A stretch of DNA of 37,906 bases from a virus. Under the pieces are notes generated by a model. It was given only the letters and a program-made list of their open reading frames with translations, was not told the DNA's origin and ran no database searches. The DNA is taken from the IMG/VR virus record IMGVR_UViG_3300044691_000157, positions 1 to 37,906 of that record. One strand, 5' to 3'. Position numbers and translations under genes: made by a program. This document shows, in pieces, positions 1 through 37,906 of this stretch (positions are counted from its first letter, which is position 1; each line of letters begins with the position of its first letter).

Positions 1-10
1 TAATGCCTGT

Positions 11-367
11 TTAAGATCGGGGTAGTTCCTCGATCATGTGGCGAACCATCGCCGTTGCCTGATCGGCGTCGAGAAGGTTAGTGCCGACCGGGTTTCGCGC
101 GTATTGGTGCGGCGTGCCCTTGTTGCCATACTTCTCAAAGCTGATGCCACCATCAGGCTTCCAGTTTTCCGGCAGTTTGTAATTCAAAAAGCGGTCAACC
201 ATGTATTTGATTTGTGCGTCGGTCACGGGCTTCTCCATTTTTAACTGCTCAATTTCAGCGTCCTTTTCCGCCACGATGAGCTCCATCTGTTGGCACAGGG
301 CCTTGATCGTGTCTTCCAGTTCACGGATGACCTTGGAATATTTTCCAAATCTTCGCGGCTCAGTCAT
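11..367 (-). CDS. Conserved phage protein, coiled-coil N-terminus (118 aa)
   Basis: I do not recognise a function. Residues 8-45 are rich in Glu, Lys, Leu and Ile in a heptad-like pattern (around EDTIKALCQQMELIVAEKDA), which suggests a helical or coiled-coil segment. The C-terminal half is Asn/Pro/Gly-rich and probably globular. The start ATG overlaps the stop of the preceding gene by 4 nt (ATGA), so translation is probably coupled. It is the last gene visible in the leftward operon, which probably continues past the window edge. No signal peptide or membrane segment is seen. Confidence 0.7.
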   Translation of the reverse strand: MTEPRRFGKYSKVIRELEDTIKALCQQMELIVAEKDAEIEQLKMEKPVTDAQIKYMVDRFLNYKLPENWKPDGGISFEKYGNKGTPHQYARNPVGTNLLDADQATAMVRHMIEELPRS

Positions 368-555
368 GCCTCAGCCCCTCGGTGTTCGGGCAGGCGGGTC
401 GTGGCATTGTGTGCTTGAACGATAAGTTCAGCATTCGCTTTAGTCAGGCATGGATAAACGAGGATTTCCTCGTTGTTTTTGATAGCCTCGGGGTCATTAG
501 TCTCAATGCCATAGACACCCCTCGGGTAATTCGGTAGTTCAACGATGCGCCACAT
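364..555 (-). CDS. Small hypothetical phage protein (63 aa)
   Basis: The frame is open further upstream, but the ATG at 555 (MWRIVELPNYPRG) follows an AAAGGA Shine-Dalgarno-like sequence, and the preceding residues look non-coding, so the short form is chosen. The protein begins with a hydrophobic beta-like stretch and has LTKANAELIVQAHNA near the end, a helix often seen in small phage proteins. No family is recognised. It overlaps the next gene by 4 nt, consistent with one operon. Function unknown. Confidence 0.6.
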   Translation of the reverse strand: MWRIVELPNYPRGVYGIETNDPEAIKNNEEILVYPCLTKANAELIVQAHNATTRLPEHRGAEA

Positions 556-601
556 GGTGGTCCTTTCTGCCGCCGCGCGGCGGTGTTCGGTCACAAGCGG
601 G

Positions 602-802
602 CTAGTTCTTGGTGCCAATTTCGCCAAAGTATTCAGCCGTCTCCCGGATCGCACCATCGGCTACGGCGAGAGTATAGCTTCCACAGCGCGGACACGGCCA
701 AGGATTGCAGGCAAGATGCCCCGCGGGAATAACGACATCGCCGACCGGGAATTTGGCGTGGCACGTAAAGCAGCCCCACTGCTGTTGCAAAATGTCGCTC
801 AC
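602..802 (-). CDS. Small zinc-ribbon protein (66 aa), GTG start
   Basis: The GTG start overlaps the stop of the upstream gene (GTGA) and follows GGAGAGG at suitable distance; the longer in-frame ATG version would overlap the neighbour heavily. The protein has a CFTC pair and a CPRC pair separated by about 25 residues, the spacing of a treble-clef or zinc-ribbon knuckle, so it probably binds one zinc ion. Such proteins are common in phage early operons and may bind nucleic acid or host proteins. Specific role unknown. Confidence 0.6.
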   Translation of the reverse strand: MSDILQQQWGCFTCHAKFPVGDVVIPAGHLACNPWPCPRCGSYTLAVADGAIRETAEYFGEIGTKN

Positions 803-1023
803 TTGCCCTCTCCATTCGTGACAGCTGATGCGGCCTGCTGTTCCTTGGAAGGCGGCCCGTGATCCAGCCAAAGGCTTAGGGCCTCCTTGATGGCCCAAGG
901 CATCATCCTGGTAAGCTCCTCCATCTTCGGGCGGTCTACTTCTGCGATGGCCATGCTAACCCGAAAATCAGCCTCGCCGTTCTTGTCGAAGCCTATCGAG
1001 ACGATCGCTCTAAATTCGCTCAT
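799..1023 (-). CDS. Hypothetical phage protein (74 aa)
   Basis: The frame starts MSEFRAIVSIGFDKNGEADF and continues with a helical middle (RPKMEELTRMMPWAIKEALSLWL) and a polar tail. The ATG follows an AGGGAGGTG-type Shine-Dalgarno about 7 nt upstream. It overlaps the next gene by 4 nt. No catalytic motif or known domain is recognised. The beta-strand start followed by a long helix suggests a small alpha/beta fold. Function unknown. Confidence 0.65.
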   Translation of the reverse strand: MSEFRAIVSIGFDKNGEADFRVSMAIAEVDRPKMEELTRMMPWAIKEALSLWLDHGPPSKEQQAASAVTNGEGK

Positions 1024-1048
1024 GCCGCACCTCCCTGAGTTCTACTGA

Positions 1049-1426
1049 TCACCGGCCGGTATAAAGCGCGGCACCATTGCCGAATCTGACGATGTTCCGG
1101 TCCTTCGCCTCAATAGGATCGAGGATCTGCTTCATCCGCTCATAGAGTTTGTCGTCCTTCCGGCGCCAACGGGCCTCCAGTTCGGGCCAGTGGTCGATCA
1201 GCGCGGCCCATGCAGGGCCTATGGCCTTCATCTCGGCCAAGCGCTCCCGGTATTCGGGAACGGCATCCAGCAGGCCAATACAACGGCCCAGGTCGCCGCC
1301 GTCGTGCGGATAGCAAAAGCTGGTCTTGGGGCGCTCTCCGACCATCACGCCCAGCATGGCCTTAGACGATGACCCGGTTTCTCCGGTCGCCACCCATTTT
1401 GCCGCTCTCATTTCTGCGCTTGCCAT
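1049..1426 (-). CDS. Conserved phage hypothetical protein (125 aa)
   Basis: Two ATGs lie 6 nt apart (1432 and 1426). The second is chosen because AGGAGG directly abuts the first and sits 6 nt from the second. The sequence has a Gly/Asp turn (HDGGDLGRCIGLLD), then a helical region with two Trp-containing stretches (AWAALIDHWPELEARW) and a basic C-terminal half. Similar proteins occur in rhizobial phages, to my recollection without known function. It lies downstream of the integrase gene across a 155-bp gap holding an inverted repeat. Confidence 0.65.
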   Translation of the reverse strand: MASAEMRAAKWVATGETGSSSKAMLGVMVGERPKTSFCYPHDGGDLGRCIGLLDAVPEYRERLAEMKAIGPAWAALIDHWPELEARWRRKDDKLYERMKQILDPIEAKDRNIVRFGNGAALYTGR

Positions 1427-1463
1427 CGTCATCCTCCTGCCGCCCGGAGCGGCTTTTAATGGG

Positions 1464-1566
1464 CTGATGACTGACTTCCCTCAACGATATCAAGGGGATT
1501 TTCTCAATAGCAGGCACCAATATCATGTCTTAAGTTATTGATTTTGCTACTTCGGTCAGTCATCAG
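1464..1566. repeat. 12-bp inverted repeat beside integrase; candidate attP region
   Basis: CTGATGACTGAC at 1464-1475 is perfectly inverted at 1555-1566 (GTCAGTCATCAG), with 79 nt between. The interior is relatively AT-rich, and further CAGT/GTCAG words continue to 1570. The repeat lies in the gap next to the 3' end of the integrase gene, where temperate phages often keep attP with Int arm-binding sites. The attachment role is inference; no att core can be proven from one side. Confidence 0.4.
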
Positions 1567-1580
1567 TCAGTTACGTTCGT

Positions 1581-2873
1581 TCAGTTATCGTTCTTCGGCT
1601 TGTTTCGGTTGTCCATCCGCATCTGCATGCTCTTGGCGTTTGCCTCGGCTTGGCTGCGGTCATAATCCGAAGTTTGCGAGAGGTCGCTGTGGACGGCCGC
1701 GTGTCGGACGAACTCCATTGGCACGCCGGCCTGGATGGCCTCCGAGATCGCCCCGCTGCGCGAATCCATGTTCCACACGTTGTCCGCAATCCCGCAGGAC
1801 CGCGCCACAAGCCGCCATTTGCGGCGGTATTCGTTGCCGGTCCAGGGCAGGCCGTTGGTGTCGCAGATCACGACGGGCCCGGACGCCGGCAGTAGGTGGC
1901 GGTTGACGATTACCCGTTTCGTGATCTCATCCACCATGATCAGCGGTTCCTCGCCGGCCAAGCATTGCAGCTCCTCGATCACCATCGGCGCCAGCTTAAG
2001 GTCAACCTGCGTCATCTTCTGCTTTTTGCTGGTGATGTGTCGCAGGATCAGGTTTTCGTCGATCTCCTGCCAGACAATGCCGCGCAGCCATTTTTGATCG
2101 TTGACGATGACAGCGGAAACGCCGGGCTCCGAAAGCGGCACGAACTCGCCGATCACGTCTTTCTGACGAAGTGTGCCCTCAAACTGGAACGCTTGGCCGA
2201 GCGCGAGGGAATGCCAGCCAAAATGCTCGCGGGCCTTGATCCTGACCTGGGTGGCCTGCTCGGCGGTAAGGCTGACGCCGCGGGCCTTGGTTCCTTGGAA
2301 GCGCATCTTGTGCATGACGCCACATAAACGTTCGCAGTCGGGATCTTCAAGTAGGGTCGCACCATAGCTGAAAAGCGCGCGAAGCTGGCCGATGAATGCC
2401 GAGGCCGTCGCCAGCCGCGTGCCGGCCATGCTCCAGTCTCTATGCCATCCCAGCAGGATGCGTGCTTTGATATCCGGCAATCGTTCGTGGCCGTGCCGAG
2501 CGCTGATCCGGCGAAGCATGCTGTCGCGGTTCACCCGAACATGGTAGCGGTTTTTTTGGTAGGGCGAGTCCGCATCAATGCGATAGCATTGGACTAGCGA
2601 TTGCAGGCTTCCAGTGAACGAGGAGGTGGGAAGTTCGACGCCGCGGCCCCACATCAACATTTCGGCTTGGTATTGCTGGCACTGTGTCGCGATGTGAGCA
2701 AACTCGATCTCGGTAGGCTCTGTGCCTGACCAGAGGGTAACTGACTTCGGCAGATAGCCGTCTGACACAAGGTCCGTTCGCGCCTGCCATGTCGCCGCCC
2801 ATCCCTTTGCTCGAGTTCTCCAAACAAGGCCGGGCGCTTCGTGAGCCATTTTCGGTGGCTGCTTTTCGTCCAT
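1581..2873 (-). CDS. int: Tyrosine recombinase (phage integrase), 430 aa
   Basis: This would catalyse site-specific integration or excision of the phage chromosome. The C-terminal half carries the catalytic landmarks: Arg236 in LRQKDVIG (box I), Lys283/284 in the beta-hairpin, Arg372 in MDSRSGA (box II), His395 in HSDLSQT and the nucleophile Tyr404 in SDYDR. The usual first residue of box II (H in HxxR) is Asp370, an accepted but less common variant. Residues about 85-200 look like a SAM-like core-binding domain. The start at 2873 shares one base with the stop of the upstream small DNA-binding gene (TAATG), so the two are probably co-translated. Family length is normal. The family call is secure; the att site is not known. 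Confidence 0.9.
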   Translation of the reverse strand: MDEKQPPKMAHEAPGLVWRTRAKGWAATWQARTDLVSDGYLPKSVTLWSGTEPTEIEFAHIATQCQQYQAEMLMWGRGVELPTSSFTGSLQSLVQCYRIDADSPYQKNRYHVRVNRDSMLRRISARHGHERLPDIKARILLGWHRDWSMAGTRLATASAFIGQLRALFSYGATLLEDPDCERLCGVMHKMRFQGTKARGVSLTAEQATQVRIKAREHFGWHSLALGQAFQFEGTLRQKDVIGEFVPLSEPGVSAVIVNDQKWLRGIVWQEIDENLILRHITSKKQKMTQVDLKLAPMVIEELQCLAGEEPLIMVDEITKRVIVNRHLLPASGPVVICDTNGLPWTGNEYRRKWRLVARSCGIADNVWNMDSRSGAISEAIQAGVPMEFVRHAAVHSDLSQTSDYDRSQAEANAKSMQMRMDNRNKPKNDN

Positions 2874-3130
2874 TATCGGGTTTCCCTTCGGGTTGCAGAA
2901 GGGTCCATTGTAAGCCCGTTGTGCTTGTCCAGCCATGATTTAACGGCCGGCCAATAGCGCCTTCCCCCGAATAAAGGTTGCTTCCGGGGGAATCCGTACT
3001 TTTTCTCCAGGCCGGGTAACAGGGACCGCATTGTCTTTTCCGGCACGCCAAGGCGCCGGATCAGTTCGGAGTCAAGCAGGTACAGCTTGTCTTTCTCGCG
3101 CTCAAGCGTTTCGGCGGCCGGTGCGGTCAT
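2873..3130 (-). CDS. Small winged-helix/excisionase-like DNA-binding protein (85 aa)
   Basis: The protein has LDSELIRRLGVPEKTMRSLLPGLEKKYGFPRKQPLFGGRRYWPAVKSWLDKHNG. This pattern (recognition helix, a basic turn containing 'GRRYW', a final helix ending in the D-K-H-N-G) is typical of MerR/AlpA-like excisionase folds. Its place directly upstream of int, sharing 1 nt with it, supports a role as recombination directionality factor. That role is inference from position and fold; a transcription factor is the alternative. It also overlaps the upstream gene by 1 nt (TGATG). Confidence 0.6.
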   Translation of the reverse strand: MTAPAAETLEREKDKLYLLDSELIRRLGVPEKTMRSLLPGLEKKYGFPRKQPLFGGRRYWPAVKSWLDKHNGLTMDPSATRRETR

Positions 3131-3351
3131 CAGCCCCGGTCCCTCGGTGTACGATCGGGCGCATGGCCGACTTCTCCCACAGAAGCGCTAGAGTCCCTGA
3201 GTATCTCGATTTTGTCGGTGCAATGGACCATATGCGTCACGCCATCATCAGTGACGACCTTCATCCAGTCGCTCTCAGGTTTCCAGCCGCGGGCTGTTCC
3301 GACCACATCCTCTTTCAACATTTTCACGCGGCGGCCATTGATTGTTGTCAC
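3130..3351 (-). CDS. Hypothetical protein (73 aa)
   Basis: Starts MTTINGRRVKMLKEDVVGTARGWKPESDWMKVVTDDG. Short alternating hydrophobic stretches with Gly and Asp turns suggest a small beta-barrel such as an SH3-like fold, but no family is recognised. It overlaps the methyltransferase stop by 4 nt and the downstream gene by 1 nt, placing it firmly in the operon. The last 20 residues are Ser/Arg/Pro-rich and probably disordered. Function unknown. Confidence 0.55.
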   Translation of the reverse strand: MTTINGRRVKMLKEDVVGTARGWKPESDWMKVVTDDGVTHMVHCTDKIEILRDSSASVGEVGHAPDRTPRDRG

Positions 3352-4049
3352 AGCATTGCCTCTTGCTTGAGGGGCTTGGGAACTTCGATGAAAAGGTCGG
3401 GGGTCTTGACGACCGCCTCTATGCGCCTGCAGGCTATGTCAAAATACTTCGGCTCAATCTCGATACCGATGAATTTTCGGCCCATTTTTAAAGCAGCAAC
3501 GCCCGTGGTGCCACTTCCCATGAAGGGGTCTAAGATAGTCTTCGCGTCGGGGACGAAAGCAATGCACCACGCAAGCAGTGCAATTGGTTTTTCGGTAGGA
3601 TGAAATCGGAGTTCGCCGGTCTGGCTCTCCCTCTGAACGCCCATCCAAAGATGGCGGAATATCTTCGCTGCGCCTGGCTTGCTAAACCAAGCTACTTCGA
3701 AATCAGAGAAATCTCCGCTACCGCCGCCAAGGGTCTTATCCCATAGCAGCCATCTGCCCCGAGGCAGGCGTGCCGCATAGTGGTCGGCGCCCCACAAAAT
3801 AGAAGGCCGGTCGAGAAATAGTGACGGGTCAAATTGTACGTCATCGCCCGCAATTCCAGCCGTTCCGCGGCTAACCGCATGTCCGCTGTTCCGCCCTTCT
3901 TCACGGTTTCCGGCGGCCCCCCGTCTGTGCCTTATGCCGTAGGGGGGATCAGATACGATCGCGTCGAACTGGCCGAGCGTGGGCAGTATTTCCCGGCAAT
4001 CGCCAAGATGCAATTCAACGCCTTCGGCTAATGTTTCTTTGCGCGTCAT
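3348..4049 (-). CDS. DNA methyltransferase, N6-adenine/N4-cytosine type (233 aa)
   Basis: It would transfer a methyl group from S-adenosylmethionine to an exocyclic amino group in DNA. The catalytic motif IV DPPY lies at residues 34-37. The AdoMet-binding motif I, DPFMGSGT, lies near the C-terminus at 174-181, preceded by HPTEKP (150-155), which is typical of the D12/N4-N6 class with motif order IV then I (beta type). The region between (about 45-145) is the likely target-recognition part. A GAGG Shine-Dalgarno precedes the ATG. No restriction enzyme gene is adjacent, so it is an orphan that may protect phage DNA from host nucleases. Target sequence cannot be read from the protein. Confidence 0.9.
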   Translation of the reverse strand: MTRKETLAEGVELHLGDCREILPTLGQFDAIVSDPPYGIRHRRGAAGNREEGRNSGHAVSRGTAGIAGDDVQFDPSLFLDRPSILWGADHYAARLPRGRWLLWDKTLGGGSGDFSDFEVAWFSKPGAAKIFRHLWMGVQRESQTGELRFHPTEKPIALLAWCIAFVPDAKTILDPFMGSGTTGVAALKMGRKFIGIEIEPKYFDIACRRIEAVVKTPDLFIEVPKPLKQEAML

Positions 4050-4055
4050 GGTGCC

Positions 4056-4133
4056 TCAGTCCCTCGCGTCTGCGCAGCCTTCTTTGCTGATCTGACGCTG
4101 GCGCTCCTTAGCGATTTCGTCGATGACGTTCAC
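4056..4133 (-). pseudogene. 25-aa remnant of a phage 'ERQRQIxxEG' protein
   Basis: A GTG start overlaps the stop of the upstream RyR-domain gene as GTGA, and the frame reads VNVIDEIAKERQRQISKEGCADARD before TGA. The segment IDEIAKERQRQISKEG matches the start of a common phage protein family that normally continues with 'W-T-x-x-H-D-D' and about 60 or more further residues. Here the frame turns into CADARD and stops, so it looks like a truncated copy. It may still be translated as a leader for the methyltransferase 7 nt downstream. The family match is from memory. Confidence 0.45.
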
Positions 4134-4336
4134 GCCGCTGTAGCCTCGATGGCCGCGTACACGGCGCGCACTGTCCCGCGATCAAGCTCCTTAGCGGGCT
4201 CCGAAAGCTGATCATAGGGGACCATCAATTCCTCGCCAGTCTCCAGCTTGCGCGTAGTGACGCCTGACTTGATCTTGGAATCCATCCAGGCTTCGTGGAC
4301 TTTGGCGCTAACGACTTCGATATTTGGCAAGTTCAT
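4130..4336 (-). CDS. RyR-domain protein (68 aa)
   Basis: The sequence VHEAWMDSKIKSGVTTRKLETGEELMVPYDQLSEPAKELDRGTVRAVYAAIEA has the hallmarks of the RyR domain first described in ryanodine receptors: an 'H-E-A-W' helix, a 'L-x-P-Y-D-x-L-x-E-x-x-K-E-x-D-R' segment and a closing helix. Stand-alone versions occur in phages and bacteria, where a ligand-sensing role has been proposed; the job in this phage is unknown. The ATG follows GGAGAAGTAAA. It is co-transcribed with methyltransferase genes on both sides. Confidence 0.7.
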   Translation of the reverse strand: MNLPNIEVVSAKVHEAWMDSKIKSGVTTRKLETGEELMVPYDQLSEPAKELDRGTVRAVYAAIEATAA

Positions 4337-4337
4337 T

Positions 4338-4520
4338 TTACTTCTCCGGTTGGTGGTGGGTGGACTGGTGATGTGGGCGCGAGACCGCCGCAGTCTCGAC
4401 GGCCTTGAGAACGGCGCGGATGATCGCCCAGCGCTCGTCCATTGTGAACATTTCGTAAAACATCGAATCTTCCTTGCATGCGGCTTCGTCGCAAACGAAA
4501 ACCAGCGCCTCTTCGGTCAT
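4338..4520 (-). CDS. Hypothetical protein (60 aa)
   Basis: Frame MTEEALVFVCDEAACKEDSMFYEMFTMDERWAIIRAVLKAV, ending in a His/Gln/Pro-rich tail. It is acidic, with two Cys and a C-terminal amphipathic helix. The start overlaps the upstream stop as ATGA and the next gene begins 2 nt downstream of its stop, which supports this frame over the longer antiparallel alternatives here. No domain recognised; function unknown. Confidence 0.5.
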   Translation of the reverse strand: MTEEALVFVCDEAACKEDSMFYEMFTMDERWAIIRAVLKAVETAAVSRPHHQSTHHQPEK

Positions 4521-4732
4521 GACTTCCTCTCGAAAGCAGGATCGTTGATGATGCGATTGAGGGCGGGGTAGCAGCGGCCAAGCTGGCGCAGCGCGCCAAG
4601 CGGCACCTTCACCATTACGGAATCGTCTGCGGTTTCGAACAGGCGCACTACGCTGTCGATCTCCAACCCGTTGAGTGCCAATTCAACGTCGTTGATGGCA
4701 TTGCGCATTTGGAGGTGCTGAGATTTACTCAT
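4517..4732 (-). CDS. Hypothetical protein (71 aa)
   Basis: Begins MSKSQHLQMRNAINDVELALNGLEIDSVVRLFETADDSVMVKVPLGALRQLG. The pattern of helix, strand and helix suggests a compact alpha/beta fold. Both ends overlap neighbours by 4 nt (with the cytosine methyltransferase upstream and the 60-aa gene downstream), which is strong support for real translation. No known family is recognised. Confidence 0.6.
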   Translation of the reverse strand: MSKSQHLQMRNAINDVELALNGLEIDSVVRLFETADDSVMVKVPLGALRQLGRCYPALNRIINDPAFERKS

Positions 4733-5514
4733 GCTCGATCCTGCGAAGAGACAGAAAGTGCGGTCATGGCTGCACCGATGAATTCGGCGGCGACTTGCGG
4801 AACGATGGAGTTTCCGATGGCGCGCAGCTTAGGAATTCTGGCGGGTATCCCATGACCCACAGGGCGTGTTCCGGGGCGGGCGCGCCGTCTGCGACCGTCA
4901 GCCCCCAGTGCATCCTCATCTGACCAGGGAGACTGTCCGGAAGCCTGCCCGCGGCCTTGCGTGCGTGCGATAGGTTCGACGCCTTCGCGCCGTCTGAGGC
5001 TTTCGGCGATGCCCACGGCCACAAACCAGAGCCGCCCGCGCTCCTGTGGCGAGCCGACGCCGCAAGCCGGAAGATTCGCGGCTGCGACGGAATATCCTGA
5101 TGCTTCCAAGTCAGAGCGAACTCCGGCGAACCATCCAGGTCCACCTTCGCGCGCAATCTGCTCTCCAAAGAGGACTGGAGGAACGCGCTCGTCGGTGAGA
5201 CGATGCAGATCAGGCCACAGGTGGCGCTCGTCGGCCTTGCCGCGGGCGTGCTTATTGGCGCCGCTGAATGGTTGGCAAGGGCAGGAGCCGGTCCAGACGG
5301 CGCGATCGTCGGGCCAGCCGGCGAGCCGGAGAGCATAGGACCATCCTCCGATGCCGGCAAAGAAGTGGCATTGGACGTAGCCGCGGAGATCGTCGGCTCG
5401 AACATCGACAATTGAACGTGTGTCAACGTCTCCGCGGGCGAGATGTCCGGCGTCGATAAGGTTGCGGAGCCATTGCGCTGCATAGGGATCGATCTCGTTA
5501 TAATAAGCGGTCAT
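4729..5514 (-). CDS. dcm-like: C5-cytosine DNA methyltransferase (261 aa)
   Basis: It would methylate cytosine at carbon 5 in a specific sequence. Visible motifs: FAGIGG (52-57, AdoMet site, motif I), PCQPFS (79-84, motif IV, nucleophile Cys80), GEQI (117-120, motif VI variant of ENV), QERGRLW (157-163, motif VIII) and RAIGNSIVPQ (231-240, motif X). The stretch between motifs VIII and X is only about 65 residues, so the target-recognition domain is short and the whole protein is at the low end for the family. It overlaps both neighbours by 4 nt. A long second frame (4764-5483) is nested in the same strand. Probably an orphan phage methylase that protects DNA against host restriction. Confidence 0.9.
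   Translation of the reverse strand: MTAYYNEIDPYAAQWLRNLIDAGHLARGDVDTRSIVDVRADDLRGYVQCHFFAGIGGWSYALRLAGWPDDRAVWTGSCPCQPFSGANKHARGKADERHLWPDLHRLTDERVPPVLFGEQIAREGGPGWFAGVRSDLEASGYSVAAANLPACGVGSPQERGRLWFVAVGIAESLRRREGVEPIARTQGRGQASGQSPWSDEDALGADGRRRRARPGTRPVGHGIPARIPKLRAIGNSIVPQVAAEFIGAAMTALSVSSQDRA
4764..5483 (-). CDS. Nested alternative-frame ORF inside the cytosine methylase (239 aa)
   Basis: The +1 frame of the same strand is open for 720 nt inside the methylase gene. Its protein contains SLESRLRAKVDLDGSPEFALTWK about halfway and LWVMGYPPEF near the end. I recall both motifs from many phage-derived database proteins annotated near or as DNA methylases. It may be a genuine overlapping gene. 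It may equally be a recurrent shadow: the methylase motifs constrain this frame, GC-rich frames stay open easily, and the database entries could be repeated mispredictions. No good Shine-Dalgarno is seen for the first ATG. Reported at low confidence. Confidence 0.25.
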   Translation of the reverse strand: MQRNGSATLSTPDISPAETLTHVQLSMFEPTISAATSNATSLPASEDGPMLSGSPAGPTIAPSGPAPALANHSAAPISTPAARPTSATCGLICIVSPTSAFLQSSLESRLRAKVDLDGSPEFALTWKHQDIPSQPRIFRLAASARHRSAGGSGLWPWASPKASDGAKASNLSHARKAAGRLPDSLPGQMRMHWGLTVADGAPAPEHALWVMGYPPEFLSCAPSETPSFRKSPPNSSVQP

Positions 5515-5723
5515 TCGGTAGGGGTGTTTCGGTGAGCCGGAGAAATGGCCGCGGCGCGCTTGTCCGCTTCGGACTTCGCCCGATCGAGGCCGGCTTGACC
5601 TTCATAGCCAATCGTTGCAACGCGTGTGGAATGGGTGACGCCAGATCGGTAGACTTCGAACCATTTACCGGCTCGACAAACCCAGAAGTCGCCGTTCTCG
5701 TACAGGATGTCGCTCGGCTTCAT
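5511..5723 (-). CDS. Hypothetical protein (70 aa)
   Basis: Begins MKPSDILYENGDFWVCRAGKWFEVYRSGVTHSTRVATIGYEG. This is beta-rich with alternating aromatics and Gly turns, followed by a helical charged segment. A small beta-sheet protein is likely, but no family is recognised. Overlaps its neighbours by 4 nt on each side, so it is part of the coupled operon. Function unknown. Confidence 0.6.
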   Translation of the reverse strand: MKPSDILYENGDFWVCRAGKWFEVYRSGVTHSTRVATIGYEGQAGLDRAKSEADKRAAAISPAHRNTPTE

Positions 5724-5995
5724 GCCTCACCCCCGCGAGGAGTGGAGGACACCGAGGATAGGCGATCCCGAATTTGTTGCGCGGCCTGCTGCGCGCCCTC
5801 CATTTTGTTGTAAGCGGCTTCTTGGGCTTGAGACTGCGCTGTATGGGAAGCCGCTCGACGCTCGGCATTTATGGCGACTTGATCGGCAATCTTAGCGCAT
5901 TCTTCGATCGCAGTACGGCGTGCCAAGGCGATGCGGTTTTGGATGTGTTCTTCTTCGAATGGTGTGAAATTACAGGTGTAAAGGCGCGTACTCAT
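5720..5995 (-). CDS. Conserved phage helical protein (91 aa)
   Basis: The start at 5995 (MSTRLYTCNFTPFEEEHIQNRIA) is chosen over an in-frame ATG 72 nt upstream because it overlaps the upstream stop as ATGA. The core ARRTAIEECAKIADQVA, a Gln/Ala-rich linker and a final AAQQIRDRL helix match a common small phage family with the pattern 'A-x-E-x-A-x-x-A-x-x-A' and a closing 'A-x-x-I-R-x-L'. That family has no known function. Likely all-helical. Confidence 0.65.
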   Translation of the reverse strand: MSTRLYTCNFTPFEEEHIQNRIALARRTAIEECAKIADQVAINAERRAASHTAQSQAQEAAYNKMEGAQQAAQQIRDRLSSVSSTPRGGEA

Positions 5996-6645
5996 TTCGC
6001 CGCACCTCCCGAGTTGGTCGATGAGATCGCGAGTGCATCTCGGGCGATGTTTCGCATTTTCACGCAAATGTACTCGGCGTTAGTCCCTTCATTTGCGATC
6101 TGCTCTAGGGCCGCGCGCAATTTCGCCAGACGCTTCTCACGGGCCGCGCCGACGCGCCGGACCGTCTCGCGGTAGGTCTCATTTGGTGGTTGGGCAAGAC
6201 CATCACGCCGTCGCGCTTGGACGCCGACCTCTTGTAGGTATTTCCATGACTGGGCGCGCAAGCGCTCGATCTCGTCAGCAGCCTCGCCCATGATCCTGGT
6301 ATCGGCACCACGGCAAAGGTCAGGCGCATCCGGGTCGTTCAATCCGCCGCAAACGGCGCAGGGCTTGTCGTTTGGGGCCGTCCAATAATGCGGAGATAGT
6401 TTGTCATATGGACAGGCCGGCAGCGGCTCGCTGGAGCGCAAGCGCTGCACGATATCCACCGTCGCCGTGTGCCGCGGTGTTTCTGTGCTGGGAGGGGCGG
6501 CGTGCGTATTCCACTCGGCGAATGTGTACGCAACCAACTTTGTGCCCTCGCATTCCGGCGTAATGCAGCGGGCCATTGCAGGAGGGCCAGTTCTGGTGCC
6601 CGGCTTCTTCTTGCAAAACGGGCAGTAGAGCAACAGTTCGCTCAT
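5992..6645 (-). CDS. Lar-like zinc protein with helical extension (217 aa)
   Basis: Residues 1-50 (LLYCPFCKKKPGTRTGPPAMARCITPECEG...AYTFAEWNT) carry a CPFC pair, a second Cys pair and a closing W-N, the layout of the Lar/restriction-alleviation zinc-ribbon family. A second Cys cluster (CPYDKL, CAVCGG, LCRG) occupies about 75-115. The remainder (GEAADEIERLRAQSW and on) is helical, like phage proteins that end in 'ADEIERLR'. In lambdoid phages Lar lowers the effect of type I restriction. Here the role is inferred from the domain and from two nearby methylases. Overlaps both neighbours by 4 nt. Confidence 0.65.
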   Translation of the reverse strand: MSELLLYCPFCKKKPGTRTGPPAMARCITPECEGTKLVAYTFAEWNTHAAPPSTETPRHTATVDIVQRLRSSEPLPACPYDKLSPHYWTAPNDKPCAVCGGLNDPDAPDLCRGADTRIMGEAADEIERLRAQSWKYLQEVGVQARRRDGLAQPPNETYRETVRRVGAAREKRLAKLRAALEQIANEGTNAEYICVKMRNIARDALAISSTNSGGAAK

Positions 6646-7007
6646 AGCGGTTTCTCAGGTTCGAGGGCGGCGCGATTAAGGGCAATCTGTGCATCCGCAA
6701 TGCGCTCGTTGTCGGTCAGGCTAGCCTTGCGCAGCGCGGCGCTGGCGTCTCTGATCGAAGCCTCGTAGACTGCGGCCCGCTTTGTGAGGGATGCAATTTC
6801 GTCGGCGGCCTCGCTAACCCAACGGCTGTTTTCGGCCCCGGTTTGTTGAGCGATGAAAGACGCGGTTCGGCGCAGGCGTTCCACGATCCTGGGCTGACAC
6901 TGAGGGGGTAGGGCGGTCGGCAATAAGTCTTCGTTACCGTCTGCGATGGCGCGCTGGCGGTCGAGTTCATCCATCGTCTTTTCGTCGCTGTGCGCGAGTT
7001 TGCTCAT
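6642..7007 (-). CDS. Hypothetical helical protein (121 aa)
   Basis: The start at 7007 (MSKLAHSDEKTMDELDRQRA) overlaps the upstream stop as ATGA, so an in-frame ATG 33 nt upstream is not used. The sequence contains RIVERLRRTASFIAQQTG and WVSEAADEIASLTKRAAVYEASIRDA. The 'AADEIASL' element is common in phage early proteins and predicts a long amphipathic helix. No enzyme motif is seen. Function unknown. Confidence 0.6.
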   Translation of the reverse strand: MSKLAHSDEKTMDELDRQRAIADGNEDLLPTALPPQCQPRIVERLRRTASFIAQQTGAENSRWVSEAADEIASLTKRAAVYEASIRDASAALRKASLTDNERIADAQIALNRAALEPEKPL

Positions 7008-7207
7008 GCCGCACGCCTTTCCTGTTTGAGGTCGTACCAAGTGAAAATCTCGCAGGCCGGGCAGTAGGCTACGTGCTCGCCGCGGCCCTTTGCGAAGCCG
7101 CTCTCATGGGTGCGCGTGAGGATGCCGGTGCATTGGAAGCAGCCCGCGTCGGTATGGCTTTCGAACTTGGGGAAGCGCTTGCTGGCGTTCTGGGCTGCGA
7201 AGGTCAT
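7004..7207 (-). CDS. Small zinc-ribbon protein (67 aa), first gene of the distal leftward unit
   Basis: Contains GCFQCTG and YCPACEIF, two CxxC pairs about 26 residues apart, which should form a zinc knuckle. The ATG follows GGAGAGAG at 6-7 nt. This is the first gene downstream of a strong leftward promoter at 7241-7268, so expression of the methylase and integrase genes that follow may be set here. Its exact role is unknown; zinc-ribbon proteins at such positions are often nucleic-acid binders. Confidence 0.65.
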   Translation of the reverse strand: MTFAAQNASKRFPKFESHTDAGCFQCTGILTRTHESGFAKGRGEHVAYCPACEIFTWYDLKQERRAA

Positions 7208-7219
7208 CTGCTCTCTCCG

Positions 7220-7248
7220 TTGACTCTGTATCTGATATGACTTATATA
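7220..7248 (+). promoter_or_regulatory. Rightward sigma70-like promoter for the RHH gene
   Basis: TTGACT (7220-7225), 17-nt spacer, TATATA (7243-7248). It points toward the 52-aa ribbon-helix-helix gene, whose ATG lies 45 nt beyond the -10. A CTGATATGAC element (7232-7241) lies in the spacer, and CTCATACGAG (7250-7259) covers the predicted transcription start. Confidence 0.6.
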
Positions 7249-7281
7249 CCTCATACGAGATACGTCAATACCTCATATGAG
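7232..7281. promoter_or_regulatory. Three related 10-bp palindromic elements (putative operators)
   Basis: CTGATATGAC (7232-7241), CTCATACGAG (7250-7259) and CTCATATGAG (7272-7281, a perfect palindrome). The last two are part of a longer direct repeat, ATACCTCATA(C/T)GAGA. Starts are 18 and 22 bp apart, close to two helical turns. Their positions inside and beside two opposed promoters suit a small repressor; the ribbon-helix-helix protein encoded next to them is the natural candidate. Confidence 0.55.
7241..7268 (-). promoter_or_regulatory. Leftward sigma70-like promoter for the 7004-7207 unit
   Basis: Reading the minus strand: TTGACG (7268-7263), 16-nt spacer, TATAAG (7246-7241). Its -10 box overlaps the -10 of the opposing promoter, so the two face each other and can hardly fire together. 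The element CTCATACGAG (7250-7259) lies inside the spacer and CTCATATGAG (7272-7281) just upstream of the -35. Confidence 0.6.
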
Positions 7282-7292
7282 AAATAATCGAC

Positions 7293-7451
7293 ATGGGACG
7301 AATAAAAAGATGGGCCGAAGATATGCAGGCCCGGTTTGCCGAGGGCACCTTTGCCCGGATCGACGCCGTTCTGACCGAGGGCGAGGAGCGCACGGCATTT
7401 GTGCGGGAAGCCGTTGAACGCGAGCTAAAGCGCCGGGAACGTAAGGGGTAA
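7293..7451 (+). CDS. Ribbon-helix-helix DNA-binding protein (52 aa)
   Basis: The frame MGRIKRWAEDMQARFAEGTFARIDAVL, then TEGEERTAFVREAVERELKRRERKG. This is a minimal ribbon-helix-helix protein: a short N-terminal beta strand (around QARFAEGTFARI), helix A (RIDAVL), the 'G-E-E-R-T-A-F-V-R-E-A-V-E-R-E-L' turn and helix B. It resembles the YlcI/YnfO-like phage family. It would bind DNA as a dimer at short palindromes. It is on the opposite strand from all surrounding genes, directly beside three palindromic elements and its own promoter. Autorepression and control of the leftward unit are inferred. Confidence 0.7.
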   Translation: MGRIKRWAEDMQARFAEGTFARIDAVLTEGEERTAFVREAVERELKRRERKG

Positions 7452-7472
7452 GGGACATCATCGATTTCCCTT
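7450..7472. terminator. Weak hairpin between convergent genes
   Basis: AAGGGA (7450-7455) pairs with TCCCTT (7467-7472) across an 11-nt loop, between the 3' ends of the convergent RHH gene and the 40-aa membrane protein gene. No clear U-tract follows on either strand, so terminator activity is uncertain. Confidence 0.25.
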
Positions 7473-7480
7473 CAACAACA

Positions 7481-7603
7481 TCACAGCCCCATCCAGAAGA
7501 CGGCCAGCCAGAACGCGACGGCCAACGGAAGCGCCCATTTCCAGTTGCCCTCGAATAGCCATTGCCAGCCTTCTTCGATAATGTCGGTTGGTTTGCTGGT
7601 CAT
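7481..7603 (-). CDS. Single-pass membrane mini-protein (40 aa)
   Basis: The ATG at 7603 overlaps the upstream stop (ATGA) and opens MTSKPTDIIEEGWQWLFEGNWKWALPLAVAFWLAVFWMGL. The last 18 residues (ALPLAVAFWLAVFWMGL) form a clear membrane helix that reaches the C-terminus, preceded by Trp-rich interface residues. Such small inner-membrane proteins in phage early operons can take part in superinfection exclusion or lysis control, but nothing here decides the role. Confidence 0.55.
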   Translation of the reverse strand: MTSKPTDIIEEGWQWLFEGNWKWALPLAVAFWLAVFWMGL

Positions 7604-7845
7604 GTTATGCTCCGAGGCTCGCGTTCCATCTCCAGAACAACCGCGGACAATTGCATGTCGGGATCGGCGTTCGTGTTGGCGGGCCGTTCGGCGAGGCACG
7701 GGATCTCAAACGCCTTGCAGACCTTTGCGATCAGGAAGCGCAGCGTTTGCTCGTCGCTCTCCGGCAACACGCCGGACGCGCAAAGCTTCTCGCATTTGAC
7801 GATGAGGGCAGAGGCGGCCAATAATTTTTGCAACTCATTGCTCAT
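7600..7845 (-). CDS. Hypothetical protein (81 aa)
   Basis: The start at 7845 (MSNELQKLLAASALIVKCEKL) lies 8 nt after GGAAGGG. A longer frame would begin 24 nt upstream. The sequence contains two Cys in the first helix and SDEQTLRFLIAKVCKAFEIPCL in the middle, predicted mostly helical. It overlaps the nuclease gene by 11 nt and the membrane mini-protein by 4 nt. No known family. Confidence 0.55.
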   Translation of the reverse strand: MSNELQKLLAASALIVKCEKLCASGVLPESDEQTLRFLIAKVCKAFEIPCLAERPANTNADPDMQLSAVVLEMEREPRSIT

Positions 7846-8506
7846 GACGCAATCCCTTCCTGGCTTCACGGTCCGCTTGCGAAAGAAGAGGCGTGTTCAT
7901 TGCATCTTCGAATTTCCAACCACGATTAATGCGGTTGTAGAAATTATTTAGATTAACCAGCGGCGAGCCAACACGATGAGCGTCAGCAAGAGACATCGCC
8001 CGTCCTTGGAAAAAGACAACGTGATTTGTGCAGACGTTATTCGCTTGCTCTACAGGCGTCGCCCACTTGCAATTGCCGGGTTCGTAATTCCCGTTGTTGT
8101 CGAGACGTTCGATAGAATGCTTTGCGCTAGGCTTTGCGCCCATATCAGCGAAAAAATTCTCGAACACCAGCCACCGCTCGCAAACCGAAATGCCCCTACC
8201 GCCATAGCGGTCCCAGCGCTTATTCTTGGGGTTGGAGCAGCGATCACGCATTAGATTCCATGATCTAAACTCGGCAGTTTTAGATCGACCATGAGTGGTA
8301 TTTTTCTTGTTTCGATTTTCTCGACCGAAACAACCACAGGACGTGGTATTCCCGTTTCTCAAATGTCCCGCTATCACGACTGATTGTCGTCCGCACGAAC
8401 ACTGACAATTCCACTGCACAGAACCGCGGCTATTATTCTCTGCGCGCGACAAAACTGTCAGGCGGGAGAAAATCCGTCCGGTCATGTCAATGAAATTGTG
8501 CGACAT
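7835..8506 (-). CDS. HNH-like phage endonuclease with N-terminal zinc motif (223 aa)
   Basis: Probably a free-standing, homing-type DNA endonuclease. The N-terminal part (WNCQCSCGRQ and TTSCGCFGR) supplies a Cys cluster for zinc. The central part, WDRYGGRGISVCERW followed by SIERLDNNGNYEPGNCKWAT, is the hallmark of the phage HNH-type family that also includes the gene at 35878-36477. The C-terminal 60 residues look like a DNA-binding tail. It sits between short co-oriented phage genes. The start ATG at 8506 is chosen because the upstream gene ends at 8511; no good Shine-Dalgarno is seen. The nuclease family is likely; activity is unproven. Confidence 0.75.
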   Translation of the reverse strand: MSHNFIDMTGRIFSRLTVLSRAENNSRGSVQWNCQCSCGRQSVVIAGHLRNGNTTSCGCFGRENRNKKNTTHGRSKTAEFRSWNLMRDRCSNPKNKRWDRYGGRGISVCERWLVFENFFADMGAKPSAKHSIERLDNNGNYEPGNCKWATPVEQANNVCTNHVVFFQGRAMSLADAHRVGSPLVNLNNFYNRINRGWKFEDAMNTPLLSQADREARKGLRHEQ

Positions 8507-8510
8507 GGCG

Positions 8511-8828
8511 TTACGCCGCCTCATGCTTGCGAAGATCGCGCTTGTGATCGAACTGAGCTGTCTGCCGATCATCCAGCACATCGGCAATCGCCGATTGTGC
8601 GGCAGCGAACGAGACCTCGCCCAGGATTTCGTCGGTCACGTCCCGGCAACTGCCGGTCACGGGGTTGGCTTCAAGGACTGTCAGCACGTCCCGGTATTCT
8701 CCGGCGCCGATGTCCTCGATCACGCACTTGCGCGAATTGCGGTCCCGGTCGATCTCGACGAACGAACGTCCGATCCGGCCAAAGTCGCATTCGATGAAAT
8801 AAAGAGTCTGGTTGATTGGCTGGCGCAT
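8511..8828 (-). CDS. Conserved phage protein, first gene of the leftward operon (105 aa)
   Basis: Contains TLYFIECDFGRIGRSFVEIDRDRN, then VIEDIGAGEYRDVLTVLEANPVTGSCRDVTDEILGE. This pattern is familiar from rhizobial phages, where it stands as a conserved hypothetical protein. It is the first gene after the repressor-controlled left operator region, and its ATG follows GGAGAGACG. By position it would be the first early protein made from the leftward promoter. The fold looks alpha/beta; function unknown. Confidence 0.65.
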   Translation of the reverse strand: MRQPINQTLYFIECDFGRIGRSFVEIDRDRNSRKCVIEDIGAGEYRDVLTVLEANPVTGSCRDVTDEILGEVSFAAAQSAIADVLDDRQTAQFDHKRDLRKHEAA

Positions 8829-8874
8829 CTCGTCTCTCCAACGAATGGTCGGTAGGTCGCTGCCGATGGAGAGA

Positions 8875-8925
8875 TGAAAGCACAGCTTTCAATAGGATGC
8901 AAGCGAAATGAAAGAAATACTTTCA
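8875..8925. promoter_or_regulatory. Left operator pair for the phage repressor
   Basis: Two 17-bp sites with consensus TGAAAG-N5-CTTTCA: 8875-8891 and 8909-8925, starts 34 bp apart. The same motif recurs on the other side of the repressor gene. A plausible weak leftward promoter (TTTCTT, 17 nt, TATTGA) would lie across the two sites, so bound repressor would block it. The promoter call is tentative; the repeated motif is directly visible. Confidence 0.65.
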
Positions 8926-8971
8926 ATTATTTTGGGCGGGATTCGGAAACGGTGATTCTGGCCGCCAGTTC

Positions 8972-9757
8972 CTAGGGGGAGCCGGCCATTACAATCTTAT
9001 GGAGGGCCACTACCGCACTGCACGCAAAGGTTAGAACCTTTTTCGGGTGCAGTTGCATGACTTTTAGCGTCTTGTCGTCCTTTGAGACGAACCGCTTGAC
9101 GTAGCCGACCACGGGTCCGCCGTCCGATGTTTGGATTTGAACCACTACATCGTCGTCTTTTTTGATCGGTTCATATGGATGAACGAAGACGACCTCGCCG
9201 TGCTTGAATCTCTCAAGCATCGAATTGCCTATAACGTAGACAGCATAGGCGTCAGGAACGCCGTGCAACTTCGGTGGGGCCTCGATCTCTCCGAAATTGT
9301 CATCGGCGGTAAAGATTAGCGCACCTTCTCTTCCGCCCATGCCCTGGCCCCTGATCGGAACTCTCGCATACCCCTCGATGGGTAGGCCAAGCTCGGCATT
9401 GTGCACGAATTTCCTTCGCGCGGTATTTATTTGTCGTGGGGCCGACACAATACCTTTGGACGTTCCACTTTCCGGAACTTTTGATTCAAATATCATCGGC
9501 TCAATGCCGATCCCGCGTTCGAGCCAGTTAAGATCGACATCGAACTTGTCGGATATGGCGGACAGGTTGGCGCGGCTGATCCCGCCGCCCCGCTCCCAGT
9601 TCCCCACGGCGCCGCGGGTGACCCTGATGCCTTCGACCTCGCCGAGGGCCTCGGCGAATTTCTCCTGCGACAGGCGCGCCCGTTTGCGGACCTGCTTAAT
9701 TCTTGTGGCTCTATTCCCCATGTCATCGAGAGTGCCCTTTTCCCATCGCGCATTCAT
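8972..9757 (-). CDS. cI-like: S24-type phage repressor, CI-like (261 aa)
   Basis: This maintains lysogeny by repressing the early promoters. Residues 16-82 are an XRE-type helix-turn-helix (RIKQVRKRARLSQEKFAEAL, then RGAVGNWERGG). Residues 125-258 are a LexA/S24-type domain with the catalytic Ser179 in GNSML and Lys221 in GYVKRF. The cleavage-region equivalent (GQGMGGREGAL) lacks the classical Ala-Gly or Cys-Gly pair in obvious form, so self-cleavage is uncertain. The ATG at 9757 sits a few bases after a TATATC -10-like box and could be leaderless; an alternative ATG lies at 9721. The gene is flanked by TGAAAG-N5-CTTTCA operators on both sides. Confidence 0.9.
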   Translation of the reverse strand: MNARWEKGTLDDMGNRATRIKQVRKRARLSQEKFAEALGEVEGIRVTRGAVGNWERGGGISRANLSAISDKFDVDLNWLERGIGIEPMIFESKVPESGTSKGIVSAPRQINTARRKFVHNAELGLPIEGYARVPIRGQGMGGREGALIFTADDNFGEIEAPPKLHGVPDAYAVYVIGNSMLERFKHGEVVFVHPYEPIKKDDDVVVQIQTSDGGPVVGYVKRFVSKDDKTLKVMQLHPKKVLTFACSAVVALHKIVMAGSP

Positions 9758-9797
9758 CGAAAGATATACTTGCAATTGGATGAAAGCTGTGCTTTCA
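9758..9797. promoter_or_regulatory. Right operator pair between repressor and Cro-like genes
   Basis: A perfect-consensus site TGAAAG-N5-CTTTCA at 9781-9797 and a degenerate one at 9758-9774 (CGAAAG-N5-CTTGCA), 23 bp apart. A rightward promoter TTGCAA (9770-9775), 17 nt, TTTCAA (9793-9798) would overlap the sites and place its start near the Cro-like ATG at 9805. A TATATC box on the minus strand (9768-9763) would serve the repressor gene. Confidence 0.65.
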
Positions 9798-9804
9798 ATG
9801 TGGC

Positions 9805-10047
9805 ATGAGCGATTTGGAACCAGTATCCGACCCGGCCGCGGTTGCCCTGACTGAGGCAAAACAGGCCGTAAACGGCGCCAGCGGCCTTGCCCGTGCGCTT
9901 GGGGATGAGATCAGCCCGCAGGCTATCTCCCAATGGAAGCGCGTCCCAGCGGAGCGCGTGGCCGATGTGGAGCGGGTGACTGGAGTTCCTCGGCATCGGC
10001 TCCGACCTGACATTTTTGCGCAGCCCACGGCAGAGAGCGCAGTATGA
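9805..10047 (+). CDS. Cro-like helix-turn-helix protein, YdaS family (80 aa)
   Basis: Residues 15-70 (EAKQAVNGASGLARALGDEISPQAISQWKRVPAERVADVERVTGVPRHRLRPDIF) fit the YdaS/Cro-like pattern: a first helix, 'G-L-A-R-A-L-G', the recognition helix 'A-I-S-Q-W-K-R-V-P' and the closing 'V-T-G-V-x-R-H-x-L-R-P-D'. It is divergent from the repressor gene, the classic Cro position, and would favour lytic growth. No Shine-Dalgarno precedes the ATG and the probable -10 is about 7 nt upstream, so the mRNA may be leaderless. Overlaps the next frame by 4 nt. Confidence 0.8.
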   Translation: MSDLEPVSDPAAVALTEAKQAVNGASGLARALGDEISPQAISQWKRVPAERVADVERVTGVPRHRLRPDIFAQPTAESAV

Positions 10048-10286
10048 CCCATTGGCGCACAAATACAGGCGGACGGCTGACGGCGGGGGCACACCATCAA
10101 CCGTCCGCACGCGCGGATACTCAGCGCGATCCTCTTCTATTACCGACGCAATCGCTGCGCCCTGATCCTCTTCACATGACCGATGCCGATCGCAGCCGGA
10201 TTGTTGGCCGCGTCATGGTGATTTTTCTGTCTTTCTGGTTTCTCGTCCCGATGATCCTTGCCGGGATCATGATGGGTTCTCGATAA
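10044..10286 (+). CDS. Small putative membrane protein (80 aa, or 36 aa from 10176)
   Basis: The frame begins by a 4-nt overlap (ATGA) with the Cro-like gene. The first 44 residues are low-complexity and polar. An internal ATG at 10176 opens MTDADRSRIVGRVMVIFLSFWFLVPMILAGIMMGSR, which is a short cytoplasmic head plus one membrane helix (about VMVIFLSFWFLVPMILAGIMM). The short form may be the real product. No family recognised; membrane localisation is the only safe inference. Confidence 0.4.
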   Translation: MTHWRTNTGGRLTAGAHHQPSARADTQRDPLLLPTQSLRPDPLHMTDADRSRIVGRVMVIFLSFWFLVPMILAGIMMGSR

Positions 10287-10344
10287 CGCGCGTTCGGTTG
10301 CCGCCGAAAGCGTCAGCCAAGTTGTTTCTGTGTCCGCTTTCTTC

Positions 10345-10755
10345 ATGTCGAGCAACATGCATGAAGAGGATTTGAAAGTGCTCAAAAAGTTTTTGACGGG
10401 TAGGCAAATGAGTGAAACCGCGTTCGTACAAGAAGCCGCGCAGTGGTCGCGAGAATTAACGCGAATGCGAGCAAGCGGACCAGGCGATGCCGAGAACGCT
10501 TTGCGAGGAATCGAACAAGAATATGGCATCAACTACTGGACACTCTGGCAGCTCCGTTACCGGCTCGCCGCCGTCAAAAAGATCAGTGCCGGAACATACG
10601 CGCTTATCAGAGCTGCCTACGAAGCCGAGCGAACCAGACAATTCAACAAACTCAAACGTGACATCGAGCGAACCGAATCCGTTGCCGGGGCTTCTCACCA
10701 TCTGGTGGCATCGGCTCGCGCTTTGGTGGACGCGAATAAGGGGGAATCGAAATGA
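10345..10755 (+). CDS. Conserved phage early protein (136 aa)
   Basis: Starts are ambiguous: GTG at 10330, ATG at 10345 or ATG at 10357; none has a strong Shine-Dalgarno, and the first ATG is chosen. The core EQEYGINYWTLWQLRYRLAAVKKISAGTYALIRAAYEAERTRQF is familiar from rhizobial phage early regions ('Y-x-x-L-W-x-L-R-Y-R' followed by 'Y-x-x-I-x-x-A-Y'). It is highly helical and basic, which could suit nucleic-acid binding. Overlaps the next gene by 4 nt. Function unknown. Confidence 0.6.
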   Translation: MSSNMHEEDLKVLKKFLTGRQMSETAFVQEAAQWSRELTRMRASGPGDAENALRGIEQEYGINYWTLWQLRYRLAAVKKISAGTYALIRAAYEAERTRQFNKLKRDIERTESVAGASHHLVASARALVDANKGESK

Positions 10756-11006
10756 CGAGAGATGAAGCGACAACCATCATGACAAAACTGAAGAAAAGCA
10801 AAAGTGATGATGATGTTAGTAATGTCATAGACGCATTCGTCGCCCTCGGCATGCTCAAGCTTGATGAGCCGAAGAGCGCTTGGCAAAAGTTTGAGGATGC
10901 CGCCGTCGCGAAGCACCAATGGCTATCCTCGAATGATCGAGTGAGCATTCTTTACGAGGTGCTTGAGTTGCTGGACATCACCGGCCTCAAGATCGTCGAG
11001 AAATAA
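10752..11006 (+). CDS. Hypothetical protein (84 aa)
   Basis: Begins MTRDEATTIMTKLKKSKSDDDVSNVIDAFVALGMLKLDEPKSAWQKF. The predicted structure is helical, with an N-terminal basic helix and an acidic middle. Coupled to the upstream gene by ATGA overlap. No known family or catalytic motif. The position between early regulators and the DnaA-like gene suggests a role in the early rightward programme, no more. Confidence 0.6.
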   Translation: MTRDEATTIMTKLKKSKSDDDVSNVIDAFVALGMLKLDEPKSAWQKFEDAAVAKHQWLSSNDRVSILYEVLELLDITGLKIVEK

Positions 11007-11049
11007 TCCGCGCGGATTAAGCAAGCCCGCGACACATGGGGGAAATGAA

Positions 11050-11529
11050 ATGACCGAACTCGCCGACCAGCACAACGCCCGCAAAGCACGCCTTCAGCGC
11101 TTCGCTGAAGCTGCGGCAAGATATGAGAGCAAGGGCAGGGCGCCAGCAGATATTCAGTCTTCCGCCGCGCTGGTGCGTTGCATGGCGACGCCTGCTCTGC
11201 GTATTCGGCGAGAATATGAAACACCAAACTCTCAGCCGATCTACGCTCCGATCACATGGCGCATTTTACGCGCCGTGTCCGATGAGTTTGACATGCCGGT
11301 TAGCGATATCATCAGCAAGCGACAGGAAGCTGAATATACCCTTCCGCGCTACGTTGTAATTGGCTTGATACTTCAACTCACCAATATGTCGCTGCCAGCC
11401 ATCGGGCGGCGCATCGGCGGTAGAGATCACACCACAGTTCTAAATGGTCGCAATAGGTTGGCAAAGCTTCTGGAGAGCGAAGCTTTCCGCAATCGGTTCG
11501 ACCAGATCAAGGCCGCGGTGGCCGCATGA
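11050..11529 (+). CDS. Stand-alone DnaA domain IV-like protein (159 aa)
   Basis: Residues 74-142 resemble the C-terminal DNA-binding domain of the bacterial initiator DnaA: AVSDEFDMPVSDIISKRQEAEYTLPRYVVIGLILQL, then SLPAIGRRIGGRDHTTVLNGRNRL. The signature G-R-D-H-T-T-V (124-130) is intact. The AAA+ ATPase domain is missing, and the N-terminal 70 residues are unrelated and helical. The protein could bind DnaA-box-like sites at the phage or host origin, or act as a transcription factor; which is unknown. The ATG at 11050 follows GGGGGAAATGAA. Overlaps the next gene by 4 nt. Confidence 0.8.
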   Translation: MTELADQHNARKARLQRFAEAAARYESKGRAPADIQSSAALVRCMATPALRIRREYETPNSQPIYAPITWRILRAVSDEFDMPVSDIISKRQEAEYTLPRYVVIGLILQLTNMSLPAIGRRIGGRDHTTVLNGRNRLAKLLESEAFRNRFDQIKAAVAA

Positions 11530-11696
11530 CCTACCCCGACGCCAAGAGCGTGCTGATCGTCAACCCGGAAAAGCGGGAAGCCGTTCTTAACGTGCTGGTT
11601 GAGGGCGAAGAAGTGAAGCGCTTCCGGCTCAATCAAGCGCAATTGCACCAGTTGAACACTCAAAGCGCCGACATTTTGATGAGGGATTTTCAGTGA
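11526..11696 (+). CDS. Small hypothetical protein (56 aa)
   Basis: Frame MTYPDAKSVLIVNPEKREAV, then LNVLVEGEEVKRFRLNQAQLHQLNTQSADILMRDFQ. Overlaps the DnaA-like stop (ATGA) and the nuclease start (GTGA), so it is embedded in a translationally coupled run and very probably real. Predicted beta-beta-alpha with a C-terminal helix. No family recognised. Confidence 0.6.
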   Translation: MTYPDAKSVLIVNPEKREAVLNVLVEGEEVKRFRLNQAQLHQLNTQSADILMRDFQ

Positions 11697-12139
11697 AAGG
11701 CGCCCCTCCCTCCGAGCACAAGCTTCAAGTCGCACTTACCGACTATCTGATGCTTGCCGGCCGCTCTGAATTGCACTGGTTCGCCATTCCTAATGGCGAG
11801 AAGCGACATATTCGCGTTGCGCAGCGCCTCAAGAACGAAGGTGTTCGCCGCGGCACGCCGGACCTCTGTTTCCTACTTCCCGGCGGCAAGGTCGGCTGGC
11901 TGGAGATGAAGACCGCCAAGGGCTCACTGTCCGAACACCAGAAGGTGTTCCGCGACAAAGCGCTAGCCCTAGGCCACGCCTGGGCAATGGCCCGCACAAT
12001 CGACGAGGCACTGGCATTCCTGACGAGCATCGACGCACTCAAGCCGGCTTATCAGCGCGGCGAAGCATTCCGGCAGGCTGCACAAAGTCATCTTAATTTA
12101 GCGCGTGTCCTCAAGCATGAAACGGCAGGCGCTCAATGA
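11693..12139 (+). CDS. VRR-NUC domain nuclease (148 aa), GTG start
   Basis: A PD-(D/E)XK-fold nuclease of the VRR-NUC type. Visible residues: Glu8 in SEHKLQVAL, the PNG turn (33-35), R52-R53-G-T-P56-D57 (the PD motif), Glu71-x-Lys73 in WLEMKTAKGSLSEHQ with Gln83. This order (E, PNG, PD, ExK, Q) is the family signature. Such nucleases probably act on branched or flapped DNA during phage replication or recombination. Family length is usual for the phage versions. The GTG start overlaps the upstream stop as GTGA; the 3' end overlaps the next nuclease by 4 nt. Confidence 0.85.
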   Translation: MKGAPPSEHKLQVALTDYLMLAGRSELHWFAIPNGEKRHIRVAQRLKNEGVRRGTPDLCFLLPGGKVGWLEMKTAKGSLSEHQKVFRDKALALGHAWAMARTIDEALAFLTSIDALKPAYQRGEAFRQAAQSHLNLARVLKHETAGAQ

Positions 12140-12867
12140 AATTTGAACGCCACAGCCCGTCGTCCTTGAACCTGTTCTGCGCCTCGCCAAGCATGTTCGT
12201 GCTCGAAAAGGTACTGGGCCGGCGCCAGCCTGTCGGAGCTCCTGCGCACCGCGGTACGGCTGTAGAGGACGGCGTAACAGCCGGCCTGACCGATCCTCAC
12301 GCACTGATATCTGATTGTGTTCAAGTGGCTTACGCCACCTATGACCGGATCACGGCACTATCCGGCGACAAGCGGCGCAAGGAATACCGCGCGACAATCC
12401 CCGATATGGTGAAGTCGGCATTGGAAGAATTGCGGCCCTATGGTGTGCCGACGCACACCCAGCAATTCGTAAGTTGGAAGCCAGAAGGGCTGGCTTACCC
12501 AATCGTCGGCTATCTCGATTACCGATGGGAGCAACACGGGATCCTGGTCGATCTCAAGACGACCGAAAAGCTGCCGTCGTCGATCAAGATCCCGCACGCC
12601 AGGCAGGTTGCGCTCTACGCGACCATGACCGGCGATAATGTCGATGCGCGGCTGACGTACTGCACGCCAAAAAAACGCGCCACCTACCAGCTCGAAAACG
12701 TCCGCGAGCATCTGACCGCCCTGCACCAGATCGCATTGCGCTGCGAAGCCTTCCTCGCACTGAGCGACGACCCAGCTTTCTTTACCTCGATCACAGCTCC
12801 CGATTTCGAATCCTTTTACTGGGGCGGACCTGCGCGCCAGATCGGTTTTGAAACGTGGGGGTTCTAA
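12136..12867 (+). CDS. RecB/Cas4-like PD-(D/E)XK exonuclease (243 aa)
   Basis: Begins HSPSSLNLFCASPSMFVLEKVLG, the opening helix common to RecB/AddB-like and phage recombination nucleases. The catalytic residues are visible: His38 in AHRGTAVE, Asp128 in GYLDYRW, Asp139 and Lys141 in LVDLKTTEK, and Gln157/Tyr161 in ARQVALY. It probably degrades one strand at double-strand ends for phage recombination, working with the neighbouring VRR-NUC protein and the SSB-like protein at 13258. Overlaps the upstream gene by 4 nt and the next by 1 nt (TAATG). Confidence 0.8.
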   Translation: MKFERHSPSSLNLFCASPSMFVLEKVLGRRQPVGAPAHRGTAVEDGVTAGLTDPHALISDCVQVAYATYDRITALSGDKRRKEYRATIPDMVKSALEELRPYGVPTHTQQFVSWKPEGLAYPIVGYLDYRWEQHGILVDLKTTEKLPSSIKIPHARQVALYATMTGDNVDARLTYCTPKKRATYQLENVREHLTALHQIALRCEAFLALSDDPAFFTSITAPDFESFYWGGPARQIGFETWGF

Positions 12868-13244
12868 TGAAACCGATTTGTCCGACATGTGGCGGCCCAG
12901 CCGAAGAAACCGTTACCAAATTCGGGGCTCGGCATGATTGCTGCGGCCTCTGGTCATGGGATGGCGCTCCGTTAGTCGATAAAGGCACGCACGAAGCCCG
13001 TAAGTCTGCGCATGAAGCGTTTGACACCCTTTGGAAGGGTGGCCGGATGAAGCGGTCAGATGCCTACAGGGCATTGGCCACACGCATGAACATGCAGCGC
13101 GCAGACTGCCACATCAAACTCATGTCAGCCGAGACCGCTTCGCGCGTGCCGGCGATAGCGCGCGAGATTGCTTCCGCGCTCGACAACGAAATTCCAAAGT
13201 TCCACCGGAATGGCAACGCACCCGGCCTAACGGGCGCACTTTAA
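12867..13244 (+). CDS. Zinc-finger protein, DUF3268-like (125 aa)
   Basis: The ATG at 12867 shares one base with the upstream stop. A CPTCGG pair and HDCCGLWSW provide the N-terminal zinc site, followed by a helical part, EARKSAHEAFDTLWKGGRMKRSDAYRALATRMNM, then HIKLMSAETASRVPAIAREI. This arrangement (Cys cluster, 'A-H-x-x-F-D-x-L-W', 'R-x-x-A-Y-x-x-L-A', 'H-I') matches the zinc-finger-containing DUF3268 proteins of phages. Nucleic-acid binding is likely; the specific role is unknown. Confidence 0.7.
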   Translation: MKPICPTCGGPAEETVTKFGARHDCCGLWSWDGAPLVDKGTHEARKSAHEAFDTLWKGGRMKRSDAYRALATRMNMQRADCHIKLMSAETASRVPAIAREIASALDNEIPKFHRNGNAPGLTGAL

Positions 13245-13257
13245 ACGGAGAATGGTT

Positions 13258-13947
13258 ATGGCTTTAGGTTTCAATTACTCGACTGGCGGCGGGGACAACG
13301 GCGATATCGTGCCGTTCGTCAAGTATGATGCGCGTGCGGGGCGTTTCTTCCGCAACGATCGCACCGAATCCAACGGCGCCTATGCGAACAATGCCGTCGA
13401 TATCACGTCCAATTTCAAGGCCGTGATGGACCTCGAAAATCTGGAGGTCGGCTACCTCCTGTTCGCAGCGGGTGCTGCGCCGGCCTTCATGTTGGTGAAG
13501 CTGGGCGATCCCATGCCGCAGAAGCCGGCAGACGGGAAGTGGAAGCAGGGCGTTCGCGTCATGATGAAACTGCACCAGTCCTGCGGCGGCGACGTGCGGG
13601 AGACCTCCAGCAACGCCGCGGCGTTCCTCAAGGGCTTCGACGACCTGCACTCGCTCTACGAAGCCGGCAAGGCCGCCAACCCCGGCAAGCTGCCTATCGT
13701 GGTCCTGAAAACCACGATGCCAATCACATCGGGGTCGGGCGAGAAGAAATCGACCAATTACCAGCCGGTATTCGAGATCTCTGGATGGGCGCCGCGGCCG
13801 GTCGATCTGGTGCATGTCGGAAAGGGCTCCGCCAAGCAAGTCGAGAGCAAGCCGACTGCGTCGTCGGCACCTTCCACCGGATCCACGCAAGTCAGCGCCC
13901 CGGCGGCAAAGCAGCTCGAGACGGCCGGCGCCGACGACTTCGGTTAG
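13258..13947 (+). CDS. Putative single-strand DNA-binding protein with acidic tail (229 aa)
   Basis: The second of two closely spaced ATGs is chosen (GGAG lies 7 nt upstream of it). The first 180 residues are beta-rich (DIVPFVKYDARAGRFFRNDR; GYLLFAAGAAPAFMLVKLG; KQGVRVMMKLHQSCGGDVRE; TNYQPVFEISGW), and a long Ser/Ala/Pro-rich linker ends in ADDFG, an acidic tip reminiscent of SSB tails (DDIPF). I recall close relatives in several phage genomes at the same position between nucleases and primase, generally as hypothetical proteins. The SSB role is inferred from architecture and context. Confidence 0.55.
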   Translation: MALGFNYSTGGGDNGDIVPFVKYDARAGRFFRNDRTESNGAYANNAVDITSNFKAVMDLENLEVGYLLFAAGAAPAFMLVKLGDPMPQKPADGKWKQGVRVMMKLHQSCGGDVRETSSNAAAFLKGFDDLHSLYEAGKAANPGKLPIVVLKTTMPITSGSGEKKSTNYQPVFEISGWAPRPVDLVHVGKGSAKQVESKPTASSAPSTGSTQVSAPAAKQLETAGADDFG

Positions 13948-13952
13948 CGGCC

Positions 13953-14117
13953 ATGGAATCGGTACGAGAAATGAGAGATCGCCTTGGCATTTCGGTGCAG
14001 GAAGCCAAAACGATCGTGCGGCAAGAACGACTGACACGTCAGATCAATGAAGCAAAAAGCATTGATGACTTGAAGCCGATCTTGCTCGACCTCCTAACCC
14101 ACAAAGGGTTCTTTTAA
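13953..14117 (+). CDS. Small hypothetical protein (54 aa)
   Basis: Frame MESVREMRDRLGISVQEAKTIVRQ, then ERLTRQINEAKSIDDLKPILLDLLTHKGFF. A helix-turn-helix-like start (LGISVQEAKTIVR) is followed by an amphipathic helix. It begins 5 nt after the SSB-like stop and ends 10 nt before a strong hairpin, so it is the last gene of this block. No family recognised. Confidence 0.6.
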   Translation: MESVREMRDRLGISVQEAKTIVRQERLTRQINEAKSIDDLKPILLDLLTHKGFF

Positions 14118-14127
14118 TCACAAAGCC

Positions 14128-14151
14128 GCCGGGACGGTTCGCCGTCCCGGC
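14128..14151 (+). terminator. 10-bp GC hairpin with TTCG loop
   Basis: GCCGGGACGG (14128-14137), loop TTCG, CCGTCCCGGC (14142-14151). The stem is very stable, but the following CTTCCAATTG is not a U-tract, so this may be an attenuator or an mRNA-stabilising stem rather than a full terminator. It separates the recombination genes from the primase gene. Confidence 0.55.
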
Positions 14152-14205
14152 CTTCCAATTGTAAATCGTGCGTAACCAGCCAGGAGCGGAACACAGGACG
14201 GGATT

Positions 14206-16269
14206 TTGAAGCAGGTGGGGCTAGTCGAATCTTTTGAGCCTGAATGGGCCGCGCCAGGAGACTGGGCCGCGATGTATCGCGCTGCCGGCTTGCAGGTCGT
14301 GCCGTCCTATTTACCGTCCGAGCATCAGAACTGGAAGCGCCCGGCGCTCGCCGACTGGAAGTCGCTCCAGGAGGAGCTAGTTCCGCAAAGCACATTCGAC
14401 CGCTGGTATTCAGCCCAGGGCGAAAACAGCCGCCGGCCCAATATGGGCGTTCTATCTGGCCGTGCCTCCGGCAACGTCTTTGTCATCGACCTCGATGAAT
14501 ACAAGACGCCCGACGCGCTGGCATGGTGGACCGGGATCCTCGCCGAGCACAACAGCCGGATCGAGCCTGAGACCTGCCAGCAAGTCACAGGCGGCGGTGG
14601 TCGGCAGTTGTTTTTCCGTGCTCCCGGCGAATGGCTGGCGCCGACCAATAAAACCCCCATAGGAGTCGATATCCGCGGGCAGGGCGGCTTTGCCGTGTTG
14701 CCGCCATCTCAGCACATCTCCGGCACGCCGTACGCATGGAAGGCCGGCTGTGCGCCTTGGGAGTGCGAGATAGCGAGCGCCCCGGATTGGCTGCTCCAGG
14801 AGGTCGCAGAACTCGTTGAGCGCTACGGCGGGGATCAGAACCGGCAAGCTGCCCAAAGTGGGCCTGTGGTCTCGACAGCCAGCCCGGCTGAGGATTTCAA
14901 CGCCTTCGGCCAGCGGGTCGATGGTCGCGACCATGCCATGCGTGACCTGGTTTGGGCCGCTGTCGTGAACTGGTATCGCGAATGCCCAATCAAGCCGTCA
15001 GATGCTGAAAGCCAAACTCGGTCGCGCGAGGTCTGGGCTATCTATGAGAGAAAAACCAAAACCCGCCTGCCCGGTGACAACGTTGCCGGCTTGGAAAAAG
15101 AAGGCCGAGGCCCGTCCCTGTTTGCTGAGAAGTGGCGCCGGGCTATGGCTAAATGGTCTACCGAAATTGCCGAGGCTGCTCAGCGCCCTTTAGAGGAAAC
15201 TGAAATAGACCAAGCGGTACAGGCGCCCACCTCGGATATTTTCGATACACTTGGGCTCGCCGATATCGACGCACTGCCACCGCCAACTTGGCTGGTAGAT
15301 GGCCTGATCCCGGAAAGCGGCTTGACGTTCATCTATGGCAAGCCCGGTAAAGGTAAGTCGTTCGTAACCCTGGATCTGGCGCTGCGCGTGGCTCACGGAT
15401 TCGACTGGCACGGCAAGGAATGCCGGCAGGGTGGCGTGCTATACGTGGCCGGCGAAGGCAAGGGCGGGTATCGCAACCGCGTCCACGGCTGGCACGCACA
15501 CCATGGCCTGATCGCCGATTGCGCGCCCTTCCGTCTGCTTCCGAAGGCCGTCAATCTCATGACGCCAGAAGATGTTGCCAAGCTGGTCAGGACCGTCAAG
15601 GCGGTCGTCGGTGACGCCAAATTGGTCATTATAGATACCGTGGCCAGGGCGCTTCCTGGCGCCGAGGAGAACGCATCCAAAGAGATGGGTCTTTTTGTTC
15701 TGGCCTGCGACACGATTCGTGAAGCGTGCGGCGTGGCCGTTATCGGGGTGCACCACAGCGGCAAGGATGAGGACCGCGGTATGCGCGGATCCAGCTCGCT
15801 CGAAGGCGCTGGCGACTGCGTTTTGCACCTGAAGCGCAAGGACGATAGCAGCCTTGTCGAAGTCGCCACAGAGAAGCAAAAGGACGGCGAAGAGGCCAAA
15901 CCGCTATTTCTGAAGCTGACAAAAGTCGAATGGATGGACGGCCTAAAGCAGGCGTCCACTCTGGTTCCGGTTATCGCTGAGGATAATTCAGCGACGGTTT
16001 CAGCGGGCAGTGGGTGGCCGGATACGAGCATGTGCCGGCGCGTTGTTAACGCCATCGAAGAGGCATGGATGAGCGGCAAGCCGTGGTCTCACTCGCCCCA
16101 AAGCCCTGACCGGTACGCGCCAAAAATGATGGCGCAGCGGTTCGAAATTCCAGTCAAAATCGCTCGCGACATGCTCGAAAAATGGCTGCTCAACGACGTG
16201 CTTTCAATCGAGATTCGCGACGCTCACAACAAGACAAAAGGGCTCAAGGTTGTGGGTCTAATCTCATGA
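14206..16269 (+). CDS. Prim-pol primase / RepA-like helicase fusion (687 aa), TTG start
   Basis: It would synthesise primers and unwind DNA at the phage origin. Residues 15-200 form an archaeo-eukaryotic-type primase/polymerase (prim-pol) domain, with the D95-L-D97 pair and GVDIRGQGG (153-161). Residues 365-600 form an AAA_25/RepA-like ATPase with Walker A GKPGKGKS (378-385), Walker B LVIIDT (473-478) and the sensor-like GVHHSG. The C-terminal part (about 620-687) looks winged-helix-like. The start is TTG at 14206 after GGACGGGA; GTG at 14215 is the alternative. The gene is followed directly by iteron-like repeats. Domain calls are strong; exact origin recognition is unknown. Confidence 0.85.
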   Translation: MKQVGLVESFEPEWAAPGDWAAMYRAAGLQVVPSYLPSEHQNWKRPALADWKSLQEELVPQSTFDRWYSAQGENSRRPNMGVLSGRASGNVFVIDLDEYKTPDALAWWTGILAEHNSRIEPETCQQVTGGGGRQLFFRAPGEWLAPTNKTPIGVDIRGQGGFAVLPPSQHISGTPYAWKAGCAPWECEIASAPDWLLQEVAELVERYGGDQNRQAAQSGPVVSTASPAEDFNAFGQRVDGRDHAMRDLVWAAVVNWYRECPIKPSDAESQTRSREVWAIYERKTKTRLPGDNVAGLEKEGRGPSLFAEKWRRAMAKWSTEIAEAAQRPLEETEIDQAVQAPTSDIFDTLGLADIDALPPPTWLVDGLIPESGLTFIYGKPGKGKSFVTLDLALRVAHGFDWHGKECRQGGVLYVAGEGKGGYRNRVHGWHAHHGLIADCAPFRLLPKAVNLMTPEDVAKLVRTVKAVVGDAKLVIIDTVARALPGAEENASKEMGLFVLACDTIREACGVAVIGVHHSGKDEDRGMRGSSSLEGAGDCVLHLKRKDDSSLVEVATEKQKDGEEAKPLFLKLTKVEWMDGLKQASTLVPVIAEDNSATVSAGSGWPDTSMCRRVVNAIEEAWMSGKPWSHSPQSPDRYAPKMMAQRFEIPVKIARDMLEKWLLNDVLSIEIRDAHNKTKGLKVVGLIS

Positions 16270-16424
16270 AAAACGCCTGCGGAAGTCTGCGGAAGTCTGC
16301 GGAGGTTGCCTTGCAAGTCATTGATATCGTTATGCGGAAGTCTTTGCGGAAGTGCGGAAGTGAACCCTCTAAGCCATTGATATCGTTATGCGGAAGTGCG
16401 GAACCCTTTCCCTTAGTAAACTAA
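16266..16424 (+). CDS. Possible 52-aa ORF through the iteron-like repeats
   Basis: An ATG overlaps the primase stop (ATGA) and the frame stays open across the repeat array to TAA at 16424. The product is repetitive (CGSLRKSAEV, MRKSLRKCGSE, LCGSAEP) because the DNA is repetitive. It is either a coincidence of open repeats or a real coupled peptide. The repeat explanation is preferred. Confidence 0.25.
   Translation: MKNACGSLRKSAEVALQVIDIVMRKSLRKCGSEPSKPLISLCGSAEPFPLVN
16278..16405 (+). repeat. Iteron-like array after the primase gene
   Basis: The 9-mer TGCGGAAGT occurs at 16278, 16288, 16333, 16345, 16353 and 16389, with variants TGCGGAGGT at 16298 and TGCGGAACC at 16397. Two 23-bp direct repeats (16319-16341 and 16375-16397; starting CATTGATATCG and ending in the 9-mer) are 56 bp apart. 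All copies are in one orientation. Directly repeated iterons next to a replication gene are typical of replication origins; the origin role is inferred. Confidence 0.6.
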
Positions 16425-16449
16425 GCTCCGCGCTTGAGGCGCGGAAGCT
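16424..16449 (+). terminator. Hairpin closing the replication block
   Basis: TCCGCGC (16427-16433), loop TTGAG, GCGCGGA (16439-16445), extended by AGC/GCT pairing with one bulged A. It is followed by a pyrimidine-rich run (GTTTCCTCTCT). A plausible Rho-independent terminator or attenuator between the origin-like repeats and the next gene. Confidence 0.5.
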
Positions 16450-16476
16450 GTTTCCTCTCTACTCGGAGCGACCACC

Positions 16477-17112
16477 ATGGCAAATCTGAAACGCGACGAA
16501 ACCAACCTCACGGCGGCCCAGTCGAGCTACGCTCCTCGAGCCATGATGGCGACCGAACATTCCTGGGCGCGATCTCCCGGCACATACATCGCCGGACGTG
16601 CCTACCTCGATGGCGCCGACGAGACCGCTTCCGAGATGGAAGCCAAGTGGGGCTGCGACCGGCTGCGGCTTCTGGTCGATCCTGTCTTGCGGGAGAAGTT
16701 CGACCGCCAGCGCTATCTGCTCAACCAGGCGATCTGGCATGGCGAGCTGGAGGCCGTGCGTCGGGAGTCGGGGCGCATGGTCGCCGCGTGGCAGGCGCTG
16801 GATCGGGCGGCGACGACCGCGGGCAAGCAGCCGCTCAGTCCGACCGTCTGGGAGATCGCGCTCGATGATGGCACCGTGGCTGCAATCGTGCAGAACGACG
16901 CTGACGCGCATGCCGTGGTCGGCGAGGGCCGCGCTGTCTCGGTTTTCACGCTCGAGGAAATCGGCCGGCTGCTTTCGAACTACCCGGATATCGCCAAGGC
17001 CAAGTTGGTCTTCCCAGGTGCGACGATCACCGCGGTCAGGCGGTCGGTTGAGGATCCGCTGAAGGCGGTACGGGATACGGACGAATTGCTGGATGATCCC
17101 ATTGGATTTTGA
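16477..17112 (+). CDS. Conserved phage hypothetical protein (211 aa)
   Basis: Contains MEAKWGCDRLRLLVDPVLREKFDRQRYLLNQAIWHGELEAVRRESGRMVAAWQALD, which is helical with many Arg and Trp. This is followed by a beta-rich half (VWEIALDDGTVAAIVQNDADAHAV; AKAKLVFPGATITAV). I recall similar proteins in Bradyrhizobium-type phages without assigned function. It comes after the replication block and before the putative late regulator. The Shine-Dalgarno CGGAGCG lies upstream of the ATG. Confidence 0.6.
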   Translation: MANLKRDETNLTAAQSSYAPRAMMATEHSWARSPGTYIAGRAYLDGADETASEMEAKWGCDRLRLLVDPVLREKFDRQRYLLNQAIWHGELEAVRRESGRMVAAWQALDRAATTAGKQPLSPTVWEIALDDGTVAAIVQNDADAHAVVGEGRAVSVFTLEEIGRLLSNYPDIAKAKLVFPGATITAVRRSVEDPLKAVRDTDELLDDPIGF

Positions 17113-17154
17113 GCGGCCAAAATTCTAACCACCGACGACAAGGGGCGCTGCAAT

Positions 17155-17892
17155 ATGGCTAAGACCAAGAAACGAGCTCCATATCTTTCGCATGGCTCGG
17201 AAGGCATGGTCGAATATGGAAGTCGCGTAATTTCCGATCCATTGGAGGCTGGTCAGCGATATTCGGCGGTCGTCAACGTTCGGGAAAGCTCGATTGACCA
17301 CATGGCCTCCAGAGGGCGCATCAACGCCGCACAGAGCGAGGCTGGGCAGCGTTTCCGCCGGCTGTGGGAGAAAGCCGCGGTCGGGAAAAGCCAAGGCATA
17401 GACCCCTCCAAAGAGTTTGTAGACGGTGGTGGCATCGCCGATCCGATCTCGGACGATTTGGTCAAGGCATCGTTTGAGCTTGCCAAGATACTTCGCGTCG
17501 CCGGTCCCGTAGGCTCGCAATTGCTCATCGCGATTGTCGGGGAGGGTGGCCGAATTGAGGATACCGCGAAAGGTTGGTCAAAAGCGGGCGGCTCCGTCAA
17601 AGGTGAACGCGCCGAAGGATACGTGACCGGGCGCATGATTGAAGCGTTGGATGACCTCGTTGACTTCTGGAAACTTGAGTCTGACCCGATAGTTAGGAAG
17701 GAAGAAAAGCGCTCCTACTGGCGCAACGGCAGCGAGGTCAAAGTCCGCGATGCTATCCGCGTAAGCCACGAAGGTCACAGCGGGCCGGTGATCGAACTTG
17801 GTGTTGGCAGATTTGGCGACGTGGTGGAAAGCGAAAAGAGGGGCATTGACAGGACAGCCATGACGCCGCATGTTGCGGGTAGTGGGAAGTGA
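17155..17892 (+). CDS. DUF6456-like putative phage regulator (245 aa)
   Basis: The middle of the protein has the layout I associate with DUF6456-like regulators: SIDHMASRGRINAAQSEAGQRFRRLWEKA (an 'RG-x-I-x-x-x-Q-x-x-A-G-x-x-F' helix pair), then a linker, then GPVGSQLLIAIVGEGGRIED and EGYVTGRMIEALDDLVDFW (a C-terminal helical DNA-binding-like core). It is the last gene before a strong terminator and the gene-free region ahead of the packaging genes, the usual place for a late-gene activator. The family match is from memory, and the late-regulator role is inference. Confidence 0.5.
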   Translation: MAKTKKRAPYLSHGSEGMVEYGSRVISDPLEAGQRYSAVVNVRESSIDHMASRGRINAAQSEAGQRFRRLWEKAAVGKSQGIDPSKEFVDGGGIADPISDDLVKASFELAKILRVAGPVGSQLLIAIVGEGGRIEDTAKGWSKAGGSVKGERAEGYVTGRMIEALDDLVDFWKLESDPIVRKEEKRSYWRNGSEVKVRDAIRVSHEGHSGPVIELGVGRFGDVVESEKRGIDRTAMTPHVAGSGK

Positions 17893-17903
17893 TTTGCCCA
17901 GAG

Positions 17904-17936
17904 ACCGCCCCGAGCCACGCTCGCAGGGCGGTTTTT
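17904..17936 (+). terminator. Rho-independent terminator
   Basis: ACCGCCC (17904-17910) pairs with GGGCGGT (17926-17932), with an inner CGAG/CTCG stem, followed by a T-run. It lies 12 nt after the putative regulator gene and should end the early/middle rightward transcript. Confidence 0.75.
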
Positions 17937-18209
17937 CAATTCACCAATCGGACGGCCTTTCCCCTCTCGCGGCCACTCAAGCCCCCTCCCAAGACGTGGT
18001 GCCAGTGAATAGGGGATGGGCTGTTCGAGCTTAATCTGACTGCGGCGTTGAAGGAAACGCTATGAAGTAACGTCCTGCGGGCCTTATTCGATTAGGGCAA
18101 CTGAATTGCAGGCCGAGCCGGTATCAAGCCCGGCCAGTCAGACTTCGATTCAATCGAGAGCGGAGCAAACTGCACCGCATTTGCGATCACCTGACCACGG
18201 AGCAAGCTG
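17937..18209. other. Gene-free stretch before the packaging genes
   Basis: About 270 bp without a convincing gene. It contains GCCGG/CCGGC pairing around 18115-18135 and a small TCGAT/ATCGA palindrome around 18145-18160. Its position just upstream of the terminase operon would suit a late promoter and a cos or pac site, but no repeat or promoter strong enough to name is seen. Confidence 0.35.
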
Positions 18210-18362
18210 ATGGATACCAATAAGCCATTTAGTCCGAAATATCTTAAGATGAAGGCTGAGGATGCTCGGCGCGCTAATGAGGCGAAGTGCCGTTATGCTG
18301 AAAAGCACGGGCTTAGTCCCGTGACGCTGAAACCATTCATCCCCACCCAAGAGCGGAGATAG
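18210..18362 (+). CDS. Small basic protein (50 aa)
   Basis: Frame MDTNKPFSPKYLKMKAEDAR, then RANEAKCRYAEKHGLSPVTLKPFIPTQERR. GGAG lies 7 nt upstream of the ATG. The protein is Lys/Arg-rich and helical in its first half. It is the first gene of the late-type cluster. No family recognised; the reading frame plus Shine-Dalgarno is the evidence. Confidence 0.5.
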   Translation: MDTNKPFSPKYLKMKAEDARRANEAKCRYAEKHGLSPVTLKPFIPTQERR

Positions 18363-18366
18363 CGGG

Positions 18367-18531
18367 ATGAGCCTAACACCTTCTGATCTTGGAATGACCG
18401 AGGAAGAGTTCGCTCGCGAAAAGGCAATGGCTGAATTTATGAGCCGTCCTTCTGCTGAGATCATCCAGTTTCGGCCGCGATCTCAACCAGTTCCAGTCGG
18501 CCATCCCTGGTCAGGGGAAGACAAGGCGTAA
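18367..18531 (+). CDS. Small hypothetical protein (54 aa)
   Basis: Frame MSLTPSDLGMTEEEFAREKA, then MAEFMSRPSAEIIQFRPRSQPVPVGHPWSGEDKA. It begins 4 nt after the previous stop and ends 2 nt before the next start, so the three small genes form a tight run. An acidic helical start is followed by a Pro/Arg-rich tail. No family recognised. Confidence 0.5.
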   Translation: MSLTPSDLGMTEEEFAREKAMAEFMSRPSAEIIQFRPRSQPVPVGHPWSGEDKA

Positions 18532-18533
18532 CG

Positions 18534-18815
18534 ATGGCGATCAAAATCCCGCTCAGCCAATCCGGCCCGCCCGCTGAATTCGCAAGGGCCGTGGAAGATC
18601 ACCGCAAGGCCCTGATCGCCCACATGATGGGTAAGCCCGGCGTCGCCCCGCCAACGCATAACGATTTGGTCAACGCCGTGATCGAGCGCCGGCCGCAGAC
18701 AGGCCCGATCGACAAGCGCGGCCCGGATCAGTTCGTTATCCTGCCATATGAGATCGTTGATGACACGCCCGTTTCGCCTGCAGTGCAGTTATTGCGGGAC
18801 AGCATCCGGAACTAA
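18534..18815 (+). CDS. Hypothetical protein upstream of terminase (93 aa)
   Basis: Begins MAIKIPLSQSGPPAEFARAVEDHRKALIAHMMGKPGVAPPTHNDLVNAVIERRPQTGP. It has a helical N-terminal third and a VILPYEIVDD strand. Its position immediately before the small terminase suggests a packaging-related or late accessory role. No family is recognised. Confidence 0.55.
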   Translation: MAIKIPLSQSGPPAEFARAVEDHRKALIAHMMGKPGVAPPTHNDLVNAVIERRPQTGPIDKRGPDQFVILPYEIVDDTPVSPAVQLLRDSIRN

Positions 18816-18820
18816 CAACC

Positions 18821-18856
18821 AGGGAGCATAGGCTCAAACCCTATGTGCCGAATGTG
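18821..18856 (+). promoter_or_regulatory. Shine-Dalgarno, hairpin and GTG at the small-terminase start
   Basis: AGGGAG (18821-18826) is followed at once by a perfect 6-bp hairpin, CATAGG-CTCAAAC-CCTATG (18827-18845), and then 8 nt before an in-frame GTG at 18854. With the hairpin folded out, the Shine-Dalgarno to start spacing becomes about 8 nt. Another GTG at 18845 uses the last base of the stem. Structure-bridged initiation is an inference, with known precedent in T4 gene 38. Confidence 0.45.
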
Positions 18857-19141
18857 GAACAGGCCCGTAAACTAGGAAATTCTGCGGGAAATAGGGGCAA
18901 GGGGCGCAAGAAGGGCGTTCCGAACAAGATCACCGCCAATCTCAAAGAAGCTATCCTTGAGGCTGCCAAGCGCGCTGGAGGGGCGGGCGGAACGGTGGCC
19001 TACCTCCAAGCGCAGGCGTCCGCAAACCCCGGCCCGTTCATGGCGCTGCTCGGCAAGGTTCTGCCGATGCAGATCGTAGGCGACAAGGACAATCCGGCCT
19101 TCACGATCATAGAGCGGCGCATTGTCGATCCTAAGGTCTGA
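18845..19141 (+). CDS. terS-like: Terminase small subunit-like DNA-binding protein (98 aa), GTG start
   Basis: Begins VPNVEQARKLGNSAGNRGKGRKKGVPNKITANLKEAILEAAKRAGGAGG, a Gly/Lys/Arg-rich arm followed by the 'G-R-K-K-G-V-P-N-K' AT-hook-like segment and a helical DNA-binding core. NPGPFMALLGKVLPMQI is a familiar phrase in phage small-terminase-like proteins. It overlaps the large terminase by 20 nt. It would recognise phage DNA and present it to the large subunit. GTG at 18845 is the outermost start; GTG at 18854 fits the upstream hairpin better. Confidence 0.65.
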   Translation: MPNVEQARKLGNSAGNRGKGRKKGVPNKITANLKEAILEAAKRAGGAGGTVAYLQAQASANPGPFMALLGKVLPMQIVGDKDNPAFTIIERRIVDPKV

Positions 19142-20504
19142 TGTCCCGCGGGCTTTGGCGCCGTTACTTCAGCCGGCTCGTTACAAGGCGGCATATGGCG
19201 GGCGAGGCGGGGCCAAGTCGCATTTCTTTGCCGAGGAACTGATCCTTCGCTGTTACGAGAGGAAAAGCCGGGCGGCCTGTATTCGTGAAGTGCAGGCCAC
19301 GATTAAGGATTCGGTTCGCCAGCTTCTAATCGACAAGATCCAAAAGCTGGACCTCGGCTGGTTCTTCGATGTGCTGGATGGGGAAATCCGCGGCCACAAC
19401 GGCTCCCTCATCATCTTCAAGGGGATGCAGACCTACAACGCCGAGAACATCAAGAGCCTTGAGGATTTTGATATTTCCTGGGTGGAAGAGGCGCAGACCT
19501 TTTCCGACAAATCACTTCGGCTATTGCGGCCGACCATTCGTAAGGACGGGTCGGAAATCTGGTTCTCATGGAACCCGCGCCACGACACGGACGCGGTGGA
19601 CAAGTTCTTCAGGGGCGGATCGAAGCGCGAAAACGCGATTGTCTGCCCGGTCAACTGGAATGACAATCCGTGGTTTGGCGGCGTACTGATCGAGGAGAAG
19701 GCCCAAGACTTCGCCGACGACCCAGAAATGGCCGAGCACGTCTGGAACGGCGGCTATGAGATCATCACGGAGGGCTCGTACTACGCCAAGCACATCGCGG
19801 CGGCTGAGAAGGCGGGCCGGGTTGGCTACTTCCCGTATGACCCGGCACTGCCGGTCTATACGAGCTGGGATATCGGCGTTGACGACTATACGGCAATTTG
19901 GTTCTGGCAGATTCGGGAAGGCCCGCGCGTTCGCGTGATCGACTATTACGAGGCATCCGGGTTGGGTGCCGACGATATCCTGATCGAGGCGCTGCCGGAA
20001 TATACCGAGGATTTGCAGGACCGCGTTGCCAAGATGATCGAGATCGGGCGCGATGTTCCGTTCACCTATCAGCGGCATTTCCTGCCCCATGACGTGGGCA
20101 GTCGGGAGTGGGGCGCTGGCGCCAAGACGAGGATCGAGACGCTGGTAAGCCTTGGAATGCCGCTCACGTCAATTCAGCGCGGCGTTGCTCAAGATCCCGA
20201 GGAGCGGATTAACGCACTGCGGCGGCTGTTGCCGATCGTGGAATTCCTTCAATCAAAGCGCGTGATGCTAGGCCTGTCCAGGCTGCGGCGCTACTCGCGC
20301 AAGCGCAATGAAGCGCTGGGGACATATCTCGGGCCACTTCACGATGAAAACAGCCATGGCGCGGATGCTGCCGGCGAGTTTGCAGTCAACTGCGGAATCG
20401 TGGTGCCGAGAGCGCCGCCCAAACCTAAACCCGTCCTGCCGCCCGGCGCGGTCATTCTCCCGCCGCCGCCCGAGCCGTCCAGTGGCACCCGAATTCGTCT
20501 GTAG
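19122..20504 (+). CDS. terL: Terminase large subunit, Terminase_3/PBSX-like (460 aa)
   Basis: The packaging motor: an ATPase that drives DNA into the prohead plus a nuclease that cuts it. Walker A is GGRGGAKS (26-33), with the family-typical Gly-rich loop. Walker B is DISWVEEAQ (117-125), followed by RPTIRKDGSEIWFSWNP (the 'SWNP' of the Terminase_3 group). The nuclease part holds D250 in TSWDIGVDDY and the late HDENSHGADA acidic cluster. The C-terminus is Pro-rich. The start used is TTG at 19122, overlapping the small-subunit gene; the true start could lie slightly downstream. Confidence 0.9.
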   Translation: MSILRSDVPRALAPLLQPARYKAAYGGRGGAKSHFFAEELILRCYERKSRAACIREVQATIKDSVRQLLIDKIQKLDLGWFFDVLDGEIRGHNGSLIIFKGMQTYNAENIKSLEDFDISWVEEAQTFSDKSLRLLRPTIRKDGSEIWFSWNPRHDTDAVDKFFRGGSKRENAIVCPVNWNDNPWFGGVLIEEKAQDFADDPEMAEHVWNGGYEIITEGSYYAKHIAAAEKAGRVGYFPYDPALPVYTSWDIGVDDYTAIWFWQIREGPRVRVIDYYEASGLGADDILIEALPEYTEDLQDRVAKMIEIGRDVPFTYQRHFLPHDVGSREWGAGAKTRIETLVSLGMPLTSIQRGVAQDPEERINALRRLLPIVEFLQSKRVMLGLSRLRRYSRKRNEALGTYLGPLHDENSHGADAAGEFAVNCGIVVPRAPPKPKPVLPPGAVILPPPPEPSSGTRIRL

Positions 20505-20513
20505 GATGATTTA

Positions 20514-22913
20514 ATGGCCGACTACGACGACGATGAGGACGAAGGTCCCGAGAGCCCAGCCGAAGAGGCGGCCGAGCAGGACGGCAAGAAGTACAAAAGC
20601 TCAAAGTCGTGGCTTGAAGCGATCGACCAGGCTGAAAAAGCGTTCAGCGATTACCAGTCCAAGGCCGACAACGTTGACAAGGCTTACGCCGATCTAAGCA
20701 ATCTCGCACAGATCGACCGTGAACGTCAGTTCCAACTGTTCTGGGCCAATATTCAGGTCATCGGCCCGTCGATCTACGCCCGCCCGCCTATTCCCGTGGT
20801 TGTCCCGGCCTTCAAGGAGCGCCGGCCGCTTCCAAGGACTGCGGCGGAAGTGCTCGAGCGCTGCACGATAGCGGCGTTCAAGAAATGCAGCACGGACGCC
20901 AGCGGCATCGATACCACGATGCTGCATTTGAGGGATGACCTGACGATCCTGGCGCGCGGCGTGGCTTGGCTACGATACGAGGCCCAAGGCGAAAACGGCG
21001 CGCTGGTCGAAAAGGTCGTTGTCGAGCATACCGACCGCAAGGATTTTCTGCACGAACCGGCCCGTAAATGGGAAGAGGTTGACTGGGTTGCCAAGCGGTC
21101 GCATCTGGCCCGCAAGGCGATGCGCAAGCGGTTCAAAAAGACCTCTGGCGACACTTACAAAACCGCTGCTTATGCCGTCCTGAAGGAAGACAAGGACGCT
21201 GGCGCCGCGAATGCCAAGCTCAAGGCCGGGGTCTGGGAAGTCTGGTGCAAGTCTGAAAACCGCGTCTATTGGGTAACCGAAGGCGTTGATGTTTGTCTGG
21301 ATGAAGGCCCGCCGCACCTGAAGATTGACGGCTTCTTCCCGTGCCCAAAGCCTGCCTATTCGACGGTACAGCGGCGCACGCTGATCCCCGTTCCGGACAT
21401 GACGTTCTACAAGGATCAACTGGAGGAAATCAACGAGCTGACAGCCCGGATATCGGCGCTGTCGGAGGCTGTCAGGGTCAGGGGCTTCTATCCCGCTGGA
21501 GCGGGTGAAATCGGCGACGCCATCGAGACGGCGCTGAAGTCCACCTCGAACAACCAGGTCATGGTCCCAATCTCGAATTGGGCGGCATTCGGCAACTCCG
21601 GCGCCAAGGACATGATCGTCTGGTTGCCGATCGAGATCATCGCCGAGGTTATCGCCAAGCTGGTTGAACTGCGCAAGCAACTGATCGATGATGTCTACCA
21701 GATCACCGGCATTTCCGATATCATGCGCGGACAGACCGAGGCGTCGGAAACCTTGGGCGCTCAGAAGCTCAAGAGCCAGTACGGTTCGATTCGGATCAAG
21801 GACCGCCAAGCTGAGCTGGTCCGGATATCGCTTGATATCACCCGCATTGCAGCGGAGATCATGGCGGAAAACTTCCAGCCGCAGACCTTGCTGGAAATGT
21901 CGCAGATGGAGCTACCGACCGACGCCGATATCAAGGCGCAGATCGGGCAACTGACACAGCAGGCCGCGCAGATCAGGGCACAGGCGCAACAGCAGATACA
22001 GCAGGCCACGTCCGATCCACAGACGATGCAGGCGGCGCAGTCCAACCCAGGACAGGCCCAGCAGGCCGCACAACAGATTGAACAACAGGTCAACCAGCAG
22101 CTCGAACAGCTCAAGGGGCAGGCCCAGAAGCTCCAGCAGACGGTGACGATCGATCAGGTTGTGAGACTGTTGCGGGAACAGCGGCTTCGCCCGTTCGTGC
22201 TGGACATCGAGACGGATTCGACCATCTCGCCGGATGAGGATGCACAGAAGCAGCGCGCGACTGAGTTTATTACCGCGGTGGGCGGCTTCCTCAATCAGGC
22301 CATTCAGGCCGTTGAAACGCTGCCGCAGACCGCGCCCTTGATGGCCGATGCCCTGAAATACGTCGCGTCCCAGTTCCGCGCCGGCCGCGAGTTGGACCAG
22401 TCGATTGACGAGTTCGCTGACCAGATGAAGCAGATGGCAGCGCAGCCCAAGCCGCCTAGCCCTGAACAGATGAAAGCGCAGGCCGAAAGCCAGCATCTTC
22501 AGGCCAAGGCCGCCGTGGATCAAGCGTCCGCTCAGGAAAAGACCGCCAACGCACAAAAGACCGTGCTGGAAGCGCAGTCCAAGGCCAAGCAGGACGAGCA
22601 GGACAGGGCGATTGCGGCTCAGGAAGCGATGGACGCGGCCGAGCAGAGGCGCACCGAGTTGGAAGGCAAGCAGGCCATCGTAGCCCTTCAGATCGATCAG
22701 ATGCACGCCAAGCGGCTCGATGAGATCGAGAAGCACAGCCAGGAAATGGACAAGGGCGCGCTGGAAATCGCACTGCTGACCAAGAAGATTGAACAGTCCG
22801 TAGTGCAGACCGAAAACGCGGTGAAGACGACCGAGGCGAATGTCAACGCGACGGCGGATAAGACCGAGATTGCCAAGGACGCGGCAAAACACAAACAGAA
22901 GGAACCGGCATAA
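20514..22913 (+). CDS. Portal protein, P22-like, with long coiled-coil C-terminus (799 aa)
   Basis: Forms the dodecameric ring at one capsid vertex through which DNA enters and leaves. The first 40 residues are strongly acidic. The core has family-typical phrases such as FQLFWANIQVIGPSIYARPPIPVVVPAFK and TMLHLRDDLTILARGVAWLRYE, then an extended portal body. From about residue 475 the protein becomes Gln/Ala-rich (QLTQQAAQIRAQAQQQIQQA) and later Lys/Glu/Ala-rich (QAESQHLQAKAAVDQASAQE), predicting long coiled coil. This resembles the C-terminal barrel extension of P22-like portals. The start follows GGATGATTTA. Confidence 0.85.
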   Translation: MADYDDDEDEGPESPAEEAAEQDGKKYKSSKSWLEAIDQAEKAFSDYQSKADNVDKAYADLSNLAQIDRERQFQLFWANIQVIGPSIYARPPIPVVVPAFKERRPLPRTAAEVLERCTIAAFKKCSTDASGIDTTMLHLRDDLTILARGVAWLRYEAQGENGALVEKVVVEHTDRKDFLHEPARKWEEVDWVAKRSHLARKAMRKRFKKTSGDTYKTAAYAVLKEDKDAGAANAKLKAGVWEVWCKSENRVYWVTEGVDVCLDEGPPHLKIDGFFPCPKPAYSTVQRRTLIPVPDMTFYKDQLEEINELTARISALSEAVRVRGFYPAGAGEIGDAIETALKSTSNNQVMVPISNWAAFGNSGAKDMIVWLPIEIIAEVIAKLVELRKQLIDDVYQITGISDIMRGQTEASETLGAQKLKSQYGSIRIKDRQAELVRISLDITRIAAEIMAENFQPQTLLEMSQMELPTDADIKAQIGQLTQQAAQIRAQAQQQIQQATSDPQTMQAAQSNPGQAQQAAQQIEQQVNQQLEQLKGQAQKLQQTVTIDQVVRLLREQRLRPFVLDIETDSTISPDEDAQKQRATEFITAVGGFLNQAIQAVETLPQTAPLMADALKYVASQFRAGRELDQSIDEFADQMKQMAAQPKPPSPEQMKAQAESQHLQAKAAVDQASAQEKTANAQKTVLEAQSKAKQDEQDRAIAAQEAMDAAEQRRTELEGKQAIVALQIDQMHAKRLDEIEKHSQEMDKGALEIALLTKKIEQSVVQTENAVKTTEANVNATADKTEIAKDAAKHKQKEPA

Positions 22914-23156
22914 ATGGCGAACGCGGACACCATCACCCAATCCGGCATTCCCTATCCCGTGGCAATCGAGATTGCCAAACAAATGAACGCGGGCGTCGGC
23001 AACGTGCAGGCCTTGATGACGCTCGGGGTCGGGAATGCCCAGGCCATCGAACTGTCCCGCCAGATCAACGCGGTTTCGTTCGATAGCGACAAGCTGGCAA
23101 GGTCGAACTGGAATCCGCAGATCGCAAAGCTGCTCAAAGAGCATAGCGGTCACTGA
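22914..23156 (+). CDS. Small head-region protein (80 aa)
   Basis: Starts the base after the portal stop. It contains ITQSGIPYPVAIEIAKQMNAGVGNVQALMTLGVGNAQAIELSRQINA, which has two similar helical segments, each holding GxGNxQA, hinting at an internal repeat. Proteins like this often follow the portal gene in podoviruses as conserved hypothetical proteins. Role unknown; head-assembly context only. Confidence 0.55.
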   Translation: MANADTITQSGIPYPVAIEIAKQMNAGVGNVQALMTLGVGNAQAIELSRQINAVSFDSDKLARSNWNPQIAKLLKEHSGH

Positions 23157-23157
23157 G

Positions 23158-23838
23158 ATGGGATGGCCGGTCGTCAGCGTTGCAAGTGGTGGCCTTCCGG
23201 TGACGGATGCTACTGCCAGCGGGTTCGGAACGCCGGTTGAAATCGCGAGCAATGGGTTTGGAACGCCTGTGACGTTCGGGGCTGGCGGCATACCCGTGGT
23301 CGGGGGTGTTGTGCCGTTTGTGCCCCTTGCGGGCTCGGCCGTGGATATGAATTTTGCGACCAGCCAGTATTACCCCGCGCCGTTGGCCTCGCTGATGGAT
23401 GGCACGCTGACGAATGCGATCGGGGCGCTGCTTACCGCGTTGCAAAGCCCGGCCTGCTCGGTCCTTCTCCAGCTTAAGGCCGCGCCGACAATTCCGATTA
23501 GCTGGGTAATTGCGGCTGGCGGTACTCAGAGCTTTCTCATACGAGGCGCAACAGACACTACGGCGACAACCAAGGATAATTTGGCCGCCCCAACTACGCT
23601 TACGGCCACTGCGGGCTCTGGAGCCTTTAGCACGACGGCTTCCAAGGTGTGCGTGATGTACGACGGCTCCACCGGTCGCTCACTTGTCATGAACAATGGT
23701 ACAGTAGCAACGGACGCTAATTTTACGAGCACTACGCTCACTTCCGTTTCTTTCCTCAACGTCGCTGCCGCATTCAATCGCCTGACGGTCTACACAAGCC
23801 GTCTCACCGACGTTGCAGGCAAGGCCCTGACCGTATGA
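23158..23838 (+). CDS. Putative virion surface protein, lectin-like C-terminus (226 aa)
   Basis: The start ATG at 23158 (MGWPVVSVASGGLPVTDATASGFGTPVEIA) is preferred over upstream in-frame ATGs that overlap the neighbour. The N-terminal 55 residues hold tandem 'G-x-P-V' motifs. Residues about 65-226 (NFATSQYYPAPLASLMDGTLTNAIGAL to FNRLTVYTSRLTDVAGKALTV) are beta-rich and resemble concanavalin/LamG-type sandwich proteins seen on phage virions. Its location among head genes suggests a capsid decoration or adhesion role; this is inference. Confidence 0.5.
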   Translation: MGWPVVSVASGGLPVTDATASGFGTPVEIASNGFGTPVTFGAGGIPVVGGVVPFVPLAGSAVDMNFATSQYYPAPLASLMDGTLTNAIGALLTALQSPACSVLLQLKAAPTIPISWVIAAGGTQSFLIRGATDTTATTKDNLAAPTTLTATAGSGAFSTTASKVCVMYDGSTGRSLVMNNGTVATDANFTSTTLTSVSFLNVAAAFNRLTVYTSRLTDVAGKALTV

Positions 23839-24167
23839 GCGAGCGCCTTTGCCGAGCCTGCGGAAACTGGCACGACCTCGATCAACCTTGGCCGGCGCGG
23901 TGCTCCAGGCCCCAGCCCGCGCTGTCCGATCTGCCGTTTCCGCAAGTCATGTCGGACACGATGGACCCGGTTCAGTCGATGGTGACCGGACAATGGCATA
24001 CCAGCAAGCGCGGCATTCGTGCCGAGTACAAGCAGCATAACGTGAATGAAGTCGGCAACGATCCAAACCGATTGAAGCCACGCAAGAAACCAAAGCGGGA
24101 CGAGCGACAGGTTAGAGAAGTCGTTGACCGCGCCGCCGCACGGTTTGAACGCGGCGAACGAGCCTAG
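23835..24167 (+). CDS. Zinc-motif conserved phage protein (110 aa)
   Basis: Begins MSERLCRACGNWHDLDQPWPARCSRPQ, where C6-x-x-C9, His13 and Cys23 could bind zinc. The middle, PFPQVMSDTMDPVQSMVTGQWHTSKRGIRAEYKQHNVNEVGNDPNR, matches a conserved phage pattern ('Q-S-M-x-x-G' then 'E-V-G-N-x-P'). The tail is a basic helix. It lies between the portal group and the scaffold. Overlaps the upstream gene by 4 nt. Function unknown. Confidence 0.55.
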   Translation: MSERLCRACGNWHDLDQPWPARCSRPQPALSDLPFPQVMSDTMDPVQSMVTGQWHTSKRGIRAEYKQHNVNEVGNDPNRLKPRKKPKRDERQVREVVDRAAARFERGERA

Positions 24168-24191
24168 CACCCTCTCAGACAGGAAAATCCA

Positions 24192-25334
24192 ATGAGTGAC
24201 GTTGACGGAGGCGCAGCAGCGCCCGCCGAAGCCATTTCCGCGCCCGAAACTGAAGTTGTCCACACTCCGAACGCGATCTCCACGGAAGCGCCGGTCAAGC
24301 CGCCTTCCATTGAGGACGCGCTGGACCGTGCGGAAGCCAAGGTCAAAGCCGAGGCTTCCAAGGAAACGCCAGCTCCGGTCAAGTCTGAGGTAAAGACCGA
24401 ACCGAAGTCTGAACCGAAGGAAAAGGTTGAAGCCAAAACCGAGCCGGTCAAGTCCGAGGCAAAGCGGGATGAGACCGGCAAGTTCGCCTCTGACAAGCCT
24501 GCCGAGCCCGCTGATAAGGCTGCCGAGAAACCCAACCCGGATGCAGGCAAGCCCAGCCACACAGCCGGCGACGCTCCTGCAAGGTTTACGGAGACCGCAA
24601 AATCAAAGTGGGCATCGGCCGATCCTGAAATCCGCGGCGAAGTCTCCCGCATGGAACGGGAGCTGACGCAGGGCTACCAGAAGCACAAGGCGGATGCCGA
24701 GTCGTTCAACGACTACCGCGAACTGGACGAGGAAGCCAAGCAGGCCGGCAAGCGCGGCGCCGAGGTGTTCAAAGAATATCGCGAGATGGAGCGGGCGCTC
24801 AAGAACGATCCAATCCAGGGCTTTGAAATGCTCGCCGAGCGCCTTGGAACATCGTTCAAGGACATCGCGGCGAAGTATCTCAATCGCTCCCCCGAGGAGC
24901 AGGCATCGCAGTCCGACACCACGATCAGGGAATTGAAGGCTCAAGTCTCGGCCCTGACCGAACAGGTTGGCGGCGTGACCAAGACATTCGAGACACAACG
25001 GCATGAGGCAACTCACGCCGAGGTAACGAAATTCGCATCCGATCCGGCTCATTCCCGGTTCGACGAACTGGCCGATGACATCGCGTTCTTTCTCAAGACG
25101 CGCTGCCCCGGCGATCTAACCCAAGCCTACAATTTGGCGGAACGGCTCAACCCCGCGCCCGCCAAGCAAACCACTGACGAACCGGCCTCAACCGCCTCCA
25201 TCGACCTTGTGGCTCAGACCCAAAAGGGAAGCAAATCCATCAACGGCGCGCCCGGCAACGGCTCATCCCCGAAGGCCCGCAAGTCGTCATCCCTCGATGA
25301 AACACTCGACCGGGCTTTTGCTCGGATCGGGTAA
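24192..25334 (+). CDS. Capsid scaffolding protein (380 aa)
   Basis: Lies directly before the major capsid gene, the standard position. The N-terminal 130 residues are Ala/Pro/Lys/Glu-rich and disordered. The central part (ETAKSKWASADPEIRGEVSRMERELTQGYQKHKADAESFNDYRELDEEAKQAG) is the scaffold-like helical motif seen in many podoviruses. The helical coiled segment TTIRELKAQVSALTEQVGGVTKTFETQ follows, then the conserved end SLDETLDRAFARIG, a short basic C-terminal helix of the kind that binds coat protein. It should be absent from mature virions. Confidence 0.8.
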   Translation: MSDVDGGAAAPAEAISAPETEVVHTPNAISTEAPVKPPSIEDALDRAEAKVKAEASKETPAPVKSEVKTEPKSEPKEKVEAKTEPVKSEAKRDETGKFASDKPAEPADKAAEKPNPDAGKPSHTAGDAPARFTETAKSKWASADPEIRGEVSRMERELTQGYQKHKADAESFNDYRELDEEAKQAGKRGAEVFKEYREMERALKNDPIQGFEMLAERLGTSFKDIAAKYLNRSPEEQASQSDTTIRELKAQVSALTEQVGGVTKTFETQRHEATHAEVTKFASDPAHSRFDELADDIAFFLKTRCPGDLTQAYNLAERLNPAPAKQTTDEPASTASIDLVAQTQKGSKSINGAPGNGSSPKARKSSSLDETLDRAFARIG

Positions 25335-25346
25335 AACGGAGGCCCC

Positions 25347-26366
25347 ATGGCCATCAACCCACTTGCTCAGTATCAGGAAATCCTGTCGCTGGCGCTGGAG
25401 GATCGCTCCAGCGGATATCAGGATCTGGTTTCCAATTCCAACGCACTCATGGCAGTGCTGAAACGCAAAGGCCTGTGGCAGACCTTCTCCGGTCCTGCCA
25501 TTCGCGAACGACTGCTCTACAACAAGACCGGCTCGGCCGTTTGGTACAACGGCTATGACTTCCTCAACCCGGTCCCGGTCGAACTGTTCAACGACGCCGT
25601 TTACACCCCGAAGATGGTTGCCGTTGCGGTTACGCTCTCGAACGAGGAAATCCTGAACAACGCCGGCACCGGCCAGCTCAAGGATGTGATGAAATCGCAC
25701 ATCATGGCGGCTGAAAACGAGCTGGAAGACGTGATGGATGCGGCCCTTCAGGGCGACGGCACGGCGTTCGGCGGTAAACAGTTGGGCGGCCTGAAGCTGG
25801 CCATCCCGACCGTCGTCAGCTCCGGCGTTTACGGCGGCATCGATCGGGCCAATGCGATCTGGCGAACGTCCGCTTTCGACGCCAACTCGTTCGCAACCGA
25901 TATCGGCACCCAAGTGACCTCCACGACCGTCCGTCCGATGCTCAACCGCATCATGACGCAGCGGTCGCGGGCGAAGCGTGGCGCCGATCTGATGCTGATG
26001 TCCGCGGAGCACTATGCTGCCTACGACGCGGCAACCGTGGCCATTCAGCGCGTGAACGACGTGACCGAACTGGGCAAGCTGGGCTTCCAGTCGCTCAAGT
26101 ACTTCGGTGCCGGCCGTTCGGCTGAAATCGTGCAGGACGGCGGTATCGGCTCCAACATGCCGAGCAACACCACCTACGGCATCGATACCGAAACCCTGCG
26201 TGTCCGCTATCACCCCGAGCGCAACTTCGACAAGTTGTACAAGGGCGCGGGCATGACCCCGATCAACCAGGATGCGATCGTGCAGTACATTGGATTCATG
26301 GGCGAGCTTACAATGGTCAACCCATTGTTCCAATGGAAGTTATACGATAGCAATCCTTCCGCCTAA
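25347..26366 (+). CDS. Major capsid protein (339 aa)
   Basis: Builds the icosahedral shell. AGGAGG-type Shine-Dalgarno (ACGGAGGCCCC) before the ATG. The N-terminal arm (NPLAQYQEILSLALEDRSSGYQDLVSNSNALMAVLKRKG) is followed by a long body with the family phrase RLLYNKTGSAVWYNGYDFLNPVPVELFNDAVYTPKMVAVAVTLSNEEILNN, fitting an HK97-fold capsid of the podovirus type. Position after a scaffold gene supports this. The gene is followed by an HNH-type nuclease gene instead of the next head gene. Confidence 0.85.
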   Translation: MAINPLAQYQEILSLALEDRSSGYQDLVSNSNALMAVLKRKGLWQTFSGPAIRERLLYNKTGSAVWYNGYDFLNPVPVELFNDAVYTPKMVAVAVTLSNEEILNNAGTGQLKDVMKSHIMAAENELEDVMDAALQGDGTAFGGKQLGGLKLAIPTVVSSGVYGGIDRANAIWRTSAFDANSFATDIGTQVTSTTVRPMLNRIMTQRSRAKRGADLMLMSAEHYAAYDAATVAIQRVNDVTELGKLGFQSLKYFGAGRSAEIVQDGGIGSNMPSNTTYGIDTETLRVRYHPERNFDKLYKGAGMTPINQDAIVQYIGFMGELTMVNPLFQWKLYDSNPSA

Positions 26367-26379
26367 TAACCCATAAAGA

Positions 26380-26408
26380 TTGCGTGATGATCCTCGTTCT
26401 GGTATGCT
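26380..26408 (+). promoter_or_regulatory. Promoter-like sequence before the inserted HNH gene
   Basis: TTGCGT (26380-26385), 17-nt spacer, TATGCT (26403-26408), in the short gap after the capsid gene and 28 nt before the nuclease ATG. It would let the inserted gene be expressed independently of the late operon. Only motif spacing supports it. Confidence 0.4.
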
Positions 26409-26435
26409 TTCGCAGCAAATCAGAGCGAGGGTGTC

Positions 26436-26999
26436 ATGCGATCGAAGGAACTGCCGTCTAAGGAAGAACTGGAAAAACTTCTCCGCTACGAGCCCAAAAC
26501 GGGCTTGTTGTTTTGGCGGAAACGAACCGAGGACATGTTCAACGACGCGGGCCATTCCGCAGCTCATACCTGCGCAAGATGGAATTCCCGGTTTGCCGGG
26601 AAAGAGGCCCTAACCAAAGTCAATGTTGGTTATCGCTGCGGTCGTTTGAATTATCGCTATGTCCTCGCCCATCGGGTCATCTGGAAAATGGTGACTGGCG
26701 AAGATGCTGTTGAGATCGATCATACCGATGGCGACAGATCAAACAACCGATGGAAAAATCTGGCCGACGTTTCCAGTTCCGGCAATAATCGCAATGCCGC
26801 AAAGCGCTCGGACAATACCAGTGGTGTTGTCGGAGTTGTTTGGCATAAGCGGGACCGCAAATGGATGGCGGGAACTAGCTTAGGCGGAAAATACCAGTTC
26901 CTTGGGGTTTTCGACGACTTCGATGAGGCTGTTGCGGCCCGCAAGGCCGCAGAGCGCAAGCACAAATTTCACATCAACCATGGCCGTGAGGCCAAATAG
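26436..26999 (+). CDS. HNH endonuclease with AP2 DNA-binding domain (187 aa)
   Basis: A free-standing homing-type nuclease. The HNH core is LAHRVIWKMVTGEDAVEIDHTDGDRSNNRWKNLADVSSSGNNRN, with the catalytic His-Asp-His pair in 'IDHTDGDRSNNRW'. It is followed by an AP2-like domain: SGVVGVVWHKRDRKWMAGTSLGGKYQFLGVFDDFDEAVAARKAA. The HNH-AP2 combination is typical of phage-borne homing endonucleases. It sits between the major capsid gene and its downstream partner, with its own promoter-like box and GAGG Shine-Dalgarno. Its stop codon overlaps the AGGAGG of the next gene, so that gene's ribosome site is preserved. Confidence 0.85.
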   Translation: MRSKELPSKEELEKLLRYEPKTGLLFWRKRTEDMFNDAGHSAAHTCARWNSRFAGKEALTKVNVGYRCGRLNYRYVLAHRVIWKMVTGEDAVEIDHTDGDRSNNRWKNLADVSSSGNNRNAAKRSDNTSGVVGVVWHKRDRKWMAGTSLGGKYQFLGVFDDFDEAVAARKAAERKHKFHINHGREAK

Positions 27000-27010
27000 G
27001 AGGCCATCAC

Positions 27011-27541
27011 ATGGCTTACGTTTTTGAAGAGGCGACCATCGGCCGTCCTCCGATTGCTTCGACGCTGGCCGCGAGCGCCGCGGCCGGCCGGTCTGTTCCG
27101 TGGAAGCTGGGCGACATTGCCCGAGCCTATGATCCTGTCTATGGCTCGGGTGAATTCATCTACCTTCTCGGCGTTGCGTCAACGGTGGTCGGTTCGGTTG
27201 TCACCTACAATGGCAATGCGACGGGAACACCGACCTTCCAGACCACGCTGGCGCCGGCTACGGCGAACCTCGCCCAGCCGGTGGCTGTCGCGATGGCCGC
27301 CAACCTCGCGGCATCGTATGGCTGGTATCAGATCAGCGGTAATGCCGTGGTTGCGACCAACGGCACGCTCGCCGCGGGTCCGGCTCCGGTTTATCTGGTC
27401 GGCTCCGGTCAGATCACCTCGTCGGCCACGGCCGGCAAGCAGATGGTGAACGCCATCAACGTCACGGCTACCGGCACGCCCGCCGCTGGTCTGGCGGTGG
27501 TGGAGATCAATCGGCCGTTCGCACAGGGCGCGATCACCTAA
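27011..27541 (+). CDS. Putative capsid accessory/decoration protein (176 aa)
   Basis: Strong AGGAGG Shine-Dalgarno. The sequence is Ala/Gly/Thr/Val-rich and beta-predicted: GEFIYLLGVASTVVGSVVTYNG, ASYGWYQISGNAVVATNGTLAAG, VYLVGSGQITSSA and a closing INVTATGTPAAGLAVVEINRPFAQG. Proteins of this style commonly follow the capsid gene and cement or decorate the shell. No family name can be fixed from sequence alone. A perfect terminator follows the gene. Confidence 0.5.
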   Translation: MAYVFEEATIGRPPIASTLAASAAAGRSVPWKLGDIARAYDPVYGSGEFIYLLGVASTVVGSVVTYNGNATGTPTFQTTLAPATANLAQPVAVAMAANLAASYGWYQISGNAVVATNGTLAAGPAPVYLVGSGQITSSATAGKQMVNAINVTATGTPAAGLAVVEINRPFAQGAIT

Positions 27542-27554
27542 CCTCCCAAACTCG

Positions 27555-27588
27555 ACCCGCCGCGAATTCCCCTCGCGGCGGGTTTTTT
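27555..27588 (+). terminator. Strong Rho-independent terminator
   Basis: ACCCGCCGCGA (27555-27565) pairs with TCGCGGCGGGT (27573-27583) across a 7-nt loop and is followed by TTTTTT. It ends the capsid transcription unit; genes beyond it may be expressed by read-through or from another promoter. Confidence 0.85.
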
Positions 27589-27612
27589 GCATCCTCTCAG
27601 AAAGGGCTCCCA

Positions 27613-28317
27613 ATGGCCGACAATAAAGACTTGATGACTGCTCACTTCAAGAACGTACCGCAGCCAGATCCCGTTGCTTCCAAGAAGGAGGGACGACCGG
27701 TCTTTAAGGATTTTGTGATCTGCGAAGTCCGCGCCGCGGCGAACAAGATGACCGTGTGGCACTTCCCTCATGACGAAATCTGCGGCTGGGTCGAAACCGA
27801 GCATGGGCGAGAGCCGGAATCCTACATGATGCGATATTCCGACCAGTACAAGAAGTTCCTTGCCGGCGAAGCGCAATCGATGTCCGGCACTCCTTTGGAG
27901 GAACTTCCCTTCCTGACCCAATCGAAGCGCATGGAACTGAAGGCGCTCAACATCTATACGGCGGAAGCACTGTCGATGCTGGACGGCCAGAACCTCAAGC
28001 TGCTCGGCATCGGCGGCCGTGAACTGAAAAACCAGGCCATTGCCTATCTCGACAAGGCTGCTGGCACCGCTGACGTGACCAAGCTCGCCTCGGACAACGC
28101 CCTGATGAAAGACACCATCGAGCAGATGCAGAAGCAGATTGCCGCGATGCAGGCCGGTCCAATCACGTCGGCGCCTACGCAATCGGCCTTCGATGAATGG
28201 GAAGACACCGACCTGAAGGACCATATCGAGAAGGCCACGGGCCAGCGCCCGCGCGGCAATCCTTCGCATTCGACGTTGGTCCGCATGGCGGACGAACTCG
28301 AACAAGCGGCGGCCTGA
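27613..28317 (+). CDS. Conserved phage head-region protein (234 aa)
   Basis: Contains YSDQYKKFLAGEAQSMSGTPLEELPFLTQSKRMELKALNIYTAEALSMLDGQNLKLLGIGGRELKNQAIAYLDKAAG. The last part looks like a helix-hairpin-helix ('L-x-L-L-G-I-G-G-R-E-L-K-N-Q-A'), a non-specific DNA-binding fold also seen in phage proteins of this position. A C-terminal coiled region and a DTDLKDHIEKATGQRPRGN segment follow. Conserved in the neighbourhood of adaptor genes to my recollection; function unproven. Confidence 0.6.
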   Translation: MADNKDLMTAHFKNVPQPDPVASKKEGRPVFKDFVICEVRAAANKMTVWHFPHDEICGWVETEHGREPESYMMRYSDQYKKFLAGEAQSMSGTPLEELPFLTQSKRMELKALNIYTAEALSMLDGQNLKLLGIGGRELKNQAIAYLDKAAGTADVTKLASDNALMKDTIEQMQKQIAAMQAGPITSAPTQSAFDEWEDTDLKDHIEKATGQRPRGNPSHSTLVRMADELEQAAA

Positions 28318-28351
28318 AGCGTTGTAACAAACTCAACAGAGGAGAATGGAA

Positions 28352-28702
28352 ATGCTCACAGCCCCAAGGTTCAAGAACCATACCGTTAACAGTGTGGAAA
28401 CGGAAGTCGTTGACGTGCCTTTGGCGCACGGCACCATCGCGACGTTTGCGGCCGACGATATCTCCGATGACGGCATGAAATATTCGGAGAAATATGCCGG
28501 CGCCTATCAGGCGTTCAAGGAAGGAGCGCAGGAACCGGAGACGGATGCCGATCGCATCGACCGGCTGGAAGCTGATCTGGCCGACCGGAACGCACGTATT
28601 GCGGATTTGGAGGCTGCGAAGCCGATCGATACAGACAAGCAGATCGAGCCCTTCGAGCCGCCGCCGAATCCCGTTACGCATGAAGAGGCAATCGTTACAT
28701 GA
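28352..28702 (+). CDS. Small accessory protein (116 aa)
   Basis: The second ATG (28352) is chosen because GAGGAG lies 8 nt upstream of it. MLTAPRFKNHTVNSVETEVVDVPLAHGTIATFAADDISDDGMKYSEKYAGAYQAFKEGAQEPETDADRIDRLEADLADR resembles the DNA/protein-binding helix of the neighbouring gene at 27613 ('K-Y-x-x-x-Y-A-x-x-Y-Q-A-F-K-x-G'). The C-terminal half is helical and ends Pro-rich. Overlaps the adaptor start by 4 nt. Function unknown. Confidence 0.55.
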   Translation: MLTAPRFKNHTVNSVETEVVDVPLAHGTIATFAADDISDDGMKYSEKYAGAYQAFKEGAQEPETDADRIDRLEADLADRNARIADLEAAKPIDTDKQIEPFEPPPNPVTHEEAIVT

Positions 28703-29391
28703 CTGTCCTGTCGGCCGCCAGATCAGCAGCAATTCGGATGTCCCAAACGCAACCGACCTCGCTGTTCTCGACGACCGACCCGTTCAGCCTGGAAATAGCC
28801 GATCTCGCCAATGAGACGGCTATTTCCATTGCAAAGGGTCATGACTGGCAGGCCTTGACCAAGCTTGCAACGATCACTGGAGATGCGACCTCGATCGCGT
28901 TTCCGCTCCCGACCGACTATGACCGGATGCTGATCAAGGGAAAGCTGCATTCGCTGAAATTCCGGACTGCCACATTCACCCCCGCAAGGGATCTGGATGA
29001 CTGGCTTTATCTGAATGATTATCTGACCACGGGAACGCCCGGCAACTGGGTGATCCTCGGCGGCCAGATGCAGATTTTCCCGATCATGGCCGCCACGGAA
29101 ACCGCGCGGTTCTATTACATTTCGAACCTGGTTGCGACCGCGGGTGGTGTGGGCCAGACGGCATTTGCGGCAGATACCGACACGTTCGTCTTGCCGGAAC
29201 GCTTGCTGACACTCGGCCTGATCTGGCGATGGCGGGCCATGAAGCGAACCGAATACTCCGAAGATTTGCAGAATTTCGAAATCGCGCTGTCGGAGGAAAT
29301 CAACCGCGACAAGGGCTCGCACGTCATTACGGTAGGCCGCCAAAGGCTAATCGGCGTGCCCATGGCATGGCCCGGACAGATCAATGCGTAA
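28699..29391 (+). CDS. Phage head-tail adaptor protein, gp4-like (230 aa)
   Basis: Alpha-helical connector that binds under the portal. Visible helices: FSLEIADLANETAISIAKGHDWQALTKLATI, FPLPTDYDRMLIKGKLHSLKF, and LPERLLTLGLIWRWRAMKRTEYSEDLQNFEIALSEEINRDKGSHV. That last helical set, with 'W-R-W-R-x-M-K-x-x-x-Y-S-E-D-L-x-N-F', is the typical signature of P22 gp4/SU10-type adaptors. It overlaps the upstream gene by 4 nt and the gp10-like gene by 8 nt. Family call good, structure untested. Confidence 0.75.
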   Translation: MTVLSAARSAAIRMSQTQPTSLFSTTDPFSLEIADLANETAISIAKGHDWQALTKLATITGDATSIAFPLPTDYDRMLIKGKLHSLKFRTATFTPARDLDDWLYLNDYLTTGTPGNWVILGGQMQIFPIMAATETARFYYISNLVATAGGVGQTAFAADTDTFVLPERLLTLGLIWRWRAMKRTEYSEDLQNFEIALSEEINRDKGSHVITVGRQRLIGVPMAWPGQINA

Positions 29392-31039
29392 GCCCGCTGC
29401 CGCCAACAAGCCGCGCACAGCCAAGGTTGTGACGTATCCAGCGCCTATTGGGGGCTGGATCAAAAACCAGAACTTGGCAATCCCTGGGGCTCGTCGTCCG
29501 GATGGGTCTCCGGTCAACGGCGCCGCGGTTCTTGAGAACTGGTTCCCAATCGCAACCGGGATCAGGATGCGCGGCGGCTCTCAGGTACACGCGACCATCG
29601 ATAGCGGCGAAGATATCGTGTCAATGTTCACCTATGTGAACGGCAACAACGCTTCATTGTTCGCCGCGACGGCTACTGCTATTTTCGATGCTACGTTAGC
29701 CATCAGTGCGGCATTTCTGGTAGATGATCTGTCGGACTTTTTGGTGGACGATCTCGGTAATTTCCTTGCCACCAGCGGAATAAGCACGCCCGCCGTTGGT
29801 TCATTGACTGGTGGGGAATGGTCGGTCGTTCAATTCGCCACGCCGGGCGGGGTGTTTCTTAGAGGTGTAAACGGGATCAATACGCCGCAAGTCTATGACG
29901 GCACAAGCTGGAGCACAACGCCGGCCATTACCGTTGTAGACCCGACAACGCTGTCCAACGTGTTCGTCTATAAGCAAAGGCTGTTTTTCATCCAGAAGGA
30001 CAGCTTGACGGCATGGTATCTGCCCGTGGATTCGGTCGGAGGGGCTGCGGTTAAACTGCCCTTGGGCGGCGTATTCAATCGCGGCGGCTCGCTTCTGTTC
30101 GGTGCTTCATGGTCGATCGATAGCGGCGCCGGCTTGTCGGCTCAGTGTATTTTCGTGAGCACAGAGGGACAGGTCGCGGTCTATCAGGGGACCGATCCCA
30201 GTGTTTCGACGGCATGGTCCCTCGTCGGCGTCTACAGGATTGGAAAGCCGCTCGGCCCTAAAGCCTGGATACATGCCGGCGGCGATCTGGTGATTGCAAC
30301 CGACGTTGGTTTTATCCCATTGTCGCAGGCTGTGCAGCGAGACTATGCGGCGCTTTCTCCGTCCGCGATTTCCTATTCGATTGAAACCGCTTGGAATGAA
30401 GAGGTGGCGGCAAGGTCCGGTGAATTCTGGCATTGCGAAGTCTGGCCGTCAAAGCAGATGGTGTTGATCGCGCTGCCGACGACTTCAGGAACAACGCCGC
30501 AGATGTTTGTCGCCAACGCTCGAACCGGAGCATGGGCTCCGTTCACGGGATGGAATGCTACTTGCGTTCAATTGTTCGGAGACCGGCTGTTCTTTGGTTC
30601 AACGCTTGGCAAGATTATTGAAGCGGAAACTACGGGGGCGGATCAGGGCGAGGTTTATACCTCAACCGTCGTTCCGCTGTTCGACCCCTTGAAAAGCCCG
30701 GCCTCGCTCAAGACAGGATTGTCGGCACGGGCTACGGTCCTCGCGCCTCAAGATGTGGAGATCAATCTTTCGTTTCAGCACGACTACACGATCAGCCTTC
30801 CGCCGCCGCCTGATGATATCGTTGTCCCATCGGGCTCGATCTGGGGCGTGGGTATCTGGGGTGTTAGCAAATGGGGTGCGACGGCGATCAAGCGGGTGTT
30901 TCAGAAATGGAAATCAATCAGCGGCAGTGGGTATGCAGTCGCCCCGGCCGCACAAATTTCCAGCGGCGGGATTATCTCGCCTGACGTTGAGCTGGTGGCC
31001 ATCGATATGACCTATGACCTCGGCGACATTGTTACGTGA
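29384..31039 (+). CDS. Tail accessory/DNA-stabilisation protein, P22 gp10-like (551 aa)
   Basis: A large beta-propeller-like protein. In P22-type phages gp10 closes the portal-adaptor channel and binds the tail needle. The order adaptor then this gene repeats the P22 gp4-gp10 order. Repeated motifs such as GGWIKNQNLAIPGARRPDGSPVNGAAVLENWFPIATGIRMRGGS, WSVVQFATPGGVFLRGVNGINTPQVYDG and WYLPVDSVGGAAVKLPLGGVF are typical of blade-type repeats. The C-terminal region (WGVGIWGVSKWGATAIK) is Trp/Gly-rich. Overlaps the next start by 4 nt. Homology is called from order and motif style. Confidence 0.75.
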   Translation: MRKPAAANKPRTAKVVTYPAPIGGWIKNQNLAIPGARRPDGSPVNGAAVLENWFPIATGIRMRGGSQVHATIDSGEDIVSMFTYVNGNNASLFAATATAIFDATLAISAAFLVDDLSDFLVDDLGNFLATSGISTPAVGSLTGGEWSVVQFATPGGVFLRGVNGINTPQVYDGTSWSTTPAITVVDPTTLSNVFVYKQRLFFIQKDSLTAWYLPVDSVGGAAVKLPLGGVFNRGGSLLFGASWSIDSGAGLSAQCIFVSTEGQVAVYQGTDPSVSTAWSLVGVYRIGKPLGPKAWIHAGGDLVIATDVGFIPLSQAVQRDYAALSPSAISYSIETAWNEEVAARSGEFWHCEVWPSKQMVLIALPTTSGTTPQMFVANARTGAWAPFTGWNATCVQLFGDRLFFGSTLGKIIEAETTGADQGEVYTSTVVPLFDPLKSPASLKTGLSARATVLAPQDVEINLSFQHDYTISLPPPPDDIVVPSGSIWGVGIWGVSKWGATAIKRVFQKWKSISGSGYAVAPAAQISSGGIISPDVELVAIDMTYDLGDIVT

Positions 31040-31422
31040 TCGTGACGGATGATCCCCGCGTCATCGAATACGTGGCGATGAAAAACGAGACGAAATTCTT
31101 CCCGCCCTATACCTCGCTCGGGATCGAACATGAAGGTATCATCATCGCAGGCGTCGTATTTAATTGTTTCACGGGCAACGATGTTGCGGTGACGATTGCG
31201 GGCGAACGCGGTGCTTTCAACAAGGCATTTATCGAACGGGTCGGGGATTTCGTGTTTCAGCAGCTCGGCTGCTTGCGCATCTCGATCACGACACGACAAG
31301 ACAAAATCATAGATTTCGCAACTCGTCTCGGCGCTCAGACCGAGGGACGAAAGAGAAATCTATATGGCGAAGGCAAGGACGGAACGATCCTTGGACTTTT
31401 GCGCGAAGATTGGAAGGTCTGA
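31036..31422 (+). CDS. GNAT-fold acetyltransferase-like protein (128 aa), GTG start
   Basis: GTG overlaps the upstream stop as GTGA. The sequence reads as a GNAT fold: GIEHEGIIIAGVVFNCFTGNDVAVTIAGERGAFNKAFIERVGDFVFQQLGCLRISITTRQDKIIDFATRLGAQTEGRKRNLYGEGKDGTILGLLREDW. Typical features are the beta4 strand with 'V-A-V-T-I-A', the helix after it, and 'L-G-x-x-x-E-G-R' near the end. The usual acetyl-CoA P-loop (Q/R-x-x-G-x-G/A) is not obvious. Such proteins sit among virion genes in several podoviruses; whether this one acetylates anything is unknown. Confidence 0.65.
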   Translation: MIVTDDPRVIEYVAMKNETKFFPPYTSLGIEHEGIIIAGVVFNCFTGNDVAVTIAGERGAFNKAFIERVGDFVFQQLGCLRISITTRQDKIIDFATRLGAQTEGRKRNLYGEGKDGTILGLLREDWKV

Positions 31423-32393
31423 TGGATAGCCCGCAACCCGTACCAGTTCCCGATCCGGTCAAGACGGCGCAAGCACAAACCGCGTCGAACAAAGAGACGG
31501 CCATCACCCAGGCCGAACTCAACAACTATGACAAGGTTGGTCCTGACGGAAGCCAGACCTATACGCAGAGCACCAATCCGGACGGGACGCCGAAGTTCAC
31601 CCAGACCACGGCGCTGTCTGCTCCAAACCAGCAGATTTACGATACCAACCTCGGCACCAAGCAGAACATTGCCCAGATCGGTCAGGACCAGTCCGCCAAG
31701 ATCGGTTCGTTGCTCGGCACGCCGTTCAAGGTCGATCAGGCTATCTCCGACAAGATAACTTCGCTTGGCGCGCAGCGGCTTGATCCGCGCTTTGCGCGCT
31801 CGGAGGATGCTCTTAGAACCCGCCTCACCAACCAGGGCATTCAGCCGGGCTCGGAAGCCTGGAATTCCGAAATGACGAATTTCGGCCAGACCAAGAACGA
31901 CGCCTATAACCAGCTTTATTTGCAGGGGTCTGGGCAGGCCGAGTCGCAATCGCTGGCCGAGCGCAACCAGCCGATCAACGAAATCTCGGCTCTGATGTCC
32001 GGCTCTCAGGTCGGAACGCCGACGTTTGCCGCCAACCCACAAACCAGCGTGGCCGGTACGGACGTGGCGGGCATTACGCAGAATTCCTACATGAATGCCA
32101 ACCAGCAAGCGCAACAGTCAGTAGCGGCCAACAATGCCATGATGGGCGGCTTGTTCAGCCTCGCTGGCACGGGCGCGACGGCAGCCATCAAATACAGCGA
32201 TCGCCGGCTGAAGCGGGATATCGAGCGTATCGGAACATGGAACGGGTTCGGCCTGTATTCCTATCGATATGTCTGGGGTGCGCCTGATATCGGCGTCATG
32301 GCTGACGAAGTTGAGCGCGTTCGGCCGGATGCGGTTTCGGTTGATCGCCACGGCTTCAAGATGGTGGACTATGCCAAGCTGGAGGCTGCTTAA
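31422..32393 (+). CDS. Virion protein with C-terminal S74 intramolecular chaperone (323 aa)
   Basis: The first 240 residues are Gln/Asn-rich and largely disordered or extended. A glycine-rich hydrophobic stretch (MGGLFSLAGTGATAAI) leads into an S74-type peptidase: KYSDRRLKRDIERIGTWNGFGLYSYRYVWGAPDIGVMADEVERVRPDAVSVDRHGFKMVDYAKL. Ser259 and Lys264 in 'S-D-R-R-L-K' form the expected self-cleaving pair. S74 domains fold trimeric fibres and then cut themselves off. Here it caps a protein that is neither long nor obviously fibrous. Overlaps both neighbours by 1 nt. Confidence 0.75.
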   Translation: MDSPQPVPVPDPVKTAQAQTASNKETAITQAELNNYDKVGPDGSQTYTQSTNPDGTPKFTQTTALSAPNQQIYDTNLGTKQNIAQIGQDQSAKIGSLLGTPFKVDQAISDKITSLGAQRLDPRFARSEDALRTRLTNQGIQPGSEAWNSEMTNFGQTKNDAYNQLYLQGSGQAESQSLAERNQPINEISALMSGSQVGTPTFAANPQTSVAGTDVAGITQNSYMNANQQAQQSVAANNAMMGGLFSLAGTGATAAIKYSDRRLKRDIERIGTWNGFGLYSYRYVWGAPDIGVMADEVERVRPDAVSVDRHGFKMVDYAKLEAA

Positions 32394-34417
32394 TGGCCTT
32401 CATATGGGGTGACAACGGCGCGCAGCTCTCGCCTGAGCAGATCGCGGCCCGGCGCAAGACTGCGGATGCTTTGATGCTGGCGGGCTCCGATGCGTCTCCG
32501 ATCCGGTCATGGACGCAAGGTGCGGCGCGGGTTGCTCAAGGCGTCATGGGCGGGCTGGACTACCGGGAAGCCGATAACGCCGAGAGGGCCAACGCGGAAG
32601 AGAACAAGAAGCTCATTGCAAGCCTGCTCGGGGGAGGGACGGCAACCGCTCCCGACGCCTCGATCTCGACCAGCCCCGCCGTAGCGTCGGCCGCACCATC
32701 TGCCGCCCCGTCAGACGGCAAGATGAAAATCTACAGCAACGACGAGCCGAACCCGATGGATATCCCTGTCGGCGAGGATCGACGGAAGATGATCGCCACC
32801 ATTCTGGGCGAGGCCGGCAATGAATCCCAGCTCGGCAAGAACGCGGTCGCCTCGGTCATCCGGACCCGTGCCGTGGATGGCGGGTATGGCGGCGATACGC
32901 CTTCGGCCGTGGTGACCGCTCCGAACCAGTTCGAGCCGTGGAACACGCCACAGGGCCGGGCGCGGATGACTGCGGCTGCGGCAGATCCCAAGCAGGCTGC
33001 TGCGGCTGACGCCGCCATTGCATCGGCCTACGGTGAGGGTGGGAGGGCTCCTGAGGACCCGACCGAAGGCATGACGCATTTCTACAGCCCGAAAGGCCAA
33101 GCCGCTCTGGGGCGCGCTGCGCCGGCCTGGGCGGGCGGGGAAAGCGTTACCATCGGCGGCCATGTGTTTAACTCGCCGGATGATGCCAAGGTAGCCGCCG
33201 CCGATCCCGCTGCTATCCCCGCAAATGCAATCCCGACACAAGGCGCGCTTCCCACGGCGCCGGTTGCCAAGGTGGCCGGGGCTTTGAATGGGGTTAATCC
33301 CGGCGTGCTCGCGGCACTGACGAGCCCCTACGCCAGCGACAGCACCAAGAAGATCGCCAGCGCGCTATTGACGGCCCAGCTTTCGCAGGAAGGCAAGGCG
33401 CCCGTCAGTGTTGCCAAGGGTGCTTCACTGGTCGATAAAACCGGCAAGGTGCTTTATAAGGCGCCCGATGAGGAAGAGAGCGGGAAATGGGGCATCATCG
33501 GCAAGGACCAGTATGGCCAGCCGACTTACGGCTACGCTCCGACCCGAGCTGAATATGCGGCTTCCAAGGCCGCAGCGGCCAATCCCGCCACGGCTTCTCC
33601 GGAGGGCCAGCCCGACCTCACCAACGTTCACGGCAAGGAATACATCGCCGCGCTCGAGCAGACGAACAAGCCGCTGGCCGCCCAGGTGCAGGCCATTATC
33701 GAGGGCCGCGCGCCGTATCCCACGGGCATGTTGCTAAAGACGCCCTATGGTCAGGCTTTGGCCCAGCACGTCACGCAGGCCGATCCTTCCTTTGAATCCG
33801 GTAACGCCACGGCGCGGGTCAAGGTGCGCAATGAATTCAAGGCTGGTGGCGTTAGTTCTCCCGCCGGGCAGATTTCGGCTGGCAACACGGCGCTGCAACA
33901 TGCTGGTGAAATGAGCGACGCTCTGGAGCGGATGAAAGAAAGCGGCGGCGTGCTTCCGTATGTCGGAAGCTCCGGCATTCCGTTTGTCAGCTACTACGCC
34001 AACAAGGTGCATAACGCCGCGGTGGCGGGAACGCCCGAAGGTGCCGCGCTTAACGACTTCAACACGGCAAAAGACCATTTCGCCGAGGAAGTCACGAAAT
34101 TCTATGCTGGTTCGGCCGGCAGTGAAGGCGAACGCCAGCGCGCTTTGAGCAATCTGGATAATGCCAAATCTATCGAGGAACTTCGTTCAGCCATCAAGAC
34201 GGAAGCCAACCTGATGCACGGCAAGGTCAATGCTTTGCAGGAGCGGTGGCGTACTGGCATGGGACCATTGGTCGGAGACTTCCCGTTGATCCATCCCGAG
34301 AGCCAGAAGGCAATTGACCGGATCATGCAAAGGCATGGCGCAAGCGGTCAACCCAGCTCGCCCCAAGTTGATCCCGCCGCCCTTGAAGAAGCCAAACGAC
34401 GCGGACTGATCCACTGA
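32393..34417 (+). CDS. SleB-like cell-wall hydrolase, probable ejected virion protein (674 aa)
   Basis: Residues 125-270 fit the SleB-type (Hydrolase_2) fold: RKMIATILGEAGNESQLGKNAVASVIRTRAVDGGYGGDTPSAVVTAPNQFEPWNTP, with the likely acid Glu140, and later EGMTHFYSPKGQAALGRAAPAWAGGESVTIGGHVF. It should cut peptidoglycan. The rest is long, helical and Ala/Gly-rich, with no signal peptide, so it is more likely carried in the virion and injected than used for lysis. It is coupled by TAATG to the S74 gene and TGATG to the next gene. Location among tail genes supports ejection. Confidence 0.75.
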   Translation: MAFIWGDNGAQLSPEQIAARRKTADALMLAGSDASPIRSWTQGAARVAQGVMGGLDYREADNAERANAEENKKLIASLLGGGTATAPDASISTSPAVASAAPSAAPSDGKMKIYSNDEPNPMDIPVGEDRRKMIATILGEAGNESQLGKNAVASVIRTRAVDGGYGGDTPSAVVTAPNQFEPWNTPQGRARMTAAAADPKQAAAADAAIASAYGEGGRAPEDPTEGMTHFYSPKGQAALGRAAPAWAGGESVTIGGHVFNSPDDAKVAAADPAAIPANAIPTQGALPTAPVAKVAGALNGVNPGVLAALTSPYASDSTKKIASALLTAQLSQEGKAPVSVAKGASLVDKTGKVLYKAPDEEESGKWGIIGKDQYGQPTYGYAPTRAEYAASKAAAANPATASPEGQPDLTNVHGKEYIAALEQTNKPLAAQVQAIIEGRAPYPTGMLLKTPYGQALAQHVTQADPSFESGNATARVKVRNEFKAGGVSSPAGQISAGNTALQHAGEMSDALERMKESGGVLPYVGSSGIPFVSYYANKVHNAAVAGTPEGAALNDFNTAKDHFAEEVTKFYAGSAGSEGERQRALSNLDNAKSIEELRSAIKTEANLMHGKVNALQERWRTGMGPLVGDFPLIHPESQKAIDRIMQRHGASGQPSSPQVDPAALEEAKRRGLIH

Positions 34418-35892
34418 TGGCCGATTATTCGAAAATGTCGGACGCGGACTTGCTGGCGATGGTCCAGCCTAAGACCGACTACGCCAAGATGTCCGATGCT
34501 GATCTATTGAAGATGGTCCAGCCGAAACAGCCGTCATTGTCTGAGGCCGTGACCGATATTCCTGCCGAGATCGCGCGAACTGCCGGGTCCAATCTCGACG
34601 CGATCAAGGCCGGCGTCACCGATCGCGGATCGAAAGGACCCATTGAAGGCCTGATGAGCACGGGCAAGGCGCTGCTTGCCGTGCCGGGCTTGCTCGCCTC
34701 TCCGATCACGGGTGCGGCCCGATCTCTTATCGGCCATCCAATGGCACAGGCAGAACATGCGGTTGGCACGCTGATAGCGCCTGAGATTGCCAAGAACGAC
34801 GACCCGAAGAAAATGTATGAGGCGGCGGCTGGCGATGTTGAGACGGCACTATCTGCGGCAAGGCCGACCGGCTTTTCGCCGCGCGGTTTAAGTGCTGCTC
34901 CGCCAGTTGCTACTCCAGCACCAAATATTCAGGATCTTAAGGCTAATTCTCGGTCGCTATATAAGCACCCCGAAGTAGAAAACCTTGAGATCAAACCGCA
35001 AGCCGTTGCCGATCTTTCGACTACAATCGAAAACGATCTGTTGCAGCGCGGTTTTCGTCCGAAGCAGGCTGGCGGCACCTTCGATGAAATCCAAAGTCTA
35101 GTCCCGCCACCTGGCGTTAAATCCGTCAATGCCATGGACCTGCATAGTGCGCGGAAGGCTCTTGGGGTTTATGCGAGGGAAGTAGATGCGGTTGGCAAAC
35201 CAACGGCCGAAGCCGCTGCCGCAATGGTCGCGAAGGAGCATCTGAACGATTTTTTGCCAAATATTAATCAGGCCGATGTGGCGTCTGGAAACGCAGCGAG
35301 AGCGGCCGAGTTAATGCGCGCCGGGGACAAGGACTGGGCTGCGGCAAAGCGCGCTGAGGCAATTGATCTTCAGTTGACGCGCGCTGATCGTCAAGCCGCG
35401 AAGTCTGGCTCTGGTAGCAATATCGAAAACGCGATGCGCCAGAAGATCGCCGTTCTTCTCGATAATCCAAAGCGCACTATCGGATATTCAGCGCCAGAAA
35501 AAGCGGCGATGGAAAGCATCGTTCGTGGGACCACTTCAAGGAACGTGCTTCGCAAGGCCGGGAAGTTCGGTGTTGATGGTGGGCTGTCTCTACTTCTTCA
35601 TGCTGGAGCGATTATCCCAAGCCATGGTCTAAATCTTCCGGTTGCGGTTGCTGGAACGGCGGCCCGTAAAGTAGGTGAGGCGTTGACAGCTCGCGCCGGT
35701 CGAAATTTATCCGAGATGGTTCGCTCTCGATCTCATCTTGCACAGACTAATGCATCCATGAATGCTGTGCAGAGGGCGCTGTTGGCCGCGCCTCCGCCCC
35801 GCGCTGCGGCTATTCCGTATGTCGGCGTCACAACTGGTTCACCCTCGCAAATGCGCCGCGCACAAATCGCGCAGCTTCTAGCGCAGCAATGA
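34417..35892 (+). CDS. Putative internal virion/ejection protein with N-terminal tandem repeat (491 aa)
   Basis: The first 37 residues contain two near-identical copies of one motif: DYSKMSDADLLAMVQPK (residues 3-19) and DYAKMSDADLLKMVQPK (21-37), each predicting a short helix with a conserved 'S-D-A-D-L-L-x-M-V-Q-P-K' end. The rest is helical, with amphipathic stretches and few motifs (IPSHGLNLPVAVAGTAARKVGEALTARAG near the end). Position after the SleB-like protein and before the tail fibre suits an ejection protein. The repeat could be a docking tag. Function is inference. The 3' end overlaps an antisense nuclease gene by 15 nt. Confidence 0.55.
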   Translation: MADYSKMSDADLLAMVQPKTDYAKMSDADLLKMVQPKQPSLSEAVTDIPAEIARTAGSNLDAIKAGVTDRGSKGPIEGLMSTGKALLAVPGLLASPITGAARSLIGHPMAQAEHAVGTLIAPEIAKNDDPKKMYEAAAGDVETALSAARPTGFSPRGLSAAPPVATPAPNIQDLKANSRSLYKHPEVENLEIKPQAVADLSTTIENDLLQRGFRPKQAGGTFDEIQSLVPPPGVKSVNAMDLHSARKALGVYAREVDAVGKPTAEAAAAMVAKEHLNDFLPNINQADVASGNAARAAELMRAGDKDWAAAKRAEAIDLQLTRADRQAAKSGSGSNIENAMRQKIAVLLDNPKRTIGYSAPEKAAMESIVRGTTSRNVLRKAGKFGVDGGLSLLLHAGAIIPSHGLNLPVAVAGTAARKVGEALTARAGRNLSEMVRSRSHLAQTNASMNAVQRALLAAPPPRAAAIPYVGVTTGSPSQMRRAQIAQLLAQQ

Positions 35893-36477
35893 CTTTGCTT
35901 TGTTCAAGCGCTGCATTTTCGCACGGTGGCAAGTCTTACATCGTTTCCATCCTTGGGGAGTTATAGCGGTATTTTCGGTGGTCCATTCGTGACCGTGCTT
36001 GCAGTGGCTCGCGTTTCTTTGGTTTGCAACTCGGACAGCTACCGCTGATTTCCATGAGTGCATATTCCGGACCTTTCGGGGTGATGTCACCAAATCGAAC
36101 GAAAGACCGTCTTTTGCTCTTGCAACGACTGTATCGCTTTTGAGGTTGTATTTTTCGGCAAGCTCGATTGCTCGATATTTTACACCTTCAACCAAAACAA
36201 AGACGGCCACTCGCCGGTTTCTCTGCTGTTCTTTGCGTGTGGCCCATCTGCAATTCGACGGCTCGTAGTTCTTATCGTTGTCGATGCGATCAAGTGAATG
36301 CCTCGGGGAAATCCTGGGGCTCATGTCTTTAACGAACCGATCAAAACTATCCCACTCAGGACAAATTCTAATTCCACGCCCTCCGTAGTCAGCCCACTGC
36401 TTGTAAGTCGGGGTGAGGCAACGTCTGCGCATTCCTTGCCAGACGCCATACAGCGGGTGCGGATTTTTGAACGGCAT
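35878..36477 (-). CDS. HNH-like phage endonuclease with C-terminal zinc finger (199 aa), antisense
   Basis: Carries the same core as the gene at 7835-8506: WADYGGRGIRICPEWDSFDRFVKDM and HSLDRIDNDKNYEPSNCRWATRKEQQRNRR. It adds a helix-turn-helix-like piece (AIELAEKYNLKSDTVVARAKDGL) and a C-terminal CKHGHEW...CKTCHRAKMQR zinc finger. The ATG at 36477 follows a perfect GGAGGT; upstream in-frame ATGs lack one. It lies opposite to all surrounding genes, its 3' end overlaps the ejection-protein gene by 15 nt, and its 5' end touches the start of the tail-fibre gene. Probably a homing-type mobile gene. Confidence 0.75.
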   Translation of the reverse strand: MPFKNPHPLYGVWQGMRRRCLTPTYKQWADYGGRGIRICPEWDSFDRFVKDMSPRISPRHSLDRIDNDKNYEPSNCRWATRKEQQRNRRVAVFVLVEGVKYRAIELAEKYNLKSDTVVARAKDGLSFDLVTSPRKVRNMHSWKSAVAVRVANQRNASHCKHGHEWTTENTAITPQGWKRCKTCHRAKMQRLNKAKSLLR

Positions 36478-36544
36478 TAGGACCTCCAAATCAATTTTTG
36501 GAGTGTGCCACGCTATGCCTTGAGACACAACAGGAGTTACGGTC

Positions 36545-37465
36545 ATTCCCAGAGATTCCAATGGTGTTTACTCGCTTCCGGCCGGATACCTGGCCAATGT
36601 TGGCGAAACGATCATTCCCAGCCAGCACAATCCTCCGCTTGAGGATATCGCTACGGCGCTGACAGGAAGCCTGCCCCGCAACGGCGCGGCGCCGATGACG
36701 GGTCCGCTGAAGCTCACCAATGGCACGGCGGCAGCTCCCGCTCAGTCGTTTGCGGCCGATCCGACGACGGGGGTTATCAAGACGACAAACGGTTACGGCA
36801 TCGTCGTTGGTGGTGTACAGGTTGCTGAATTCACGGCGGGCGGCCTTGTCAGCGGGTCACGGTTCATCGGCGAGATGTTCTTTTACTCCGGCCGTAATGC
36901 GCCGCCGCTATGCGTCTTTCCGTTCGGTCAAACGCTTCTGCGGGCGGTTTATCCTGCCCTTTGGACATTTGCCCAAATCGAAATCTCAGTCGGGAATCTG
37001 TTTTTCAACAACGGTAACGGAACAACGACGTTCGGCATTGGCAACATGTCCGGCCGCGCCATGGCTGCCAGGGACGACTTGAGCGGTTCGGCCGCCAACG
37101 TCTTGACCGCCAGCACAATCGTTCCCGATGCGACTAGGACAGGTGCCATCGGCGGGACGCAGTTGCATACGCTAATCGCCGGTCAGATCCCATCGATCAC
37201 ATCAACCGCATCTCCGTCACTAACTGTCGCCGTCAATAGCGCCAATTGGGTGGCGAGCAGTTCGTCGGATAGTACCCCAATCAACGTTGGAGGAACGGGC
37301 TCTGGTATTGCAGCTTCGTTGGCTGGCGGTTCGGTTTCGAAGATAGCATCAAGCGGCTCGGCCACCGGTACGGTTTCGTCAACGTCAAACAATACCGGCA
37401 GCGGCGCTCACCCCAACGTGCAGCCCACCATGATCTTCAACGTCGCCATGTTTGCGGGAGCCTGA
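36545..37465 (+). CDS. Tail-collar/tail-fibre protein with non-canonical start (about 307 aa)
   Basis: The frame preserves the expected fibre N-terminus: T-V-I-P-R-D-S-N-G-V-Y-S-L-P-A-G-Y then SQHNPPLEDIATALTGSLPRNGAAPMTGPLK. A canonical start codon is missing there: the in-frame codons are ACG, GTC, ATT, CCC, and the first ATG is at 36695, inside the conserved part. AGGAG (36532-36536) lies 8 nt before ATT (36545), used here as the tentative start. The body has FIGEMFFYSGRNAPPLCVFPFG, a collar-like glycine-rich middle and SGAHPNVQPTMIFNVAMFAGA. It would form the attachment structure near the tail tip. Confidence 0.65.
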   Translation: MPRDSNGVYSLPAGYLANVGETIIPSQHNPPLEDIATALTGSLPRNGAAPMTGPLKLTNGTAAAPAQSFAADPTTGVIKTTNGYGIVVGGVQVAEFTAGGLVSGSRFIGEMFFYSGRNAPPLCVFPFGQTLLRAVYPALWTFAQIEISVGNLFFNNGNGTTTFGIGNMSGRAMAARDDLSGSAANVLTASTIVPDATRTGAIGGTQLHTLIAGQIPSITSTASPSLTVAVNSANWVASSSSDSTPINVGGTGSGIAASLAGGSVSKIASSGSATGTVSSTSNNTGSGAHPNVQPTMIFNVAMFAGA

Positions 37466-37468
37466 TAG

Positions 37469-37906
37469 ATGGCCAATATTCGTCCTAAAGACCTCCCGAG
37501 TGTTTCCAGCGCGCTTTCAACGGATAGACTTCTGATCGACGGCGCGACCGCGCGCAGCATTCTGGTGTCCGATTTCCGCGGCAAGTTTCACGCTACCGAC
37601 TATGGCGTCAAAGGCGACGGCGGCACTTACACGACACAGATGCAGAACGCCCTCAATGCCGTGCTGGCTGCCGGCGGCGGAACGCTCGTATTGCCTATTG
37701 GAAGTTTTTCCAGCGGCGCCTTGACTTACTCGACTAACATCTCGGGGATCAGCGCGAGCATTCAAATTCAAGGCCAGGGACCGGAAGTAACGATCATAAA
37801 CTATACCGGCAGCACCGGGTTCCTGTTCAGCTTTGACAATCTTGCCGGTTGGCAGAGCTTCCTGACGGTATCGGGGATGACCATCAATGGACAGGTCGCA
37901 AATGGC
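37469..37906 (+). CDS. Tailspike, pectate-lyase-like beta-helix, 5' part only (146 aa, partial)
   Basis: Starts MANIRPKDLPSVSSALSTDR and runs off the right edge. Residues 15-37 look like a head-binding or trimer lead-in. Then HATDYGVKGDGGTYTTQMQNALNAVLAAGGGTLVLPIGSFSSGALTYSTN is the typical opening of a Pectate_lyase_3-type right-handed beta-helix ('Y-G-V-K-G-D-G-x-x-x-x-T-x-x-x-Q-x-A-L'). Such proteins bind and often cleave surface polysaccharide. The catalytic part lies beyond the window, so enzyme activity cannot be judged. Confidence 0.8.
   Translation, partial: MANIRPKDLPSVSSALSTDRLLIDGATARSILVSDFRGKFHATDYGVKGDGGTYTTQMQNALNAVLAAGGGTLVLPIGSFSSGALTYSTNISGISASIQIQGQGPEVTIINYTGSTGFLFSFDNLAGWQSFLTVSGMTINGQVANG

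Follow-up and report, generated by a model that had tools for sequence, protein, structure and literature searches.

A compact, probably self-regulating ribbon-helix-helix repressor cassette at a predicted bidirectional promoter in a phage genome

The window analyzed here is the whole 37,906-nucleotide stretch of IMG/VR virus record IMGVR_UViG_3300044691_000157. Within it, an 85-bp spacer separates a putative ribbon-helix-helix (RHH) repressor gene from an oppositely oriented run of closely packed open reading frames (ORFs), which includes two DNA methylase genes and reaches the integrase (Table 1). A first-pass annotation had described this opposition of the RHH gene to a leftward unit, with the locus placed upstream of the methylases and integrase; it is borne out as gene layout, that is, as a chain of ORFs, within which internal promoters may also lie. 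The first leftward gene gave no family match in profile searches. A Shine-Dalgarno-like sequence precedes it, and a clear one is absent from the RHH gene of the window. Behind the RHH gene the neighbor is convergent: leftward genes between 7481 and 9727, from a CI-like repressor through an HNH endonuclease, head for the RHH gene with no clear terminator in that interval, so that read-through would be antisense to it. At 9805-10047, opposite the CI-like S24 repressor, the gene in the Cro position has matches to both the YdaS toxin family and the P22 Cro family.

Table 1. Features of the RHH locus and the leftward unit in the window
Feature	Position	Strand	Remarks
Putative 52-aa RHH repressor gene	7293..7451	+	phrog_949; near NCBIfam YlcI/YnfO
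O3, putative 18-bp operator	7268..7285	.	core TCATATGA 7273-7280; 10-bp element CTCATATGAG, 7272-7281, perfect palindrome; just upstream of leftward -35, beyond both promoters, before RHH start codon
O2, putative 18-bp operator	7246..7263	.	core TCATACGA 7251-7258; 10-bp element CTCATACGAG, 7250-7259; in leftward spacer
O1, putative 18-bp operator	7228..7245	.	core TGATATGA 7233-7240; 10-bp element CTGATATGAC, 7232-7241; in rightward spacer, touching shared -10 boxes
Leftward promoter (predicted)	7241..7268	-	TTGACG (CGTCAA 7263-7268), 16 bp, TATAAG (CTTATA 7241-7246)
Rightward promoter (predicted), RHH gene	7220..7248	+	TTGACT 7220-7225, 17 bp, TATATA 7243-7248
Shine-Dalgarno-like GGAGAG, first leftward gene	7213..7218	-	read in sequence
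First leftward gene, 67 aa	7004..7207	-	four cysteines (CxxC pairs); not conserved across family
Leftward run of closely packed ORFs	1581..7207	-	ORF chain, gaps up to 193 bp
DNA methylase genes (two)	4729-5514, 3348-4049	-	within leftward run
Integrase	ORF 1581-2936	-	PF00589 E=3.2e-5, below family cut-off

Both promoters noted in the first pass have all their boxes in place, and their -10 boxes overlap, sharing the four bases 7243-7246. Because the -35 boxes lie outside and the -10 sequence is common, the transcripts would run apart, rightward from a predicted start at about 7255 and leftward from one at about 7234. The pair is thus a bidirectional promoter, in the sense of opposed promoters with a common -10 sequence, and not convergent, as the earlier term "face-to-face" might suggest. 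In the layout closest to that of the window among its relatives, the rightward -35 is mostly TTGCGT/TTGTGT, which leaves the rightward promoter less certain than the leftward one. The three related 10-bp elements, one of them a perfect palindrome, were confirmed base for base. When the 85-bp spacer was subjected to 3,000 dinucleotide-preserving shuffles, overlapping opposed promoters arose 49 times, the palindrome-family score was reached 0 times, and the two features occurred together in 0 of 3,000. Scanning the remaining 85-bp windows of the record revealed neither the palindrome family nor overlapping opposed promoters in any of them. A near-exact element was found at only one other place in the window, inside 23536-23545, where it stands without the rest of the site. 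Across the phage records checked, near-exact operators are confined almost entirely to the RHH locus and the reversed pattern is nearly absent; this confinement led to the rejection of a scattered, stoperator-like regulon.

The 52-aa protein belongs to phrog_949 (PHROG profile match over residues 8-51, E=1.2e-5), a family listed with function unknown. Against the curated cut-off of 30 bits for NF041551 (YlcI/YnfO) it scored 27.0, and four of eight sampled records carry a relative above that cut-off. Pfam gave no match above cut-off for the window protein, and some of its relatives match RHH_1 (1.1e-4), PSK_trans_fac, Arc, or RHH_8. A profile search of the PDB returned four weak matches, of which three are RHH proteins (MazE6, the best, CopG, and AmrZ). 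The AlphaFold2 model (pLDDT 86.9) places an extended stretch at residues 10-17 and helices at 19-26 and 33-51; a Foldseek search of the PDB with this monomer model gave no match. The RHH strand forms only in the dimer. On the basis of the family profiles, the helix positions, and the weak MazE6/CopG/AmrZ matches, the protein very likely adopts the RHH fold, although this is not proven. Among known phages, one protein relative was found, in a Caulobacter phage.

The comparison drew on 50 viral loci, one more, nine from genomes, paralogues, and the matches found in four of 297 genomes of one order (one of these already among the nine genome loci); 61 loci entered the tests. Nearly all of them carry two to four copies of the element, 18-35 bp apart, just upstream of the RHH gene, and the layout is repeated across the 61 loci with few exceptions. 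Recognizable elements are absent at a few relatives (L015/L016, L032, L034); around position 3001 of L015/L016, coding-looking sequence takes the place of operators upstream of the RHH relative. A leftward promoter scoring at least 9 of 12 is present at 42 of 61 loci (9.7 expected), and a rightward one at 32 of 61 (9.5 expected). One group of loci shares the overlapping promoters of the window. A second group has a detached leftward promoter, and its RHH gene is served by a promoter of its own with a -10 that ends 6-9 nt ahead of the start codon. A -10 box so placed was found at 16 of the 61 loci (L019, L024, L025, L035, L038, L040, and L043 included), as against 2.5 in shuffles, which suggests that the RHH mRNA of those 16 may be leaderless. 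A leaderless start was rejected for the window, which has no -10 box at that distance. At L004, L009, and L012 the central operator and promoter elements are inverted relative to others of their class, such as L003, and the flanking genes keep the same orientation. Relatives in genomes come mostly from Alphaproteobacteria (Bradyrhizobium, Bosea, Methylobacterium, Pseudaminobacter, Methylocystis, Sphingobium), which makes the earlier label "rhizobial" phage plausible.

Alignment across loci widens the 10-bp elements to about 18 bp, in the form aTAnn-[8-bp core]-nnTAt. The outer TA steps are common to the two large classes of locus and the core differs between them. The core TCATATGA accompanies QARF proteins at 20 of 23 loci and PARF/PARL proteins at 0 of 18 (p=7.5e-9), whereas GATATC accompanies PARF/PARL at 17 of 18 and QARF at 3 of 23 (p=1.3e-7); TGATATCA would be the PARF-side counterpart of the QARF-side TCATATGA. 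The same tendency shows in the smaller classes, as read by eye: LRLPL and INLTL with CATGTACAYG, ILLPL with CATATATACG, QVRL with CGRTACCG, and VVRL with CGATATCG. Over all pairs, operator similarity follows strand similarity (Mantel r=0.49, p=2e-4), and the relation persists when the rest of the protein is controlled for (partial r=0.21, p=5e-4). A similar partial correlation with the operator (0.19) is seen for the protein outside the strand, so descent contributes to the covariation. At a small number of loci, L034 and L044 among them, the unsupervised site finder picked the wrong elements; these loci stayed in the covariation test. In genomes with two or three RHH paralogues, those of different class have different operators (G028, G036, G039, G040, G017), and the two RHH proteins of one class in G012 have the same operator type at both places. 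In that genome (L014 record; 25983 and 30816; L062), what appeared as a second site cluster is a second complete cassette, and the two same-class cassettes lie on either side of the integrase. Given their shared operator class, cross-regulation between them is expected.

Candidate contacts can be placed on the protein. Arc reads DNA through Gln9, Asn11, and Arg13 (PMC12645479), and a weak profile alignment sets D10, Q12, and R14 of the window protein opposite these three residues. By this analogy, we infer that positions around 10, 12, and 14 of the RHH strand read the core. The MGR start is kept in relatives, and the N-terminal GR[K/P] arm is conserved, its GR showing little or no variation, as is true of the outer TA steps; a contact between arm and steps is a guess.

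Taken together, the core-strand covariation, the differing cores of paralogues, and the overlap of operators with promoters provide strong comparative evidence that the RHH protein would bind the elements and repress both its own and the leftward promoter. This upholds, as a probable reading, the binding, autorepression, and leftward repression proposed in the first pass; autorepression plus leftward repression is the natural reading of palindromes that overlap the two promoters. We therefore favor, with a probability of about 0.78, a compact self-regulating repressor cassette in which the RHH protein would act on three 18-bp operators at a shared bidirectional promoter. The mechanism we infer, from binding and repression to dimer mode, arm contacts, and timing, would run as follows. 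The protein, presumably as a dimer, would occupy the operators in and beside the bidirectional promoter, strand residues at about 10, 12, and 14 reading the 8-bp core in the major groove and the GR[K/P] arm perhaps touching the constant TA steps. With the operators occupied, RNA polymerase would be blocked both ways, which would shut down the repressor gene itself (negative feedback) along with the accessory genes, the methylases and, in the window, the integrase. On DNA free of bound repressor, such as that of a newly arrived phage, the two promoters would be active until repressor had accumulated.

The first-pass annotation had gone further, proposing that the protein "arbitrates" the leftward unit as a "second decision point besides CI/Cro". 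Overlapping opposed promoters do exclude each other sterically (PMC12825309), and P22 immI, with its RHH repressors, has this kind of layout. However, in the E. coli bidirectional promoters that have been tested, basal transcription is too low for polymerases to compete (PMC12825309), and a single repressor that acts on both sides would by itself provide feedback control but no switching between two states, which puts a "second decision point" beyond the evidence. No antirepressor was recognized among the leftward genes that were scanned, and no second RHH protein of this family in the window. Nor is the leftward cargo conserved: the first leftward gene differs at almost every locus, a search for a common leftward target across the loci gave none (the ORFs are small and mostly unrelated), and the integrase lies downstream of the leftward promoter in only about half of the records, being otherwise just behind the RHH gene and converging on it. 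The comparison also showed nothing that ties the cassette to the choice between lysis and lysogeny. It is thus unlikely to be a true second decision point of that choice, arbitrating between two states as in immI; the evidence is better for a repressor that guards accessory and integrase genes.

Proximity to the integrase invites another explanation, by which the elements would serve as arms of the complex for attachment or excision, with the RHH protein assisting the integrase mainly as an architectural or directionality factor. Of the 28 records with an integrase match, 26 have the integrase within about 5.6 kb of an RHH gene and on the opposite strand (it is on the same strand in G037 and G040; G041 is counted only through a weak second match). 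Yet the integrase lies anywhere between 0.3 and 5.6 kb away, on either side, whereas the elements sit inside promoters at fixed positions next to the RHH start codon, and the second G012 cassette has sites of its own. We regard this role as quite improbable.

RHH autorepressors with operators at the -10 region are common among antitoxins, the 18-bp MazE6 operator (PMC9477884) being an example. With MazE6 the best PDB profile match, the window protein could be read as the antitoxin of a toxin-antitoxin pair, its neighbor as the toxin, and the palindromes as serving autoregulation. Such a pairing is hardly credible: the protein ends with its RHH domain and has no toxin-binding tail, the divergent neighbor is a different gene at almost every locus, leaving no conserved partner toxin gene of a type II module, and in the window the gene that follows the RHH gene points towards it. 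Least probable of all is that CI, Cro, or a host factor binds the palindromes, leaving the RHH gene as a bystander, for although a CI/Cro-like pair lies about 1.5-2.6 kb from the palindromes, the core tracks the RHH strand, paralogues in one genome have different cores, and near-exact elements in the window lie, with the single exception given above, beside the RHH gene.

The self-regulating cassette, if correct, suggests a testable function for phrog_949. The collection offers dozens of putative natural repressor/operator pairs with proteins of about 50 aa and a core that varies together with a few residues of the strand, as a source for rules of RHH DNA recognition. It would also supply examples of bidirectional promoters under repression, a class of promoter whose regulation has received little study, and it gives a lead on how genes next to the integrase are restrained in alphaproteobacterial temperate phages. 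A possible but doubtful extension is that the family forms a natural set of mutually insulated mini-repressors: each phage would retain a regulatory cassette beside its integrase while operator and DNA-reading strand diversify in concert, and a prophage repressor would silence the accessory/integrase unit only of incoming phages of the same operator type. If true, these phages would have a small second immunity typed by specificity, whose protein-DNA code could be read.

Known systems resemble the cassette in part. YlcI/YnfO (NF041551) and phrog_949 share sequence-family likeness with it, but the E. coli proteins are annotated only as DUF3950 proteins, and their genes were set aside as a model for the cassette, no comparable repeated palindromes being found upstream of ylcI or ynfO. 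In the Qin and DLP12 prophages of E. coli K-12 (L124, L125), the DNA upstream of ynfO and ylcI is almost identical, and their divergent neighbors, nohA and nohD, are of the DNA-packaging type. The bidirectional promoters described by Warman, Grainger, and colleagues, in which spacings of 18, 10, or 23 bp between divergent starts are common (PMC12825309), likewise share a -10 region and have close starts (21 bp in the window, by prediction); the window differs in that its starts are predicted and in having a good -35 each way, with putative operators in both spacers. MetJ, CopG, and MazE6 are also RHH autorepressors with palindromic or short operators at their own promoters, whereas the element here is an 8-bp core palindrome with outer TA steps in two to four copies, and no cofactor or partner was seen. 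A search of open-licence literature gave no description of the cassette; the wider literature may differ. P22 immI comes closest, with small RHH repressors, opposed overlapping promoters (Pant and Pmnt, at 14793-14821 and 14826-14798 of the P22 record), an Arc operator within the promoter spacer, and a Mnt operator beside it. There, however, two repressors with one operator each control the antirepressor ant, whereas the window has a single RHH gene of the phrog_949-type family in place of a P22-type repressor pair, three copies of one element, and accessory genes and integrase as probable targets. Arc and the window protein are hardly related in sequence (hhalign probability 1.7%). The control region would work like that of immI, and while we do not class it as a member, immI appears to be its nearest known arrangement.
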